Source: Chloroflexota bacterium
GTDB lineage: Bacteria; Chloroflexota; Anaerolineae; Anaerolineales; Villigracilaceae
NCBI GenBank assembly: GCA_021787595.1
Contig: JAJYLQ010000021.1
Span: 1-62,322, forward strand
Direction of reading: 5' to 3'
Length of the DNA: 62,322 bases
The notes under the pieces were generated by a model. That model did no database searches. It had not been told where the DNA came from and saw nothing but the letters and a program-made list of their open reading frames with translations. Positions 1-62,322 of the stretch are shown piece after piece; within the stretch, counting starts at the first letter, position 1, and every line of letters starts with the position of its first letter. Made by a program: the position numbers and the translations under genes.

Positions 1-104
1 GAACAAGCTCGCAAAAGACCGCAGGATGGTGATATATTCGTTCCGCAGGGTATGCATAGGCAACCTCGTGGTCGAGTGTTTGCCGAAGCATACCCCGCTT
101 TTCG

Positions 105-626
105 TCAAGATTCAAATGAGCAAAGTCGAGCTAAGTGTTTTACGGACATTGGCATTTGGCGTGTTTCTAAAGCACGGAGATGAAAATAAAGACTCGGACC
201 CTGAAAAACTTCTGATTTGTAGTAGGCCAAGTGAAATGCGTCGGCGTTCTCCAATATATTCTGAACCTTATTGTTGTAATACGCCCCATCTGATTGAGCA
301 TTTGCGCTATTCAGTCCACGACTCGCTACTATGTCCCTTCTCAATATTTGGGTTTCATCATTTGTATTTAACAAGATTCTCATTGGCTTCGCGCGCTTGT
401 CACAGAAAAAGGCTTTATTGCTGCCAACTTGAACATAAATCTGAGCTAACAATGCATGATCCAAGTCTTTATAATGGCCTTTATTAACGTTTTTAACGTG
501 CGAAGTTGTGGCATAAAATTCGGGAAAATCCTTCTTTATCACAGCCCGTATCTCTTGTGGCGTCATCGGGCCGGCCGCGTTTGAAAGAATGTTTTTAATA
601 ACATCAACGAAAGATGTTGTTCCCAT
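105..626 (-). CDS. HARE-HTH domain protein (hypothetical)
   Basis: A 173-residue protein. Its N-terminal ~75 residues (SFVDVIKNIL, then a PMTPQEI turn, then a DLDHALLAQIYVQ helix and an AFF strand) resemble the HARE-HTH winged-helix domain found in chromatin and restriction-linked proteins. The C-terminal half is not recognised. I chose the ATG at 626, which sits one base after the mutL stop codon with a GAGG Shine-Dalgarno just upstream. An earlier in-frame start at 650 would overlap mutL. The pair is therefore probably co-transcribed behind mutL. Base composition is more A+T-rich than mutL, suggesting a later acquisition. Role unknown; DNA or nucleoprotein binding is inferred from the fold only. 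Confidence 0.6.
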   Translation of the reverse strand: MGTTSFVDVIKNILSNAAGPMTPQEIRAVIKKDFPEFYATTSHVKNVNKGHYKDLDHALLAQIYVQVGSNKAFFCDKRAKPMRILLNTNDETQILRRDIVASRGLNSANAQSDGAYYNNKVQNILENADAFHLAYYKSEVFQGPSLYFHLRALETRQMPMSVKHLARLCSFES

Positions 627-627
627 A

Positions 628-2442
628 CTACCTCGCCCCTCTCCTCCCAAACTGACGTTCCAACATTTCCACGGACAAATGAATCATCGTCGGCCTGCCA
701 TGCGGACAGGTGCGCGGCGAGTCACAATTTTCCAAGTTGGTGAGCAGGGCGCGCTGCTCATCGGGTGATAACGTCTGCCCGCCTTTGACGGCCATCCGCT
801 TGCAGACGCGCGCCGCCAGTTTCTTTTCGATCTCATTTTGCAGCGGCGCTTCGTCTTCTTCAAAGTCTTCGACGATGGCACGCAGCGCAGCGGACGGATC
901 ACTGCCCGCGAATAAACTCGGCACGGCGCGCACGCGGAACGAATTCGAGCCGAAGTCTTCCACATCAAAGCCAAAATGAGTCAGAATAGATAATTGTTCG
1001 TTCAATAATTTTGCACTGGCGGGAGGCAATTGCACGATGGCAGGCGTCAGCAACGATTGCGATGGGATCTTCTTCATGTCATGCTGCGCCATCAATTTCT
1101 CGAACAAGACACGTTCATGCGCGGCGTGCTGGTCAATCAAATAAAGTCCATCCGGGCCTTCGGCAACGAGATATGTCGAACCAATCTGGCCGATGAGTCT
1201 GAGCAGAGGCACTTTGTTGGCTGCTGTGGTTTGAAAGTTCGAAGGTTGCAAGTCAGAAGGTTGGCCGACTCCCGACTCTCGACTCACATCTTCCAACTGA
1301 TCACTGTCCACTGATAACTGGTCACTGGAATGTGCAATCGTCCAATCCAATCCAACCTGTGGTGATGACTCTGCGCGGCTTCCCCACAAACCTGGAGTCA
1401 CCGTCGGGACGGGCGCGTACGCCAAAAGTCCGCGGCGGATCGCACGCTGGACAAAGCCGAAGACGCGGTTTTGATTTCTGAATCGAACTTCGGCTTTCGC
1501 GGGATGAACGTTCACATCCACTTCTTCGGGCGCGATCTCGACGAACACCGCGCCCATCGGATAACGTCCGACCATCAACAGCGTGTGATAGGCCTGAACG
1601 AACGCGGCGGTCAGCGGCGTGTCCTGCACCCAGCGGCCATTGACGAAGAACGTGATGTCTTTGCGATTCGAACGCGTCAGCGCGGTGGGGCTGACGTAAC
1701 CCGATAATTTGAGTCCTGAGCCTGTCGAAGGGCCCTCTTCATCAGAATTGATTTCCAACAATTGCTTCGCGACTTCCACGCCATACAACGCGGCCAAAAT
1801 CGCGCGGCGGTCGCCATCGCCCGACGTTTGCAGCGTGACATTGTTACCTTCGCTCAATTTGAATCGAACATTTGGATACGCCAGCGCATAACGCGTCAAC
1901 AGTGCATCGATGGCGCGGCGTTCGGTCACATCCGTTTTCAAAAATTTCAAACGCGCCGGGACGTTGTAAAACAAATCTTCGACGCGCACGACCGTTCCAG
2001 TCGGCGCGCCAACCGCCTCGACTTTTCCTTCGCGTCCGCCCTCGACTTTGATGCGCGCACCCGCCTTGGTAGGGCGAGAACCCACCACATTCGACTTCGC
2101 CACTTTCGATGTGATGACCATGCGCGAGACCGAGCCCATCGAAGCCAGCGCCTCGCCGCGAAATCCAAGTGTGGCGATGTGAAAAAGATCATCGGCTTTC
2201 GACAGCTTCGACGTGGCGTGACGCGAAACGGCCAATGCCAATTCGTCCGAAGCGATGCCACTGCCATCATCCGCGACTTCGATCAATTTGCGTCCGGCTT
2301 CGGCAATCGAAACCGTGATGCTTTTCGCTCCCGCGTCCAGCGCGTTCTCGACGAGTTCTTTCACCACCGACGCGGGCCGTTCGATCACTTCACCGGCGGC
2401 GATCTGCGAGGCAACTTCGGACGATAAGAGTCGGATGGGCAT
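628..2442 (-). CDS. mutL: DNA mismatch repair protein MutL
   Basis: A 604-residue mismatch-repair ATPase/endonuclease. GHL ATPase motifs are present: ENALDAG (32-38), DDGSGI (58-63) and GFRGEAL (93-99). The C-terminal half carries the nicking-endonuclease metal motif DQHAAHERVLFE (437-448, fitting DQHA-X2-E-X4-E) and CPHGRP (579-584), so the protein is predicted to nick DNA as in organisms lacking MutH. The interdomain linker (about 350-410) is inflated by low-complexity sequence made from short interspersed repeats. A second repeat-derived peptide, EGPSTGSGL, sits at 236-244 inside the N-terminal region. No mutS is visible nearby. A TATAAT box ends six bases before the ATG, so a leaderless transcript is predicted. 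Confidence 0.96.
   Translation of the reverse strand: MPIRLLSSEVASQIAAGEVIERPASVVKELVENALDAGAKSITVSIAEAGRKLIEVADDGSGIASDELALAVSRHATSKLSKADDLFHIATLGFRGEALASMGSVSRMVITSKVAKSNVVGSRPTKAGARIKVEGGREGKVEAVGAPTGTVVRVEDLFYNVPARLKFLKTDVTERRAIDALLTRYALAYPNVRFKLSEGNNVTLQTSGDGDRRAILAALYGVEVAKQLLEINSDEEGPSTGSGLKLSGYVSPTALTRSNRKDITFFVNGRWVQDTPLTAAFVQAYHTLLMVGRYPMGAVFVEIAPEEVDVNVHPAKAEVRFRNQNRVFGFVQRAIRRGLLAYAPVPTVTPGLWGSRAESSPQVGLDWTIAHSSDQLSVDSDQLEDVSRESGVGQPSDLQPSNFQTTAANKVPLLRLIGQIGSTYLVAEGPDGLYLIDQHAAHERVLFEKLMAQHDMKKIPSQSLLTPAIVQLPPASAKLLNEQLSILTHFGFDVEDFGSNSFRVRAVPSLFAGSDPSAALRAIVEDFEEDEAPLQNEIEKKLAARVCKRMAVKGGQTLSPDEQRALLTNLENCDSPRTCPHGRPTMIHLSVEMLERQFGRRGAR
1229..1330. repeat. short interspersed repeats inside the mutL linker
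   Basis: Within mutL the sequence becomes a patchwork of near-repeats: two copies of GAAGGTTG around 1241-1262, CGACTC-type repeats around 1265-1285, and a degenerate ACTGATCACT/ACTGATAACT block around 1300-1330. All are read through in frame and encode the Ser/Asp/Gln-rich linker between the MutL ATPase and endonuclease domains, where an insertion would be tolerated. Confidence 0.5.
1715..1731. repeat. CCTGAGCCTGTCGAAGG repeat inside mutL
   Basis: The 17-base sequence CCTGAGCCTGTCGAAGG lies in frame in mutL and encodes part of EGPSTGSGL. A one-base variant occurs at 40743-40759 nested inside another repeat, and a related piece lies near 12620. This word recurs in many bacterial genomes as part of small palindromic repeats. 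Confidence 0.6.
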
Positions 2443-2448
2443 GGCTCG

Positions 2449-2454
2449 ATTATA
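2449..2454 (-). promoter_or_regulatory. -10 box of mutL (leaderless promoter)
   Basis: TATAAT on the minus strand, with exactly six bases (CGAGCC) before the mutL ATG at 2442. The predicted transcription start is the A of the start codon. No Shine-Dalgarno sequence fits in between. Confidence 0.65.
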
Positions 2455-2463
2455 GCGGGAATA

Positions 2464-2580
2464 ATGTCATTGCGAGGAGGCCAAAGGCCGACGTGGCAAT
2501 CTCCCCGCAAAACAGGAGATTGCTTCGCCATCCTTCGATTTTGCAAAGAACGCTCCGCTCAGGACGGCTCGCAATGACAT
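2464..2580. repeat. GTCATTGCGAGG palindromic repeat
   Basis: An imperfect inverted repeat beginning ATGTCATTGCGAGGAGG and ending CTCGCAATGACAT. It fills the gap between divergent mutL and the HAD gene. It belongs to the same family as the elements at 14916, 27001, 30609 and 31625. Confidence 0.75.
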
Positions 2581-2584
2581 GACT

Positions 2585-2590
2585 TATAAT
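2585..2590 (+). promoter_or_regulatory. -10 box of the HAD gene (leaderless promoter)
   Basis: TATAAT followed by exactly six bases (AACCCG) and the ATG at 2597. It mirrors the mutL promoter on the other side of the repeat. Confidence 0.6.
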
Positions 2591-2596
2591 AACCCG

Positions 2597-3262
2597 ATGC
2601 GTTTCACAACCATCTTTTTCGATCTCGACGACACGCTCTATCCCGCCTCCTGCGGTTTGTGGTCCACGCTCAAGGAACGCATGAGCCGCTACATGATCGA
2701 GCGCATGAACATTCTCGCGGCGGATGTGCCGCGCCTGCGCGAAAAGTTTTTCCGCGAATACGGCACGACGCTGCGCGGGCTGCAGGCTCACTACAAGATG
2801 GACATGCAGGATTATCTGGCTTACGTCCACAATGTGAATCTGGCAGATTACATCCATCCCGATCCGATTCAGCAATCCGTGCTCGCTTCGCTCCGGACCC
2901 GGAACCTGATCTTCACCAACGCGGATGCTCCCCACGCCCAACGCGTTCTCCGCCAACTGCAAATCGAGGAATATTTCGCAGACATCATTGACGTCAACCG
3001 CATGGAGCCGTACTGCAAGCCCAGCCCGGAAGCTTTTGCAGTCGCGATGAAAGCCGCGGGCGAGGAGCATCCGTCGAAGTGTGTGATGATTGACGACCTG
3101 CCGCGTACGACGCGCGCCGCGAAAGATTTGGGCTTGTATTCGCTTCTTTATAATGAGTCCGCTTCGAGCGCAGCCTCGAACGTGCCGCAGAGTTCAGATG
3201 CAGATTCGGTGTTCAGCGATTGGCGTGAATTGCCAGCCTTATTGAACGGGAGTCATCCATGA
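2597..3262 (+). CDS. HAD-family hydrolase, pyrimidine 5'-nucleotidase-like
   Basis: A 221-residue haloacid-dehalogenase hydrolase starting almost directly with motif I, FFDLDDTLYP (catalytic Asp nucleophile and DxD acid/base). Motif II is the Thr/Asn of IFTNAD, followed by Lys in a CKPSPEAF segment and motif III VMIDDLPR. The cap and the DDTLYP spelling match the Sdt1/pyrimidine 5'-nucleotidase branch, so dephosphorylation of a nucleotide or small phosphometabolite is likely; the substrate cannot be told. The ATG at 2597 is preferred over an in-frame ATG at 2579 because it lies six bases after a TATAAT box and directly before the family's first strand. The stop codon overlaps the next gene (ATGA). 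Confidence 0.85.
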   Translation: MRFTTIFFDLDDTLYPASCGLWSTLKERMSRYMIERMNILAADVPRLREKFFREYGTTLRGLQAHYKMDMQDYLAYVHNVNLADYIHPDPIQQSVLASLRTRNLIFTNADAPHAQRVLRQLQIEEYFADIIDVNRMEPYCKPSPEAFAVAMKAAGEEHPSKCVMIDDLPRTTRAAKDLGLYSLLYNESASSAASNVPQSSDADSVFSDWRELPALLNGSHP

Positions 3263-3447
3263 CTTCAACGGCTGTCCTCATCATCGCGCTGATCCTTGCG
3301 CTTGTTATCATCGCGGGCAATACCATGATCGCGATTGCATTCCTGCGCGGGCGAAAAGATAATTTCAAAAACCTGAACACGCGCGACCAGGATGCCATGG
3401 ACGAACTTCACCGCCGCGTCGAAGAACTTTCTCGCAAAAAAGACTGA
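3259..3447 (+). CDS. small single-pass membrane protein
   Basis: A 62-residue protein with one long hydrophobic helix (about residues 5-29) followed by a basic and then acidic, probably helical tail ending in RRVEELSRKKD. It overlaps the HAD stop by ATGA, which suggests translational coupling. No family recognised. It could be a small membrane-anchored scaffold. The overlap and clean membrane/coiled-coil layout support it as a real gene. Confidence 0.6.
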   Translation: MTSTAVLIIALILALVIIAGNTMIAIAFLRGRKDNFKNLNTRDQDAMDELHRRVEELSRKKD

Positions 3448-3456
3448 GCTTCAAGA

Positions 3457-3565
3457 TGTCACTCTGAGGGAGCGTTCTTCGCGACCGAAGAGTCTCGTAG
3501 TTTTCCCAATACCGAGTCCCTTCGCGGAGTATACACTGAGCGAAGCGAATGTGCTCAGAGTGACA
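3457..3565. repeat. TGTCACTCTGAG palindromic element
   Basis: A 109-base element with perfect 12-base inverted ends (TGTCACTCTGAG / CTCAGAGTGACA) and internal repeats built on GAGCG and CGAAG words. A related element is at 42734-42861. It occupies most of the gap between the small membrane protein and ctpA. Confidence 0.75.
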
Positions 3566-3680
3566 TAACTTCGGATAAATCTCCTACACAGTTTTTACAA
3601 CACTTATACACGGGTTTCATTATCCTTTAATCCCGAAATGGTATTCTGACACAGGTTTTAAGCGACCCCAGGAGGCATCC

Positions 3681-4988
3681 GTGAATAAAATTTTGAAAGG
3701 TATTCTTTTTGGCCTGATCGGACTGGCATTATTGCTGGGCGGTTTCTCCGGCGGTTTTATCGTGGGCCATGCGCTTCCCTTTGGCAACTTCGGTTTTTTG
3801 CCGAACGTGCAAATGCCGGGCAGTGTCCCGCCGACCACATCGCCAGAGACGCAGGCCGCCACGCCGCAAAACGTGCAGACGCTTTTCCAGCCTTTCTGGG
3901 AAGCCTGGTCCATCATTCACCAGCAATATGTTGACCAGCCGGTGAACGACACCAAATTGATGGAAGGCGCGATCAACGGCATGATGCAGTCGCTGGGCGA
4001 TCCGCACAGCACATACATGGATCCGCAAACGTACCAGGACGCCAATGCCCAGCTGGCAGGCTCTTATCAAGGCATCGGCGCGTATGTGGATACCACCGGC
4101 AAATATCTTACGATCACAAGTCCGATCCCCGGCTCGCCCGCGGACAAAGCCGGCCTGCAGTCCGGCGACCAGATCATTGCCATTGACCATCAGGATATGA
4201 CCGGCATCAACCCGGAGGTCGCGCGCCAAAAGGTGCTTGGTCCGGCGGGGACGACCGTCCACCTGACCATCTTGCGTTCAGGCGAACCGGCTCCGCTGGA
4301 AATTGACATCGTCCGCGCCACGATCACGGTCCCGAGCGCGTCCGGCAAAATGCTGGATAACGGAATCGCTTATGTCCAAATCACGACCTTTGGTGATAAC
4401 ACGACCAGGGAATTAACCGACACGCTCAAGACCTTGATGGCTCAACACCCAAAGGGACTGATCCTCGACCTGCGCGACAACGGCGGTGGATATTTGCAAA
4501 CCGCAGTCGAAGTCGTTTCGCAGTTCCAGGACAGCGGCGTGGTCCTTTACGAACAATACGGGAATGGAACAAAGAAGCCATACAATGTCATTCCCGGCGG
4601 GATGGCGACCAAAATCCCGATGGTGGTTTTGATCAACGAAGGCACCGCCTCGGCATCGGAAATCACAGCGGGCGCGCTGCAGGATGATGGCCGCGCCAAA
4701 CTGGTCGGCGTTGTTTCGTATGGCAAAGGCTCGGTCCAGAACTGGGTTCCGCTTTCGAACAATCAGGGCGCGGTACGCATCACGATCGCACGCTGGCTGA
4801 CTCCGCTTGGACGCCAGATTGATAGAAAAGGCCTGACGCCGGACGTTTACGTCCAGCGCACCCCGGCGGACCGCAAAGCCGGCCTCGATCCGCAGCTGGA
4901 TGCGGCCGTACAAACTTTGACGGACATGCTCAACAAGCAGCCCATTCCGACTTCGATGCCGACGCCCACACCGACACCCATTCCGTAA
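3681..4988 (+). CDS. ctpA: C-terminal processing peptidase (S41 family, PDZ)
   Basis: A 435-residue serine peptidase exported through an N-terminal membrane anchor (about 5-30). A Pro/Thr-rich linker precedes a helical region, a PDZ domain (about 125-205) and the S41 catalytic core. The core shows LRDNGGG, the nucleophile in NEGTASASE (about 319-327) and the general-base Lys in YGKG (347-350). It should trim C-termini of extracytoplasmic proteins. The start is GTG at 3681, with AGGAGG five bases upstream. The C-terminus ends in a Thr/Pro repeat. Stand-alone gene flanked by repeat-rich gaps. Confidence 0.93.
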   Translation: MNKILKGILFGLIGLALLLGGFSGGFIVGHALPFGNFGFLPNVQMPGSVPPTTSPETQAATPQNVQTLFQPFWEAWSIIHQQYVDQPVNDTKLMEGAINGMMQSLGDPHSTYMDPQTYQDANAQLAGSYQGIGAYVDTTGKYLTITSPIPGSPADKAGLQSGDQIIAIDHQDMTGINPEVARQKVLGPAGTTVHLTILRSGEPAPLEIDIVRATITVPSASGKMLDNGIAYVQITTFGDNTTRELTDTLKTLMAQHPKGLILDLRDNGGGYLQTAVEVVSQFQDSGVVLYEQYGNGTKKPYNVIPGGMATKIPMVVLINEGTASASEITAGALQDDGRAKLVGVVSYGKGSVQNWVPLSNNQGAVRITIARWLTPLGRQIDRKGLTPDVYVQRTPADRKAGLDPQLDAAVQTLTDMLNKQPIPTSMPTPTPTPIP

Positions 4989-4998
4989 TTTTTAATAT

Positions 4999-5100
4999 GT
5001 CACCCTCCCAAAGGATGTTGGGACATGTGAGCGCAGCGAAGAGTCCCCCTGTTCAAAGTAAGAGCGAAATGCTTCGTTGTGGCGCTTAGGCGTTGATCCT
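4999..5100. repeat. degenerate TGTCACCCT repeat remnant
   Basis: After ctpA the sequence contains ATGTCACCCTCCC, then GGGACATGTGAGCG and a GTGGCGCTTAGGCG segment. These resemble pieces of the intergenic palindromic families seen elsewhere, but without clean terminal inverted repeats. Confidence 0.35.
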
Positions 5101-5132
5101 CAGCAAGACAAAATTGATTGTAGGAGATACAA

Positions 5133-5831
5133 ATGTTCTTCTTAGATCCAACCTACTTGTGCTTCATGATACCGGGCTTTCTGCTCGTCCTGCTTTCGTC
5201 ATGGTATGTGAAGTCCGCTTATAACAAGTGGAGCCGCATCCGCGTGCGAAGCGGACTGACGGGCGCACAAGCCGCCCAGCGTCTGATTTCGAGCGGCGGA
5301 TTATACGGGGTGCAGATTCAAGGCATCGGCGGCAATCTCACCGATAACTATGATCCGCGCACAAAAGTTTTGAATCTGTCGCAAAGCGTCGCAAACGTTC
5401 CGTCGGTGGCGGCGGTGGCAGTCGCCGCGCACGAGCTGGGTCATGCCATGCAGGATGCCGAAGATTATTTTCCGCTGCGCTTCCGCGCCGCGCTGGTTCC
5501 GGCGGTCAACATCGGTTCATGGCTTGGATGGATTATGATCTTCGCCGGCCTGATACTGCAAATCGCGAATCTCGCCTGGCTCGGCGTGCTGGTCTTTTCA
5601 GGCGGAGCGCTCTTTGCGCTCGCAACGCTTCCCGTTGAATTGAACGCATCTGCGCGCGCCAAACGCCTGCTCGCCGAAACTGGAATCATTGCCGGCGCAG
5701 ACGAACAACGCGGCGTCAATAACGTGCTCAACGCCGCGGCGTTCACGTACGTCGCCGGGCTGGCCGCGGCTCTTCTGCAATTGCTCTACTTCGTCAGTCT
5801 CGTCTCCGGCATGGGCGGGCGGCGGCGATGA
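5133..5831 (+). CDS. YugP-like membrane zinc metallopeptidase
   Basis: A 232-residue membrane protein of the YugP neutral zinc-metallopeptidase family. It has an N-terminal TM segment (about 8-26), a soluble part beginning with a GLTGAQAAQ helix, the zinc motif HELGH in AVAAHELGHAMQ (about 91-102), and two or three further TM helices in the second half. The family is thought to act at the cytoplasmic membrane; substrates are not established. TAGGAGA lies a few bases before the ATG. The next gene starts after a short spacer on the same strand but has its own -10 box. Confidence 0.85.
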   Translation: MFFLDPTYLCFMIPGFLLVLLSSWYVKSAYNKWSRIRVRSGLTGAQAAQRLISSGGLYGVQIQGIGGNLTDNYDPRTKVLNLSQSVANVPSVAAVAVAAHELGHAMQDAEDYFPLRFRAALVPAVNIGSWLGWIMIFAGLILQIANLAWLGVLVFSGGALFALATLPVELNASARAKRLLAETGIIAGADEQRGVNNVLNAAAFTYVAGLAAALLQLLYFVSLVSGMGGRRR

Positions 5832-5900
5832 CCGTCATCCGCCATTTGTGTGGATTTTATGGCGAACCCTCCTCTCGAAAATTTGGGAGGAGGTTTTTGT

Positions 5901-5906
5901 TATAAT
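5901..5906 (+). promoter_or_regulatory. -10 box before the flippase-like gene
   Basis: TATAAT with nine bases to the ATG at 5916. A T-rich stretch precedes it. This gives a leader of about two to three bases, so the mRNA is essentially leaderless. Confidence 0.5.
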
Positions 5907-5915
5907 CCTTTTCGC

Positions 5916-6992
5916 ATGAGAAAATTTATCGTGGTTCTCATCTTGTGTCTTGGGGGAGTATTGGTCATCCTGAGCGCATCAGAAATCCGGGACATCGTTA
6001 CCGGCCTTGAGCGGGCCAATCCGTGGTTTTTAGCCATGGCCATTCTCTTGCAGGGCATCTGGTTCGTGGTGCTGGGACTCACCTTCCAGTCGCTCTATCG
6101 TTTGCTCGGACTGGGCGAACAACTGCAGCGACTGGCGCTTGTTGCGGCGGCCAGCGGATTCGTCAGCATTGTCACGGCCAGCGCGGGCTTCGGCGGACTT
6201 GCGCTCTTCATCAGCGACGGGAAAAAGCGCGGACTCTCGCCTGGCAAGATCACCGTCGCGGGCGCCTTATATCTTTTGCTCGACGAAGCGGCTTTCCTGT
6301 GCGTCCTGGCAGTTGGCATCTTTCTTCTGGTCAAACACAAAAACCTGAGCATCGAGGAAGTTATTGCATCCCTTCTGCTGTTCGCCCTCGCCTGCGTGAT
6401 CGCGCTTCTTCTTTACCTGAGTTACCGTTCCTCGACTGCGCTGGGAAACCTGCTCGCAAAAATGGCCCGGATCGTCAACCGCATACTCCGGCCCTTCATT
6501 CACCGCGAATATCTCAGCGAAGAGCGCGCCCATTCCTTCGCGGCGGAAATGGGCGAGGGACTTGGCTCGCTGCCCAGGAAACCGTATAGTCTCCTGGGGC
6601 CCTTCATCCTTTCGCTTGCAAACAAGGCGCTCTTGATGGGAATATTGACCAGCGCCTTCCTGTCCTTCAACGTCCCGTTCACGCCGGGCAAGATCATCGC
6701 CGGTTTTTCGATTGCTTACCTGTTCCTGATCGTTTCTCCCACGCCGTCCGGCATCGGCGTTGTGGAAGGCGTCATGACGCTGGCGCTGCATTCCCTGAAC
6801 ATCGAATGGGGCGACGCGGCCGTAGTCACGCTGGCGTATCGCGCTGTGACCTTTTGGCTGGCGCTGGCTTTTGGCGCGCTGGCCTTCCGGGCCTTGCATC
6901 TGGAACAAGTCATGAAGGCTGAAGATAAACTCCCGGCGAGCGGCGTCAAGGAGAGTTTGGATTCTCTTGCCGGGGGAACAACTGATAAATAG
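5916..6992 (+). CDS. LPG-synthase TM / flippase-like membrane protein (UPF0104)
   Basis: A 358-residue polytopic protein with about eight hydrophobic helices. It matches the lysylphosphatidylglycerol-synthase transmembrane (AglD2/UPF0104) family: conserved TASAGFGG near residue 85, a helix-loop-helix middle, and the late SPTPSGIGVVEG motif. Members without the synthase domain are thought to move polyprenol- or lipid-linked intermediates, but the substrate is unknown. The ATG at 5916 is chosen because the hydrophobic N-terminus starts there, just after a TATAAT box. The 3' end overlaps the convergent gene by 47 bases. Confidence 0.8.
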   Translation: MRKFIVVLILCLGGVLVILSASEIRDIVTGLERANPWFLAMAILLQGIWFVVLGLTFQSLYRLLGLGEQLQRLALVAAASGFVSIVTASAGFGGLALFISDGKKRGLSPGKITVAGALYLLLDEAAFLCVLAVGIFLLVKHKNLSIEEVIASLLLFALACVIALLLYLSYRSSTALGNLLAKMARIVNRILRPFIHREYLSEERAHSFAAEMGEGLGSLPRKPYSLLGPFILSLANKALLMGILTSAFLSFNVPFTPGKIIAGFSIAYLFLIVSPTPSGIGVVEGVMTLALHSLNIEWGDAAVVTLAYRAVTFWLALAFGALAFRALHLEQVMKAEDKLPASGVKESLDSLAGGTTDK

Positions 6993-8508
6993 CTCCGTCT
7001 TTGCTTTTGAAAATCACACGCACATCCGCAATGGAACTCAATTGTCCCACCGGATAAAGAAAATCATAATCATCCGGCTCGATCCAGATCAGGTAAACAT
7101 CCTTGCCGGACGAAAACAATTGTCCTTGATATCGATCGAGGGGAATGACAGCTTTTCCATACGGTCCCGAATATTTGTGCGGCGAGGAGGAAACATCGTG
7201 CATCGTGTGGAACGCAACCGCATCGGGATCATTGCTGAACAATAAGTAACTGCCGCGCGGAATATTCTCCTTCCAATATTGCAGGACGCCGTTCTCGTTC
7301 CATGCGCGGTTATTGAAATAATTGTCACCGGGCGCGCCGTCAGCAAAAGATTGGACAACGACCGGCAAGGTATTCCGCACAAGCCCAAAGGAAATCAGGG
7401 CAAGCATTCCAAAGGCGGCGGCTGGCATAAATCGGCGCAGAACCGGCCCATGGTCCCGCGCGCAGCGGAGGAGAGCATCAGCAGACAGCAGCAGCAGCGC
7501 AATGATGGGAACATAGACCGGCAGGAGAAATCGTCCGGCAAGTTTGTTGAAATACGCGATGGCGGCGGAGCCGAACAAAGCGATGATATAAATAAGTCCG
7601 TAAAGAAGGATGGGGGTCGAACCGCTGGAGAAGATCGGACAGCGGCGGGCAAATATGAACAACACGATGATCATCGCGCCGATGGCAATCCACAAAATCG
7701 TAATGTAAAAAGGCAGCGATGTTTTGGATATCGGGCTTCGAAAAATCCAGGCAAGAATGGATTGTGAAAATGTGCTGAAATTATCCGCAAAGCTGACGGG
7801 GGCGCGTCCGGCGCCGTTTCTCGTAAATACGATATAAAACCAAATCATGGCAGGTAGAACTGAAAGTCCAAGCAGGAAGCTTCGCAGGAGGCGAACCAAC
7901 GCGCGTCCGGAGGTATAAAAGAAAACAATGACCGCGCCCGTCGCGATCGCGGCAATCCCAAGATAACGGTCGAGCATGGTGAGCATTCCAGCGAACGACA
8001 TTGCAAGCAAAATGCGCGGGCCTGGATGTTCCATGTAAAGCGAAGTCAGCATAACGAAAAGCATCACAAGGGACAAGTGGACGTAATCCGATCCGACCAC
8101 TGCGAACGTCGTCAACACAACGATGCCGATATCAGAAAGAACATTCCCAAGAAACGCAAATAAGAAATTGTCGGGGAAGACTTTCAAAAAGATGACCGAC
8201 AGGCAAAAGGCTGCAATCACATAAGCCGCAAATTGCAAAACATTCGCGGAAGCAAAGATATCGAGTCCCGTTGTCAAATGGATGATCGCCAGCAGGGTCG
8301 AATACAGCGGCGGCCACAATGAAACGTAACTGCCATTGAAGGAAACCAGGCCAACCCCACGCGACAAGTTAAGCCCGGCAAAAAGATAATGCGCCGAATC
8401 CGTCGAAATCCCCAATCCGTATTTTGATATACTCAGCCACAGGACCACTCCCCACGCCGCGTGAAAGGCCATCAACCCAGCCAGCTTGTTTTCGCGGAAC
8501 CATCTCAT
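6946..8508 (-). CDS. GT39-like polytopic membrane protein (putative glycosyltransferase)
   Basis: A 520-residue protein with about ten TM helices and a C-terminal soluble domain of about 120 residues. An early extracytoplasmic loop carries STDSAHYLFAG, resembling the acidic catalytic loop of GT-C mannosyltransferases (dolichyl-phosphate-mannose type). I infer sugar transfer from a polyprenyl-phosphate donor outside the membrane. The start at 8508 (MRWFREN) is preferred: a TACAAT box lies exactly six bases upstream. A start at 8535 would put this box inside the gene. Convergent with the flippase-like gene, which could supply lipid-linked substrates; that link is only inference. Confidence 0.65.
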   Translation of the reverse strand: MRWFRENKLAGLMAFHAAWGVVLWLSISKYGLGISTDSAHYLFAGLNLSRGVGLVSFNGSYVSLWPPLYSTLLAIIHLTTGLDIFASANVLQFAAYVIAAFCLSVIFLKVFPDNFLFAFLGNVLSDIGIVVLTTFAVVGSDYVHLSLVMLFVMLTSLYMEHPGPRILLAMSFAGMLTMLDRYLGIAAIATGAVIVFFYTSGRALVRLLRSFLLGLSVLPAMIWFYIVFTRNGAGRAPVSFADNFSTFSQSILAWIFRSPISKTSLPFYITILWIAIGAMIIVLFIFARRCPIFSSGSTPILLYGLIYIIALFGSAAIAYFNKLAGRFLLPVYVPIIALLLLSADALLRCARDHGPVLRRFMPAAAFGMLALISFGLVRNTLPVVVQSFADGAPGDNYFNNRAWNENGVLQYWKENIPRGSYLLFSNDPDAVAFHTMHDVSSSPHKYSGPYGKAVIPLDRYQGQLFSSGKDVYLIWIEPDDYDFLYPVGQLSSIADVRVIFKSKDGAIYQLFPRQENPNSP

Positions 8509-8514
8509 GCAAAA

Positions 8515-8520
8515 ATTGTA
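8515..8520 (-). promoter_or_regulatory. -10 box of the GT39-like gene (leaderless)
   Basis: TACAAT on the minus strand followed by six bases (TTTTGC) and ATG at 8508, the same spacing as for mutL and the HAD gene. Confidence 0.5.
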
Positions 8521-8541
8521 ACGCGGTTCAGACATTGATTC

Positions 8542-11106
8542 ATGTCCCTCGACTCTTTAATTCGACTCTGGCACACGGACCCGGACACCGCACCCAACTT
8601 TTCCATCTGGCGGACGACTCCCGCGCGGCCCGCGCAAACGCGTCCTTTCCCGGACGATCTGCCGGAAGCGCTTCGAGACGCGTTATCCAAACGTGGAATT
8701 GATGCGCTTTACAGCCACCAGCTCGAAGCGTGGTCTCACCTCCGCGCCGGAAAAAATATTGTTCTGGCAACCGGCACAGCCAGCGGAAAGACATTGGCTT
8801 ATAACTTGCCGGTCATTACATCTTTAATTACCAACATGGATGCTCGCGCACTATATCTTTTTCCAACCAAAGCTTTAAGTCAAGATCAGCTATCAGGACT
8901 CAACTCGTTGCTTCACAGCGTGATACCTGACACCTGGCACTTGACACCCGCGATTTACGATGGCGATACTCCTCAATCCCAGCGTCCAGCCATCCGCAGG
9001 AATGCGCGCATTATTTTTTCGAACCCCGACATGCTTCACACAGGCATTTTGCCGCATCACACCCACTGGGCGGATTTCTTCCGCAATCTGCGATTTGTTG
9101 TCATTGACGAATTGCACACGTATCGCGGTGTGTTCGGCTCGCATGTTGCAAACGTTCTTCGGCGGTTGAAGCGCGTCGCAAAGTTTTACGGTGCAGCTCC
9201 GCAATTCATTCTCACGTCGGCGACGATTGGCAATCCGAAAGAACTGGCTGAGCGATTGATCGAATCGCCGGTTGAATTAATTGATGACGATGGTGCCTCG
9301 CGCGGGGAGCGTCACTTTTTGCTCTATAACCCTCCCGTCGTTGACGAAGCCATCGGCCTGCGAAAAAGTTCCCTGCTCGAAAGCGTGCTCCTGACAAAGG
9401 ACTTGCTTGCGAATAATGTTCAATCGGTGGTGTTTGCGCGTTCGCGGAGAAGCGTGGAAATTATTTTGACGTATCTTCAAGGCGAGAAGATAGACGAAAG
9501 AAGAAAGAATAACGGCGATGCAATCTTTCCTCTTTCCTCTTTAATTAGAGGTTACCGCTCCGGCTATCTCCCCTCCCAGCGCCGCGAGATCGAACAAGGA
9601 CTGCGCGACGGGAGCGTAAAAATCGTCGTGGCGACCAACGCCCTCGAATTGGGAATCGACATCGGCGGGCTGGGCGCGGCGGTGCTTGTCGGGTATCCCG
9701 GTTCCATCGCAAGCCTCACCCAGCAATCGGGTCGGGCCGGACGCGGCGAGGCGCCCGCGCTCTCGATGATGATCGCGTCGCCGAATCCGCTCGATCAATT
9801 CCTCGCGCATCATCCAGATTATTTTATCGGCAAGTCGCCCGAACAGGCGCTCATCAATCCCGATCATTTGCTCATCTTGTTAAATCATTTGCGCTGCGCG
9901 ATGTTCGAGCTGCCGTTTCAAAAAGGCGAGGGCTTTGGCTCGTTGCCCGCGCAAACGATCGAAGAATATCTTGAGTTTCTCACGTCGAACAACGAAGCGC
10001 ATTTCTCGAACGAAAAATATTATTGGATGCAGGATCAATATCCCGCCGCAAATATTTCGCTGCGTTCGGCCTCGCCAGCGAATGTGGTTTTGCAAACTAC
10101 TGATGATCACCCTCAAACCATCGGCGAGATTGATCTGGCAAGCGCATACTGGATGGTTCATCCGAACGCGATTTATCTTCACGAGGGTCAGCAATATTTT
10201 GTGCATGATTTGAATCTCGAAAAGAACATCGCTACACTGACCGCGGTCGCGCTCGATTACTACACCGAGCCGCAGCGCGAAACTGAGATTCAGATTTTGA
10301 GTGAGTCTGCCCTCACCCCTTGCCCCTCTCCCGTTGGGAGAGGGGATGGGGTGAGGGGCGAAAAAGGTTGGGGCGAAATTCAAGTCACCACACAGGTTGT
10401 CGGTTTCAAAAAGTTGCGCTGGTTCACGCAGGAGAATCTTGGCAAAGAACCGCTCGATCTCCCGCCCACCGAATTGCAAACGACGGGCTATTGGCTTTCA
10501 CTTTCTGATTCGATAATCGAGACTCTGCGCGCCAGCGGAGCATGGACCAACGCCCCGAACGATTATGGCCCCGATTGGCCGCGCATCCGCCTCGCGGTGC
10601 GGACGAGAGACGGATTCCGCTGCCAGATCTGCGGCACGCCCGAGGTCGGACGTGATCACGATGTCCATCACAAGATTCCATTCAAAGCATTCACATCCAT
10701 CGCCGAAGCAAACCGGCTCGACAATCTCATCACGCTGTGTCCATCCTGCCATCACAAAGCGGAACAGAACGTGCGCATCCGTTCGGGGCTGGCGGGATTA
10801 TCATACGCGCTGAGTCAACTCGCGCCGTTATTCTTGATGTGCGATCCAAGCGACCTCGGAGTCCACACCGACGCGGCAGGCACGGTCCGCGGTCAACCAT
10901 CCGTCGTCATTTACGATCAAGTTCCAGCAGGAATCGGCTTTAGTCAAAAGTTATTTGAAATCCACGATGAGTTGATTTCTCGCGCATTGGAACTCGTCAG
11001 CGAATGTGAATGCAAGGACGGTTGTCCATCGTGTGTTGGCCCCGGCGGAGAAAATGGTTATGGCGGTAAACCAGAGACGCTTTCAATCTTGAAGGAGCTG
11101 ATATGA
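8542..11106 (+). CDS. DEAD/DEAH helicase with DUF1998 region and embedded HNH domain
   Basis: An 854-residue superfamily 2 helicase related to YprA/Hrq1. Walker A is TGTASGKT (about 77-84), the DEAH-type box reads VIDELHTY, motif III lies in LTSATIGN, and motif VI is QQSGRAGRG. The C-terminal half is the DUF1998 type with the Cys cluster CECKDGCPSC near the end. An HNH module is inserted before that cluster: CQIC, then DVHHKIPF, then LCPSCHHKAE (residues about 690-740). A palindromic repeat inserted in frame encodes a LTPCPSPVGRGDGVRG peptide around residues 591-606. Likely DNA repair; a nuclease activity is inferred from the HNH residues. Its stop overlaps the next ATG. Confidence 0.88.
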   Translation: MSLDSLIRLWHTDPDTAPNFSIWRTTPARPAQTRPFPDDLPEALRDALSKRGIDALYSHQLEAWSHLRAGKNIVLATGTASGKTLAYNLPVITSLITNMDARALYLFPTKALSQDQLSGLNSLLHSVIPDTWHLTPAIYDGDTPQSQRPAIRRNARIIFSNPDMLHTGILPHHTHWADFFRNLRFVVIDELHTYRGVFGSHVANVLRRLKRVAKFYGAAPQFILTSATIGNPKELAERLIESPVELIDDDGASRGERHFLLYNPPVVDEAIGLRKSSLLESVLLTKDLLANNVQSVVFARSRRSVEIILTYLQGEKIDERRKNNGDAIFPLSSLIRGYRSGYLPSQRREIEQGLRDGSVKIVVATNALELGIDIGGLGAAVLVGYPGSIASLTQQSGRAGRGEAPALSMMIASPNPLDQFLAHHPDYFIGKSPEQALINPDHLLILLNHLRCAMFELPFQKGEGFGSLPAQTIEEYLEFLTSNNEAHFSNEKYYWMQDQYPAANISLRSASPANVVLQTTDDHPQTIGEIDLASAYWMVHPNAIYLHEGQQYFVHDLNLEKNIATLTAVALDYYTEPQRETEIQILSESALTPCPSPVGRGDGVRGEKGWGEIQVTTQVVGFKKLRWFTQENLGKEPLDLPPTELQTTGYWLSLSDSIIETLRASGAWTNAPNDYGPDWPRIRLAVRTRDGFRCQICGTPEVGRDHDVHHKIPFKAFTSIAEANRLDNLITLCPSCHHKAEQNVRIRSGLAGLSYALSQLAPLFLMCDPSDLGVHTDAAGTVRGQPSVVIYDQVPAGIGFSQKLFEIHDELISRALELVSECECKDGCPSCVGPGGENGYGGKPETLSILKELI
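10310..10358. repeat. CCCTCACCCC...GGGTGAGGGG palindrome in helicase gene
   Basis: Inverted repeat with outer arms CCCTCACCCC/GGGGTGAGGGG and inner arms CCCCTCTCCC/GGGAGAGGGG around a three-base loop. It is read through in frame by the helicase. Same family as 29763, 30011, 40710, 60752 and 61751. Confidence 0.85.
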
Positions 11107-11897
11107 AACGTAATCGAAAAATTCTTTTTGCAATCAGTTTTATGTTGACAGCCACATTGGCCTGCAGCGCGCTCGCCGCGCCTGCGACTCCCTCCGCCGT
11201 GCCAACTTCAACCAGCATGCCAACGGCTACAACTGTGCCATTTGACGAACAAGTCACAGTCTCCGCGGTAAGTTTCAACGATTCGGGGAAATCTCCCGAT
11301 TACAACATCACCGCGCAAATACCTTCGTTGACGGGCAGCGGCGATCCACGCGCTACGGCATTCACTACAGAAATGCACAATTTTCTCCAAGGATTGGTTG
11401 ATGATTTCAAAACAAAGCTGGCGCAAAACCCTCCCACACCGATCAAAGCAGCAAGTTATCTCGATGTTCGATACCAACTCGTCTCACCGCCCGGAAATGT
11501 TTTGAGCGTCAAATTTGCGACCGAGGGTTATCTTGCTGGAATGGCGCATCCATATCATCTTATCTATTCGTTCAATTACGATCTCGAGCAGGGCAAAGAT
11601 ATTCCGTTCGGCAGCCTCTTCCTGCCCAACGCGGATTATCTCAGCGCGATCTCACAATATTGCGCTGCCCAGCTCAAAACGCGCGACATCGGCTTCTCTG
11701 ATATTTTTGCCCAAGGCGCTGACCCGACTCCTGATAATTATAAAAATTGGAACATCACACCCGGCGGATTGATGATCACCTTCGATGAATATCAAGTCGC
11801 GCCGTACGTCGCCGGGCCGCAAGTTGTAACGATTCCGTACAGTGAATTGAAAAGCTTGATCGATCCAAAAGGACCGTTAGGATTTTTTGTTAAATGA
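11103..11897 (+). CDS. DUF3298-type lipoprotein
   Basis: A 264-residue exported lipoprotein. The signal peptide ends in a lipobox-like LTATLACS with Cys at about residue 21, followed by a Thr/Pro/Ala linker (25-45). The body resembles the DUF3298 family (RsiV-like extracytoplasmic domain): a ditopic fold with NVLSVKF, HPYHLIYSFNYDLEQGKDI and a late ITFDEYQVAPYVAGP segment, which is close to the family signature. The ATG overlaps the helicase stop (ATGA), so it is translationally coupled although functionally unrelated. Ligand unknown. Confidence 0.75.
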   Translation: MKRNRKILFAISFMLTATLACSALAAPATPSAVPTSTSMPTATTVPFDEQVTVSAVSFNDSGKSPDYNITAQIPSLTGSGDPRATAFTTEMHNFLQGLVDDFKTKLAQNPPTPIKAASYLDVRYQLVSPPGNVLSVKFATEGYLAGMAHPYHLIYSFNYDLEQGKDIPFGSLFLPNADYLSAISQYCAAQLKTRDIGFSDIFAQGADPTPDNYKNWNITPGGLMITFDEYQVAPYVAGPQVVTIPYSELKSLIDPKGPLGFFVK

Positions 11898-11898
11898 T

Positions 11899-11949
11899 GT
11901 AGGGGCGGAGCGATGCTCCGCCCTGGGCACAGCGGCGCTGTGCCCCTAC
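11899..11949. repeat. GTAGGGGC...GCCCCTAC palindromic element
   Basis: A 51-base element with GTAGGGGC at one end and GCCCCTAC at the other, containing two adjacent hairpins (GGGCGGAG-CGATG-CTCCGCCC and GGGCACAG-CGG-CGCTGTGCCC). It lies between two convergent genes and could also act as a terminator structure. Confidence 0.75.
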
Positions 11950-11954
11950 CCGAT

Positions 11955-12536
11955 TTATTCCTCCCTCAACCAGCGTTTCACTGCCTCGCGCGGATGACGA
12001 TGATTCGCCATGGCGTTCAACAATTTTTCAGGGTCGGCGTCGCAGCATAACGCGGCGCGATGCTCTTCGAAGATAAAGCCTTCGCTCACCGCGTGATCAA
12101 TTGCGGCAAGCAAAGGCGCATAATAATTCTTCACGTTCAACAAGCCAATCGGTTTTTCGTGGGCGCCGACCTGTCCCCACGTGATCGTCTCGAATAATTC
12201 GTCGAATGTGCCAAAGCCGCCGGGCAAAGCAATATACCCATCGGAGAGTTCGTGCATCCGCGCCTTGCGTTCGTGCATTCCGGGGACGATGTCCATGCGC
12301 GTCAAGCCCGTGTGTGCCAATGCAGGCGTATTCATGGATGGAATGATCACGCCGATGACTTCGCCTTTCGCTTCGAGCGCGCCATCCGCAACGGCTCCCA
12401 TCAAACCGGTTTTGCCGCCGCCGAAAATTAGGCGGAGTCCGCGCCCGGCGAGAGTCCGCCCGGTTTGACGCGCCGCCGCCAGATAGTCCGGAGAGACGTT
12501 GTCGGAAGATCCACAAAAGACACAAATTGATTTCAT
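11955..12536 (-). CDS. LOG family protein (cytokinin riboside 5'-monophosphate phosphoribohydrolase type)
   Basis: A 193-residue Rossmann-like protein with both LOG/lysine-decarboxylase-like signatures: GGGKTGLMG (about 40-48) and PGGFGTFDELFE (about 108-119). LOG enzymes hydrolyse nucleoside 5'-monophosphates to the free base and ribose 5-phosphate; bacterial roles beyond cytokinin chemistry are unsettled. Start at 12536 (MKSICVFCGSS), with GAGGACAG directly upstream and the canonical first strand. Longer forms from 12587 lack support. Confidence 0.88.
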   Translation of the reverse strand: MKSICVFCGSSDNVSPDYLAAARQTGRTLAGRGLRLIFGGGKTGLMGAVADGALEAKGEVIGVIIPSMNTPALAHTGLTRMDIVPGMHERKARMHELSDGYIALPGGFGTFDELFETITWGQVGAHEKPIGLLNVKNYYAPLLAAIDHAVSEGFIFEEHRAALCCDADPEKLLNAMANHRHPREAVKRWLREE

Positions 12537-12592
12537 CTGTCCTCGTGATGTCATCCCGCGTTCATGTGGGAGTGATATAAACATCATTGCTG

Positions 12593-12656
12593 CACCAGGA
12601 GATTGCCACGCACTTGCGCTTCGACAAGCTCAGCGCGGCGGGCTCGCAATGACATG
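12593..12656. repeat. partial GCAATGACATG repeat with nested CTTCGACAAGCTCAG
   Basis: Contains AGGAGATTGCCACG, a CTTCGACAAGCTCAGC word and ends GCTCGCAATGACATG. It is one half of the GTCATTGCGAGG family interrupted by the CTTCGACAGGCTCAG-type word. Confidence 0.55.
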
Positions 12657-12748
12657 AGAGCCTGATAAGTATAACTGAGGTTAGAATTGCGTTAGACACC
12701 TTTTCGCACGCTTGCCCGGCGTTGATAAAGCGCATAGAATTCGCAGCG

Positions 12749-13648
12749 ATGGAATACAAGGACTACTACAAGGTTTTAGGTTTGGAGCGTTCGGCCAGCG
12801 CCGATGACGTTCGCAAGACCTATCGCAAACTGGCGATGCAATATCATCCCGACCGCAACCCCGGCAATAAACAAGCCGAGGAAAAGTTCAAGGAGATCAA
12901 TGAGGCATACCAGGTGCTGAGCGATCCGCAGAAGCGCGCCCGTTACGACCAGCTTGGCAGCGCGTATTCGAACTGGCAGCAGCGCGGCGGCGGTCCCGGC
13001 GACTTCGATTGGAGTCAATGGTTCAGCGGCCAGCCAGGCGGCAACGTTCACGTGGAATATGGCAACTTGAACGATCTGTTCGGCGAAGGCATGTTCTCGG
13101 ATTTCTTCCGCTCGATCTTTGGCGGAATGGGCGGCGTTGGAACCAGCACACGCACGCGTGCCATGCCCAATTATCAACAGCCTGTCAGCATCAGCCTGCA
13201 AGAGGCTTATAACGGCACAACGCGCGCGTTCGACAGCAATGGCCGCCGGCTGGAAATTCGAATCCCGAAGGGAGTAAAGACCGGCTCGAAGATTCGCGCG
13301 GCCGGCGCGGCTCCGGATGGATCCGATCTTTATTTGATTGCTGAAGTCGCCGAGGATCCGCGTTTCGAGCGCGAAGGCGATGATCTAAAAATATCTGCAA
13401 CGATTGACGCATTCACTGCCATGCTCGGCGGCGAAGCCGAAGTCGAGACGATGGAAGGCAAAGTCACGTTGAAAATTCCGGCAGGCACGCAGCCCGATCA
13501 GATTATTCGCCTGGCAGGGCGCGGCATGCCGCACGTGAAAAGCGCACAAAAAGGAGATTTGTTCGTGCGTGTGAAGGTACAAATTCCAAAGCAGTTATCA
13601 TCAGAGCAGAAAGCATTATTGGAAAAAGCGGCTCGCCGTAAACCTTAA
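12749..13648 (+). CDS. CbpA-type J-domain protein
   Basis: A 299-residue co-chaperone. An N-terminal J domain (5-68) contains the HPD triplet in QYHPDRNPG, followed by a Gly/Phe-rich stretch (75-135) and the two β-barrel substrate domains. It lacks the CXXCXGXG zinc repeats of DnaJ, so it belongs to the CbpA/DjlA-like class that stimulates DnaK. The start [11 protein letters not shown] at 12749 is conserved for the family. A TAGAAT box lies eight bases upstream, again implying a near-leaderless message. Followed after 32 bases by an HtrA lipoprotein, a plausible protein-quality pair. Confidence 0.9.
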
Positions 13649-13680
13649 GGGCGGCCACATTTCATAAGGAGAAATAATAG

Positions 13681-14910
<1,230 letters not shown>

Positions 14911-14915
14911 CTACA

Positions 14916-15039
14916 ATGTCATTGCGAGGAGTGGCGCTGTTAGCGCCACGACGTGGCAATCTCAACTAACCTTCAAACAGTCAATTTCATAATAACATGA
15001 GATTGCCACGTGGCGCCAAGGCGCCACTCGCAATGACAT
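14916..15039. repeat. GTCATTGCGAGG palindromic repeat
   Basis: The best complete copy of the family. It begins ATGTCATTGCGAGGAGTGGC and ends GCCACTCGCAATGACAT. Inner arms CCACGACGTGGCAATCTCA / TGAGATTGCCACGTGG surround a roughly 35-base unpaired centre. Total 124 bases. Confidence 0.85.
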
Positions 15040-15045
15040 CTAACA

Positions 15046-15078
15046 AATTGACCGTCACCTTGAGGGTGACGGTCAATT
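15046..15078. terminator. bidirectional intrinsic terminator
   Basis: Perfect 14-bp stem (AATTGACCGTCACC / GGTGACGGTCAATT) with loop TTGAG, followed by GTTTTAA on the plus strand. It separates convergent htrA-like and sulfite-oxidase-like genes. Confidence 0.8.
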
Positions 15079-15081
15079 GTT

Positions 15082-15723
15082 TTAACCAAAACGTTCTTCT
15101 TTCCAAACATCCGCGCGGTTGTGATAACCGGCTTGTTCCCAAAACCCGCGTTGATCGCGCGGCATGAATTCCAGCGAACGAATCCATTTCGCGCCTTTCC
15201 AGAAATACGGCGTCTCCATTTCCTCGCGTCTGGGAATGAATCCCACCACGCCGCGCAATGGATAACCATGATCGGCCGTGATCGGCTCGCCATTCAAGTG
15301 TGTCGCCAAAAGAAAGTTATCCTGCAAAACAACTTCCAGCGGAAGATTGACAGTAAATCCATATTCCGCGTGCTGCATCACATGCGTCGCTGTCGGTTTG
15401 ATCTTAAAGAAACCTTCATTAACGAGTTGCTTTACCGATATGCCCTCCCATACCGTATCGAACTTGCTCCAGCGCGTGACGCAGTGAATATCCATTTGGA
15501 TCTTTGCGCGCGGCAATTTATTGAACTCATCCCACGTCCAGCGTTTTTCCTCCTCCACTTCGCCCCATACGCGGAAATCCCACGTCGCCGGGTTGAAATG
15601 CGGAACCGGCCCGTAATGCAAGACCGGAAACTTAAGCGTCAACGACTGCCCGGGCGGCAGGCGTCCTTCCTTGCGGACATGTTCTTCCTCCTTGCGTCTA
15701 TCGGGACCTTCAAAACCAAACAT
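15082..15723 (-). CDS. sulfite-oxidase-like molybdopterin enzyme (COG2041)
   Basis: A 213-residue molybdopterin oxidoreductase catalytic domain of the YuiH/MsrP-like group. The molybdenum-ligating Cys is in DIHCVTRWS (about residue 80). The family's GYPLRGVVG-like substrate/cofactor loop and KWIRSLEFM segment are visible near the C-terminus. There is no signal peptide or twin-arginine motif, so it should act in the cytoplasm. The electron partner is not in the window and the substrate is unknown; reduction of S- or N-oxides or oxidation of sulfite-like compounds are the candidates. Confidence 0.85.
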   Translation of the reverse strand: MFGFEGPDRRKEEEHVRKEGRLPPGQSLTLKFPVLHYGPVPHFNPATWDFRVWGEVEEEKRWTWDEFNKLPRAKIQMDIHCVTRWSKFDTVWEGISVKQLVNEGFFKIKPTATHVMQHAEYGFTVNLPLEVVLQDNFLLATHLNGEPITADHGYPLRGVVGFIPRREEMETPYFWKGAKWIRSLEFMPRDQRGFWEQAGYHNRADVWKEERFG

Positions 15724-15771
15724 GATTTCACCTCGCTGAAATTACAAAATGAATCGAAATAAATAAAATAA

Positions 15772-15797
15772 CGGCACAGGATAGACTTCCTGTGCCG
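15772..15797 (-). terminator. intrinsic terminator of the MBL hydrolase gene
   Basis: 10-bp stem CGGCACAGGA / TCCTGTGCCG with a six-base loop. On the minus strand it is followed by TTATTTTATTTATTT. It sits 34 bases downstream of the MBL gene's stop. Confidence 0.75.
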
Positions 15798-15830
15798 CCC
15801 GACCGTTACCCGCCAAATCTTACAGCTTGA

Positions 15831-16517
15831 TTAGAACTCGATGCTTTCTCCCGGCTTCAAAACCTTGACCCTGGTCTTGGTCTCCGCTTCGACGCGTTTC
15901 GCCCAGGCCGCCGCGTCCTGCTTGATCAGATCGAATGTGTTGTAATGGATTGGGACGACCACCTTCGGCTGGATCAACTTGACGGCGCGCAGCGCGTCAT
16001 CCGGCCCCATGGTGAAGTTATCGCCGATGGGCAACACTGCCAGGTCAATGCCCTCCTCGCCGATCAGCTTCATATCGCCGAACAGGCCGGTATCCTGGGC
16101 CATGTAGATTTTCTTGCCATCGTTGGTGGTCAACAGGAACCCGGCAGGATTCCCGCCGTTGTGCCCGTCGGGAAGCTCGGAGCCGTGCAGCGCCAGCGTC
16201 AGTTTGAGATAACCGAATGGATGTTTGTAACCGCCGCCGAGGTGCTGCCCGTGTGTTTTCTTCACGCCTTTCGTCCCGGCCCAGGCCGCGATCTCGAAGT
16301 TGCTGATGATCGGCGCGCCGGTTCGCTGGGCAATCTCCACCGCGTCGCCGACGTGATCTCCGTGGCCGTGACTGATGAGGATGAAATCCGCCGCCACGCG
16401 GTCCGGCTTGACCGAAGCCGCGGGGTTGCCCTCCAGAAACGGGTCAACCAGAATATGATAGCCGCCGGTTTCCAATCCAAGTGCGGCATGACCATACCAC
16501 GTAAATTTGTTTGTCAT
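15831..16517 (-). CDS. UPF0173-type metal-dependent hydrolase (MBL fold)
   Basis: A 228-residue metallo-β-lactamase-fold hydrolase. It opens with TWYGHAALGLE and carries the metal motif SHGHGDHVGD (about 50-59), then MAQDTGLFGDM (Asp ligand) and a late VPIHYNTF (His ligand). This arrangement is typical of UPF0173, which is similar to L-ascorbate-6-phosphate lactonase; the true substrate is unknown. The start at 16517 follows GGAGG and lies inside a well-formed transcript from a TTGACC/TATACT promoter. Divergent from the channel cassette. Confidence 0.88.
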   Translation of the reverse strand: MTNKFTWYGHAALGLETGGYHILVDPFLEGNPAASVKPDRVAADFILISHGHGDHVGDAVEIAQRTGAPIISNFEIAAWAGTKGVKKTHGQHLGGGYKHPFGYLKLTLALHGSELPDGHNGGNPAGFLLTTNDGKKIYMAQDTGLFGDMKLIGEEGIDLAVLPIGDNFTMGPDDALRAVKLIQPKVVVPIHYNTFDLIKQDAAAWAKRVEAETKTRVKVLKPGESIEF

Positions 16518-16541
16518 AGCGCCTCCAGGTTCTGTATTACA

Positions 16542-16570
16542 AGTATAGGCAAAAAGTCTTTGCGGGTCAA
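16542..16570 (-). promoter_or_regulatory. housekeeping-type promoter of the MBL hydrolase
   Basis: Minus strand: -35 TTGACC (16565-16570), 17-base spacer, -10 TATACT (16542-16547). Predicted leader of about 18 bases containing GGAGG. Confidence 0.75.
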
Positions 16571-16592
16571 TCATTTCCTGCTGCTTTTCCAT

Positions 16593-16620
16593 TGGCGTTT
16601 TGCAGAAATCAAACTATAAT
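16593..16620 (+). promoter_or_regulatory. promoter of the channel cassette
   Basis: -35 TTGGCG (16593-16598), 16-base spacer, -10 TATAAT (16615-16620). Predicted start near 16627, leaving a short leader with GCGGAGG before the ATG at 16649. Confidence 0.65.
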
Positions 16621-16648
16621 GTTCCAACTTGTACAAAGCGGAGGTTAT

Positions 16649-18550
16649 ATGCCCTCGTCCCAGCCTAACTGGCGCCAACGACTAAGTTATTATTTTGATA
16701 AAACGCTTGCTCGTGGCCCTAGCGCCTTAATAGGTTGGCTAGCATTGGCGACGGCCCTGTTGATCGCGTTGGCCACAACAGTGGATTTGCTTGCCCATGG
16801 CGTCCCAGATCAATCAAGCCCGCTTGGCGTCTTGTGGAATATATTATCGCAGGCCTTAACGCCTAATCCTGTTGATTCAAATAACCCATGGCAATATTTG
16901 CTCGTAATGCTGGCAGTTACGCTTGGAAGCTTGTTTATTGTCAGTATTCTTATCGGCATTTTGAGCAATGAAATTCAAGCACGTGTTGATTTATTGCGCC
17001 GTGGCCGTTCTAAAGTCTTAGAAAGCGACCATACAGTAATTCTGGGATGGTCACATCAGGTTTTTACGATTATTTCAGAGTTAATTATTGCGAATGAGAA
17101 CCGTACGGAAGGGGCTGTCGTAGTTATCCTTGCCGACAAAGATAAAGTTGAGATGGAAGATGAGATTCGCGCTCATATCCACCACATCGAAAACACGAGA
17201 GTTATCTGCCGAAGTGGCGATCCGATAGAATTGGCTGATATCGAGATTGTCAGCCCTCATACTGCTCGTTCCATTATTGTTCTGCCACCGGACGAAGACG
17301 ATCCTGATATCTTTGTCATTAAGACGATCCTTGCTATAACTAACAACCCGAAGCGCCGGAATAGCAAATATCATATCGTCACACAACTGCGCGACGAAAA
17401 ACACTTGGATGTGGTGCAGATGATAGGTCAAAGAGATGATGTGCAAGCCGTGATGGTTGAGGACTTGATTGCTCGTGTTATAGCACAAACCTCTCGCCAA
17501 TCAGGACTCTCGATGGTTTATACTGAATTGCTGAATTTTGAGGGCGACGAAATCTACTTTCAGGAAGAGCCAACACTCATGGGCAAGACATTTGGTGAAG
17601 CCTTACTGGCTTATGAAACATCCTCTGTCATGGGCTTACGCCAGATGGATGGAACAATCCTGCTTAATCCATCCATGGATACTCTGATTAAAGCAGGAGA
17701 CGAGGTTTTTGCTATTTCTGAAGATGATGATACGGTGAAAGTTTCAGGATTGCCTAGCATCCCTGTAGATATCGGTAGCATTAAAAAGAACGAGAGTTCT
17801 CGAAAGACGGTTCCCGAAGAAGGTCTCATTTTGGGATGGAACCGCTATGGTTTGGTTGTTGTTCGCGAATTGGATGCTTATGTTGCTCCAGGATCACATT
17901 TAACCATTGTGGCCAATACTAATGCTATACCAGAGATCAAGGAAAGCAGTGCTCATTTGATTCAGCAGGAGACGACAATTCTCAGCGGCGACACGACAGA
18001 TCGGCGTTTGCTTGACAGCTTGAATTTAGCAAACTTCGACTACGTTATTGTATTGGCCGATTCTAATATGGAAGTACAGGAATCCGATGCGCGTACGTTG
18101 GTTACATTGTTGCATCTGCGCGATATTCTTGAAAAGTATAAGGAGGCGCATTTCATTGTGGTCAGTGAGATGCTGGATTTACGTAACCGCCAATTAGCCG
18201 ATGTAGCCCATGTGGATGACTTTGTTGTCAGCGAGCATCTGCCAAGCTTAATGATGTCTCAGCTTTCGGAAAATAGTGAGTTGCAAATCGTTTTTGCAGA
18301 CCTATTTAGCCATGAAGGTTCAGAAATCTACCTAAAACCAATTGGTAATTATATTGAGACTGGTAAGCCGATCAATTTCTATACAGTTGTCGAGTCCGCT
18401 CGCCGCCGTGGTGAGATAGCGATCGGTTATCGTATAATGACAGAGATAAACAACGCCAACAAATCCTACGGTGTCCACACCAATCCAAAGAAGTCGGAGA
18501 TGGTGAGATTTACTCCAGAAGATAAAATTATTGTTGTGGCTGAAAAATGA
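16649..18550 (+). CDS. CASTOR/POLLUX-like RCK-domain ion channel
   Basis: A 633-residue protein with two TM helices (about 25-50 and 84-108) separated by a loop that could hold the pore. Two cytoplasmic RCK-like regions follow. The first begins VILGWSHQVFTII; the second begins LILGWNRYGLVVV around residue 375, each followed by a TrkA-C-like stretch. The ILGWS signature and two-fold RCK layout match the CASTOR/POLLUX (DMI1) group. The protein ends RFTPEDKIIVVAEK. Start at 16649 with GCGGAGG upstream. Codon use is A+T-rich compared with the genes on both sides. First gene of a five-gene membrane cassette. Ion selectivity cannot be read from the sequence. Confidence 0.85.
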   Translation: MPSSQPNWRQRLSYYFDKTLARGPSALIGWLALATALLIALATTVDLLAHGVPDQSSPLGVLWNILSQALTPNPVDSNNPWQYLLVMLAVTLGSLFIVSILIGILSNEIQARVDLLRRGRSKVLESDHTVILGWSHQVFTIISELIIANENRTEGAVVVILADKDKVEMEDEIRAHIHHIENTRVICRSGDPIELADIEIVSPHTARSIIVLPPDEDDPDIFVIKTILAITNNPKRRNSKYHIVTQLRDEKHLDVVQMIGQRDDVQAVMVEDLIARVIAQTSRQSGLSMVYTELLNFEGDEIYFQEEPTLMGKTFGEALLAYETSSVMGLRQMDGTILLNPSMDTLIKAGDEVFAISEDDDTVKVSGLPSIPVDIGSIKKNESSRKTVPEEGLILGWNRYGLVVVRELDAYVAPGSHLTIVANTNAIPEIKESSAHLIQQETTILSGDTTDRRLLDSLNLANFDYVIVLADSNMEVQESDARTLVTLLHLRDILEKYKEAHFIVVSEMLDLRNRQLADVAHVDDFVVSEHLPSLMMSQLSENSELQIVFADLFSHEGSEIYLKPIGNYIETGKPINFYTVVESARRRGEIAIGYRIMTEINNANKSYGVHTNPKKSEMVRFTPEDKIIVVAEK

Positions 18551-18767
18551 ATCTTTGGATTGACGATACGAATTTAAATCCTTTTCAGAATCATGCTCAA
18601 CTCAACCAAAGTATTCAACGTCAAGCACTGAACTTATCTTTTTAAAAAATTGTCGTAAAGCATGGCTTATGTTGCGTAGATTTTATGAATACATGATGGC
18701 ATGAATTACCGCTAAATTGACTTTCAGAATAAATACATGACATTGTCCAATTCATTCGGAGTGCAAA

Positions 18768-20612
18768 ATGATAAATTTGTTTGGCTATAACACACCTCTT
18801 CCGGCAGGATGGGAATGGCTCAGCAATCCTTACATAGCCTTTGTAGTTAATCTCTTACTCGCCTCTCTCTTGGCAATAGTTCTGCAGACAGTCGTTTTTA
18901 GAATTATTAAGATATGGACCAGAGGGACAGAAACAGAGCTCGATGACGTGATCTTGGGTGTTCTTCGGTACCCGCTGATTGTCCTTATTGTTTTGTTGGG
19001 GATAAGATCAGCCTTAGATGCTCTGGGCATTGAGTTTCTAACTCAAAATACGGACAAGGTATTTTGGGCGATCGGGGTGCTTCTCTTAACTTATGTGATA
19101 TGGCGGATAAGTAGGGATGTTTTGTTACATTATTGGAAAGAACGTGCGGAGGAGAGTGAAACAGGCGTTGACGACATTCTATCGCCACTCGTAAATATTA
19201 TTGCGCCCATAATAATCTTTGTTATAGGTGGATTGATATCTTTGCAGGTGCTCGGATTTAATATTTTGGGTTTGACAGTAATAATCAGCGCCGGTTCTTT
19301 CATATTGGCACTTGCTTTACAAGCCCCTCTGACCAACATTTTTAGCGGAATTAGTTTAATTATGGATACGCCATTTGCGTTGGGCGATATTATCATTTTG
19401 TCAGATAATAGCATTTGTCAAGTCGTGCGGATCGGTTTGAGAGTCACAGAGCTATACAATATGGTCAATCATTCCAACATTTTTGTGCCGAATAGTAAAA
19501 TGGCAGGAGAGACGCTGGTGAACATCAGCAGCCCCACACCTGACCTAAAGGCATGGATTATTATTGGAATTGAACAGGCACCTGAAGCATTGAAGCGCGC
19601 ACCAGATTTATTGCTGGAAATCGCTCGCGCGAATCCATATATCCTAGGTGATGGGAAAAGCAACCTCGAGGCTATGGAGCATAGAAAAGAATATATTGAG
19701 AAGAGAATAGACTCCAGAGCAGATACTAACGAGTACCATGCTCGCGAATTGAAAGAAATTATTTGGGGAATGGAAATGATTAAGGTCCAGAATGAACTTT
19801 ATGAGGAAATAGAAAATTTGCGCCATGGTCTGAAAGGCCTTTCATGGCTTATTTATAAAGCAAAAGTAAGTGATTTGGGCGAGGAAGAACTTTCCTTGGA
19901 ACAACTTTATGAGGAAGCAGACCAACAGGAAAAACTCAACCAGAAAGAAGAAACCTCTAAGAAAAAACAAGCAGGAGGCCCGCAAGATGGACGAGGGTTA
20001 AGTGTCAAGGAAAAACAACAAATTGTAAAAAAATTTATATTGATAAGAAACTATTTTGAAGATATGTTATCAGGCAAGTATAAATTGTGGGTTGATGTAC
20101 GTAGTAAAGATCCAAATCTACGCAAAGTGGACAAAACCGGTGAGGGAGGAATTTCAGTGGTCGGTTCATATGTTCAAAAAGAAAAGCAGGAAGGTAAAAT
20201 TCACGCCGATGCTAATCGTCGTAGGAAGAAACTTATAAAGAGATTGGAGAAACTTGAGAAACAGATAACCAATCCAAATGAAGTGGACGAATTGCGGTTG
20301 AATGTAATGGTTAATGAATTTGATAAATGGATTGCAGAGAAATTCTTGGATAGCTTCAATGATTGGCAGCGCCCAATCGTTTCATTTGATAGCTTCGGCG
20401 ACTATACATTTAACCTAAAGTTAACATTCTTCATAGACGACATTTATCTTGAAAAATTCGCGCGTATAAACCGGGTTCCATCTGATCTTCGACGGCGCAT
20501 CACTGAGCGACTCACTGAGGAGGGCATCAAAGTCAACCCGAATCCGACCCAGATTATTGACTTGCAAGATGGGCTTGAAAAATTCCAATCGGAAAATAAG
20601 AATGTAAGCTGA
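18768..20612 (+). CDS. MscS-family channel with large cytoplasmic insertion
   Basis: A 614-residue mechanosensitive-type channel. Four to five TM helices occupy residues 20-200. The pore helix/β-domain block (ALALQAPLTNIFSGISLIMDTPFALGDIII, 178-207 overall) is followed by VGL-like strand motifs and VPNSKMAGE. In ordinary MscS the αβ domain follows at once. Here about 240 residues of charged, helical, coiled-coil-like sequence (about 280-520) intervene before a final αβ-like segment (FNLKLTFFIDD...). The last part resembles the usual MscS C-terminal domain. Preceded by 217 bases of A+T-rich spacer with GGAG before the ATG. Confidence 0.8.
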   Translation: MINLFGYNTPLPAGWEWLSNPYIAFVVNLLLASLLAIVLQTVVFRIIKIWTRGTETELDDVILGVLRYPLIVLIVLLGIRSALDALGIEFLTQNTDKVFWAIGVLLLTYVIWRISRDVLLHYWKERAEESETGVDDILSPLVNIIAPIIIFVIGGLISLQVLGFNILGLTVIISAGSFILALALQAPLTNIFSGISLIMDTPFALGDIIILSDNSICQVVRIGLRVTELYNMVNHSNIFVPNSKMAGETLVNISSPTPDLKAWIIIGIEQAPEALKRAPDLLLEIARANPYILGDGKSNLEAMEHRKEYIEKRIDSRADTNEYHARELKEIIWGMEMIKVQNELYEEIENLRHGLKGLSWLIYKAKVSDLGEEELSLEQLYEEADQQEKLNQKEETSKKKQAGGPQDGRGLSVKEKQQIVKKFILIRNYFEDMLSGKYKLWVDVRSKDPNLRKVDKTGEGGISVVGSYVQKEKQEGKIHADANRRRKKLIKRLEKLEKQITNPNEVDELRLNVMVNEFDKWIAEKFLDSFNDWQRPIVSFDSFGDYTFNLKLTFFIDDIYLEKFARINRVPSDLRRRITERLTEEGIKVNPNPTQIIDLQDGLEKFQSENKNVS

Positions 20613-20660
20613 ACAGTTGCACCAAACTTAATTCAAGCAAGTTATGCTTTGGAGAGTGAT

Positions 20661-23522
20661 ATGGGAAATTGGCAAAGACGACATATTTGGGTTGCAGTTG
20701 CATTGGGCGTCTGCATGATTGCAGTTTGGTTGTCGCTTACTACAACTGTAAACAACGCACAGGATTATTCTCTTCAATGTATTGATTCAGGTCGGGGAAA
20801 TGATCTACTGAATGTTAAGGCCATTTTGCAGAAATCTGAATCCGACCTTCGCAACGGGCAAGATGTCGGTATAGCCGAAGCAGATCGCGGTGTTATCGAA
20901 ACGGCCGTTTCGGTATTTTCTGTTCCTCTCGGGATTTCAACACCTTCAACCACTTCTGTTCCAAAATGCCCACATCCAACCGCACTTTCTATCGAACAAA
21001 CACCCGGCTTCCAATCTTCACTTGCACCTTCTGTATCTACGCCTACACCTACAGCCACTCCTTCTGCCTCCGCAACACCAATTCTTGCTTTTAATGACCT
21101 GCCTTTAAAAGACCAAATTAGCACGGTGGAACCGTTTGTTAACAGCGTTGATAATGATATCCAAACCCTTCATAATACTGCTTGGCCTTTCGTCTTACTT
21201 ATCCTTTTTGGCGTTCTTCTTGCGCTTTTATCCTCATATTTTGCAACGTCTTTAATTAACCGTCTATTGACCCGAAATTGGTATAAGAAATTGAACGCCA
21301 ATGAACAAGAACTAATTGACCAGTTTAAGGGAATATTACAAAAACTATCTTTCGATTCAATATACGCCATTTTGAATCGTAATATTCTTGGGGAAGATCT
21401 CAAGCAGGATGTCGCTTCTTTGGAAAAGCATTACAGAACCCATCACCAAGAGGAAGAGATGGACTGGTATATGGCTTCCCGCATATTATACAAGGTCGGT
21501 TATGTATGTCGGGCCGAAAGTGCAAAAATGTCTGAGAGGGAAGTGTATGATGCCTATCAAATCGTTCAAAAGATTATTTCTCTCGGCTTAAGAAAACAGT
21601 TGGTCAGACTAGCCGATACGTTGACATTCTTTCTAGCCTTATGGCTTATTCTTAACTCAGGAATCCCGCTGACCCTATCTGCTGTATCTAAATCGTCAGC
21701 CCTATTAGGTGGGTTCATGGAGCCTTGGCTCCACTTTGTAGAACTTCTTGGAGGTGGCATACTGCTTATTGTTATTAGTATGCCCATTTTAGAATATGGA
21801 ATCCGCTGGTTTACCGAAAAGACCTGGTCAGACTTTGATGATCTGCTGGTAGGCGTTATTGGGGGGCCACTCATTGTGGTTGTCATTGCCGTAATTATAT
21901 CTTTATCGATAAGTCAGGTCCCCGATTATTTTATTTATTATGTTCGCATTGGTTGGAATATTGCTAACCAAACTAAATGGAGCCAATCCCTTGTAACTCT
22001 CTTGATAGGTTGGTTGGCAATTTTCTTACTAAATAAAGTAATTGTTTATGCCCTCTTGCGGTGGAGCGAGCGTACAGAACAAAAATATGACGATATGTTT
22101 GTGCGTATTATACAGGTGTTTGGGACGTTTATTCTGATCGCAATTGATTTAGGGGTCTTGCTAACTAATTTTCAGGAGGATATTACAAAATTAACGGGCG
22201 TTGATAATATCCTGCTTCCCTATTCGATCATCGTCAGTGTTTTTAGCGCAGTATTAGGTTACGCCAGCAGAGACGCGATAGAAAATTTCTTTGGGGGTAT
22301 TATGCTACAGGTCGACGCGCCTTTTCGGGTTGGAGAAAGACTCGATTTGGGTGAGGGTCAAATTTGTGATGTTCGCGAACTTGGTATGCGCAGTACGACC
22401 TTATATAACATCTCAGAAAATAATGAAATATCTGTTCCTAACAGCGAAATGGCGAAAAAGACGATCAAGAATCTATCGCGACCGGACCGTTCATTTCGCT
22501 CTATCTCAAAAGCGATAGTTCCTTATAATCCTACGGATATTCAAAAATTGGAATCGACATTGATGGATATTGCCTATTTGGAGGGCGAGGTTGATGAAAT
22601 GCGCGTGGCGGAAGAGGAAATCGGTACACATCAGCACGCTTTAGGAAGGAGATCCGTTATAGAGGAACTTAAAAGCCTTGAAAGATCGCATCCTCAAATA
22701 TTGGGGGCGGTCACTTCGCAAATTGAAGGGGGAGGAAAATTTAGCGAACGACTTATATTCCCTGAGCTATATGAGCGATTGGAACGAGTCTTTAGGTTGC
22801 GAAAAGAATATGAGCAAGTATATTCTGAAGCACAAAATGAATTAAAGAATATTATCGCCACTGTTTCTCAATATTCAGATAAACATTACCTTGAGCAATT
22901 TACTGACTTGGTACGCGAAGTGGATTTGAGGATATATCTTTTGTACTTAAATGGTAAAGAAAAAGAAAAAATTGATCCTTTTTCAGAAGAAGATGAGAAA
23001 AAAATAGAAAATCTTATTGTAGATTTTGGATTTAGAAACAAGGATGTGAATATCATTAAGGGCAAATTATTAGAACTGGGCAACCAAAATGTTAAATATA
23101 TTGATGAGGAATTGAAGAAACGTGCTGAAAAGAGTTATGGAGATAAGATAGGTTACATGGGAATAAAAGCCAGGACAGAACGTTGGGAGAAAGAAAGACT
23201 GCGAAAAGTCTCCCAAATTGCAGCGGAGACGAGCATTATCGGAGAATTGACTCTTGCCATCGCAACAAGCTTGCCAGCAATTCGTCCCGATATGGATCGT
23301 CTTTTTACTGAGTTAAATAAAGAGCCTGTAGTAATCTCCACTTCTTTGGCACTTCAAGAACAACACTTTAAAGAGATTCAGCTTGGTTATTATGCAATGC
23401 ACACAGAGCGCAAAGATATTGTCTCCCACAAGGTAAATAAGGCCATTCGTCGTCGCATGTTTCGTGCTGGGGTAGTTCCTGTAAGCCAAGAGGAACTTGT
23501 TGATTGGCAAGAAAGAGCCTGA
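20661..23522 (+). CDS. large MscS-family channel with periplasmic domain and coiled-coil tail
   Basis: A 953-residue protein. TM1 (about 8-27) is followed by an extracytoplasmic segment of about 140 residues with a Thr/Pro/Ser linker, then TM2 (about 175-200), a helical cytoplasmic stretch, and six or so further TM helices (about 315-540). The MscS pore/β-domain core follows (GYASRDAIENFFGGIMLQV, VDAPFRVGERLD, VPNSEMAKKTI; about 530-615). The last 340 residues are charged and helical, with no clear MscS αβ domain. The ATG at 20661 with GGAGAG upstream is preferred over TTG at 20649. Downstream gene starts one base after its stop. Confidence 0.8.
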   Translation: MGNWQRRHIWVAVALGVCMIAVWLSLTTTVNNAQDYSLQCIDSGRGNDLLNVKAILQKSESDLRNGQDVGIAEADRGVIETAVSVFSVPLGISTPSTTSVPKCPHPTALSIEQTPGFQSSLAPSVSTPTPTATPSASATPILAFNDLPLKDQISTVEPFVNSVDNDIQTLHNTAWPFVLLILFGVLLALLSSYFATSLINRLLTRNWYKKLNANEQELIDQFKGILQKLSFDSIYAILNRNILGEDLKQDVASLEKHYRTHHQEEEMDWYMASRILYKVGYVCRAESAKMSEREVYDAYQIVQKIISLGLRKQLVRLADTLTFFLALWLILNSGIPLTLSAVSKSSALLGGFMEPWLHFVELLGGGILLIVISMPILEYGIRWFTEKTWSDFDDLLVGVIGGPLIVVVIAVIISLSISQVPDYFIYYVRIGWNIANQTKWSQSLVTLLIGWLAIFLLNKVIVYALLRWSERTEQKYDDMFVRIIQVFGTFILIAIDLGVLLTNFQEDITKLTGVDNILLPYSIIVSVFSAVLGYASRDAIENFFGGIMLQVDAPFRVGERLDLGEGQICDVRELGMRSTTLYNISENNEISVPNSEMAKKTIKNLSRPDRSFRSISKAIVPYNPTDIQKLESTLMDIAYLEGEVDEMRVAEEEIGTHQHALGRRSVIEELKSLERSHPQILGAVTSQIEGGGKFSERLIFPELYERLERVFRLRKEYEQVYSEAQNELKNIIATVSQYSDKHYLEQFTDLVREVDLRIYLLYLNGKEKEKIDPFSEEDEKKIENLIVDFGFRNKDVNIIKGKLLELGNQNVKYIDEELKKRAEKSYGDKIGYMGIKARTERWEKERLRKVSQIAAETSIIGELTLAIATSLPAIRPDMDRLFTELNKEPVVISTSLALQEQHFKEIQLGYYAMHTERKDIVSHKVNKAIRRRMFRAGVVPVSQEELVDWQERA

Positions 23523-23523
23523 G

Positions 23524-24366
23524 ATGGAAAAAAATAATTTGAGTAAATACTTAAAATGGAGTATTGCTTTTCTCTTTGGTCTTACCATTCTATACCTTCT
23601 TATTTGGTCAGAGAGTTTGGCAACATTGTTAAGCAAGGGCGCGCCTACACCTTCACCATGGCTGTTTCGACTGGAAATAATGGTTGTCATTCTTGCCATC
23701 GTGAGTAGATGGGAGCGAATACAGGAAGTTATTCACATTTGGAATACATGGCGTGAAGGGATCAGTATTTTGAGGTATTCTCTTGAAAGTGTTGGAATTG
23801 CTTTCTTAATTATGTTGATCTTATCTTCAAATGTTCTGATAAACTTTTCATCTTCAGTGCTGATGAACAACTTCTTATTGGTGTCATTTTTTGCCTTTGT
23901 AACAGTTGGCTTGACTTTGTGGATTCTTGTTGCTTTGTCGGGAACTCTAGACGGGCCGAAACTGGTTCGTGAACCTTATCTTTTTGGCGACAATACTGTT
24001 ATTGAGGAGTTAAAGAAACTTGGTTTGAATATCTTGCGCGAAGAAAATGCTAAGCTTGATCTCCTTTCTTTGAGTAAAAAACCGGAGAGTGAGTTCGTAG
24101 AAGTGTTGTTGGGAAAGGAGAAAAAGCTATTAACAGTAGAAGAGAAAAAACGATTGGCTAATGAGGAAATAAAGCTATTAGAAGATATGGGGGCATTGGT
24201 AGATGAAGAGAAAAAACGATTAATCAATGAAAAGATAAAACAATTAACTGAAGAAGAGAAAAAGAAGTCAAAATGGGAAATTGTTTTACGGCTTGAACTT
24301 GATCTTGCGGGAAATATAAATAACATTGTTCGTTACGACAATGTTGAAGATTATCGAAAATTATGA
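23524..24366 (+). CDS. unknown membrane protein with repeated coiled-coil tail
   Basis: A 280-residue protein with no family I recognise. Hydrophobic helices lie at about 10-33, 40-60, 85-110 and 115-145. The cytoplasmic tail from about 150 is strongly charged. It contains an internal repeat, EEKKRLANEEIKLL followed 20 residues later by DEEKKRLINEKIKQL, and then more KK/EE-rich helix, giving a likely coiled coil. It starts one base after the stop of the large MscS gene, so it is probably co-translated and a partner of that channel. Low G+C like its neighbours. Confidence 0.65.
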   Translation: MEKNNLSKYLKWSIAFLFGLTILYLLIWSESLATLLSKGAPTPSPWLFRLEIMVVILAIVSRWERIQEVIHIWNTWREGISILRYSLESVGIAFLIMLILSSNVLINFSSSVLMNNFLLVSFFAFVTVGLTLWILVALSGTLDGPKLVREPYLFGDNTVIEELKKLGLNILREENAKLDLLSLSKKPESEFVEVLLGKEKKLLTVEEKKRLANEEIKLLEDMGALVDEEKKRLINEKIKQLTEEEKKKSKWEIVLRLELDLAGNINNIVRYDNVEDYRKL

Positions 24367-24381
24367 TTTTTCAATGAGCGG

Positions 24382-26136
24382 ATGACTATGGAAGAATCTC
24401 CATGGCTTCAAGTAATTGGCGATGCCTATGTCGTTCTAGCGCTGGATTTGGCAACCTTCGTTACTGATGACTCACTTAATGACCTAGAACAAATCAGAGG
24501 GCAAAAATTCTTCGATAACTATTTAGAGAATTTGCCGCACATCGTAGAGCAGGGACCGTTTGAATTATCGAGAGAATACAAAAAACGCGAACAAAGTGGA
24601 TATGGCTTTGGCATTTTTAACCGCGTGCTAGCTGAAGACAACTTTGCCCCAACCTATTCGGTCGACAAGGACAAGATCGAATTCCCATCCCATTTGATCA
24701 ACAATGTACAATTCAAGGATCGTTTTCTGCCCGTATGGAAGCGCTGGGAGTTCTACCTTCGCGTTTCAAGCAATGGCATCATTACAATGATCCTGCACCT
24801 AAGGATCCCAAAATATAGGGAAATTGAGCTGGTCGCTCAAGATGTGATGGGCCTGCACTACTATTTCGATATGGCAAATGCCATGGAGAAACGGAGAGAA
24901 CTGCAAGTTGGCTTGACAGCAGAAAATTTGTCACAATTACAGAAAGAAAACACCCAGAAAAAAAGCGATTCAATCGAACAACTGATTGCATGGGTCCAGG
25001 AACGATCCATGAATCAACTGGAAGATGAAAAATCCCCAGTTGTGTGGCAAATGGCTGTTGAAGTGATGAGAAGATGGATACAAACTATAGATGGGAAAAT
25101 TTCTATATTAGATGACAACAGCAAAACATGGAACATAAATCTCAGCCTAAAACCACGTTCGGGGACTCTCAGGGAGATTTTCACTACTTACATTTTAACT
25201 TCTATACGAGATCGTAAAAAACAGCCCTCACTTTCTACTGGGCTATCACCGCAAGAAATCCTCTCATCAGCTACATATCAACAGGTCGTCGCGGCGATAA
25301 CTGAAGGGGTTTTGCTTCATGGACGAAAGGATTATACGCTTCCTGCTCACAATCTGCAAAGAGCATCCAATTTGATGGAGACAAACTTGGCAACTTGGGA
25401 TAAAGAGCTTTGTATTATCACAGACGGGAGTGCATTTATATACTACCGTCCATTTGAAAAGCAGCAAGTGGCATTCTCCAGCCGAGAAGTCAGTTATGAG
25501 GATTACTGGCTCACGATTTTCCGCCTAATGGAATTCGGTTTAGAAGTAAAGATGTTAGCACTTTTGCTTGAAAAGCAAAGCTCTAATGCCTTGGCATTAC
25601 GTTTATCGCAAAAATGGGAAACAGGAAAAGAGGGCCGAACTCAATCCACAAATGACGTTTCAATGTTTTTATTAAACACAAGCCGACTACTTGCTCATAC
25701 GCGCAGCTTGAGTACTGCTCCAATTGTTGGGCAAGCCAGTTATTCCATCCACAAGTATGAATTCCTTTTAGGGTGTTTCGGTGTGCCCGTAATCCTTGCA
25801 CATGCAGAGACCAACCTTGAAAACATGTCGCAACTACTTGAACGAAACATTGATCTAGAGCTACAACTTGAAGGTCAGACTGTGAACGAAAACGCACTTG
25901 CGTTTTCGTTGGTATTTGCAAGTGTTTCTCTCGCAATGGGCTTTTTAGCCTTCCCGTCTTTCTTGGCAGATTGGCAAACTCAAGATCCTTTTCCAAAAAC
26001 CCTCTGGCTATATCCATATTTTGGCTGGATTGGTGTTGGTTTAATGGGTTTTCTCTCGATTATCAGTATCGGCGCTTTCTTCTTTGCAGTCAGAATGTTT
26101 TTTAGGCTCAGAAGAAAGCGTAAGACGCTGTTGTAA
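24382..26136 (+). CDS. unknown protein, large soluble domain plus C-terminal TM hairpin
   Basis: A 584-residue protein of unknown family. About 500 residues appear soluble (mixed helix and strand, Glu/Lys/Gln-rich helices near 185-215 and 415-445). They end in a long helix (about 480-505) leading straight into two TM helices (about 510-535 and 550-575) and a basic RLRRKRK tail. A long helix feeding a terminal TM pair recalls CorA-type transporters, but the GMN loop motif is absent and I see no sequence similarity. Last gene of the A+T-rich cassette; its stop is immediately followed by the remnant of another channel gene. Confidence 0.6.
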   Translation: MTMEESPWLQVIGDAYVVLALDLATFVTDDSLNDLEQIRGQKFFDNYLENLPHIVEQGPFELSREYKKREQSGYGFGIFNRVLAEDNFAPTYSVDKDKIEFPSHLINNVQFKDRFLPVWKRWEFYLRVSSNGIITMILHLRIPKYREIELVAQDVMGLHYYFDMANAMEKRRELQVGLTAENLSQLQKENTQKKSDSIEQLIAWVQERSMNQLEDEKSPVVWQMAVEVMRRWIQTIDGKISILDDNSKTWNINLSLKPRSGTLREIFTTYILTSIRDRKKQPSLSTGLSPQEILSSATYQQVVAAITEGVLLHGRKDYTLPAHNLQRASNLMETNLATWDKELCIITDGSAFIYYRPFEKQQVAFSSREVSYEDYWLTIFRLMEFGLEVKMLALLLEKQSSNALALRLSQKWETGKEGRTQSTNDVSMFLLNTSRLLAHTRSLSTAPIVGQASYSIHKYEFLLGCFGVPVILAHAETNLENMSQLLERNIDLELQLEGQTVNENALAFSLVFASVSLAMGFLAFPSFLADWQTQDPFPKTLWLYPYFGWIGVGLMGFLSIISIGAFFFAVRMFFRLRRKRKTLL

Positions 26137-26205
26137 AGCTCGGATGTGAAAAATCTCATCGTGTTTGCGCCGGAAGATAAAGTCATCGTACTCGCTGAAA
26201 GTTAA
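26137..26205 (+). pseudogene. 3' remnant of a second CASTOR-like channel gene
   Basis: Beginning at the codon right after the previous stop, 22 codons read SSDVKNLIVFAPEDKVIVLAES without its initial bases being a start, then TAA. The C-terminus of the channel at 16649-18550 ends RFTPEDKIIVVAEK, so FxPEDKxIVxAE is shared. There is no start codon or ribosome site and the rest of the gene is missing. The remnant is the 3' end of an ancestral channel gene that the cassette apparently replaced or displaced. Confidence 0.8.
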
Positions 26206-26249
26206 TCTGAAAGCGATGAATTGCGCGGCAGGTTTCAGCCTGCCGCGTC

Positions 26250-26990
26250 TTATAACGCGCCGGCTTCGATTCCTTCCTTCCCCAGCGCCTCCCGCACCCG
26301 CTTTGCATTTTCCGCGGCGCGGACGTTATCGCCGTGCAAACACAACGTATCCACTTTGACTCGTTTGCCAGAAAAACCGATTCCATTTTCGACAAGAGTC
26401 ACAGCATGAGCCGCGACCTCTTCCGGTGACTCGATGATGGCATTCGGTTGTCCGCGCGGGACCAAGGTTCCATCGGGATTGTAATTACGGTCTGGGAATG
26501 CCTCGTTCGCGACGCGCAAACCCAACTCCGCCCCCGCTTCAGCCAGGCTTGAACCGGCCAGCCCGACCAGAATCAGATCCACGCTGAAGGCTTTCACCGC
26601 GCGTGCGATGGCATTCGCGAGGGCGCGATCCTTCGCGGCCTGATTGTAAAGCGCGCCGTGCGGCTTGACGTGACGCAGTTCAATCCCCTCTGATTTTGCA
26701 AATGCCGCCAGCGCGCCGATTTGATACAGGACAAACGCTTCAGTCTCTTCGACAGACAGATCCATCCTGCGCCGGCCGAAGCCCTGCAAATCAGGCCAGC
26801 CTGGATGTGCGCCAATCGCCACATTATATTTTTTCGCAAGCCGAATCGTTTTCCGCATGACCAGCGGATCGCCCGCGTGAAGTCCGCAGGCGAGGTTGGC
26901 GGACGTGATGAAAGGCATGACGGCTTCATCACTGCCGAGGTTGTATTGTCCAAAACTTTCACCCATGTCACAGTTGAGATCGATTCTCAT
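26250..26990 (-). CDS. pxpA: 5-oxoprolinase subunit A (LamB/YcsF family)
   Basis: A 246-residue protein starting MRIDLNCDMGESFG, the hallmark of the PxpA/YcsF family, with SANLACGLHAGDP (about 32-44), GAHPGWPDLQGFGRR and HVKPHGALYN metal/active-site segments. With PxpB and PxpC it forms the prokaryotic ATP-dependent 5-oxoprolinase that recycles pyroglutamate to glutamate. Start at 26990 with GGAGG upstream. Order here is pxpB-pxpC-(repeat)-pxpA on the minus strand, all three present. Confidence 0.95.
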   Translation of the reverse strand: MRIDLNCDMGESFGQYNLGSDEAVMPFITSANLACGLHAGDPLVMRKTIRLAKKYNVAIGAHPGWPDLQGFGRRRMDLSVEETEAFVLYQIGALAAFAKSEGIELRHVKPHGALYNQAAKDRALANAIARAVKAFSVDLILVGLAGSSLAEAGAELGLRVANEAFPDRNYNPDGTLVPRGQPNAIIESPEEVAAHAVTLVENGIGFSGKRVKVDTLCLHGDNVRAAENAKRVREALGKEGIEAGAL

Positions 26991-27000
26991 ATTGCCTCCA

Positions 27001-27164
27001 TGTCGTTGCGAGCGATGGTCGAGTAGGCGGTGGTTTTCCGCCTTATCGAGACCGAGCGCGGCAATCTCGTGTAACATTTATGTATTTGATGGATAAGATT
27101 GCCACACTGAGAGAACGCAGTGCTTCGTCGTGGCGCCAAGGCGCCACTCCTCGCAATGACATTA
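27001..27164. repeat. GTCATTGCGAGG repeat, composite copy
   Basis: Begins ATGTCGTTGCGAGCGATGG and ends CCACTCCTCGCAATGACAT. A hairpin GGCGGTGGTTTTCCGCC and a GTGGCGCCAAGGCGCCAC core are inside. It fills the gap between pxpC and pxpA and reaches the pxpC stop codon. Confidence 0.75.
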
Positions 27165-28106
27165 TGATTCAACAATACCACTCTTCATCTTCTGCATCAA
27201 CGCGCGATAGTTTTCCTGCGCGGCTTCGACCGTCGTCTCGCGAAAGCGGACGGAATCTTTTCCCGGCGCACATTGCGCCAGTAATGGCAGCTCCGCTGTG
27301 ATGACCGACGCGATCTTCGGATAGCCGCCCGCCGTGGCGCAATCCGCCATCATTACGATGGGCTGACCGCCGGCGGGAATTTGGATCGCGCCCGCCATCA
27401 TTCCCTCGCTGGTGATGTCCGCGCCGCCGACATGCTTCAATCGCGGTCCTTCCAAACGATAACCCATTCTGTCGGATGAATGACCGATTTTATAAGTTTC
27501 ATTCAAAAACATCTGAATACTTTTTTCATCGAAGCGGTTTTTTTGCGGGCCGAGAATCACATCCACAATTGGGTTTTCGGAATAGTCGAGTCTTGCTTCC
27601 TCCGCCAAACTCCGCGCCGATAACTCCGTCAATGGGCGCGAAGGTTTTCCGCTTCGCAAAAAATCCCCGGCTTGCAAAAGCCGTCCGCCGAGGCCGCCGA
27701 AATTTCCCCGCAAATAAGTTGATTGCGAGCCGAGAATTTTCGGCGCATCGAATCCGCCGGCCACCGCCAGATAACCCCACATGCCCGCGCCGGATTTTTT
27801 CAAACGAATTTTCCAGCCCGCGCGCACGAAACAAGAATCCCAAAGCGGAAAATCCCAAACATAAACCGATAAAGAAAATCCCGCGCCCGCCGCCGCGATC
27901 ACGCAATCCTGCGTCGCGGTCAATTGGATTTCGCCCGCGCCGATTTCAATCGCGGCAGCATCTAAAGAATTTCCAACCAAAAGATTCGCGGCTTGAAATG
28001 CAAACCGATCCATTGGTCCCGATGCAGGCACGCCGAATCTTCTAAAGCCAGCGCGTCCCAAATCTTGAATCGTTGCAAACCCGCTTACATCCAAAACTTC
28101 AAGCAT
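27162..28106 (-). CDS. pxpC: 5-oxoprolinase subunit C (biotin-dependent carboxyltransferase fold)
   Basis: A 314-residue KipA/PxpC protein. It shows the family opening LEVLDVSGFATIQDLGR, then GFRRFGVPASGPMDRFA, YLAVAGGFD, and late SSDRMGYRLEGP and GGQPIVMMADCATAGGYPKIA segments. It forms the catalytic BC complex of 5-oxoprolinase with PxpB. The ATG at 28106 gives the usual family N-terminus. An upstream TTG at 28160 would overlap pxpB and add an unrelated 18 residues. The 3' end runs to the edge of a palindromic repeat. Confidence 0.92.
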   Translation of the reverse strand: MLEVLDVSGFATIQDLGRAGFRRFGVPASGPMDRFAFQAANLLVGNSLDAAAIEIGAGEIQLTATQDCVIAAAGAGFSLSVYVWDFPLWDSCFVRAGWKIRLKKSGAGMWGYLAVAGGFDAPKILGSQSTYLRGNFGGLGGRLLQAGDFLRSGKPSRPLTELSARSLAEEARLDYSENPIVDVILGPQKNRFDEKSIQMFLNETYKIGHSSDRMGYRLEGPRLKHVGGADITSEGMMAGAIQIPAGGQPIVMMADCATAGGYPKIASVITAELPLLAQCAPGKDSVRFRETTVEAAQENYRALMQKMKSGIVES

Positions 28107-28156
28107 TGATTCCCATACGATTGCTCCTGGCGGTGGCTTGAGCAGTGTAAAGAATT

Positions 28157-28807
28157 TCAATCATCAATGCCCTCGCTCACGAATCGGGCGAGGTCGCCGG
28201 GAGAAAACAAAAACGGCGGATCCGCCGTCAGATCGAAGAGCCGCAGCGAGGTCCGGCCAATGATGCGCCAGCCGCCCGGCGAGGCGATCGGATAAATTCC
28301 CGTCTGCGCGCCCGCGATGCCCACCGATCCCGCGTCCACGCGCGTGCGCGGCGTTTCGAGCCGCGACGTCGCGATCGCATCGTCCAGTTTGCCCATGTAC
28401 GCAAAGCCCGGCGTGAAGCCCATCATGTAAACGGTATAATCGCGGCTCGTGTGAATGTTGACGACTTCGCGCGGGCTGATGTGATGATGCGCCGCGACGA
28501 ATTGCAAATCTTCACCGCCGTATCGCACCGGGACTTCGATGCGGCGCGGCTTGCGAAAAAAATTTTCCTCGACCGATTCCATTTCCGTTTTAACCCGCTC
28601 GACGATTTGCGCGAACGTCAACACCAGCGGATCATAATGAACGAGCAGCGTCGCATAGGCCGGGACAGCTTCGATCACGCCGTTGATTGGCTTCGCGCAC
28701 AAAAGCGCGTCCAGGTTGTGGACGCGCTGATTGACGGCAAGATCAATCTCATCACCAAACTTTATGAGCAGGCCCGAATCGCCGAAGGGAATGAGTTGCG
28801 GCTTCAT
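28157..28807 (-). CDS. pxpB: 5-oxoprolinase subunit B (KipI family)
   Basis: A 216-residue KipI/PxpB protein opening MKPQLIPFGDSGLLIKFG, with MGFTPGFAYMGKLD (about 127-140), TPRTRVDAGSVGIAGAQTG and SPGGWRIIGRT, the classic cyclophilin-like KipI motifs. Partner of PxpC. Start placed at 28807 because the family begins there. Upstream in-frame sequence to 29038 is Arg/Ser-rich and includes an inverted repeat, so it is unlikely to be coding. Confidence 0.92.
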   Translation of the reverse strand: MKPQLIPFGDSGLLIKFGDEIDLAVNQRVHNLDALLCAKPINGVIEAVPAYATLLVHYDPLVLTFAQIVERVKTEMESVEENFFRKPRRIEVPVRYGGEDLQFVAAHHHISPREVVNIHTSRDYTVYMMGFTPGFAYMGKLDDAIATSRLETPRTRVDAGSVGIAGAQTGIYPIASPGGWRIIGRTSLRLFDLTADPPFLFSPGDLARFVSEGIDD

Positions 28808-28837
28808 TTTTTGTTTTCGTCCTGAACATACAAAGTT

Positions 28838-28910
28838 GCTCGCTGCGCCGAGGACGGCGCAGCCCGAACGCCGCCGGTCCCGCGGCGCGGGATCTTCGAG
28901 AAGGCGGCTT
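28838..28910. repeat. G+C-rich inverted repeats between pxpB and the methyltransferase
   Basis: Contains CTGCGCCGAGGACGGCGCAG and CGCCGCCGGTCCCGCGGCG hairpins plus AAGGCGGCTT. It resembles internal pieces of the repeat families in this window, but no full copy can be assigned. Confidence 0.4.
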
Positions 28911-28961
28911 GAGCCTGACCTTGCGCTGTAATGGTAGTCGAAGGACAATTTACATCTTCGC

Positions 28962-30302
28962 TCAGCGCGATAAATTTTCAAAAACGCTGATGCTTTCGAT
29001 ATGATACGTCTGCGGGAAAAGATCGAACGGCGTGACATCCAAAAGTTTGTAACCGTTTTGAATCAAACGCCCCGCATCGCGCGCCAGCGTGGACGGGTCG
29101 CACGAAACGTACGCGATCATTTTCGGGTTCATCCTGACGATGGCATCCAGCGCTCCTTTTTCAACGCCCGTGCGCGGCGGATCGGCCAAAATAATGTCCG
29201 GTTTGATTTTCAATGTTGGCAAGACATTTTCGGCCAAATCTTCATAAAGCTCGACATTTTCAAATTCATCGAGATTGATGACGAAATCCTCGCACGCCGA
29301 CTCGGACGATTCAACGCCGATCAATTGTCCGCATTTCGGCGCGAGAAATGCGCTGAACAATCCGACGCCGCAATAGACATCGAGGATGATGGATTGGGAA
29401 TTGATAACGGGTAATTGGTTCAGTAAATATGTAACCATTTTTTCAGCCATCTGAGTATTGACCTGAAAAAATGACGGTGCAGAAACGCGAAATTCGCGAT
29501 CCAAAATTTTCATCGTGAGGTGATCGCTGCCTGCGATGACCACGGCGTGTTCATCGAAAACATGCGCCACGGAAATTCCAGCTTCGATCTCGAAGTCCGG
29601 CGCGCCGGGAGAATCCGATTCGAGCGCCAGCATCAATTCGTCGTCCATACCTGCGCGAATCGAAACGCGCTCGATGCCGGTCCCCGGCTCGAATTCAAGC
29701 TGCGGCCAAAGTTCATTGATGGAAGATTCCGGCAGGTGGCATTCAGAGATTGCCATCACATTCTCCCCTCTCCTTTCAGGAGAGGATCGCGAAGCATGGG
29801 TGAGGTTCACAAATCCCAATTTTCCGTCCCGCGTCAAATGGAATTGAACATGATTGCGATAATTCCACGCCTTCGGGCTTGCTGCGGTTTGTCTCACTGG
29901 TGGATTTTCGATCCTGCCGATTCTCTGCAACTGGTCGCGTAAAATATCGGCTTTATATTTCAACTGTGATTCATACGAAAGATGCTGATAATGACATCCA
30001 CCGCAGAATCCCCTCACCCCCTGTCCCTCTCCCGGCGGGAGAGGGGATGGGGTAAGGGAAAAGAAATGCCTGCACTTTGGCTGAATTCTCTCCGCCGAGG
30101 CCTGCAAAATTTCTACAAGTTCGCCGCGCGCGAATCCGCGTTTCTCTTCGGTCAGACGCACGCGCACTTTTTCGCCCGGTAATCCGAACGGGACAAAAAC
30201 CGCGCGGACGCCTGCCCCCGTCAGAGGGTCAGGCAGCCGTCCCATCGCCTCGCCGCCATACGTCAGAGTTGTGAGCGTGAGTTCGTACGTCGAATGTTCC
30301 AC
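28962..30302 (-). CDS. TrmA/RumA-type RNA (uracil-C5)-methyltransferase
   Basis: A 446-residue SAM-dependent methyltransferase. An N-terminal TRAM domain (about 5-65) is followed by a 4Fe-4S Cys set and the Rossmann domain with FFQVNTQMAEKMV, DVYCGVGLFS (SAM motif I), ADPPRTG and the nucleophile in YVSCDPSTLARD. Most like 23S rRNA m5U methyltransferases. Two palindromic repeats are inserted in frame. One encodes SLTPSPLPPGEGQGVRG between the first Cys (about 77) and CGGC of the Fe-S motif. The other encodes THASRSSPERRGEN near 170. GTG start at 30302. Confidence 0.88.
   Translation of the reverse strand: MEHSTYELTLTTLTYGGEAMGRLPDPLTGAGVRAVFVPFGLPGEKVRVRLTEEKRGFARGELVEILQASAERIQPKCRHFFSLTPSPLPPGEGQGVRGFCGGCHYQHLSYESQLKYKADILRDQLQRIGRIENPPVRQTAASPKAWNYRNHVQFHLTRDGKLGFVNLTHASRSSPERRGENVMAISECHLPESSINELWPQLEFEPGTGIERVSIRAGMDDELMLALESDSPGAPDFEIEAGISVAHVFDEHAVVIAGSDHLTMKILDREFRVSAPSFFQVNTQMAEKMVTYLLNQLPVINSQSIILDVYCGVGLFSAFLAPKCGQLIGVESSESACEDFVINLDEFENVELYEDLAENVLPTLKIKPDIILADPPRTGVEKGALDAIVRMNPKMIAYVSCDPSTLARDAGRLIQNGYKLLDVTPFDLFPQTYHIESISVFENLSR
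29763..29808. repeat. degenerate CCCTC/GAGGG palindrome in methyltransferase gene
   Basis: CTCCCCTCTCCTTTCAGGAGAGG followed by a partly eroded arm ending GGGTGAGGTTCAC. Shorter relative of the 30011 copy, read in frame. Confidence 0.7.
30011..30058. repeat. CCCTCACCCC palindrome splitting the Fe-S motif
   Basis: Arms CCCTCACCCC / GGGGTAAGGG and CCCTCTCCC / GGGAGAGGG. In-frame insertion into the methyltransferase between Fe-S cysteines. Confidence 0.85.
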
Positions 30303-30417
30303 ATGAGCCTTTTAAGAATCATGATGCGTAATCCGCGATACATCGGTTACGCATCATGGACTACGCATCACCATGCAGCGATGCCCGAATCTCAAATTAC
30401 CGAATATCGAATATCGT

Positions 30418-30591
30418 CTACTTCAAAAAGAACGAAAGAACGATCAGGATGACGAAGAACGATCCCGCCAGAATCCCGATGCGGCTGAGGTCGCGTTTGA
30501 TGTAGGTGTAATCGGGGTTGAACTCGGTTGGGCGCGGCGCATTGATGAATGCCGCCGACCTGCCCACCTGCCGTCTGTTTTTCTTTGCCAT
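30418..30591 (-). CDS. small single-TM membrane protein
   Basis: A 57-residue protein read from ATG at 30591 with AAAGGAGA six bases upstream. It has a basic N-terminus (MAKKNRRQVGRSAAF), a soluble middle with NPDYTYIKRDL, and one C-terminal TM helix (about 39-56) ending SFFLK. It shows good codon use and the strong ribosome site supports expression. Family not recognised; the topology suggests a tail-anchored membrane protein. It lies between sortase and the methyltransferase on the same strand, after a palindromic repeat. Confidence 0.65.
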   Translation of the reverse strand: MAKKNRRQVGRSAAFINAPRPTEFNPDYTYIKRDLSRIGILAGSFFVILIVLSFFLK

Positions 30592-30608
30592 TTGAATCTC
30601 CTTTTAGC

Positions 30609-30697
30609 ATGTCGTTGCGAGGAGTGGCGCTGTCAGCGCCACGACGAAGCAATCTCCCATTTTATAAGCAGATTGCCGCGTGTCGCAATGACGTTGT
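30609..30697. repeat. GTCGTTGCGAGG palindromic repeat
   Basis: Begins ATGTCGTTGCGAGGAGTGGC and ends TCGCAATGACGTTGTC, abutting the sortase stop codon. Same family as 14916. Confidence 0.8.
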
Positions 30698-31593
30698 CAA
30701 TTTTGTAACCGCGCAAAAACCACAATGCGCTGTTTATCAACCAGATACGGATAGCACGAGATCAACGTGACCGTCGGCGCGCCGGTGGAGGCCATCACTT
30801 CCACCGCGGTCGGCTCGACGATCTCCGTGCGATCCACAACGTAAACGTACTGCCGCTGTTGCGAATACAGGATCACCTGATCGCCGGCCTGGAGCTTATC
30901 GAGATTGCGGAACAACTCGCCATAAACATCATCGTGCGCCGAAAGCACCACGTTGCCCGATTGTCCCGGGTCCGCCGAACCGATGTGCTGTCCAACGCCT
31001 TTCTTCAATTGTTCCCAGCCGTCGCCCTGCACCACAGGCGCATCAATCTTGATGGCCGGAATTTCGATCCGGATCGCCTGCTCCGCGCTTGGCGTTGGCA
31101 CAGGCAGGTTCGCCAGCGACTGCATGATCGGCATCAGGTTGGCCGGGATCTCCGCGTCGTTTGGTTGTGTGTTGCCCTGCGCGTCCGGGGGCGTGTGGCC
31201 CGACGGAAGGACAACGGCCATCACGAGCGGCGTCGGCGACGGCGTGGCCGGATTGAGCGCCGACGCGACTTCCTGATTCAAGTCGTGCAACATGCCGAGA
31301 CCGCTCAACAAGACGCCGACGAGCCCGACGACCGCGAGGATCTCGATGCCGAGCAGAATCCCGTCCAAAACGCGGCGCCGCTTCGGGGTCCGGACGTGAG
31401 GCGGGTTGCCGCTTTCTTCAGGCGTATCCACCACCGGCGCGGACTCCAGTTCGTCCGCTGGCGCGTCCGCGACGACTCTTCCGGTCCTGCGAAAATGTTC
31501 GAGACGTTCACGCCGGGCGCCGCGCCGTTTTTCGATCAAAAGACGGCGCAGTTCTTCGACAGATAGATCTTCGGGCGCTTTACGTCTGGCCAT
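30697..31593 (-). CDS. membrane-anchored sortase (class D/E-like)
   Basis: A 298-residue sortase. A charged cytoplasmic N-terminus (about 1-85) is followed by one TM helix (about 88-110), a Pro-rich extracytoplasmic linker and the sortase barrel. The catalytic His is in LSAHDDVYGELF, the Cys in TLISCYPY (Cys280) and the Arg in DKQRIVVFA (Arg289). The signal-anchor with C-terminal catalytic domain fits class D/E enzymes that attach or cross-link surface proteins. No LPXTG-type substrate gene is visible nearby. ATG at 31593 chosen, ten bases after TATAAT; upstream in-frame codons lie in a repeat. Confidence 0.9.
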   Translation of the reverse strand: MARRKAPEDLSVEELRRLLIEKRRGARRERLEHFRRTGRVVADAPADELESAPVVDTPEESGNPPHVRTPKRRRVLDGILLGIEILAVVGLVGVLLSGLGMLHDLNQEVASALNPATPSPTPLVMAVVLPSGHTPPDAQGNTQPNDAEIPANLMPIMQSLANLPVPTPSAEQAIRIEIPAIKIDAPVVQGDGWEQLKKGVGQHIGSADPGQSGNVVLSAHDDVYGELFRNLDKLQAGDQVILYSQQRQYVYVVDRTEIVEPTAVEVMASTGAPTVTLISCYPYLVDKQRIVVFARLQN

Positions 31594-31603
31594 CGCACGG
31601 GCG

Positions 31604-31609
31604 ATTATA
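31604..31609 (-). promoter_or_regulatory. -10 box of the sortase gene
   Basis: TATAAT on the minus strand with ten bases to the ATG at 31593. It implies a leader of only about three to four bases. Confidence 0.5.
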
Positions 31610-31624
31610 CCGCGCTTGGTTCGC

Positions 31625-31690
31625 ACGTTATTGCGCGTGGCGCCAAGTCGAAGACCCCGCACACGCGGGGGCGCCACTCGCAACGACATG
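31625..31690. repeat. short GTCATTGCGAGG-family repeat between two promoters
   Basis: ACGTTATTGCGCGTGGCGCC ... GGCGCCACTCGCAACGACATG, with a CCCCGC/GCGGGG centre. It occupies the whole gap between the -10 boxes of two divergent genes. Confidence 0.7.
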
Positions 31691-31693
31691 CCG

Positions 31694-31699
31694 TATAAT
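31694..31699 (+). promoter_or_regulatory. -10 box of the thioesterase gene (leaderless)
   Basis: TATAAT followed by six bases (CGCCGC) and ATG at 31706. It directly follows the end of the repeat. Confidence 0.6.
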
Positions 31700-31705
31700 C
31701 GCCGC

Positions 31706-32122
31706 ATGTCTGAATTCAAATTTTTTCACCCAATCGAAGTTCGTTATGGCGATCTCGACCCGCAGGATCACGTCAACAATGCGCGCTATCTGACCTTCTT
31801 CGAGGAGGGACGCATCAACTACATGATGCACTTAGGTTTGTTCAAGGAAGGCCAATCGTTCATGGATATTGGCATTATCCTCGCGGACGCGCATGTGACT
31901 TTCAAGGAACCAATTCGTTTCGGGGAAAACGTAAAGGTCGGCGTGCAGATTTCCAGGCTGGGAAATAAGAGCATGACCGCTGAATACATCATCGTGGGCG
32001 AAGAGGACCGGGAATTTGCAAGCGGTTCGACCGCGCTGGTGGCGTTCGATTACCGAACGCGCCAAACGATTCCGATTCCTGGCGAGTGGAGAGAAAAGAT
32101 TTCTGAATTTGAGAACATTTGA
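31706..32122 (+). CDS. acyl-CoA thioesterase, 4HBT/YbgC family
   Basis: A 138-residue hot-dog thioesterase. The motif YGDLDPQDHVNNARYLTFFE carries the catalytic Asp typical of 4-hydroxybenzoyl-CoA thioesterase/YbgC enzymes (Asp at about residue 16-19). The SRLGNKSMTAEYII strand and an FDYRTRQTIPIP end complete the fold. It hydrolyses acyl-CoA thioesters, chain length unknown. Start at 31706 (MSEFKFF), just six bases after TATAAT; longer readings run into the repeat. Divergent from sortase. Confidence 0.88.
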   Translation: MSEFKFFHPIEVRYGDLDPQDHVNNARYLTFFEEGRINYMMHLGLFKEGQSFMDIGIILADAHVTFKEPIRFGENVKVGVQISRLGNKSMTAEYIIVGEEDREFASGSTALVAFDYRTRQTIPIPGEWREKISEFENI

Positions 32123-32221
32123 CAACTCACGGTACGCAAAACGTCCCGAAGGCACCGTTTCGGGCCCGCTTTTGCCCCAGACCTCCGGGGCGGTGCGTAA
32201 TGTCAACTTATAAATCGGGCC

Positions 32222-32340
32222 GTGAAAATCTCACGCGAATCGGATCCCTCCGCGAATTGCATCTTATACCGGGGTGATGGCATGGAACTTCTGAAGAAAG
32301 TTCCGGATGGATTCGCCAGACGGGTTGTCACTTCCATTTG
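32222..32340 (+). pseudogene. 5' fragment of a DNA methyltransferase gene
   Basis: An ATG-started frame reads MKISRESDPS..., then ILYRGDGMELLKKVPDG and RRVVTS. This matches the opening of N4/N6 adenine/cytosine DNA methyltransferases (ILYxGDxxELLxxxPD...VVTSPPYN), but homology ends just where the catalytic (D/S/N)PPY motif should be. There the sequence changes to ICRQIGNDANN and then a GATTGGCAATGACG stretch resembling a repeat end. Only the first ~38 codons survive, so no enzyme can be made. Confidence 0.6.
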
Positions 32341-32435
32341 CCGGCAGATTGGCAATGACGCGAACAATCTCCCAAGCTTACAACCTGCCGGATGGCACGG
32401 ATACCCCGCGTCAATGGACGGATGCCAGCGGGAGA

Positions 32436-32999
32436 TTACCCTCTCGGCGAGATACGCGCCCGGTCCCAGCGTTTTACAGCAATCTTTTGAATCGTTGCTG
32501 CGTCGCGAATTGTTGACGGTTTGCCAAGCGTCTTCTCCAGCACAGCATTCGAAAAAGTCGATTCGCTTTGCTTCTTCCTGCAAAGCCAATAAAGCTCGCG
32601 TCCGCGAAGGTGAAAGTCATCAATACCAGTACGCAAAGCCATTACCCTTTGCTTTGACTTTTCATCGGGCGGCTCCTTGAAGAATGCAATATTGAACGCC
32701 GCAGCCGCGTGGAGCCTGGCCTGGGGAAAGGGTTTGTAATTTGCGATCTCTTTTAATTCCGCGCCGGTGCGGATGAACGCGGCGACTGCATAACCGAGCG
32801 CATCTTTCAGCTTCGTTTCGATTTGCTGCTCCAGGGCCGCCGCGCTCTTCGATTCTGCGTCAAACAGAACATTGCCGCTGGCAATAAACGTTTCGACGTT
32901 CGAAAATCCCATTGACTCGAAAAGTTTACGCAGATGATCCATCGTGACGGCATGCCCGCCGACATTGATGGCTCGAAGGAATGCAATATATTTTGGCAT
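32436..32999 (-). CDS. DUF1697 domain protein
   Basis: A 187-residue protein of the DUF1697 family, opening MPKYIAFLRAINVGGH with MDHLRKLFESMGFSNVETFIASGNVLF, the most conserved stretch, and ending with a TTIR/RDAATIQKIA-like helix. The function of the family is unknown; its two-domain αβ fold is thought to be nucleic-acid or ligand binding. It starts four bases after the TMEM175-like stop codon, so the two are probably co-transcribed. The last ~10 residues (DRARISPRG) replace the expected end and may come from the neighbouring repeat-like DNA. Confidence 0.85.
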   Translation of the reverse strand: MPKYIAFLRAINVGGHAVTMDHLRKLFESMGFSNVETFIASGNVLFDAESKSAAALEQQIETKLKDALGYAVAAFIRTGAELKEIANYKPFPQARLHAAAAFNIAFFKEPPDEKSKQRVMALRTGIDDFHLRGRELYWLCRKKQSESTFSNAVLEKTLGKPSTIRDAATIQKIAVKRWDRARISPRG

Positions 33000-33003
33000 G
33001 GCT

Positions 33004-33588
33004 TCACCGGCCTTTGTGAGCGAGTCTTTCCTCGATGCGCGGGTCGGGTGTCAGCCACATGGCTGCCACCAAAACATACAGGGCGCACGCCAGCCACGGG
33101 TCCAGGAACGCCAGCGGAATGGCTGTCACATAAATCACGATGGAAATTTTTCCTTTGAAGTCACTGCCCAACGCGGCGGCCAAGGTGGAATCTGCGCCGT
33201 GAAGCGAAAGCAAAGCGCGCACGAGGATGAAGTAGGCAATGGCGGCAAGCAGTAAATCCGATCCGTAAAACACAACTGGCCAGACCGCAAACCCGCTCTC
33301 CCCCATCCAGGCCGTGCCAAATGGAAAGAGCGACAGCCAGAACAGCAGGTGCAAATTGGCCCACAGCACGCGTCCATTCACGCGCTGGACAGCCTGGAAC
33401 AAATGATGGTGATTGTTCCAGTAGATGCCGAGGTTGACGAAGCTCAGCACGTAGCTGAGAAAAACCGGAATCAACGCGCGCAGCGCCGCCGGGTCCGCGC
33501 TTTGAGGCGGCCTCAATTCCAAGACCATGACCGTGATGATGATGGCAATCACGCCATCACTGAATGCTTCGAGCCGGCCTTTGTCCAC
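33004..33588 (-). CDS. TMEM175-family (DUF1211) potassium channel-like protein
   Basis: A 194-residue protein with six hydrophobic helices. TM1 contains the family signature RLEAFSDGVIAIIITVMVLEL (GRLEAFSDG...), known to line the pore of bacterial TMEM175 K+ channels; a single six-TM repeat assembles as a tetramer. The YWNNHHHLF motif at the TM2-TM3 boundary is also characteristic. GTG start at 33588 preceded by AAGGATG. It is upstream of and nearly touching the DUF1697 gene. A second, unrelated ion-channel locus lies at 16.6-24 kb. Confidence 0.88.
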   Translation of the reverse strand: MDKGRLEAFSDGVIAIIITVMVLELRPPQSADPAALRALIPVFLSYVLSFVNLGIYWNNHHHLFQAVQRVNGRVLWANLHLLFWLSLFPFGTAWMGESGFAVWPVVFYGSDLLLAAIAYFILVRALLSLHGADSTLAAALGSDFKGKISIVIYVTAIPLAFLDPWLACALYVLVAAMWLTPDPRIEERLAHKGR

Positions 33589-33654
33589 GATTCATCCTTG
33601 CTTCGCATCACACCACAGATAACAGCAGGAGTGATTTTAGCATAACAAATTCGA

Positions 33655-35055
33655 TCAATGAATCCTGTTGTGAAAAAAAGCATCCAGCACCTGATCCACG
33701 TAAACCCAACCTTCCCGGCTGGTATGCGACGCCTGGTCAACGCTGAAAAAACGATCACTGTCATGATTGGCAAAATCCACGAACGGAAAGCCATACGGCA
33801 AAATTGCATTTTGAAGTTTGACATAATAAGCGTGGCGCGCCTGCGAGGAGACACCCATTGCGTTCCAAATCGGACCGTCCATCGGGCGGCTCAAAATGAG
33901 CGGCTGTGCGCCCATTTCCTTAAGCACGCGCAGGGCCAGCTCAAAGTCAGTCCACTCCTTGGACTTGTTCAAATTCTGGATGAACCGGGCATCCGCGGAA
34001 CCGGGCTTTCTGCGTACGGACAGCACCCTGGCATAGGTTTTGATCCAGGTTTGGTTCTCGATTCCATACGGATTGTTATTCGAATATCTTTTCTCAATTG
34101 TGACTGCCTGGGCAATCTGCTTTGCCCAGACAATTTGCGTTGGTTTATGAACAACCTGTGGATTCAACTTCGGATGACTCCAAATATAATTCAGCACTTC
34201 CCAATGATCCTGCAAACGGATGACCCAGGTATCCAACTGTCCCAATGGAACGGCCAGGTCATAGAGATACGTTCCATACCCGCAGCCGCAATCCAACTGT
34301 TGGATGGCAAACTGCAGAACAGGGTCACTGCTCAAAGTATCGGGATAGTCATTCATCCGCGTTGCGGCGATCTGTTTCGTTTGCAGGCTGAGGGACGAAT
34401 TGAAAATCAAGGCATTGGCATGGAGCAGGGAGAAATCTGCCGCATAAGCCAGCGGATTGACTTCCGCGGCGTTGAACATCGTGGGAGTGAATGAAAATAC
34501 GACCTTTTTGCCGCGCAATTCAGGACCGATGGCAGCCAGGTCCTGGGCAATGTCCAGCGAGGTGGCCCCGCCTTTGGCAACTTCATAAACATCAAAACCC
34601 GTCGGATAATTTTGGAAAAATTGAAACGCGCGGTATGGTGTATTTTCGACAAGCATCTCTGAACTGCCGTATACCACCAACAGGTCGGGCTGTTGAAATG
34701 CGGCCTGCTGCAAAGCGCTTCCCACATTGGATTGGGACAGCATCAGGGGAGCCAGAACGTGAACGTATTTCTGTTCGAGCGACCGAGCGTAAACGGTCCC
34801 GTATATCAGAAATCCCAAAGCCAGCAAGAGGGCAAACGCTGCAGAAATCACATGGGAGTATTTGGGTTTCAAGGCTTTGGTGTTCCTTCCTCGGCGAAAG
34901 CCAAACAACGATCCGTTTTCAATCGAGGGTATATTTTCCTTCCCTGCGGTTACAGCAAAATTAAATCCCGGTAAAATCTTTGTAAACCGTTGATGCCTTC
35001 CAAGCGGCAAAAAAGTCTGATTGGCATCTGGAATGCAATCATGTTCGCGATCCAC
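33655..35055 (-). CDS. DltD-like membrane-anchored protein
   Basis: A DltD-like SGNH-type hydrolase of up to 466 residues. The TM anchor lies at about 70-92. The Ser motif reads VVYGSSEMLVENTPYRAF, the substrate loop EVAKGGATSLDIAQDLA, and the late His motif SHTSREGWVYVD. DltD completes D-alanylation of teichoic acids in Firmicutes, yet no DltA/B/C or teichoic-acid genes are in sight. A role in acylating another envelope polymer is a guess. The true start is uncertain: no good ribosome site lies near the 35055 start, and the anchor would suit a start about 65 codons further in (a TTG preceded by GGAAGG). Confidence 0.7.
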   Translation of the reverse strand: MDREHDCIPDANQTFLPLGRHQRFTKILPGFNFAVTAGKENIPSIENGSLFGFRRGRNTKALKPKYSHVISAAFALLLALGFLIYGTVYARSLEQKYVHVLAPLMLSQSNVGSALQQAAFQQPDLLVVYGSSEMLVENTPYRAFQFFQNYPTGFDVYEVAKGGATSLDIAQDLAAIGPELRGKKVVFSFTPTMFNAAEVNPLAYAADFSLLHANALIFNSSLSLQTKQIAATRMNDYPDTLSSDPVLQFAIQQLDCGCGYGTYLYDLAVPLGQLDTWVIRLQDHWEVLNYIWSHPKLNPQVVHKPTQIVWAKQIAQAVTIEKRYSNNNPYGIENQTWIKTYARVLSVRRKPGSADARFIQNLNKSKEWTDFELALRVLKEMGAQPLILSRPMDGPIWNAMGVSSQARHAYYVKLQNAILPYGFPFVDFANHDSDRFFSVDQASHTSREGWVYVDQVLDAFFHNRIH

Positions 35056-35137
35056 ATCTTACGAAGGTTCCCTCCCATCCAATATGAGAGACTCCATCCT
35101 GAGTCAGAGAAAAGTTCAAACCAATTCCAACTCAGAA

Positions 35138-35320
35138 CTAATCGTTATTCGGCCGATTCAAATTATCGAAACCTTTTGCAGTAAGTTCATCCATGACGGG
35201 GCTGGCTTCGCACGCATTCACCCGTTGCAACTCGCCAGCATCTTCGCGGATCTGCGCCCGGCGGCAATACGTATCGCAAACAAAACATTGATGGTCATAT
35301 ATCAATAAAACTTCTTGCAT
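35138..35320 (-). CDS. truncated DCC (DUF393) thiol-disulfide oxidoreductase-like protein
   Basis: A 60-residue reading frame matching only the N-terminal part of DCC/DUF393 proteins: VLLIYDHQCFVCDTYCRR has the YDxxCxxC opening. The homologous part stops around TAKGFD, and the full family is about twice as long. TACAAT lies seven bases before the ATG, so transcription signals persist. Either a minimal survivor or a decaying gene; I favour decay. Confidence 0.5.
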   Translation of the reverse strand: MQEVLLIYDHQCFVCDTYCRRAQIREDAGELQRVNACEASPVMDELTAKGFDNLNRPNND

Positions 35321-35327
35321 ACGAAAG

Positions 35328-35333
35328 ATTGTA
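35328..35333 (-). promoter_or_regulatory. -10 box of the DCC-like fragment
   Basis: TACAAT on the minus strand, seven bases (CTTTCGT) before ATG at 35320; leaderless geometry. Confidence 0.45.
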
Positions 35334-35360
35334 GCACAACAAATTTATGTCCGTGCCTTA

Positions 35361-36512
35361 TTACGGCAATCGCCACAATCGAATCGTTTCATCATCAGAG
35401 GCGGAGGCAAGAATCAAACCGGCCGGTGACCAAGCCACGCGGTTGATCGTACCGACGTGACCGTGAAGCACCGCCGCATGTGCGCCGTCCGCGGCACGGA
35501 CAATGGTGATCAACTGATCCGCAGCGACTGCCAAATAACTTCCGCCGGCGGACCACGCCACCGAATTTACGCGCCCGCTGATGGCGGTCAGCCGCGTCCC
35601 ATCCGGCTTCCAAATGTCGCGACCAGCTGCCAAAAATCTTCCATCCGGCGACCAGGCGATCGCGTTGACATCGTCATTGCTCTGATACGCATCTGCGAGC
35701 CTGCCATTTCGATCATAGATTTCCAAATCGCCGTTCTCGTTGCCGATCGCGAATTTCGAGCCATCCGGCGACCAGGCCGCGCCCCATGCAGGGGTGCAAT
35801 GTTCACAGCCCGGCAAATAAGCCACTTCCGTCCCATCCACACGCCAAACTGCATAATCGGTTGCGCCGCCCAGCAATAATTTTCCATCCGGTGACCAAAG
35901 CAGGTTATAGAATTTGCCGCCGCTGTATTTTGTGCTCATGGTTGCAATGAGCGTTCCATCAGGTTTCCATAATTGAACTGTCGGATTGAGAAAACCAACG
36001 ATGGAACCCGTTGCGAAAATCGTTCCGTCGGGTGACCACGTAACCGCCCAAACATTGCCTTGGCCGGTGTTCAATACCTTGGCCAGCTTCCCATTCGAAC
36101 TCCACAGCCGGACAGTTTGATCGCTCGAACCGGAGGCAAGCAATTTACCATTCGGGGACCATGCCAAAGACAAGATCGAGCCGGTGTGTCCCTTCAATAC
36201 ATGAACCAATTGACCATTTGGATTCCAGAGTCGAATCGCGTTATCTGTTGGACTGTCCGATGCGGAAGCAAGAAGTGTGCCATCCGGATTCCAGGCAAGT
36301 TGGGTAACGCGTTCGGTGTGACCAGATAAAACAATGGCTGGGACAACCAGCGTCGGTACAATGGTCGGCGTTGAAGGTTCTATCGTAGAGGCAGATGGAA
36401 TAGCGGGCGAAACTGTTGGAGTTTCTGTCAACCGCGCGGCTTTCTCTGCCGACGAACCACAAGCAGAAAGAAACAATAACAGGATGATCGAACAAACTGA
36501 AATCGTCCTCAT
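35361..36512 (-). CDS. WD40-repeat lipoprotein
   Basis: A 383-residue protein. Type II signal peptide with lipobox LSAC (about residues 13-16), a Thr/Pro/Ser linker, then seven to eight WD40 blades. The repeats are unusually regular: each has a W(S/N)PDGxLLASxS or AWSPDGxxxA core and RLW-type ends (for example VRLWSSNGKL, IRLWNPNGQL, IRLWRLP), with the last blade closing at the C-terminus. Probably a β-propeller exposed outside the membrane as a binding platform. Start at 36512, with GAGGACG upstream. No obvious partner gene adjacent. Confidence 0.88.
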   Translation of the reverse strand: MRTISVCSIILLLFLSACGSSAEKAARLTETPTVSPAIPSASTIEPSTPTIVPTLVVPAIVLSGHTERVTQLAWNPDGTLLASASDSPTDNAIRLWNPNGQLVHVLKGHTGSILSLAWSPNGKLLASGSSDQTVRLWSSNGKLAKVLNTGQGNVWAVTWSPDGTIFATGSIVGFLNPTVQLWKPDGTLIATMSTKYSGGKFYNLLWSPDGKLLLGGATDYAVWRVDGTEVAYLPGCEHCTPAWGAAWSPDGSKFAIGNENGDLEIYDRNGRLADAYQSNDDVNAIAWSPDGRFLAAGRDIWKPDGTRLTAISGRVNSVAWSAGGSYLAVAADQLITIVRAADGAHAAVLHGHVGTINRVAWSPAGLILASASDDETIRLWRLP

Positions 36513-36605
36513 CTCGTCCTCATCTTTGAAATCGTCCACAGCTTTAAAGTGGCAGGCGCAATTCAATCAGCGGGCTTTGATCGCCGATTACCGATCGCTG
36601 ATTCC

Positions 36606-37595
36606 TTAATACTTGATGGCGCTGAGTTGATGCAGTTTGTCCATGCGATGCGTGGCTGTAATTTGACGAACCGTGCCGGTCAGGCCGCGCACCACGAGGC
36701 TGTCGGTCTTTGCGCCATCGCCAAAGTAGCGGACGCCGTGCAGCAGTTCGCCATCCGTGATTCCAGTAGCCGCGAAGAACACATCTTCGGATGAGACCAG
36801 ATCATCCATCGTCAGGATCTTGTCGAAATCATAGCCAGCCTCGCGGCCGCGGCGCAATTCGTCTTCATCGCGAGCGAACAACTTGCCCTGGATTTCTCCG
36901 CCCATGGCGCGCAGCGCGCAGGCCGCCAGCACACCTTCAGGCGTGCCGCCGATGCCGATCAAAACGTCCACGCCGGAATCGGGCCACGCCGTCATCAGCG
37001 CCGCGGCCACATCCCCGTCCGGGATGATGCGGATGCGCGCGCCGACCTTGCGAATCTCGGCAATCATTGCATCATGACGCGGACGGTCGAGGATGATCGT
37101 CGTGATGTCATCAATCTCTTTGCGCTTGGCTTTTGCAATGGCCCGGAGATTCTCGGTGATGGAATTCTCGATGTTGATCCTGCCTTTTGCTTCGGGGCCG
37201 ACTGCCAGCTTGTTCATGTAAACGAACGGACCGGGATTGAACATCGTGCCGCGCGGCGCGATGGCAACCGTCGCCAGCGAGTTGGTGCGGCCAAAAGCCA
37301 GAGGGCGGGTCCCGTCAATCGGGTCCACAGCCACGTCCACGTCCGGGGCCGAACCGTTGCCCACGATCTCGCCGTTGTAAAGCATCGGTGCGTGATCCTT
37401 TTCGCCTTCGCCAATGACGATGACGCCGTTGATGTCCACCGTTTGCAGGACCATCCGCATCGCGTTGACTGCGGCGGCATCGGCGGCTTCCTTATCGCCG
37501 CGTCCCATGAAACGGCCCGCCGCGAGCGCTGCGGCTTCGGTCACGCGCGCCAGTTCCAGCGCAAGGTTACGAGTGGGTGCATTATTATCCATCAT
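36606..37595 (-). CDS. glpX: fructose-1,6-bisphosphatase class II
   Basis: A 329-residue GlpX-type phosphatase. Metal and substrate motifs are IGEGEKDHAPMLYNGE, the phosphatase loop DPIDGTRPLAFG (about 92-103), and the late GIGGTPEGVLAACALRAMGGEIQG family signature split over about 215-240. It hydrolyses fructose 1,6-bisphosphate in gluconeogenesis; some relatives also take sedoheptulose bisphosphate. Double ATG start; GGAGGGA lies just before. It begins 12 bases after cdsA ends, so it is probably in the same operon. Confidence 0.95.
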   Translation of the reverse strand: MMDNNAPTRNLALELARVTEAAALAAGRFMGRGDKEAADAAAVNAMRMVLQTVDINGVIVIGEGEKDHAPMLYNGEIVGNGSAPDVDVAVDPIDGTRPLAFGRTNSLATVAIAPRGTMFNPGPFVYMNKLAVGPEAKGRINIENSITENLRAIAKAKRKEIDDITTIILDRPRHDAMIAEIRKVGARIRIIPDGDVAAALMTAWPDSGVDVLIGIGGTPEGVLAACALRAMGGEIQGKLFARDEDELRRGREAGYDFDKILTMDDLVSSEDVFFAATGITDGELLHGVRYFGDGAKTDSLVVRGLTGTVRQITATHRMDKLHQLSAIKY

Positions 37596-37607
37596 TCCCT
37601 CCGGGAT

Positions 37608-38417
37608 TCATTTGATGATGAAAAAGCGGATCCAATAGAAACCGATGACCGCGCCCCAGATGAGCGAATCGATGCGGTCGAATGCGCCGCCGTGTCCCGG
37701 GAAAAGATCGCCGGAATCCTTCTCGGCGCCGAAACGCTTGAAAAGACTTTCACCCAGATCGCCCAGTATGGTGACCGTGCTGAGGATAAATCCAAGTTCG
37801 AGTCCCTGCCAAATGCTCACGCGAAGCGGGCCATACGTCGAATAGGCATAAGCAAAGAAAGCGCCGTACAACGTCCCGGCAAATACGCCGGCCCAATATC
37901 CTTCCCAGGATTTTTTGGGACTCAGGCGCGCCGTCATTTTGTGTTTTCCATATCTCGCGCCGATGGAATACGCGCCTGAATCGGCCAGCCACACGATGGG
38001 AAGCGCAAACATCACCCACCATCCGCCGTTTGCCAATGTACGCAGATCATAGAGATACGAGCCGATCCAGCCCAAATACGCGAGTCCGCCAACCGTGATC
38101 GTAAAATCAAGCGCGGCCTGATCGCGGCCGCGCTCGTAGGCAAAAAGATGAACGGTCATTGCCAATAAGAGCAGTGCCGTAAAAACAGAGATGGCCCAGT
38201 CGGGCGCAAAGACCCGTCCGGCCAAAATCGCCAGCGTGCCGCCAACGGTGACCCAAACAGATGGTTCGTATTTTGCGGCGCGAAACATCTGAATGTATTC
38301 CCAGGATGACAATCCGAGGAAAAAGGCGATCACAAGAAAATAAAGGATTCCCCCGAAAAGCACTGCAAGAACAACGGGCACGAGCAGGAGCAGAGCCGTA
38401 ACGGTTCTTCTACCCAT
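37608..38417 (-). CDS. cdsA: phosphatidate cytidylyltransferase
   Basis: A 269-residue polytopic enzyme with about seven TM helices that makes CDP-diacylglycerol from CTP and phosphatidate. The C-terminal signature is present: SPKKSWEGYWAGVFAG, LGDLGESLFKRFGAEKDSGDLFPGHGGAFDRIDSL in pieces, with the metal-binding Asp residues. The ATG at 38417 overlaps the uppS stop by eight bases, as in many bacteria. Confidence 0.95.
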   Translation of the reverse strand: MGRRTVTALLLLVPVVLAVLFGGILYFLVIAFFLGLSSWEYIQMFRAAKYEPSVWVTVGGTLAILAGRVFAPDWAISVFTALLLLAMTVHLFAYERGRDQAALDFTITVGGLAYLGWIGSYLYDLRTLANGGWWVMFALPIVWLADSGAYSIGARYGKHKMTARLSPKKSWEGYWAGVFAGTLYGAFFAYAYSTYGPLRVSIWQGLELGFILSTVTILGDLGESLFKRFGAEKDSGDLFPGHGGAFDRIDSLIWGAVIGFYWIRFFIIK

Positions 38418-39156
38418 GAGTCTTGTGCGCCACCGCCTCTGTAACGCCTCCGTAGCGGCGATCCCGCTGGGCAAATGTTTCGAGCGCGCGGCGGTACTCC
38501 TCCTTGTCAAAATCGGGCCAATACGTCGGCGTGATATACCACTCCGAGTAGGCCGCCTGCCAGATCAGGAAATTGCTGATACGCAGTTCGCCCGATGTGC
38601 GGATGATCAAATCGGGATCGGGCACACCGACGGTGTACATGTACTGACTCACCAGATCGTCCGTGACTTTATCCGGCTCCACGCCATCCTTGATGATTCG
38701 CTGAATGGCCTGGACGATCTCATCGCGGCCGCCGTAATTCCACGCGATATTCAGAATGAGGCGGTTGTTGTTTTTCGTCAACTTCATGGCGTGCAGGACT
38801 TTTTCCTGGAGCCCGGGCGCCAGCTTCTCCAGCCGGCCGATATGGCGCAATTGCACGCCCTCCCCATGGAGTTCATTGAGTTCCCTGTCAATGACATCTT
38901 CAAGGATGTGCAGCAACCCCTGGACCTCTTCCGGGGGGCGCCCCCAATTTTCAGTGGAGAATGCGTAAATCGTCAGGTATTTGATCCCGAACTCGACCGT
39001 GGCGCGGATCACGCGCCGGAGGTTTTCCGTACCCGCTTTATGGCCCGCGAGGCGCGGCAGGCCGCGTGAAATCGCCCAACGTCCATTGCCGTCCATGATG
39101 ATGGCAACATGGCGGGGAATCTTTTCCAAAGGAATATCGAGAGGTTGATTGGGCAT
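38410..39156 (-). CDS. uppS: isoprenyl (undecaprenyl) diphosphate synthase
   Basis: A 248-residue cis-prenyltransferase. HVAIIMDGNGRWA (about 15-27) contains the catalytic Asp; LTIYAFSTENWGRP and the DLIIRTSGELRISNF substrate segment follow, with PTYWPDFD near the end. It makes the C55 lipid carrier for envelope synthesis. Translationally coupled to cdsA. No clear Shine-Dalgarno before its ATG. Confidence 0.95.
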   Translation of the reverse strand: MPNQPLDIPLEKIPRHVAIIMDGNGRWAISRGLPRLAGHKAGTENLRRVIRATVEFGIKYLTIYAFSTENWGRPPEEVQGLLHILEDVIDRELNELHGEGVQLRHIGRLEKLAPGLQEKVLHAMKLTKNNNRLILNIAWNYGGRDEIVQAIQRIIKDGVEPDKVTDDLVSQYMYTVGVPDPDLIIRTSGELRISNFLIWQAAYSEWYITPTYWPDFDKEEYRRALETFAQRDRRYGGVTEAVAHKTHG

Positions 39157-39249
39157 GACGGTCTTGTGGTCTTATAGTCAAATAGTCTAAATGGCCATTG
39201 GTGGAAACACAGACTGCCAGACTATGGGATCAAGCGACTATTCGACTAA

Positions 39250-39807
39250 TCACACTTCCATGATCTCCGCTTCTTTTTTCCTGCCAAGCTCGCCGACTTC
39301 TTCGATGAACTTGTCGGTCAGTTTCTGGAGATCCTCTTCGCCGTTTTTCAAATCGTCCTCTGAGATCAGCTTTTCTTTTTCGAATTCGCGCATATCGTTG
39401 TGCGAATCGCGGCGGATGTTGCGGATGGCTACGCGCGATTCTTCGAGCCGCGCATGAACTTGTTTGACCAGGTCATGGCGCCGCTCTTCGGTCAGCGGAG
39501 GCAGGTTCAGGTGGATGACTTTGCCGTCGGTATTGGGAGTCAGCCCAAGGTCCGAGGCTTGAATCGCCTTCTCGATTTCCTTGAGCGTGCCTGTGTCGAA
39601 TGGCTTGATCATCAGCGAGCGCGGTTCGGGTACGCTGATCGAAGCCAGCTGCATAAGCGGAGTCGGCGAACCATAATAACTGATTGCCAAACGTTCAACG
39701 AGGGCGGGATTGGCGCGTCCGGTTCGGATGGCGGCGAGGTCATCGCTCAGATTTTTGATCGCGCCCTGCATGCGATGTTCTGCGTCTTTCAGAAGGTCTT
39801 TTATCAC
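39250..39807 (-). CDS. frr: ribosome recycling factor
   Basis: A 185-residue RRF. The long three-helix-bundle region, TGRANPALVERL, the hinge and the conserved LNLPPLTEERR and IRNIRRDS segments are all present. It splits post-termination ribosomes with EF-G. The start is GTG at 39807, with TGGAGG upstream. Standard position between pyrH and uppS. Confidence 0.96.
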   Translation of the reverse strand: MIKDLLKDAEHRMQGAIKNLSDDLAAIRTGRANPALVERLAISYYGSPTPLMQLASISVPEPRSLMIKPFDTGTLKEIEKAIQASDLGLTPNTDGKVIHLNLPPLTEERRHDLVKQVHARLEESRVAIRNIRRDSHNDMREFEKEKLISEDDLKNGEEDLQKLTDKFIEEVGELGRKKEAEIMEV

Positions 39808-39937
39808 AGCGGCCTCCAGGGGAATTGGTCGTGGTTAAGGATACTCTAAAACATGAAAATATGCTATGGGAGAAGCGAAGCAGGAGAGCCATTGCCAGTG
39901 AAAAGATAGACTCTCGAAACGCGGATAAAAATATATC

Positions 39938-39966
39938 CTGCCCGCGCGAAATCCATCGTTGAGCGG
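39938..39966 (-). terminator. hairpin downstream of pyrH
   Basis: Minus strand: GCCCGC, 17-base loop, GCGGGC, followed by AGGATATATTTTTATCC. It lies just beyond the pyrH stop; moderate support because the loop is large. Confidence 0.45.
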
Positions 39967-39979
39967 GCTTCGAACGAAT

Positions 39980-41438
<1,459 letters not shown>

Positions 41439-41467
41439 TTTCCATCCTCAGTCGAAAACGCGGACTC

Positions 41468-42412
41468 CTAGTTGGAGTCGGCTTCCGGTTTCGTCTCTTC
41501 AACGGCTGCGCTTTTGTCCGTCTTTTCCTCGGCCCTCCCGGCTTCGGGCGCCACCGGCTCCTCAGACTTGCGCGTCGCGCTCAACTTGGCCAGCGTGGCT
41601 TCGCCGAGCAGCGCATCCTCATTGACCTCTTCATCAACATCCACCACCTTCGGCGCTTTGCGCGCTCGCGATTTTTCCTGTTTGGCTTCTGCCTCGGCCG
41701 GTTTGGATTCGACCGGTTCTTCATCCTTACGCACGGCTTTGCCTTCCATGACCGCGTCGGCAACCTTCGCAACCAGAAGCTTGATGGCACGGATGGCATC
41801 GTCATTCGACGGAATCACATAATCAATTCCAAACGGGTTGCAGTTCGTATCCACGAGCGCGACCACCGGAATATTCAACAGATTGGCCTCATGCACCGCC
41901 GCATCTTCGCGTCCGACATCCACCACAAAGATCAAATCCGGCACGCGCTTCATATTGCGGACGCCCGAAAGACGGATCTGCAAGCGGTCAATCTCGCGCT
42001 GAATCAGCAGGCCTTCCTTCTTGGTCAGCTTGTTGATGTCGCCGCTGTCGCGCAGCTGTTCAAGATGTTCGAGTTCCTGGATGCGGGCGTACATCGTGGC
42101 CCAGTTGGTCAACATGCCGCCCAGCCAGCGTTCCGTGACGTATGGCATCCCGGCGCGCGTCGCCTCTTCCTTGACGGTTTCCTGCGCCTGGCGCTTGGTG
42201 CCGACGAACAATACCGTCCCGCCGTTCGCAACCGTATCGCGGACGACGTTATACGCCTGGTTCAACAACTTCACCGTTTGCTGCAAGTCAATGATGTGAA
42301 TGCCATTGCGTTCGGTGAAGATGTACGGCTTCATGCGCGGGTCCCACTTGTTGGTGCGATGACCGAAGTGAACGCCGCTTTCGAGCAGAGCTTTCATTGA
42401 AATCACGGACAT
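41468..42412 (-). CDS. rpsB: 30S ribosomal protein S2 with acidic C-terminal tail
   Basis: A 314-residue S2. Core motifs [42 protein letters not shown] and the [20 protein letters not shown] region are complete by about residue 235. About 75 extra residues rich in Glu, Lys, Ala and Pro (for example [16 protein letters not shown]) follow; such tails are variable among bacteria. Start at 42412, with AGGAGA upstream. In-frame sequence further upstream is the structured leader. Confidence 0.96.
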
Positions 42413-42546
42413 ATTTCTCCTGCAATTTCCGTTCTCCAGACGCGTGGCGCCAGCGTGGAACGGAGTGAGTTTAGCGGGGATAGATACCCGCTCAGGGATG
42501 CTCGATGCCCATCCCGGGCAAGATGTGCGACGCTTTTGCGTCGCGG
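42413..42546 (-). promoter_or_regulatory. structured rpsB leader
   Basis: About 130 bases between the -10 box and the S2 start. Minus strand contains a perfect GCGACGC-AAAA-GCGTCGC hairpin, a GGGATG...CATCCC hairpin nested in GGGATG/CATCCC-type arms, and AGCGGG...CCCGCT. Such leaders upstream of rpsB often bind S2 to repress the operon; that role is inferred, and no known family motif was matched. Confidence 0.5.
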
Positions 42547-42552
42547 CGGGAG

Positions 42553-42558
42553 AGTATA
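42553..42558 (-). promoter_or_regulatory. -10 box of rpsB-tsf
   Basis: TATACT on the minus strand, about 140 bases upstream of the rpsB start. No strong -35 box could be assigned. Confidence 0.45.
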
Positions 42559-42733
42559 CCATAGAATTTTTTCCGTTTCCGATTCTGTGGAATCCAAAAT
42601 CTTTACACTCCATTCAGGCCAAATCCGACGTAAATCTACATGAAGACTTTTCGCGCTTTTCGAGCATCGAGGCTCCTCTTGTTCTCATCCTGACCCAAGA
42701 AAGTGTTTTGAAATTCATGAATAGACGTAGGCG

Positions 42734-42861
42734 TGTCATTCTGAGCGACCGCAGGGAGCGAAGAATCTCGCTTTTCAAGCCAGTTTTCCATCAAAATTTG
42801 AGATTCTTCGCGGCGCCCCCGCGTGTGCGGGATCTTCGACTTGGCGCCACTCAGAATGACA
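42734..42861. repeat. GTCATTCTGAGCG palindromic element
   Basis: Begins GTCATTCTGAGCGACC and ends GGCGCCACTCAGAATGAC, with AAGAATCTCG / GAGATTCTTCG internal arms. It shares word content with 3457-3565. It fills part of the 590-base divergent gap between rpsB and the GT2 gene; the remainder (42560-42733 and 42862-42950) shows nothing recognisable. Confidence 0.7.
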
Positions 42862-42950
42862 AGTTGAAACCATGATTTTGATTCTTAAAAACTCTCTTAG
42901 GCATTCGCTGTCTTGATCGAGAACCAGAATATCATGCCCGCCGAATCCGG

Positions 42951-42978
42951 CCTCCCTGCATAACAAGCAGGGAGGTTT
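42951..42978 (+). terminator. hairpin just upstream of the GT2 gene
   Basis: 9-bp stem CCTCCCTGC / GCAGGGAGG with a seven-base loop, followed by TTTATC. It is 26 bases before the GT2 start, so it could be an attenuator rather than the end of an upstream transcript. Confidence 0.55.
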
Positions 42979-43003
42979 ATCGTCAACCTTACAGGGATGC
43001 GTT

Positions 43004-44497
43004 ATGAACTATATGGCCGAAACTCTGGGTATTGTCTATCTTGCGATCCTTCTTGGGCTGGCATTTTATGGCATCAACAGCCTTATGACTGCCGGCCTTT
43101 TCCTGGTCGTCAAAAAAAGATGGGGCAATGAGCCTGTAACGCCGGAGCCAAAGGAATGGCCGCGCGTTACCGTGCAGCTTCCTGTGTTCAACGAGAAGTA
43201 CACGATGGAGCGTTTGCTGCGTGCGGTCACACATTTGGATTATCCGCGCGACTGCCTCCAAATCCAGGTCCTGGATGATTCCACGGACGATACATCATCG
43301 CTGTCCGCGCATCTGGTGGAAGAAAGCCGCGCCCGCGGGATCGACATCCAGTGGCTGCATCGAACGGATCGCTCCGGATACAAAGCGGGCGCGCTCGAAA
43401 AAGGCCTCGCCTCCGCTGACGGCAGCCTCATTGCCATCTTCGACGCGGATTTCCTCCCCGAACCAGACTGGCTGAAGAAAACCGTCCCCTGTTTTCAAGA
43501 CGGAAAATTGGGATGCCTGCAAACCCGCTGGGGGCACACCAACCGGGAATACAACTCGCTGACGATTGCCCAGGCGCTTGCCATTGACGGCCACTTCGTC
43601 GTCGAACAAACTGTCCGCTCGCGCAATGGACTGTTTCTCAACTTCAACGGCACCGCTGGCCTGTGGCGGCGATCCTGCATCGAGGACGCGGGCGGCTGGC
43701 AATCCGATACGCTGACCGAGGACCTCGACTTGAGTTATCGCGCCCAATTACGCGGCTGGCGGATCGGTTATTTGCCAGGCGTTGTCGTCCGTGCCGAATT
43801 GCCAGCTTACGTGGAAGCCTTCAAGCGGCAGCAATTCCGCTGGGCAAAAGGTTCCTTCGAGGTGGCGCGCAAAATCCTGCCGGACGTGCTCGAACGACGC
43901 GACCTGCCGCGGCATGTGCGGCTGGCTGGGCTCCTGCACATCACCGGTTATTTTGTTCATCCATTGATGGTCGCCTTGCTGCTGGTCACACTGCCAGTGG
44001 GATTATTCGCTCCGCATTTCTTCGATCTGCTGCCAATATCCATGATCGCGATGTTCGGCCCGCCGCTTCTGTATGCGGCGGCTGAAATGTCAGACACGCC
44101 GCCCTTGAAAGAGCGGCTCAAGATACTGCCGTTGTTGACCATTCTGGGCTTTGGGATTTCTCTCAATACAGCCATCGGCGTGATGGAGGGATTATTCGGC
44201 ACGGGCGGTGACTTTGTCCGGACGCCTAAATTCAACCTGGGCAACAATAGCAAGGCGAATTCCGCGCTGGACGGCGCGTATATGCCCCGCATCAGTCCTG
44301 TCATCTTTGGCGAAATCGGGCTGGGACTCTACGCCCTGCTCACCATTTTCAGTCTCGAACCATCTATGGGCTGGAAGATCATCCCCTGGATGTCCATCTA
44401 TTCGCTCGGCTATTTTTATGTCGCCGGGTTGAATCTCATCCAACATTGGCAGGCACAATCACGCCATTTCCCGCTGACCATCAAGCAAAATGTATAA
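43004..44497 (+). CDS. processive family 2 glycosyltransferase (membrane)
   Basis: A 497-residue GT2 enzyme. N-terminal TM (about 8-35), then the GT-A domain with VLDDSTDDT (about 90-98), DADFLPE (about 149-155), LTEDLDLSYR (about 237-246) and the product-binding QQFRWAKG (about 276-283), then four or so C-terminal TM helices. The D,D,D,QxxRW layout is that of cellulose-synthase-like and glucomannan synthases that polymerise and export a β-glycan. No PilZ domain or partner subunit is present. It converges on dnaA across a strong terminator. Confidence 0.92.
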   Translation: MNYMAETLGIVYLAILLGLAFYGINSLMTAGLFLVVKKRWGNEPVTPEPKEWPRVTVQLPVFNEKYTMERLLRAVTHLDYPRDCLQIQVLDDSTDDTSSLSAHLVEESRARGIDIQWLHRTDRSGYKAGALEKGLASADGSLIAIFDADFLPEPDWLKKTVPCFQDGKLGCLQTRWGHTNREYNSLTIAQALAIDGHFVVEQTVRSRNGLFLNFNGTAGLWRRSCIEDAGGWQSDTLTEDLDLSYRAQLRGWRIGYLPGVVVRAELPAYVEAFKRQQFRWAKGSFEVARKILPDVLERRDLPRHVRLAGLLHITGYFVHPLMVALLLVTLPVGLFAPHFFDLLPISMIAMFGPPLLYAAAEMSDTPPLKERLKILPLLTILGFGISLNTAIGVMEGLFGTGGDFVRTPKFNLGNNSKANSALDGAYMPRISPVIFGEIGLGLYALLTIFSLEPSMGWKIIPWMSIYSLGYFYVAGLNLIQHWQAQSRHFPLTIKQNV

Positions 44498-44498
44498 A

Positions 44499-44525
44499 AA
44501 CAGTCCCGAAAAAATCGGGACTGTT
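44499..44525. terminator. bidirectional terminator between GT2 and dnaA
   Basis: Perfect 11-bp stem AACAGTCCCGA / TCGGGACTGTT with an A5 loop, flanked by A-run and T-run so it can act on both converging genes. Confidence 0.85.
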
Positions 44526-44532
44526 TGCTTCT

Positions 44533-45867
44533 TCAAACAACCGCGGCCTGACCGTATAACTGCTGTTTCACATTGATGATCCGCCTGCGTAGATCAGGCT
44601 TGGTCTCGATCTCATTGCTGATCTTCTCGATTGCATACATCACTGTTGTGTGATCGCGTCCGCCCAGCACTTCGCCGATTTGCGGGAGCGACGAATCAGT
44701 TTCCTTACGCAATAGATACATGGCGACCTGCCGCGGTTCGGCAATTTTCTGGGAGCGACCTCGGCCGAGCAAAGCGTCCACCGTCGTCTGCCATTCGCGG
44801 GCGACCAATTCAATAACCTTTTCAGGCACAACATTCTGCCGCTGGGGCAGAAGATCGGCGAGTGCCACTTCCACAAGCTGCGGCGTCAGGGATTGGCCGC
44901 TTAAATCCGCGTACGCAATAATTCGATTCAACGCGCCTTCCAGTTCGCGGATGTTGGATTGAACGCGCCGGGCAATGGTATCCAGAATCTCGCCCGGGAT
45001 GAAGCGTCCGGTGCGTTCGGCTTTGGCGCGTAAAATTGCCAGGCGAGTCTCGAGGTCCGGCGGCTGGATATCCGCTGCCAGTCCCCATTCGAACCGGGAG
45101 CGCAGGCGCTCTTCCAGCGTCACCAGCGCCTTGGGCGGGCGGTCCGACGAAACAATGATTTGTTTATCCTGTCCGTGCAGGGTATTGAACGTATGGAAGA
45201 ATTCCTCCTGCGTGGATTCCTTGCCGGCGATGAACTGGATATCGTCCACCAGCAGCACATCCGCAAACCGGTATTTTTCGCGGAAGGCCTGGGTGGTATG
45301 GGTGCGGATGGCATTGACCATGTCATTGGTGAATTCTTCGGAGGAGACATACAACACGTTCAGGCCGCGCGTGTGGCAGGCGTTGCCGATGGCATGGAGC
45401 AGATGGGTCTTTCCCAGCCCGACTCCCCCGTACAGAAAAAGCGGATTGTAAGCGCGCGCCGGCTTTTCCGCGACTGCCTGGCACGCCGCATGTGCGAGAC
45501 GATTGCCCGAACCCACGACAAATGTCTCGAATGTATAGCGCGTATTGAGCGACGCATTGCGGGCGCGCGGTTCATCCTGGACCGGCGAGGCGGCTTCCGT
45601 TTCGACGGCCTCCGCTTCTTCCCCCTGCGACACCACAAAGTTGACCGCCACATTGGCGTCGAGAATGCCGACGAGCAGCCGGCTCACCGTGCTGGCCAGG
45701 CGGCTGTCCAGCCAATCGCGGGCATAGGCATTCGGCACTCCGACCGTGAGCGCGCCATTTTCATAAGAAAGCGGGTACGTGTCGCGTACCCAGGTATCGA
45801 ACGATGCCTTTGGCATTTCCATCTGAAGCTGCCCGAGCACTGACTGCCACGCCTGTTTTGCATTCAT
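44533..45867 (-). CDS. dnaA: chromosomal replication initiator DnaA
   Basis: A 444-residue DnaA. Domain I (1-85), variable domain II, AAA+ domain III with NPLFLYGGVGLGKTHLLHA (Walker A), VLLVDDIQFIAGK (Walker B) and RFEWGLAADI, and domain IV helix-turn-helix with RQVAMYLLRKE and GGRDHTTVMYAIEKI (DnaA-box-binding signature). It binds DnaA boxes to open oriC. It is not followed by dnaN or recF here, so the classical origin gene order is broken. Confidence 0.97.
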   Translation of the reverse strand: MNAKQAWQSVLGQLQMEMPKASFDTWVRDTYPLSYENGALTVGVPNAYARDWLDSRLASTVSRLLVGILDANVAVNFVVSQGEEAEAVETEAASPVQDEPRARNASLNTRYTFETFVVGSGNRLAHAACQAVAEKPARAYNPLFLYGGVGLGKTHLLHAIGNACHTRGLNVLYVSSEEFTNDMVNAIRTHTTQAFREKYRFADVLLVDDIQFIAGKESTQEEFFHTFNTLHGQDKQIIVSSDRPPKALVTLEERLRSRFEWGLAADIQPPDLETRLAILRAKAERTGRFIPGEILDTIARRVQSNIRELEGALNRIIAYADLSGQSLTPQLVEVALADLLPQRQNVVPEKVIELVAREWQTTVDALLGRGRSQKIAEPRQVAMYLLRKETDSSLPQIGEVLGGRDHTTVMYAIEKISNEIETKPDLRRRIINVKQQLYGQAAVV

Positions 45868-46320
45868 GATTCACTTCCTGGCACAATAGTAGGGTAGGTA
45901 AAACTAACCCGCCTTATTTCCGCGGCTTAGCAAGAAGAAAATATGATGTTGAGACCGATTAACTTCCAGGGGTTTAAGATGTGAACTCGCGCCACATCCA
46001 TCTCTCAGCGTCGAACCCATTCTAGCAGAAACACTTCATAAAAAACAACACTTTTCACCTACGACAAGTTAAAAACTTCTGTTTTTTTAAGATTGATCAA
46101 CGTTAAAGAATCATTAGGTACTGCGTCGAAGGATATGGCATTTATAGAACTGGCGTTTCAGCCAGAGACCCGCTGGAGTCCGAAACCACCCCCCATATAT
46201 GGGGCTGCGCGTCCTTTTCAGGCGCATATACGCGAACGCGTGTTAAAAAACGCGCCGCGAATTTTTTTAACTTCGCGGCCTGCGAACATCCGAAACCAGC
46301 GATTCAAATGTTAAAGAATT
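45868..46320. other. 453-base intergenic region upstream of dnaA, rich in symmetric motifs
   Basis: Holds no convincing gene. It contains a perfect palindrome CCCCATATATGGGG (46191-46204), a CTGGCGTTTCAGCCAG hairpin (about 46150-46165), two copies of TCCGAAACCA about 110 bases apart, and a GTTAAAAAA...TTTTTTTAAC inverted repeat (about 46242-46271). A+T-rich tracts lie at 46035-46095. I could not find a clear TTATCCACA-type DnaA box, so an origin is not claimed. Confidence 0.5.
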
Positions 46321-48009
46321 TTATATCGAATGCATTTGGTGTTTGATGCCGCGCGGAACCCACACGAGAATGGTCGTGCCTTCGCCTGGAGCCGATGAAA
46401 TATCAACATCGCCGCCGACGCCGCGCGCGCGCGTCTGCATGTTTGACAAGCCATGACCGATCGTTGTGCTCATTTTCTCGATGACAAAGCCTTTGCCATC
46501 ATCGTGGATCTCCATTAGGACGCGATCAGACGTAGTCCAAACATTGATATCCACCTTTTTGGCCGCGGCATGTTTGGCTGCGTTGGCCAGGGTTTCCTGG
46601 CAGATGTGGAATAAAGCCAGCGCGTTCACCTGCGGAATATCATCCAGGCCTTTCTGCGGCCCTTTCAATGAGACTTCAGAAAACGTATTGGCGCGATATT
46701 CAGTTGCAAGGCGCTTCAAACCGCTCATCAGGCCGTCATTTCCCATTTGGCGCGGACGCAAATCGAGAATGTATGCGCGAATATCGCGAATCGCCTGGTT
46801 CAAACCATCAATGGACTCTTTGATGCGCACTCCCGCAAGGTCTTTGTCTTCATCCAGGGTGTGCAATGCGTTTTCCAACGACAATCCAACGCCGTAAATG
46901 GATTGAATAATGCCGTCGTGCAAATCCATGCCGATGCGGTCACGCTCCTCGAGCACAGCCAGGCGCCGCGAATTTTGATGCAACTGTGCGTTCTCGATGG
47001 CCAATCCGGCCCAATTTGCAACAGCGTCCAACAACTGAAGGCCCCGCTCATCGAGCGGTTCAATCGAACGGGTCGCCACACTCATCACACCCATCAGGTT
47101 TTCGCCAGCCTTCATCGGCAAATAGGCAATTTGCCGGAATCCGGCTTTCGCAACAGCCGGGCGCAGGAATTCCGAATCCTGGGTAAGGTCCGCAAGCACC
47201 GGGCGGCCCGATTCAGCCACGTTGCCGATGACCCCCTCGCCCAATTGGAACCGGTTTCGGGTCCAGAAAGCTTCGGCGGCCTGCCCGCGATGCAAAACCA
47301 TCCGCAGCGTCTGCTTGTCATCTTCGAGCAAAAAGATTTCGCCCGCCTCCACTTTCATGTATCCCATCACAGAAGCGAGCGTTTTATTCAGGATTTCATC
47401 CAATTCCAGCGAAGAAGTCAAAGCCGTGGCAATCTCATTGAGCAGAGTCAGATCTTCGCTTCGACGCGTCAACGCCGTGTCGCGGTCCCGCATCTGCTCG
47501 ACCAGCCGCGCATTTTGGATGGCTGCCGCGGCATACGCGGCCAGCATCTGGATGATTTTTTCATCGTCGGCGGTGAATTCGGGCGCGTCGATTTTGTCGG
47601 TCAAATAAATTTGACCGAACTGGCGGTCGCCAGCCCGGATCGGGACTCCCAGAAATGAAGTCATGTGCGGATGATGCGGCGGAAAGCCAATCGAACGCGG
47701 ATGATTTTGGATCACCGGCACGCGCAGCGGTTCATCGGCGTCCATCAACACACCGATCAATCCCTCACCACACGGCAGGTGCGCTATTCTTTTGACCTCG
47801 TCATCCGTCATCCCAATGGGAATGAACTTCTCCAGTTTTCCCGCCTCGTCCAAAACGCCGAGCGCCGCGTAACGCGCCTCGGCCTGCTCACGCGCCAGCC
47901 TCACAATCCGTTCGAGAAGGTGATCTACTGAAACATCCCCGACCAGTTCCAGGCTGGCACGATGCAGCGCAATCAAGCGTTCCTGTAATTGTTCACGCGT
48001 CAGGAGCAT
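46321..48009 (-). CDS. GAF-domain sensor histidine kinase (NarL/HisKA_3 type)
   Basis: A 562-residue cytoplasmic kinase. Two GAF domains (about 20-170 and 190-340), then the dimerisation/phosphoacceptor helix with His in GMDLHDGIIQSIYGVG (about 375), and the ATPase domain with an N-box ETLANAAKHA, DDGKGF and GLSNMQTRARGVGG. This HisKA_3 type normally pairs with a LuxR/NarL-type response regulator, but none is adjacent, so it is an orphan here. No TM helices. Transcribed from a TATAAT box with a short leader bearing GAGGTG. Confidence 0.93.
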   Translation of the reverse strand: MLLTREQLQERLIALHRASLELVGDVSVDHLLERIVRLAREQAEARYAALGVLDEAGKLEKFIPIGMTDDEVKRIAHLPCGEGLIGVLMDADEPLRVPVIQNHPRSIGFPPHHPHMTSFLGVPIRAGDRQFGQIYLTDKIDAPEFTADDEKIIQMLAAYAAAAIQNARLVEQMRDRDTALTRRSEDLTLLNEIATALTSSLELDEILNKTLASVMGYMKVEAGEIFLLEDDKQTLRMVLHRGQAAEAFWTRNRFQLGEGVIGNVAESGRPVLADLTQDSEFLRPAVAKAGFRQIAYLPMKAGENLMGVMSVATRSIEPLDERGLQLLDAVANWAGLAIENAQLHQNSRRLAVLEERDRIGMDLHDGIIQSIYGVGLSLENALHTLDEDKDLAGVRIKESIDGLNQAIRDIRAYILDLRPRQMGNDGLMSGLKRLATEYRANTFSEVSLKGPQKGLDDIPQVNALALFHICQETLANAAKHAAAKKVDINVWTTSDRVLMEIHDDGKGFVIEKMSTTIGHGLSNMQTRARGVGGDVDISSAPGEGTTILVWVPRGIKHQMHSI

Positions 48010-48028
48010 TCAAAGACACCTCGCCATA

Positions 48029-48034
48029 ATTATA
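48029..48034 (-). promoter_or_regulatory. -10 box of the histidine kinase
   Basis: TATAAT on the minus strand, 19 bases before ATG at 48009, leaving a short leader that contains GAGGTG. Confidence 0.5.
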
Positions 48035-48104
48035 AACCACAAAACCTGATAGATTTTGGCAGATGCGCTCCATAGAATTGTAAACTGCCCTCGAAAGGAC
48101 GACC

Positions 48105-49406
48105 ATGACTGCATCCCGCATTTCCGGCTTTTACAATCTGACTTTGGACGAACGCCGCGCAAAATTAGCTGACGCGGCGGCTCTTTCTCCGGACGATTTG
48201 GCGGCCTACGTTTCAAATGGCGGACTCTCCGCTGAGGCCGCGGATCACATGATCGAGAATGCCATCGGGACTCATGCCTTGCCTTTGGGCATTGGTTTGA
48301 ATTTTGTGGTCAACGGCAGGGACGTTTTGGTTCCAATGGCAATCGAAGAGCCATCTGTTGTGGCTGGCGCATCGTTCATGGCAAAGCTGGCCCGCGCCGG
48401 CGGCGGATTCATAGCAACGACATCCGAGCCGCTGATGATCGGACAGATGCAAGTCATCAATGTGGCTAATTTAGAAGAAGCCAAACTGAAGTTATATGAA
48501 CACAAAGCGGAATTATTAGCAGAAGCCGACGCAATTGATCCCGTCTTGAAAAAATTCGGCGGCGGCGCGCGCGATCTCGAAGTTCGAATGATCGAATCAT
48601 CGAATATCGGTCCCTTCCTCGTCGTTCATCTCATTTACGATGTCCGCGATGCGATGGGAGCCAACGCCGTCAACACGGCTTGCGAAAGACTCGCGCCGCA
48701 TGTTGAATCCATTACCGGCGGGCGTGTTCATCTGCGTATTCTATCGAACTTGGCTGACCGAAGAGTTGCGCGTGCGCGTTGCACGATTCCAAGCAAAGAA
48801 TTGGCATTTGGTAAGGGCGAGTCTCAGACTCGCCCTTACAGTGGCGAAGAAGTTCGCGATGGCATCATCGCCGCGTATGCTTTTGCTGCCGCGGATCCAT
48901 ACCGCGCCGCGACGCACAACAAAGGCATTATGAACGGCGTGGACGCGGTTGTCATCGCAACTGGCAATGATTGGCGCGCCATCGAAGCGGGCGCGCACGC
49001 CTACGCCGCGCGTTCTAGTAAATACACTTCATTATCAACATGGAATAAAGATAAAGAAGGCAATCTTGTCGGCACGCTTGAAATGCCGATGGCGGTGGGA
49101 ATCATCGGCGGTGCGACCAAAGTCCATCCCGCCGCGCAAGCTGCGATTAAGTTAATGAACATCAAGTCTGCATCTGAATTAGCGGAAATCATTGTCTCGG
49201 TTGGATTAGCTCAAAACATGGCGGCGTTGCGCGCCCTTGCCACCGAAGGCATCCAGCGCGGACACATGTCCCTGCACGCGCGGCAGGTCGCCATCGCCGC
49301 AGGCGCGAGCGGTGACATGATCGAAAAGGTTGCGGCGCAAATGGTGACGGAGAAAACAGTTAGAATAGATAAAGCTGAAGAAATCCTGCGACAGTTGAAA
49401 GCATAA
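48105..49406 (+). CDS. hydroxymethylglutaryl-CoA reductase, class II
   Basis: A 433-residue class II HMG-CoA reductase: ENAIGTHALPLGIGLNF (catalytic Glu near 51), DAMGANAVNT, THNKGIMNGVDAV (Lys and Asp) and the late RGHMSLHARQ His. It interconverts HMG-CoA and mevalonate; in this context of HMG-CoA synthase the biosynthetic direction is likely. AAAGGA lies upstream. A perfect 29-base palindrome inserted in frame encodes GKGESQTRPY (about residues 235-245). Stop and next start overlap as TAATG. Confidence 0.93.
   Translation: MTASRISGFYNLTLDERRAKLADAAALSPDDLAAYVSNGGLSAEAADHMIENAIGTHALPLGIGLNFVVNGRDVLVPMAIEEPSVVAGASFMAKLARAGGGFIATTSEPLMIGQMQVINVANLEEAKLKLYEHKAELLAEADAIDPVLKKFGGGARDLEVRMIESSNIGPFLVVHLIYDVRDAMGANAVNTACERLAPHVESITGGRVHLRILSNLADRRVARARCTIPSKELAFGKGESQTRPYSGEEVRDGIIAAYAFAAADPYRAATHNKGIMNGVDAVVIATGNDWRAIEAGAHAYAARSSKYTSLSTWNKDKEGNLVGTLEMPMAVGIIGGATKVHPAAQAAIKLMNIKSASELAEIIVSVGLAQNMAALRALATEGIQRGHMSLHARQVAIAAGASGDMIEKVAAQMVTEKTVRIDKAEEILRQLKA
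48811..48839. repeat. perfect 29-base palindrome within HMG-CoA reductase
   Basis: GTAAGGGCGAGTCT-C-AGACTCGCCCTTAC: 14-bp arms and a one-base loop, in frame. Ends match the GTArGGGC family at 11899, 54645 and 54957. Confidence 0.8.
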
Positions 49407-49663
49407 TGACTGATAGAAAACCCCTCACTTCCAAAGAAATCTCTGCCATCGTGAATGGATTCGATCCCATTGATTGGGTCCAATTGGAGCTGCTTGCCAA
49501 AATACCATTCAAAAATCGCCTGTTGCCTGGCTTGAACGCACAGGAATTTTCCATGGCGGCTCTGCGCGGAACATTCCGTAAAAAATTCCCCGAACTTTCA
49601 ATGTCTGAAATCAACATGAAGGTCCTGATGTATTTGACTCCCGTCCGCATGGAGACAAAATGA
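49406..49663 (+). CDS. hypothetical protein upstream of a nucleotidyltransferase
   Basis: An 85-residue, mostly helical, soluble protein opening MTDRKPLTSKEISAIVNGFD. No family recognised. Its start overlaps the HMG-CoA reductase stop (TAATG) and its stop overlaps the nucleotidyltransferase start (ATGA), so it is coupled on both sides. Its size and position fit the small partner of a two-gene toxin-antitoxin-like module, but this is only suggested by layout. Confidence 0.55.
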   Translation: MTDRKPLTSKEISAIVNGFDPIDWVQLELLAKIPFKNRLLPGLNAQEFSMAALRGTFRKKFPELSMSEINMKVLMYLTPVRMETK

Positions 49664-50289
49664 CTGCCGTTTCATTTTATGTACAAGTTGTCAAAGCATT
49701 GGATGAGATCGGCGCTGCGTACATGATTGTCGGCGCTTTTGGCGGCTACCCATTTGGAATTACACGTGTGACATTTGATATTGATATTCTTGTTGACCTA
49801 CGAGAACAAGATTTCGAGGCGCTTTCCAAGAAATTTCCATTGCCGCGCTATTATGCCGACCCCGAAATGATGAGAAGCTCCATACAAATGGGAATCATGT
49901 TTAATATCATTGATACAAATGAAGGCATCAAAGCTGATCTGGTCCCGCTAAAACGAGAACCTGATTATCAACTTGCGTTTGATCGTCGCGTTCGTCGGGA
50001 GTTTGTTGATCCAACTGGAAGTTCATTTACTGCATGGGTGGCTCAGCCTTCTGACATCATTATAGGAAAATTACAGGCATGGGATGAAGGCAGGTCCGAC
50101 AAGCATCCCAAAGATATTTACTCTATGCTCGTTTTTGATTTGAGTGGTTCAAGTGATGTAGCAATTGACTACGAGTTAATCACGAAAGAAGCCGCACATA
50201 TTGGGCAGGAAACTCTCGAGATGTGGAACAAAACTCTTGCAAGGGCAAAGGAAGAAGTTGAAAAAGGAAATGCACCGCGCAAATGGTAG
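49660..50289 (+). CDS. nucleotidyltransferase-fold protein (DUF6036/AbiEii-like)
   Basis: A 209-residue protein. Near the N-terminus, YMIVGAFGGYPFGITRVTFDIDILV matches the nucleotidyltransferase pattern hG[GS]...Dh[DE]h in pieces: GAFGG then DIDILV. A later IKADLVPLK supplies a possible third acidic residue. Related minimal nucleotidyltransferases act as toxins or antitoxins, or have unknown targets. Coupled by ATGA to the 85-residue gene before it. Confidence 0.65.
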   Translation: MTAVSFYVQVVKALDEIGAAYMIVGAFGGYPFGITRVTFDIDILVDLREQDFEALSKKFPLPRYYADPEMMRSSIQMGIMFNIIDTNEGIKADLVPLKREPDYQLAFDRRVRREFVDPTGSSFTAWVAQPSDIIIGKLQAWDEGRSDKHPKDIYSMLVFDLSGSSDVAIDYELITKEAAHIGQETLEMWNKTLARAKEEVEKGNAPRKW

Positions 50290-50330
50290 CACGGAATAAA
50301 AACAGCAGGAATGGATTGCACAGAAAATCT

Positions 50331-51017
50331 ATGAACAAAAAGCTTAGCATTCTTTCCATCTTTCTTCTATTTATATTCGCATGTAGCTTTGCGTCTACTC
50401 CGCCCACGCCGACTGCAACTCCGATTCCTCCATCGCAGACGCCATTGATTCCAACGCCAGTTCCCCCAACCGCGACGCTCGCGCCGACACAAACTCCAAC
50501 GGGAACTGTCGCTCTTGATTTTGTTGCGCTGTTATGTAATGCAAAGTGGATGAATGGTGCGCGGCATCTTACCGCTTGTCCCGATCCCAACGCGGATCAT
50601 TCAGGCGGATACGCGGTCGTGATTGATCCGGCATCCGAAGGCTTGACGGCTGGCACGCCCGTTCTCTTGACGATCCCCGCCTGGAGTGGAGGCGCGGCTT
50701 TGTTCTTGCGCTATCCGACACTCAAAGTCCACGCGGGGGATCACTTCCGCGCCACGCTTCGCTGTTCGGGGCCACTCAATCCGCAATGCGCGGTTCAATT
50801 CGCGTTGGAATATTATGACGCCAAGGGAAATTATCACAGCCCGTTTTTGCAGTGGAACTACGACCCGAGCATGCCCGATATTCAAGTTGATGCAGATCTA
50901 ACCGCGCTTGTTGGTCAAAGTGTGGATTTCGTGCTGGCACTGCGTCCTAACAATAACACGCCTCAACAAGATGCCGCTGTTTGGATTGCTCCGGTGATTT
51001 ATCGTCAGAATCCATAG
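50331..51017 (+). CDS. secreted lipoprotein with Pro/Thr-rich linker
   Basis: A 228-residue lipoprotein. Signal peptide with lipobox FIFACS (Cys about 17), a long Pro/Thr linker (to about 62), and a β-rich domain of about 165 residues beginning ALDFVALLCNAKW. The domain resembles carbohydrate- or surface-exposed modules of Chloroflexota but no family is certain. Start at 50331 because the signal peptide starts there. Confidence 0.65.
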   Translation: MNKKLSILSIFLLFIFACSFASTPPTPTATPIPPSQTPLIPTPVPPTATLAPTQTPTGTVALDFVALLCNAKWMNGARHLTACPDPNADHSGGYAVVIDPASEGLTAGTPVLLTIPAWSGGAALFLRYPTLKVHAGDHFRATLRCSGPLNPQCAVQFALEYYDAKGNYHSPFLQWNYDPSMPDIQVDADLTALVGQSVDFVLALRPNNNTPQQDAAVWIAPVIYRQNP

Positions 51018-51049
51018 AAATGACAAAGGTTTATAATTCGTAAGCAATT

Positions 51050-51391
51050 ATGAAAACAATCCCTTCTGGTTTGCGTAAAGAAATGATCCAACGTCTCGTG
51101 GATGAATTTCATCCTGAGACGATCTATCTTTTTGGCTCGCACGCGTGGGGGAAACCGGAAGCGGGAAGCGATATTGATTTACTGGTCGTCGTAAAAACCA
51201 GTCGTCAAAGACCGATTCGACGCGCAGCGCGCGCACAGAGAAGTTTGCGCGGGATAAAAGCATCCGTAGATGTTCTCGTTAAGACGCGCAAAGAGTTCGA
51301 AAAATATATTCCTGTAAAAGCATCCTTGGAGGCGCAAATTACAAGGCAGGGCAAATTATTGTATGGACGCAAAACGTTCGCTCGTCCGTAA
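51050..51391 (+). CDS. MNT-type minimal nucleotidyltransferase (antitoxin-like)
   Basis: A 113-residue protein of the MNT family. The motif LFGSHAWGKPEAGSDIDLLVVV has the GSxxxG...SDxDLLV signature in pieces, and VDVLVKT gives the third Asp. In HEPN/MNT toxin-antitoxin pairs the MNT protein neutralises the HEPN RNase, sometimes by AMPylating it. It overlaps the downstream HEPN gene by 29 bases. A TATAAT lies 12 bases before the ATG. Confidence 0.85.
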   Translation: MKTIPSGLRKEMIQRLVDEFHPETIYLFGSHAWGKPEAGSDIDLLVVVKTSRQRPIRRAARAQRSLRGIKASVDVLVKTRKEFEKYIPVKASLEAQITRQGKLLYGRKTFARP

Positions 51392-51770
51392 TTGGATCAT
51401 GAAAGCGCGGCGCGATCTATTGACCGCCAAAAAGCTGGCGCGCGGCAAAGACCGTTATTTGGATACGGCAATTTATCACTGTCAGCAACTAGCGGAAAAG
51501 GTTGTCAAGGGCTGGCTGGTGTATCACGATGTCTCTTTTGAAAAGACACATGATTTGCGTTTGCCTGTAACCTTGGCGGCGGAGATTGAACCAAGATTCA
51601 ATGCATGGCTTGACGTTGCAGAACAGATCACGCCTTACGCAACTGCTTATCGTTACCCGGGCGAAGAATTGGAACCGACAGAAGAAGAGTATCTTCAAGC
51701 ATTCAATGAGGCAAGTAAGTTTTATGAATTTGTTTGTTCGTTATTGCCGATGGAATTGAGCGCGCCGTAG
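51363..51770 (+). CDS. HEPN-domain protein (toxin-like partner of MNT)
   Basis: A 135-residue, all-helical HEPN protein opening with a RNWIMKARRDLLTAKKL helix and a YHCQQLAEKVVKGWLVYHD helix (conserved FHaQQAaEKalKA region). The Rx4-6H RNase motif is not clear, but the KTHDLR segment is typical. The gene order MNT then HEPN with 29-base overlap fits a type VII-like toxin-antitoxin pair. The stop codon abuts a palindromic repeat. Confidence 0.82.
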   Translation: MDAKRSLVRNWIMKARRDLLTAKKLARGKDRYLDTAIYHCQQLAEKVVKGWLVYHDVSFEKTHDLRLPVTLAAEIEPRFNAWLDVAEQITPYATAYRYPGEELEPTEEEYLQAFNEASKFYEFVCSLLPMELSAP

Positions 51771-51868
51771 CGGGATAAATCCCTCCCTCGGTTCATGGAA
51801 GTCGGATAAATCCGACTCATACTTTAGCCCGCAGGGCTTCCATGAATTGAGGCAGGATTTCAATCCGC
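51770..51868. repeat. GCGGGATAAATCC palindromic element
   Basis: 99-base element with ~30-base imperfect inverted ends: GCGGGATAAATCCCTCCCTC...TTCATGGAAG against the reverse of CTTCCATGAATTGAGGCAGG...AATCCGC. Contains an AAGTCGGATAAATCCGACT hairpin. Related copies at 53403 and 61447. Confidence 0.8.
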
Positions 51869-51953
51869 ACCGCAGAGATTTTCAAGCAAGCTGGATTGAC
51901 GTCAGAGTTTTGATTTGTGAACAAGACTTCGGAAGTCTGAAAAAGGAATCATC

Positions 51954-53225
51954 ATGAAATCCCTAACCTTCATTTGCGTTTTGTTTGCTCTGCTCTTATC
52001 AGCATGTGGCAGTATTCAGCCCGCGCCAACGATGAGTGCAACTGCGACCTCTTTGCCGACTAATACACACATTCCTACTGCCACCGCAACCCCAATACCA
52101 ATGATTGACGTTAATGGAATACAAGTTCCCGATCCCAAAGTTACAAATCCAGATTTATTTGATTTGAAGAACTCTGAATCACCGATTGTCCAATTTGCAA
52201 ATGCTTTCGGAATCAAGCCTGAAGAAGTTGGCAACTTAACACCTAAACTGTTAACCAGTGTTGATAGAAAACAATTTGTTGTTTTAATAAGCTCTAGTGG
52301 ATATCCTTTATTAATAACAGACAAGGAATCCCATTGGAAAAGCGCGCTAAAAGACTTCACGCATACAGTTAATATTATTGTTGGTGTTTATTTAGAACCG
52401 GGTAAAGATGATTATTTGACAGATCAAGTTGCAAAAAATAATTTTGATGACATTGTTTTACCTATATTTTGGCATAATATATTTGCGAATGAAAACTACG
52501 CCAATTGGAGTTTGCCAGATAGTAGAGTAAGTTTAGCAGAATCTGAGATGGGTCAATTTGGCGGAACTCTAATATGGCAGAACACAGATTTTCTTCCTGA
52601 ATGGTTTAAAAATAGTAAAGTTACAGAGGAGCAGGTAAGATCGATGATTAAATCAATCATACAAAAGTATCCTGATGTTAAGGTTTGGTTACCAGTCAAC
52701 GAACCTTATCCGACAGATTTTTTTGCTAGCAGACTAGGTTATCCTAACTATGTTATTATGGCTTTTGATGAAGCAAGAAAAGATACTAACGCTCCTTTAG
52801 TACTTAATGACTTTGATATAGAAAAAACTGGAACGCAAAAATACAATCAAACGAAGACCCTTGTAGAAACTCTTAAATCCCAGAATTTGATAGATGGTAT
52901 TGGAATACAAATGCATATCGATCCCAATAATCCTCCATCAAAAGAAGCACTGGTTGAAAACTTTAAGAGTTGGGGGATTGACGTTTACTTAACAGAGCTA
53001 GATGTCCCAACCGATAATGGACAACTAAAGGCTAAAATATTTAGTGATGTATTTTCAGCAGCTATGGAGGCAGGCGTAGTAAAACAGATTAATATTTGGG
53101 GAGTAGGTAATGCCGCGTGGAAACAAAATGGGAATCTATTTAATGCAAGCGCACAACCAACAATTGCCTTATTCGAGGTTGAAAAAGCTGTAGTCGATTA
53201 TCTATCTGCTTTATCTCCCCAATAA
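51954..53225 (+). CDS. GH10 glycoside hydrolase-like lipoprotein
   Basis: A 423-residue lipoprotein: lipobox LLSACG (Cys about 18), a Thr/Pro linker (to about 50) and a TIM-barrel of the GH10 xylanase family. The acid/base Glu is in VWLPVNEPYP (about residue 247) and the nucleophile Glu in VYLTELDVP (about 345). Family hallmark HNIFANENY replaces the usual HTLVWH region, so the glycan target may differ from xylan. Distinctly A+T-rich compared with neighbours; likely acquired. AAAGGA lies upstream of the ATG. Confidence 0.82.
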   Translation: MKSLTFICVLFALLLSACGSIQPAPTMSATATSLPTNTHIPTATATPIPMIDVNGIQVPDPKVTNPDLFDLKNSESPIVQFANAFGIKPEEVGNLTPKLLTSVDRKQFVVLISSSGYPLLITDKESHWKSALKDFTHTVNIIVGVYLEPGKDDYLTDQVAKNNFDDIVLPIFWHNIFANENYANWSLPDSRVSLAESEMGQFGGTLIWQNTDFLPEWFKNSKVTEEQVRSMIKSIIQKYPDVKVWLPVNEPYPTDFFASRLGYPNYVIMAFDEARKDTNAPLVLNDFDIEKTGTQKYNQTKTLVETLKSQNLIDGIGIQMHIDPNNPPSKEALVENFKSWGIDVYLTELDVPTDNGQLKAKIFSDVFSAAMEAGVVKQINIWGVGNAAWKQNGNLFNASAQPTIALFEVEKAVVDYLSALSPQ

Positions 53226-53311
53226 GAATAACCACGTTTTCTTAATATGGTATCGTGCGAGTTTAGTATATATCACATTAACTAAAAACAAGTTATTAAC
53301 GAAAGTAGAAA

Positions 53312-53402
53312 ATGACAACTTCTCAACCACAATCATTCCCCACTTTACTCAAACCCGCCAAGCCCGTTGGCATCATTGGCTACGGCGCGTACGTGCCGCA
53401 TC
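53312..53402 (+). pseudogene. duplicated 5' end of the HMG-CoA synthase gene
   Basis: 88 bases starting ATGACAACT match the first 88 bases of the intact gene at 53555 with about eight differences; both translate to [21 protein letters not shown]. Homology stops where a palindromic element (53403-53531) begins. The fragment then runs to a stop. It looks like the 5' piece of an older copy separated by an element insertion and partial duplication. Confidence 0.8.
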
Positions 53403-53531
53403 GGCAAAGGATAAATCCTTGCCTCAGTTCATGTAAGTCGGACACCTGAACTTGCGTCAGGTGCAAGTGTAAATCCGACTCTGCGTTATTAGCCTGAAAG
53501 GCTCCCATGTATTGAGCAGGGATTTCAATCC
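53403..53531. repeat. GCGGGATAAATCC-family element inside the duplicated HMG-CoA synthase 5' region
   Basis: Contains AAAGGATAAATCCTTGCCTCAG, TTCATGTAAGTCGGA and ends TTGAGCAGGGATTTCAATCCC; centre has ACCTGAACTTGCGTCAGGT hairpin. Related to 51770. Confidence 0.7.
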
Positions 53532-53554
53532 CACTCGCGAAAAGGTTTATTTTT

Positions 53555-54637
53555 ATGACAACTCCTCAACATCAACCATTCCCCACTCTCCTCAAACCCG
53601 CCAAGCCCGTTGGCATCATTGGCTATGGCGCGTATGTGCCGCGCTATCGTCTGCCTGCCAAGGAAGTCGCGCGCGTATGGACGGGCGGCAAAGGCGGACT
53701 TCCCATCAAAGAGAAAGCCGTCCCCGGGCTCGATGAAGATGTGGCAACCATGTCCATCGAAGCCGCGCGCAATGCGATGAAACGCGCCGAGATTGATCCA
53801 CACGAACTGCGCGCCGTCTGGGTTGGATCGGAATCCCATCCCTACGCGGTCAAGCCCACGTCTACGATTGTGGCGGAAGCCATCGGTGCTGTTCCTGCCA
53901 CGCAAGCCGCGGATTGGGAATTCGCCTGCAAAGCCGGCACCGAAGCGCTCGTCGCCGCGATGGGATTCGTCGGCTCGAACATGGCACATTATGCCATGGC
54001 CATCGGCATGGACACCGCGCAAGGCAAGCCCGGCGACGCGCTCGAATACACCGCGGGCGCGGGCGGCGCGGCATACATCCTGGGTCCTGCGGAAGAATCG
54101 CTGGCCGTTATCAATGCCTCATATTCATACGTCACAGACACGCCCGACTTCTGGCGGCGTCCCGAAGCGAAATATCCCGAACACGGAATGCGCTTCACGG
54201 GCGAACCCGCCTACTTCAAACACATCACCGAAGCCGCGACTCATTTAATGGAAGCGATGGGCACGACTGCGAAAGATTACAAATGGGCGGTCTTCCATCA
54301 ACCGAACACGAAGTTCCCGCAACGCGTCGCGTCGCAACTCGGATTTTCGATGGATCAGATTCAACCCGGACTTCTCGTGCCTGTGATTGGGAACACCTAC
54401 GCGGGCGCGGCGATGATCGGCTTGACCGCGACTCTCGACATTGCTCAGCCCGGCGACAGAATCCTCGTCGTCTCCTTCGGATCGGGAGCGGGTTCCGACG
54501 CCTTCGATATTCTCGTCACCGACAAATTGTCCGCGCGCCGCGACCGCGCCACGAAGACGCAGGAATACATCGCCCGCCGCACGGAGATTGATTACGCCAC
54601 GTACGTCCGATATCGCGGGAAGTTGGCGATGAAATAA
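53555..54637 (+). CDS. hydroxymethylglutaryl-CoA synthase (archaeal type)
   Basis: A 360-residue HMG-CoA synthase of the archaeal/bacterial branch: Cys125 nucleophile in DWEFACKAG, Glu in VAEAIGA (about 108) and His248 in [10 protein letters not shown]. All three catalytic residues are intact. It condenses acetyl-CoA with acetoacetyl-CoA. In archaea it forms a stable complex with thiolase and a DUF35 protein; both partners are encoded downstream here. A weak AAAGG lies before the ATG. A decayed copy of its 5' end lies 155 bases upstream. Confidence 0.93.
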
Positions 54638-54644
54638 ATTACAC

Positions 54645-54704
54645 GTAGGGGCATAGCGGAACGATTCGCGATTTCGCTCGTAAATTTCTCCGCTATGCCC
54701 CTAC
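54645..54704. repeat. GTAGGGGC...GCCCCTAC element with 16-bp terminal inverted repeats
   Basis: 60 bases with perfect ends GTAGGGGCATAGCGGA / TCCGCTATGCCCCTAC. Located in the 82-base gap between HMG-CoA synthase and the esterase gene. Confidence 0.85.
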
Positions 54705-54719
54705 CATATTTGATATATT

Positions 54720-55703
54720 ATGGCTTTTTTTGATCTCACCCTCGAAGAACTCAAGACTTATCGTCCTGCGCGTGAAGAACCGAAAGACTTCGACGCTTTC
54801 TGGAAATCCACGCTGGATGAAGCGCGCGCCCATCCGCTTAACGCAAAATTCGAGCGCGTGGATTATGGTCTCATCGCACAGGAAACATTCGATGTCACCT
54901 TCAATGGCTTCGGTGGACAAGCCGTCAAAGGCTGGTTGATATTGCCAACACAACATGTAAGGGCGAATGGCCATTCGCCCCTACCTTGCGTTGTTGAATT
55001 CATCGGCTATGGTGGCGGACGCGCTTTTCCAATAGATTGGCTTTTGTGGTCGAGCGCGGGCTATGCTCATTTCATCATGGACACGCGCGGTCAAGGCAGT
55101 GCCTGGTCTCCCGGCGATACACCCGATTTATATTCTGATGGCGGCAACGCGCATTATCCCGGAAGCATGACGAATGGAATTCTCGATCCAAAACATTATT
55201 ATTATCGCCGCGTGTTCACGGATGCAGTTCGCACGATTGAAGCCGCTCGTTCATATCCTGCAATTGATTCAACTCAAATCGCGGTGACCGGCGGCTCACA
55301 AGGTGGAGGCATCACTATTGCTGTGGCTGGACTCGTTCCTGACATTACGGCGGCAATGCCCGATGTGCCGTTCCTTTGTCACTATCGCCGCGCCACAGAA
55401 TTAGTTGACACCTATCCATATAAAGAGATTGCGGAGTATTGTCACATTCATCGCGATAAAGTGGATACGGTATTCAATACGCTTTCATATTTCGATGGAG
55501 TCAATTTCGCCGTGCGTGCAAAAGCCAAGGCGTTGTTCTCTACCGCACTCATGGATGAAGTCTGCCCACCTTCGACGGTCTTTGCCGCATACAATTATTG
55601 GACTGCTGAAAAAGATATGAAGGTCTATCCGTATAACGGTCACGAAGGCGGCGGAAGTTATCAAACGCTGGAAAAGTTAAAGTTTTTGAAGAAGATTTGG
55701 TGA
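54720..55703 (+). CDS. acetylxylan esterase / cephalosporin-C deacetylase family
   Basis: A 327-residue α/β-hydrolase of the AXE1 family: [18 protein letters not shown] oxyanion region, DTRGQGSAW, nucleophile Ser in VTGGSQGGG (about 187), Asp in LMDEVCPP (about 275), His in YNGHEGGG (about 304). It removes acetyl groups from sugars, so a link with the GH10 protein at 51954 is plausible. A 28-base palindrome inserted in frame encodes VRANGHSPL near residue 81. It sits oddly between HMG-CoA synthase and the thiolase-like gene. Confidence 0.88.
54957..54984. repeat. 28-base palindrome within the esterase gene
   Basis: GTAAGGGCGAATGG-CCATTCGCCCCTAC, in-frame, no loop base. Same family as 48811 and 54645. 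Confidence 0.8.
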
Positions 55704-55793
55704 GCGAGGATCGATATTCGATACTCGATATTCGGAATTGCGAATCGAATATCAAATTATCGAATATCGTATTATCAAATTAGGAAATCGAGA

Positions 55794-56954
55794 ATGACAG
55801 ATGTAATTATTGCAGGTATTGGACAAACTGAAGTTGGCGAGCATTGGGATATTGGTCTGCGCGATCTCGCCTTCGCTGCGATTCAAGATGCAGTGAAAGA
55901 CAGCGGCGGACTCAAGCCGCAAGCCTTATTCGTCGGCAATATGCTCGCGCCGAATCTCTCCAACCAAGCACATCTCGGCGCGTTGATCGCGGACTACGCC
56001 GGACTCACTGGCATCGAAGCGATCACTGTCGAAGCCGCGGGCGCGTCGGGCGGCGCGGCATTACGGCAAGGATATCTCGCGGTTGCAAGCGGAATGGTGG
56101 ATGTAGCGCTCGTCATTGGCGTGGAAAAAATGACCGATAAGATCGGCCCGAGCGTGGATGCCGCGCTTTCCACCGCGAGCGATTCGGATTTTGAAGCTGT
56201 GCAGGGAATGACTCCCGCCGCGCAAGCCGCGCTTTTGATGAAGCGATACATGCACGAATATCAAGTTCCATCTGACGGATTTGCTGGCTTCGCATTGACG
56301 GCTCATGCCAATGGAGTGAACAATCCGTATGCGATGTTTCGGAAAGCAATCAAGCTTGAAACTTATACAAAAGCCGAAATGGTCAGTGATCCGCTCAACA
56401 TGTTCGATGCTGCTCCAAATGCAGACGGTGCAGCCGCAGTGATATTGACTCGCCGCGAACTTCTGCCAAAAGATTTTTTGCATCCACTCGTGAAGATTGC
56501 AGGCTCAGCCTCGGCGGCGGACACGCTCGCGTTGCACGACCGCAAAGACATGCTCTATTTCGAAGCCGCGCAAATGTCCGCAGGCAAGGCGATGAAGCAG
56601 GCTGGCATCATTCTCGATCAAATCAACTTCTTCGAATATCACGACATGTTCAACATCTACGCCGCGCTCGAATTGGAATCCGTTGGATTTGCCATTCGCG
56701 GACAAGGATGGAAGTTGGCCGCGGATAATCAAATCGGACTCAAAGGCCGCATCCCGTCCGCGACGATGGGCGGACTCAAGGCGCGCGGCTTTCCCGGCGG
56801 CGCAACCGGCGTGTACCAAGCCGTCGAAGCGGCGACCCAGTTACGAGGTCAGGCTGGAACGAACCAGATCGCGGGCGCGAAAGTTGGATTGATCCAATCC
56901 CTCGGCGGGCCAGCCTCCACAGCCGTGTCGCACATCCTGCAAAGATTGGACTAG
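55794..56954 (+). CDS. thiolase-like protein lacking the catalytic Cys and His
   Basis: A 386-residue protein of the archaeal acetyl-CoA acetyltransferase/SCP2-thiolase family: EAAGASGGAALRQGYLAVASG, HDMFNIYAALELE and MGGLKARGFPGGATG in order. The nucleophile Cys of EAACASGG is Gly83 (GGC at 56040-56042) and the His of ARGHPxGATG is Phe333 (56790-56792). Ordinary Claisen condensation is therefore not expected. Same-strand company with HMG-CoA synthase and DUF35 argues for a structural or altered role, as in Ltp2-type aldolases that also pair with DUF35. Full-length and undisrupted otherwise. Confidence 0.85.
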   Translation: MTDVIIAGIGQTEVGEHWDIGLRDLAFAAIQDAVKDSGGLKPQALFVGNMLAPNLSNQAHLGALIADYAGLTGIEAITVEAAGASGGAALRQGYLAVASGMVDVALVIGVEKMTDKIGPSVDAALSTASDSDFEAVQGMTPAAQAALLMKRYMHEYQVPSDGFAGFALTAHANGVNNPYAMFRKAIKLETYTKAEMVSDPLNMFDAAPNADGAAAVILTRRELLPKDFLHPLVKIAGSASAADTLALHDRKDMLYFEAAQMSAGKAMKQAGIILDQINFFEYHDMFNIYAALELESVGFAIRGQGWKLAADNQIGLKGRIPSATMGGLKARGFPGGATGVYQAVEAATQLRGQAGTNQIAGAKVGLIQSLGGPASTAVSHILQRLD

Positions 56955-57042
56955 ACAGTTTTCAGACGTGAAAGTCATGAAACTTGATAGTTCCTGAGAG
57001 TCTGGCTGGATAGAATTAGGGTCGCAGAAAGGAAATGCACTT

Positions 57043-57438
57043 ATGGAAATCCCGAGACATTGGCGGCTGAAACAACAACGATACTCTCTCGTCGGCGAAG
57101 TTTGCCCGCATTGCGACAACAAAATTTTCCCACCGCGCGATGTTTGTCCAAATTGCGGCGGCGAGGCCAAGGAACTTTATGCGTTCAGCGGCAAAGGCGA
57201 AGTTTATTCATACACCACGATTTATGAAGCGCCGAGCGGTTTCGACACGAGCGCGCCGTACACTGTGGCGCTTGTGAAACTGGAAGAAGGCCCCATGGTC
57301 ACCGCTCAATTGACCGACCTCGACAACACGCCTGTGGAAATTGGGATGCCGGTCGAAATGGTCACGCGCAAGATGAGGAATGATGGCGATGAGCGCGGGA
57401 TCATTGTATACGGGTATAAATTTCGTAGACGAACGTAG
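57043..57438 (+). CDS. DUF35 OB-fold/zinc-ribbon protein
   Basis: A 131-residue protein: zinc ribbon CPHC...CPNC (about residues 22-39) followed by the DUF35 OB-fold with VYSYTTIYEAP and a late RGIIVYGYKFR end. In archaea this family bridges thiolase and HMG-CoA synthase, channeling acetoacetyl-CoA; in steroid degraders it pairs with Ltp2-type aldolases. Full length. Followed by a strong terminator. Confidence 0.92.
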   Translation: MEIPRHWRLKQQRYSLVGEVCPHCDNKIFPPRDVCPNCGGEAKELYAFSGKGEVYSYTTIYEAPSGFDTSAPYTVALVKLEEGPMVTAQLTDLDNTPVEIGMPVEMVTRKMRNDGDERGIIVYGYKFRRRT

Positions 57439-57492
57439 GCGCAGAAATTTACCACTCTTCGAGCATTTTTCAACAAAACGATAGCAATCAAG

Positions 57493-57534
57493 CCAAAATC
57501 AGAGGCGGTAGAGATTCATCTCTGCCGCTTTTGG
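57493..57534. terminator. bidirectional intrinsic terminator
   Basis: CCAAAATCAGAGGCGGTAGAG ... stem GCGGTAGAGAT-TC-ATCTCTGCCGC (505-528) extended by CCAAAA/TTTTGG, followed by TTTATT. It ends the mevalonate transcript. Confidence 0.75.
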
Positions 57535-57554
57535 TTTATTGGAAAACCGGTTAT

Positions 57555-57562
57555 TTCAATTT
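57555..57562. repeat. left target-site duplication of the IS
   Basis: TTCAATTT, identical to 58559-58566 on the other side. Eight-base duplication matches the IS1595 family. Confidence 0.85.
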
Positions 57563-58558
57563 GGCTCTTAACTGGAATCAAGGAGCTATGAGAATCGCCA
57601 GCAGAGAATGCAGCAAAGCCTTCCCGCGTCGGCGGACATTGTGGATAAATTCAAAGAAACCAAGATACCACGGTAATTTTTCCTGCGAAATGCCTCGATG
57701 CGGTCGCAACCAGGAACGCAACAAGGACCAAAAGCCTTCCAAGGTGTTGACATGCACTTCATGAAAACCATCTCCATCTTCATCTCGGGCATACTCGCCA
57801 GCCGAATGATTGACGCATTTGTGGAGATAGCCCCATTCGGGCAAGCGATTGTAGATGTCATATTCATCCGTGTAGGCTTGGCTGCCTGAGGCAACGGTAC
57901 TCGTGATGACGGGTTGGATCGTCACCTGTTGAACATTCGGTAACATGCGTATGACCACTTCGCCATCTCTTTGCAGTAATCCCGGCACGGGTGGTTTGTC
58001 TCCAGCCAGCGTCCCACGCCCACGCCGACCTTTCAAACGCCGCCGACGCCCTTGGCGACCCGCTTTTTTCACTTCCGCAGGCAAGCCTTTGTGTCCAGCC
58101 ACGATATACACTTCGTCGGCTTCAATTTCGCCGCTCAGTTGGACAGGCTTTTTTTGTCCACGACGCCTTGACGCAAGCGGCTGGTCATCTCTTGCGCCTC
58201 GCCAGGCGATAGATCTAACTCCGCGCCAATCTGCTCATTCGAGAGGTTCAACCCATGAAGTATAGACACAGCACCCACACCCGCAAGGGCTGATGATAAC
58301 CTTCAAAAATGGTACCACTCAGATCATCGAATTGTTGCCCACAGTCTTGACACTCGTACCGCTGGCGATGAGCTTGATGCGTATGAAATCCTCGTTTGGT
58401 GACTTTACCCGATGCACACTGCGGACAGCGCACGCCATCCGGCCAACGCAGTTCACGAATGACTGCAAAGCATTTTTCGTCGTCGATCAAATGTTGGATG
58501 TTAATCATGCCCGTATCTTATCAGAATCCGTCTACCTCCTTGAATTCAATTAAGAGCC
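57563..58558. mobile_element. complete IS1595-family insertion sequence (996 bases)
   Basis: Bounded by imperfect 23-bp terminal inverted repeats (57563-57585 GGCTCTTAACTGGAATCAAGG..., and 58536-58558 whose reverse is GGCTCTTAATTGAATTCAAGG...) differing at about four positions, with the perfect 8-bp duplication TTCAATTT outside. It encodes one transposase that is disrupted by two frame changes. Young by target-site identity; no second copy is visible in the window. Confidence 0.9.
57578..58508 (-). pseudogene. IS1595/ISXO2-like transposase with two -1 frame changes
   Basis: Reads in three pieces. First piece (58248-58508): zinc ribbon CPQC...CQDC and WVLCLYFMG. Second piece after a -1 shift near 58249 (GGTTTGAAC would restore it): LNLSNEQIGAELDLSPGEAQ. 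Third piece (to 57578) after a -1 shift at a run of seven A residues (58143-58160 region): PVQLSGEIEADEVYI, YTDEYDIY and VNTLEGFWSLLRSW, giving the DDE/N acidic residues. The slippery A run could allow programmed slippage, but two independent shifts more likely mean decay or sequence errors. Confidence 0.85.
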
Positions 58559-58566
58559 TTCAATTT
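58559..58566. repeat. right target-site duplication of the IS
   Basis: TTCAATTT, identical to the left copy at 57555-57562. Confidence 0.85.
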
Positions 58567-58677
58567 TTCCCTGAATTGCCGTGGAGTAACCTCGCTGAAC
58601 TTCTTGAGGGTGGATGAAAGTAATTGGTTTCCGTTTTCGTCTTGGAATACAAACAAATACGCGAAGGGAACAGATTG
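58567..58677 (-). other. unexplained open frame next to the IS, after the DUF2293 stop
   Basis: Continuing the DUF2293 frame past its TAG, the minus strand stays open for about 41 codons (SVPFAYLFVFQDENGNQ ... TPRQFREKLK) and, without the IS, would end at TAA right at the target site. With the IS the frame ends REKLKALN with TGA inside the inverted repeat. No start codon or homology was recognised. It could be the eroded rest of a longer gene. Confidence 0.35.
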
Positions 58678-58848
58678 CTATTGCAGAGAGTCGCCCGTGG
58701 GGAGGAAGATGAGATGATCCAGGTCCGCACAGGAAAGACACAACGCGCCTTTGCCTTCGGCCAGCGTGATCCAGGCGTGATGTCCCAGTTGTTTGCCGCA
58801 CTCGGCGCAGATGGAATCCTGGTGAGAGATGAAGACTTTCAAGTCCAT
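58678..58848 (-). CDS. short DUF2293 N-terminal-type protein
   Basis: A 56-residue protein, MDLKVFISHQDSICAECG then GALCLSCADLDHLIFLPTGD. This is the zinc-binding N-terminal piece of DUF2293 proteins (CxxC...CxxC), which are normally about 200 residues; here a TAG follows just after FLPTGDSLQ. The start lies 15 bases after the zinc-ribbon gene stop, so it is still in the operon. It may be a truncated survivor. Confidence 0.6.
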   Translation of the reverse strand: MDLKVFISHQDSICAECGKQLGHHAWITLAEGKGALCLSCADLDHLIFLPTGDSLQ

Positions 58849-58863
58849 GGGGTATTTCCAAGA

Positions 58864-59709
58864 TTAGTTTTTCCTTCTCGGCGTAATCGTAAAACTCATC
58901 GGGCGTTCATTGCCCGGATAGCGGGCGAGATTCTTGATCCGCTCTCTTTGATAGGCTTTCATTTCCTCCGAGAGCGCGTCGGTTCCCGTCACTTCCAGTT
59001 GAGTCAATGAGCATATAACGGGTGTATCTTCGCGCCCCCTCGGGGTGATGTCGCAGGCAATTCCCGCTTCATTTCCTAAATAGAGTACGCTGTGGATCTC
59101 CAATGGTTTGTAACGGTCTATGTTGAAACCTTGCCTGCACAACGACTTGACCAACGCGCTGCTGGGACGGACGAGGATGGGCAGATGTTCCTTCATCTTC
59201 TCGATAAGTTTCATCGCTTCGTCAACATTATCCACGGAAGAGGAATCTTTAGGTTGTGTTATGGGCAACTCTTTTTCCTTTTCATCGGCACTCCATCCGC
59301 CGATTCTCTTGAAGTTAAGATATTCCTTGAAGCCATGCAAGTTGGCGAGCACTTCGGGCGGCAAATGAGGCTTGGTGAATCCTTCTTTCCAATAGGCGCG
59401 TTCGGTGGTGCCCATGACCATGTAATCGTTGACGATCACTTTGGTTGCGCGTTCAGAAAAGAGGCGGCGCAGATGTTCCTCGATTTCATCCTGATGGGCG
59501 ATCAGAATATCGCACTTGGAGCAGTAACGGCAAGTGTAATTCAAGTTGACCGGCTGCATCGGGTCGACGTGAATCACGAGCGGCACTTTCTTCTGCGAGG
59601 TCCTGCCTTCGCATTGCGGACAGCGGGTAAAGCGCGCGTCGCGATAGGGATTGAGGAAGAATTTGTAGCGCGCGGGGAGCTCGCCAAAGAAGGGAGATTT
59701 TTTGGACAT
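58864..59709 (-). CDS. hypothetical protein with two CxxC zinc-binding motifs
   Basis: A 281-residue protein. The N-terminus has CPQC (about 28-31) and, after a β-strand, CRYCSKCD (about 59-66), a split zinc ribbon. The middle has a conserved ATKVIVNDYMVMGTTERAYW segment. The C-terminus contains VLYLGNEAGIACDI, resembling a small αβ domain. Family not identified. It starts 14 bases after the pRiA4b-type gene and is followed at 15 bases by a DUF2293-like gene: an apparently co-transcribed zinc-protein cluster. Confidence 0.6.
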   Translation of the reverse strand: MSKKSPFFGELPARYKFFLNPYRDARFTRCPQCEGRTSQKKVPLVIHVDPMQPVNLNYTCRYCSKCDILIAHQDEIEEHLRRLFSERATKVIVNDYMVMGTTERAYWKEGFTKPHLPPEVLANLHGFKEYLNFKRIGGWSADEKEKELPITQPKDSSSVDNVDEAMKLIEKMKEHLPILVRPSSALVKSLCRQGFNIDRYKPLEIHSVLYLGNEAGIACDITPRGREDTPVICSLTQLEVTGTDALSEEMKAYQRERIKNLARYPGNERPMSFTITPRRKN

Positions 59710-59723
59710 GATTTTTGCAGCTT

Positions 59724-60308
59724 TTATAATTTCGCCATTCTCGCACGCGCAGCATATTGCCGCAAACCCAAATTGACATCTTCGATGTCGAAGAATTCGG
59801 GATCAAAGTCTTCGCCGTACCATTCCAGCATTTCTTCATGCTCGGAGTGTTTCGGATTGGCAATCGCTTCCAGGAAATCGTCATAGCCCCAAGCGCCGCC
59901 CACATCTTCGGGCGGACAGGCACGCTTGCCTTCCAGACAAACGGGATATTGCTTTCCCTGCTCAATCGGCAGGATACCTTCGATGAGAATGGTATGCTCC
60001 CAACTATCGCCGAAGTCGTATTCGTAGATGAATTTGAAGCCCTTGCGGTTGATGAATTGATTCAGGCGGTAACGTTTCTCATTCTTCAAATCTTCGCTAT
60101 ATCCATCTTCCATGTCAGGCTCGCCATAATATTCATCGTTCATGATGAACTGGTGCAGGTGGCTGTTCGTCCAGCCCATGACGATTTGCAGGATGGTGTG
60201 GAGTTGGTGCAGCGAGATGGAATCTGGAACCAAAACCCTGCGCCAAATAGGAGGCTTGGAATCGTTCAACGTAACCTTGATTTGGTAAACGGATGCGGAA
60301 GCAGACAT
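59724..60308 (-). CDS. pRiA4b ORF-3-like protein
   Basis: A 194-residue protein of the plasmid pRiA4b ORF-3-like family: VYQIKVTLNDSKPPIWRRVLVPDSISLHQLHTIL and WTNSHLHQF in pieces, the DFGDSWEHTI motif and a C-terminal ACPPEDVGG segment are all present. Function unknown; the family is widespread and sometimes encoded near mobile elements. TAGGAGA before the ATG includes the stop codon of the helicase gene upstream, so translation is coupled. Confidence 0.88.
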   Translation of the reverse strand: MSASASVYQIKVTLNDSKPPIWRRVLVPDSISLHQLHTILQIVMGWTNSHLHQFIMNDEYYGEPDMEDGYSEDLKNEKRYRLNQFINRKGFKFIYEYDFGDSWEHTILIEGILPIEQGKQYPVCLEGKRACPPEDVGGAWGYDDFLEAIANPKHSEHEEMLEWYGEDFDPEFFDIEDVNLGLRQYAARARMAKL

Positions 60309-60751
60309 CGGATTCTCCTATAAGTCGAAAACGGAAATGCTGTCTTTCACGTTCAAGAAGACGAGCCGCGTCTTTACCTGGACGCTTCGACTCGGCTCAG
60401 CGCGAGCTTTGAGCTGATCGCTGATTGCCCGGGCATAACGCTCCACTTGAGCATCATACCGCTCGCGGCGGATGGTTTCGCGTTCGGGGCTCTGACGGTA
60501 AGCGCGCAGAGGCGCGAAGGGAACGAGGAATGGACGCGCGGGATCGTCGCTCTCGCCGAGGATCGGAGAAAGAAGAGTATTGAGCGTTTCGAGCAGGGGT
60601 TCGTGGGCGCGGAAGGTGAGATCAAGGTCAATGAGTTCGCCGCCTGCGGATTGAATATCGGATTGAACCTGACGAAATACAGTGACATCTGCCTGACGAA
60701 AGCGGTAGATGGATTGTTTGGCGTCGCCGACGATGAAGAGGTCAACACCTA

Positions 60752-60790
60752 CCCTCACCCCCGACCCCTCTCCCAATTCTGGGAGAGGGG
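60752..60790. repeat. CCCTCACCCC palindrome in the UvrD-like gene (second)
   Basis: CCCTCACCCCCGACCCCTCTCCC ... GGGAGAGGGG; encodes FSPLPELGEGSGVRVG in frame. Confidence 0.8.
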
Positions 60791-61446
60791 AGAAGTTCGT
60801 CAGCGCGTAGACGATTTGCCGCTGGCGGTCATCGGTGTCCTGGAATTCGTCCACAAGGACTGCGCGCAGTTCGGATTGGATTTGGGCGCGGACTTCGGGA
60901 TGGGTGATCAACAGTTGCGCGGTGAGGCCCACGAGATCGTCGAAGTCGAGGGTCTGGCGCTCGTCTTTGAGACGCTGGTATTCGAGAAGAGTCTGGTCGA
61001 GCAGACGATGGACGGCGGGGAGGGACGCGGCAAGTTGTTCATCCAGCGCGAAGCGGGATTTCTCGGCGAGGACTTGGAGATGTTCCTCGTAAATGCCGCG
61101 CAATCCCTTCATCGCTTCGCGGACACGCTGCGCGTCGATGTCATCCCAATTATTTTTCTGTCCCTGCGTGGAGATGGCTTTGCGGAGCGCAGTGAGTCCA
61201 ACGAGAACCGTGTCCCAGTTTTGGGAGGCGCGGGCTTGCTGGATTTCGTCCCAACGCGCCAGGACGGATTGGCGGGCGAGTTCGAGTTTGTCTTCGGGAG
61301 AGGAGGAGTGATGCCGGTTGAGAACGGAAAGGCAATCCCTCCATGTTCGAGAGTCGAGATAAGTTGCAAGATGCGATGAAAGAGAATTGGAGAATTGTTC
61401 GATGATGCTTGCAGCGCGGCGATTCGGATTCGGCGGGACGCTACGC

Positions 61447-61490
61447 AGTCCCTGCCTCAGTTCATGGAAGTCCGCTGAAGCGGACTCGGC
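61447..61490. repeat. GCGGGATAAATCC-family half element in the UvrD-like gene
   Basis: AGTCCCTGCCTCAGTTCATGGAAGTCCGCTGAAGCGGACT shares CCCTGCCTCAGTTCATGGAAGTC with the element family at 51770 and 53403. Encodes part of SAESASADFHELRQGL. Confidence 0.65.
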
Positions 61491-61750
61491 GCTCACATCC
61501 AACCTGCGACTCAATAGGGATTTGAGAATTTGCCGCAGTTCGTTTTCTTTGAATGGCTCGAAGAGCGCGGCGGATTGCTCGTCAGTCGAAGCCCAGGCGA
61601 GCGCGGAGTCAATCGCTTCGGCCTGGAGCGCGGCGGTGAGTCCTTCTTCGAGGACTTCGAAGGCGGGGTCGAGTCCCGCCTCGGCGGGGTGGGCGCGAAG
61701 GAGTTCAGCGCAGAGGCTGTGAATGGTGCCGATTCTTGCGGAGTCAATCT

Positions 61751-61790
61751 CCCTCACCCCTAGCCCCTCTCCCACAGGGAGAGGGGAAAG
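61751..61790. repeat. CCCTCACCCC palindrome in the UvrD-like gene (first)
   Basis: CCCTCACCCCTAGCCCCTCTCCC ... GGGAGAGGGG; encodes LSPLPVGEGLGVRE between helicase motifs Ia and the IGTIHS block. Confidence 0.8.
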
Positions 61791-62014
61791 CACGGCGCGA
61801 ATGCGCGAGCGCATTTCCCGCGCGGCTTTTTCGGTGAAAGTGATGGCGAGGATGGAGCGGATGGGATAGCCCTGTTCGAGCAGGTGCAGGTAACGTCCCA
61901 CCAGCGAGAGGGTTTTGCCCGATCCCGCGCCCGCGGTGACCGCGATGGCGCGCGCCGGATCGGTCACGGCTTTTCCCTGGTTGCCTTTGAAACGGAATTG
62001 GTTGAGGACAGTCA

Positions 62015-62322
62015 TCAGTGGCGTTTTCTTTTCTTCGACTTTGGTTTTGCAACCCCCATGCGTTTTGCCGAATCAGATTTTCGAAAATGCTTTGGGTCAA
62101 CCTTTTCTTTGAACATTTGGTAATGACGCCTGAGACGTTCCACATAAGCCGCGTCTTTCAAAATCGTGTCCCGCACAAGCATCAATAATGGAGGGGCAAG
62201 TTCAGATTGGGGACTCAACTCATTAAGAATGGGACCCTGCATGTGGAGGGCAATATCAGGATTACCCGATTTTGTCCACTTTCGGTAAAAGTCAGCGCTT
62301 GCCCAACCATAAGCAATATAGG
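62015..62322 (-). CDS. hypothetical protein, partial (5' end outside window)
   Basis: The frame enters from the right edge and reads ...YIAYGWASADFYRKWTKSGN, HMQGPILNELSPQ, and a basic tail ending AKPKSKKRKRH. The visible 101 residues are helical, with a helix TILKDAAYVERLRRHYQMF. An internal ATG at 62242 exists but the frame is open upstream to the boundary. The stop codon overlaps the helicase-fragment start (TGATG). Family not recognised. Confidence 0.6.
   Translation of the reverse strand, partial: YIAYGWASADFYRKWTKSGNPDIALHMQGPILNELSPQSELAPPLLMLVRDTILKDAAYVERLRRHYQMFKEKVDPKHFRKSDSAKRMGVAKPKSKKRKRH

Follow-up and report, generated by a model that had tools for sequence, protein, structure and literature searches.

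A CASTOR-like RCK channel gene and two MscS-type genes in a putatively transferred A+T-rich block at the castor locus of a Chloroflexota bacterium

Introduction

The described proteins closest to those considered here are the CASTOR, POLLUX, and DMI1 channels of plants, the MscS channels, and the CorA/ZntB/CmaX family, and the closest genetic arrangement is that of genomic islands that have integrated into the 3′ terminus of a gene. To our knowledge, bacterial relatives of CASTOR have no known role. For plant CASTOR itself, PMC6697748 states that the filter aspartate D265 is required for current and that D442 and E493 are required for function.

Here, we analyzed a window of 62,322 nucleotides, i.e., the whole stretch of DNA studied, from a Chloroflexota genome assembly with a completeness of 99.6%. 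An initial annotation made from the sequence had proposed a five-gene ion channel cassette (g1 to g5) that could form a single unit and matched no described system. A literature search on bacterial castor-like channels, clusters of MscS genes, and degenerate CorA proteins, covering mostly journals outside subscription, likewise found no description of this gene set.

Results

A five-gene, A+T-rich block

As initially annotated, five ORFs lie head to tail on the forward strand at positions 16649 to 26136 (Table 1), and the A+T-rich block that they form is real. Its G+C content (positions 16649 to 26158) is 0.413 versus 0.535 in the remaining window, and the 9.5-kb stretch with the lowest G+C content of the window (0.412) begins at position 16681. 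GC3 ranges between 0.35 and 0.45 in g1 to g5 versus 0.55 to 0.77 in eight flanking genes, and both GC and GC3 shift abruptly at the block edges. Of the two lines originally cited for the deviating composition, line 23101 does contain 22 G+C and line 14161 does contain 37. The gaps between consecutive genes measure 217, 48, 1, and 15 nt. The last three genes are thus nearly touching, as had been noted, whereas the gap between g1 and g2 is not very short; its 217 nt leave room for a second promoter.

Table 1. Positions of the block genes and of the features at the block edges
Feature	Position	Strand	Basis
Left flanking gene, presumably metal-dependent hydrolase-like; 96.5% identical to G004	15831..16517	-	Sequence comparison
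Divergent promoter-like site, TTGACC-17-TATACT	16570-16542	-	Sequence motif scan
Promoter-like site before castor, TTGGCG-17-TATAAT	16592..16620	+	Sequence motif scan
g1, CASTOR-like RCK channel, 633 aa	16649..18550	+	ORF and domain search; ATG behind GGAGG
g2, MscS-A, 614 aa	18768..20612	+	ORF and domain search
g3, MscS-B, 953 aa; N-terminal membrane segment, predicted periplasmic stretch	20661..23522	+	ORF and domain search
g4, orphan, 280 aa; hydrophobic N-terminal half, heptad-like repeated charged tail	23524..24366	+	ORF
g5, 584 aa, unnamed family	24382..26136	+	ORF
castor 3′ stub, ends FAPEDKVIVLAES-stop, hairpin shortly downstream	26158..26205	+	Protein and DNA match
Right flanking gene, which we take to be ycsF/pxpA-like	26250..27077	-	Locus reading

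To the left of g1, where a divergent promoter had been described, overlapping promoter-like sites lie on both strands, although such sites are in only mild excess over the region as a whole (28 versus 21.5 in shuffles, standard deviation 4.5). A TTG...TATAAT site with a spacing of 16 to 18 nt was found 5′ of castor in 10 of the 17 loci scanned, including the window and the congeners G002, G003, and G004, and the predicted castor promoter common to congeners survives to the left of the block.

Several other identities for the block or its parts were rejected, namely, an RNA element (no Rfam match), a transposon with flanking repeats (repeats only short and probably due to chance), and a prophage or plasmid origin (no match of g5 or g3 in phages and none of g5 in plasmids). 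Plasmid matches of g3 ran through its MscS part only and covered at most 24% of the query among the matches listed, and no relative was found in viral_contigs. Neither an integrase nor a relaxase was recognized in the block; for g1 to g5, no integrase match exceeded the cut-off, a Resolvase match of g4 (E 0.1) lying below it.

Probable insertion at a resident castor gene

A castor match is present in 39 of 61 near relatives and in 116 of 152 family genomes, mostly with the same neighbors in the loci read, which we take to be genes for DnaJ, a trypsin-like protease, a molybdopterin-type protein, and sometimes MBL, followed by pxp and/or rumA. The gene is a common family gene resident at this locus, and many relatives carry it without g2 to g5. 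Comparison of the congener G004 with the window gave identities of 92% for DnaJ, 90% for the trypsin-like protease, 96% for both the molybdopterin-type gene and MBL, and 76% for rumA, versus 64% for castor. The corresponding values for G003 were 67 to 90% for the flanks and 70% for castor, which is therefore nearer to g1 than the castor of G004 is, against the order of the flanks.

Beyond g5, starting 22 nt after its stop codon, the block ends in a castor 3′ stub of 14 residues, 86% identical to the castor of G004 (E 1.9e-4 in a search of the 62-kb window). Each of the six castor C termini tested had its second-best match in the window at this position, and the DNA of the stub and of the hairpin behind it, a putative terminator (positions 26163 to 26247), matches that of G004 at 75.6% over 86 columns (E 1.9e-10). 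Positions 26137 to 26205, which lie within the coordinates first given for the cassette, fall outside g5 and contain the stub. The block is bounded by the predicted castor promoter on its left and by the castor 3′ stub on its right, which indicates that the A+T-rich DNA went in at the resident castor gene or took its place. As in genomic islands that use the 3′ end of a gene as their integration site, an intact target copy lies at one end and a displaced 3′ stub at the other, but here most of g1 is A+T-rich and not its 3′ end alone.

A search of 65 further castor loci from 54 genomes found no second castor 3′ end; the flanks searched mostly extended 1.5 kb downstream, so that stubs farther out would be missed. 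A second castor piece in G527 that runs into the contig end was not counted as a stub, and second hits in G036 and G015, both inside castor itself, were dropped. Among nine other loci contained in one contig, the gap between castor and the next conserved gene is below 400 bp in five (G003, G004, G010, G012, and G540). The other four (G527, G018, G002, and G487) hold an additional 1.2 to 6.1 kb of mutually different DNA behind castor, which supports repeated insertion at this place.

The CASTOR-like channel and its unusual filter

The annotation of g1 as a CASTOR-like RCK channel is borne out by a PF06241 (Castor_Poll_mid) match of 112 bits (E 1.3e-32; cut-off, 26.7) and by Slo-like_RCK and TrkA_N domains, both above the cut-off. 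The protein aligns with the CASTOR soluble domain over its length (E 1.7e-76) but, unlike the plant channels, is bacterial and has two hydrophobic segments. Its filter reads QALTPNPVD, whereas the usual family form is LDxGTMGGD. Among 54 aligned bacterial sequences, 47 filters are of the D-x-G type (mostly LDxGTMGGD) and 7, including that of g1, are of the TPNP type. The CASTOR filter aspartate (D265, in ADSGNHA) is not kept in g1 and the six others with TPNP, the bacterial filter aspartate being paired with D265 through the motif quoted in PMC6697748 and not through an alignment with the plant pore. The counterparts of D442 and E493, Ca2+ residues of the CASTOR gating ring, are conserved in g1, and those of CASTOR D444 and H463 are not, according to residue numbers based on an inferred offset of 309, which also places H463. 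Since D444, H463, and the filter aspartate are absent from g1, selectivity for Ca2+ is not to be assumed.

A fully supported branch (100/100) separates the seven TPNP castors from the remaining ones, and the castors of G003 and G004 belong to the same filter clade as g1. Where the flanks of the other TPNP castors could be read (G003, G004, G496, G490, and G487), they held none of g2 to g5; the contig of G495 is too short.

Two MscS-type channels

Both g2 and g3 match the β-domain of MscS (MS_channel_2nd) at 40.9 and 43.9 bits, respectively, above the curated cut-off of 20.2, and they share 27% identity. The insertion of about 240 residues announced for g2 was measured as about 230 extra residues between MS_channel_2nd and MS_channel_3rd, and the 953-residue MscS protein is indeed encoded by g3. 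Compared to MscS, at least about 230 residues are added between the β domain and the C terminus, a feature also found in aligned relatives; g3 is unusually long by comparison, and both genes lie at the castor locus. An AlphaFold model of g2 had a pLDDT of 43.7 and was left out of the interpretation.

The MscS family PF00924 is present in 38 of 61 relatives, and both copies of the source genome are those of the block. It was detected in none of five congeners, two of which are only 77 to 78% complete, while MscL is found in 33 of 37 genomes, including all six members of the genus. A g3-type profile, built from the sequences of the source genome and of a member of another genus (G373), scored 1868 bits in the former and 1403 in the latter among 152 family genomes, the next score being at most 54.5; no g3-type MscS was found in the other family genomes. 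Searching genome_contigs with g3 gave no close relative and no donor. The g2-type MscS also occurs alone in other loci.

Recurrence of the core in a second genus

The best foreign match of g2 among 400 phylum genomes (E 1.7e-60) lies directly behind castor in G373. Contig C64 of this genome carries the molybdopterin-type gene, castor, an MscS-A gene (564 aa, 33% identical to g2), and, at the contig end, the start of a further membrane protein. Contig C41 begins with 782 residues of an MscS-B (31 to 32% identity to g3), followed by an AAA ATPase gene (512 aa), a castor stub, and rumA. The stub comprises 51 codons aligned to residues 578 to 632 with a small deletion (E 1.7e-14). The contig break is inside MscS-B. 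No sequence is common to the two contig ends, and the ORF with which C64 stops is only weakly similar to the N terminus of g3 (E 0.07), so that the join between C64 and C41 is drawn from the flanks. All MscS matches of G373 in the g2 search fall within MscS-A and MscS-B. The castor of G373 is 81% identical to that of G528, from the same genus, so the castors of both carriers are of the type found in their respective lineages. The known carriers of the core are two, i.e., the source genome and G373.

The proposal of a five-gene unit therefore stands in part. The first three genes recur in G373 in the same order and between the same neighbors, given the join described above, whereas g4 and g5 do not, an AAA ATPase gene taking the last place there. 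In the search for the same gene order in other Chloroflexota, castor, MscS-A, and MscS-B recur in G373, and neither castor nor MscS was seen next to a g5 relative in the loci read, g4 having no convincing relative. The unit probably comprises three genes plus cargo, not five, and its recurrence in a second genus suggests a transferable channel module and not a chance cluster.

The variable genes g4 and g5

The repeated tail described for g4 is present, with a 24-nt spacing. No convincing relatives of g4 were found, and a weak match in G386 (E 3e-5, 68 residues) was dropped, being absent in a tblastn search of its locus at E 0.01. The terminal pair of membrane segments described for g5 corresponds to a C-terminal hydrophobic pair. 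As no Pfam match exceeded the cut-off, g5 was dropped as a carrier of a known domain. It has matches in 6 of 61 relatives and 4 of 400 phylum genomes (the source genome counted in both), and its relatives occupy 14 loci in genome_contigs. No match to g1 to g4 was found beside g5 relatives in the loci read, several of which are on contigs of only 3 to 5 kb. The idea that coiled-coil partners link the channels to one another is thus not supported, g4 being an orphan and g5 having relatives with neither castor nor MscS nearby in the loci read. By comparison of these loci, g4 and g5 are not conserved parts of the unit.

The structural model of g5 (pLDDT 79.5) weakly resembles CorA/ZntB/CmaX proteins in its alpha/beta domain, its long helix leading into TM1, and its C-terminal TM2, and CorA or CmaX chains make up 41 of the best 50 Foldseek rows, with a best E value of 0.02 and none below 0.001. 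By VIA, CorA-family rows reach Z scores of 7 to 9, the chance range for helical models, and the top rank goes to an unrelated helical chain (Z 10.2). Unlike CorA (2-TM-GxN), none of the 14 testable rows of the g5 family has a GxN motif after TM1; L098 is truncated before the loop, and the sole GxN (L102) lies behind TM2. A CorA assignment of g5 is not justified; it is possible that g5 works like a CorA-type pentameric channel.

Discussion

The explanation that we favor, with a probability of about one half, is that castor and the MscS pair were acquired laterally at a hot spot of recombination and probably act as an ionic or osmotic stress module with variable cargo. A+T-rich DNA would have entered this locus behind the promoter of castor, leaving the last codons of a castor gene at the far end of the block. 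The gene content, the composition, the stub, the recurrence of core and stub, and the lack of detectable MscS in congeners were observed directly, and the transfer itself and the function are inferred. The conserved core would consist of the CASTOR-like RCK channel, MscS-A, and MscS-B, with the genes behind it being cargo specific to each carrier. In our view, an ionic or osmotic stress function is most likely for this core. Cation passage through the RCK channel would be controlled by a ligand in the cytoplasm, perhaps Ca2+. The two MscS channels, whose cytoplasmic domains are enlarged, would release solutes at raised membrane tension, and g5 might contribute a CorA-like cation path.

The differing DNA behind castor in four of nine other loci is also the main support for a competing account, somewhat unlikely in our view, in which a hot spot behind castor collects unrelated genes and the membrane genes of the block are passengers that share no joint function. 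The absence of g4 and g5 from G373 and the solitary occurrence of g2-type MscS and g5 relatives elsewhere fit this account as well, but it does not sit well with the same order of castor, MscS-A, and MscS-B in two genera despite an MscS identity of about 32%, or with the castor stub that ends both loci. Variable tails of this kind could also belong to a defense island, the channels being membrane-permeabilizing effectors and the tail genes (the G373 ATPase and g5) sensors or regulators. The G373 ATPase does match the PADLOC phage defense candidate model PDC-M28C (E 1.1e-5), and g5 relatives adjoin radical-SAM and AAA/NACHT-TPR genes in L097 and L100, with similar-looking genes in L084. However, PADLOC gave no match of note for g1 to g5 (the best, of g4 to Cas12f at E 0.034, is in a coiled region) and none for MscS-A and MscS-B of G373, and the block has no recognizable sensor or nuclease; we consider this reading quite improbable. 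Finally, g1 belongs to the filter clade of the G003 and G004 castors and is not exotic in itself, as would be expected if g1 to g5 were old genes of the lineage lost by relatives and the stub came from a former tandem copy of castor. Such a history devoid of transfer is very hard to reconcile with the sharp changes of GC and GC3 at the block edges, with MscS in 0 of 5 congeners, and with a g1 far less similar to G004 than its flanks are, and we give it almost no credence.

Within the favored explanation of an acquired castor and MscS core, a bolder and rather unlikely version is that castor and the two MscS channels work as one complex or circuit for Ca2+-responsive osmotic release, which would spread between genera through recombination at castor and swap its tail genes (g4 and g5 or an AAA ATPase gene). 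A recurring link to MscS would give the bacterial CASTOR relatives a context, that of osmotic or ionic stress. The two natural filter types found in one bacterial family (LDxGTM and LTPNPV) would be direct constructs for the question of what determines selectivity among these channels. In addition, a genus with no detectable MscS that gained two in a single event would be a clean case of the lateral gain of a stress response.

Pore filter of the CASTOR-like channels and genes at related loci

An alignment of 54 CASTOR-like channels revealed that 7 of them, including the g1 product, carry LTPNPxD in place of the pore filter LDxGTMGGD. In the tree, these seven form one clade on a fully supported branch.

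Near the relatives of g5, the 584-residue member of an unnamed family, loci L084, L097, and L100 hold a radical SAM gene whose product has a DCDCAC-like N terminus, as well as AAA/NACHT-TPR ATPase genes; Pfam matching of these neighbors covered L097 and L100, and the genes in L084 look similar to them. Shortly downstream of other g5 relatives (L083, L092, and L074), a membrane protein of ~234 residues, similar in the three genomes, features the motif IHIGTGPIFVLCW, and its L092 copy had no Pfam match. The AAA ATPase in cargo position (among the variable genes behind the MscS pair) in G373, the second carrier, matched the PADLOC candidate PDC-M28C (E value of 1.1e-5).

The ORF in the second A+T-rich stretch of the window looks as if it may encode a family 10 glycosyl hydrolase. 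Directly behind the CASTOR-like gene of genome G527 lies an A+T-rich gene, present in two versions on two contigs, which we take from its looks to encode an acyltransferase. This gene is probably a further insertion at the same spot behind the CASTOR-like gene.

Positions of the features discussed
Feature	Location	Remark
LTPNPxD-filter CASTOR-like channels	g1 (window 16649-18550); genomes G003, G004, G496, G495, G490, G487	alignment
A+T-rich gene, G527	L146:5822-6934; L145:2601-3716	
AAA ATPase, G373 contig C41	L144:2504-4042	
Second A+T-rich stretch	window 51954-53225	one ORF, 423 aa, lipoprotein-like
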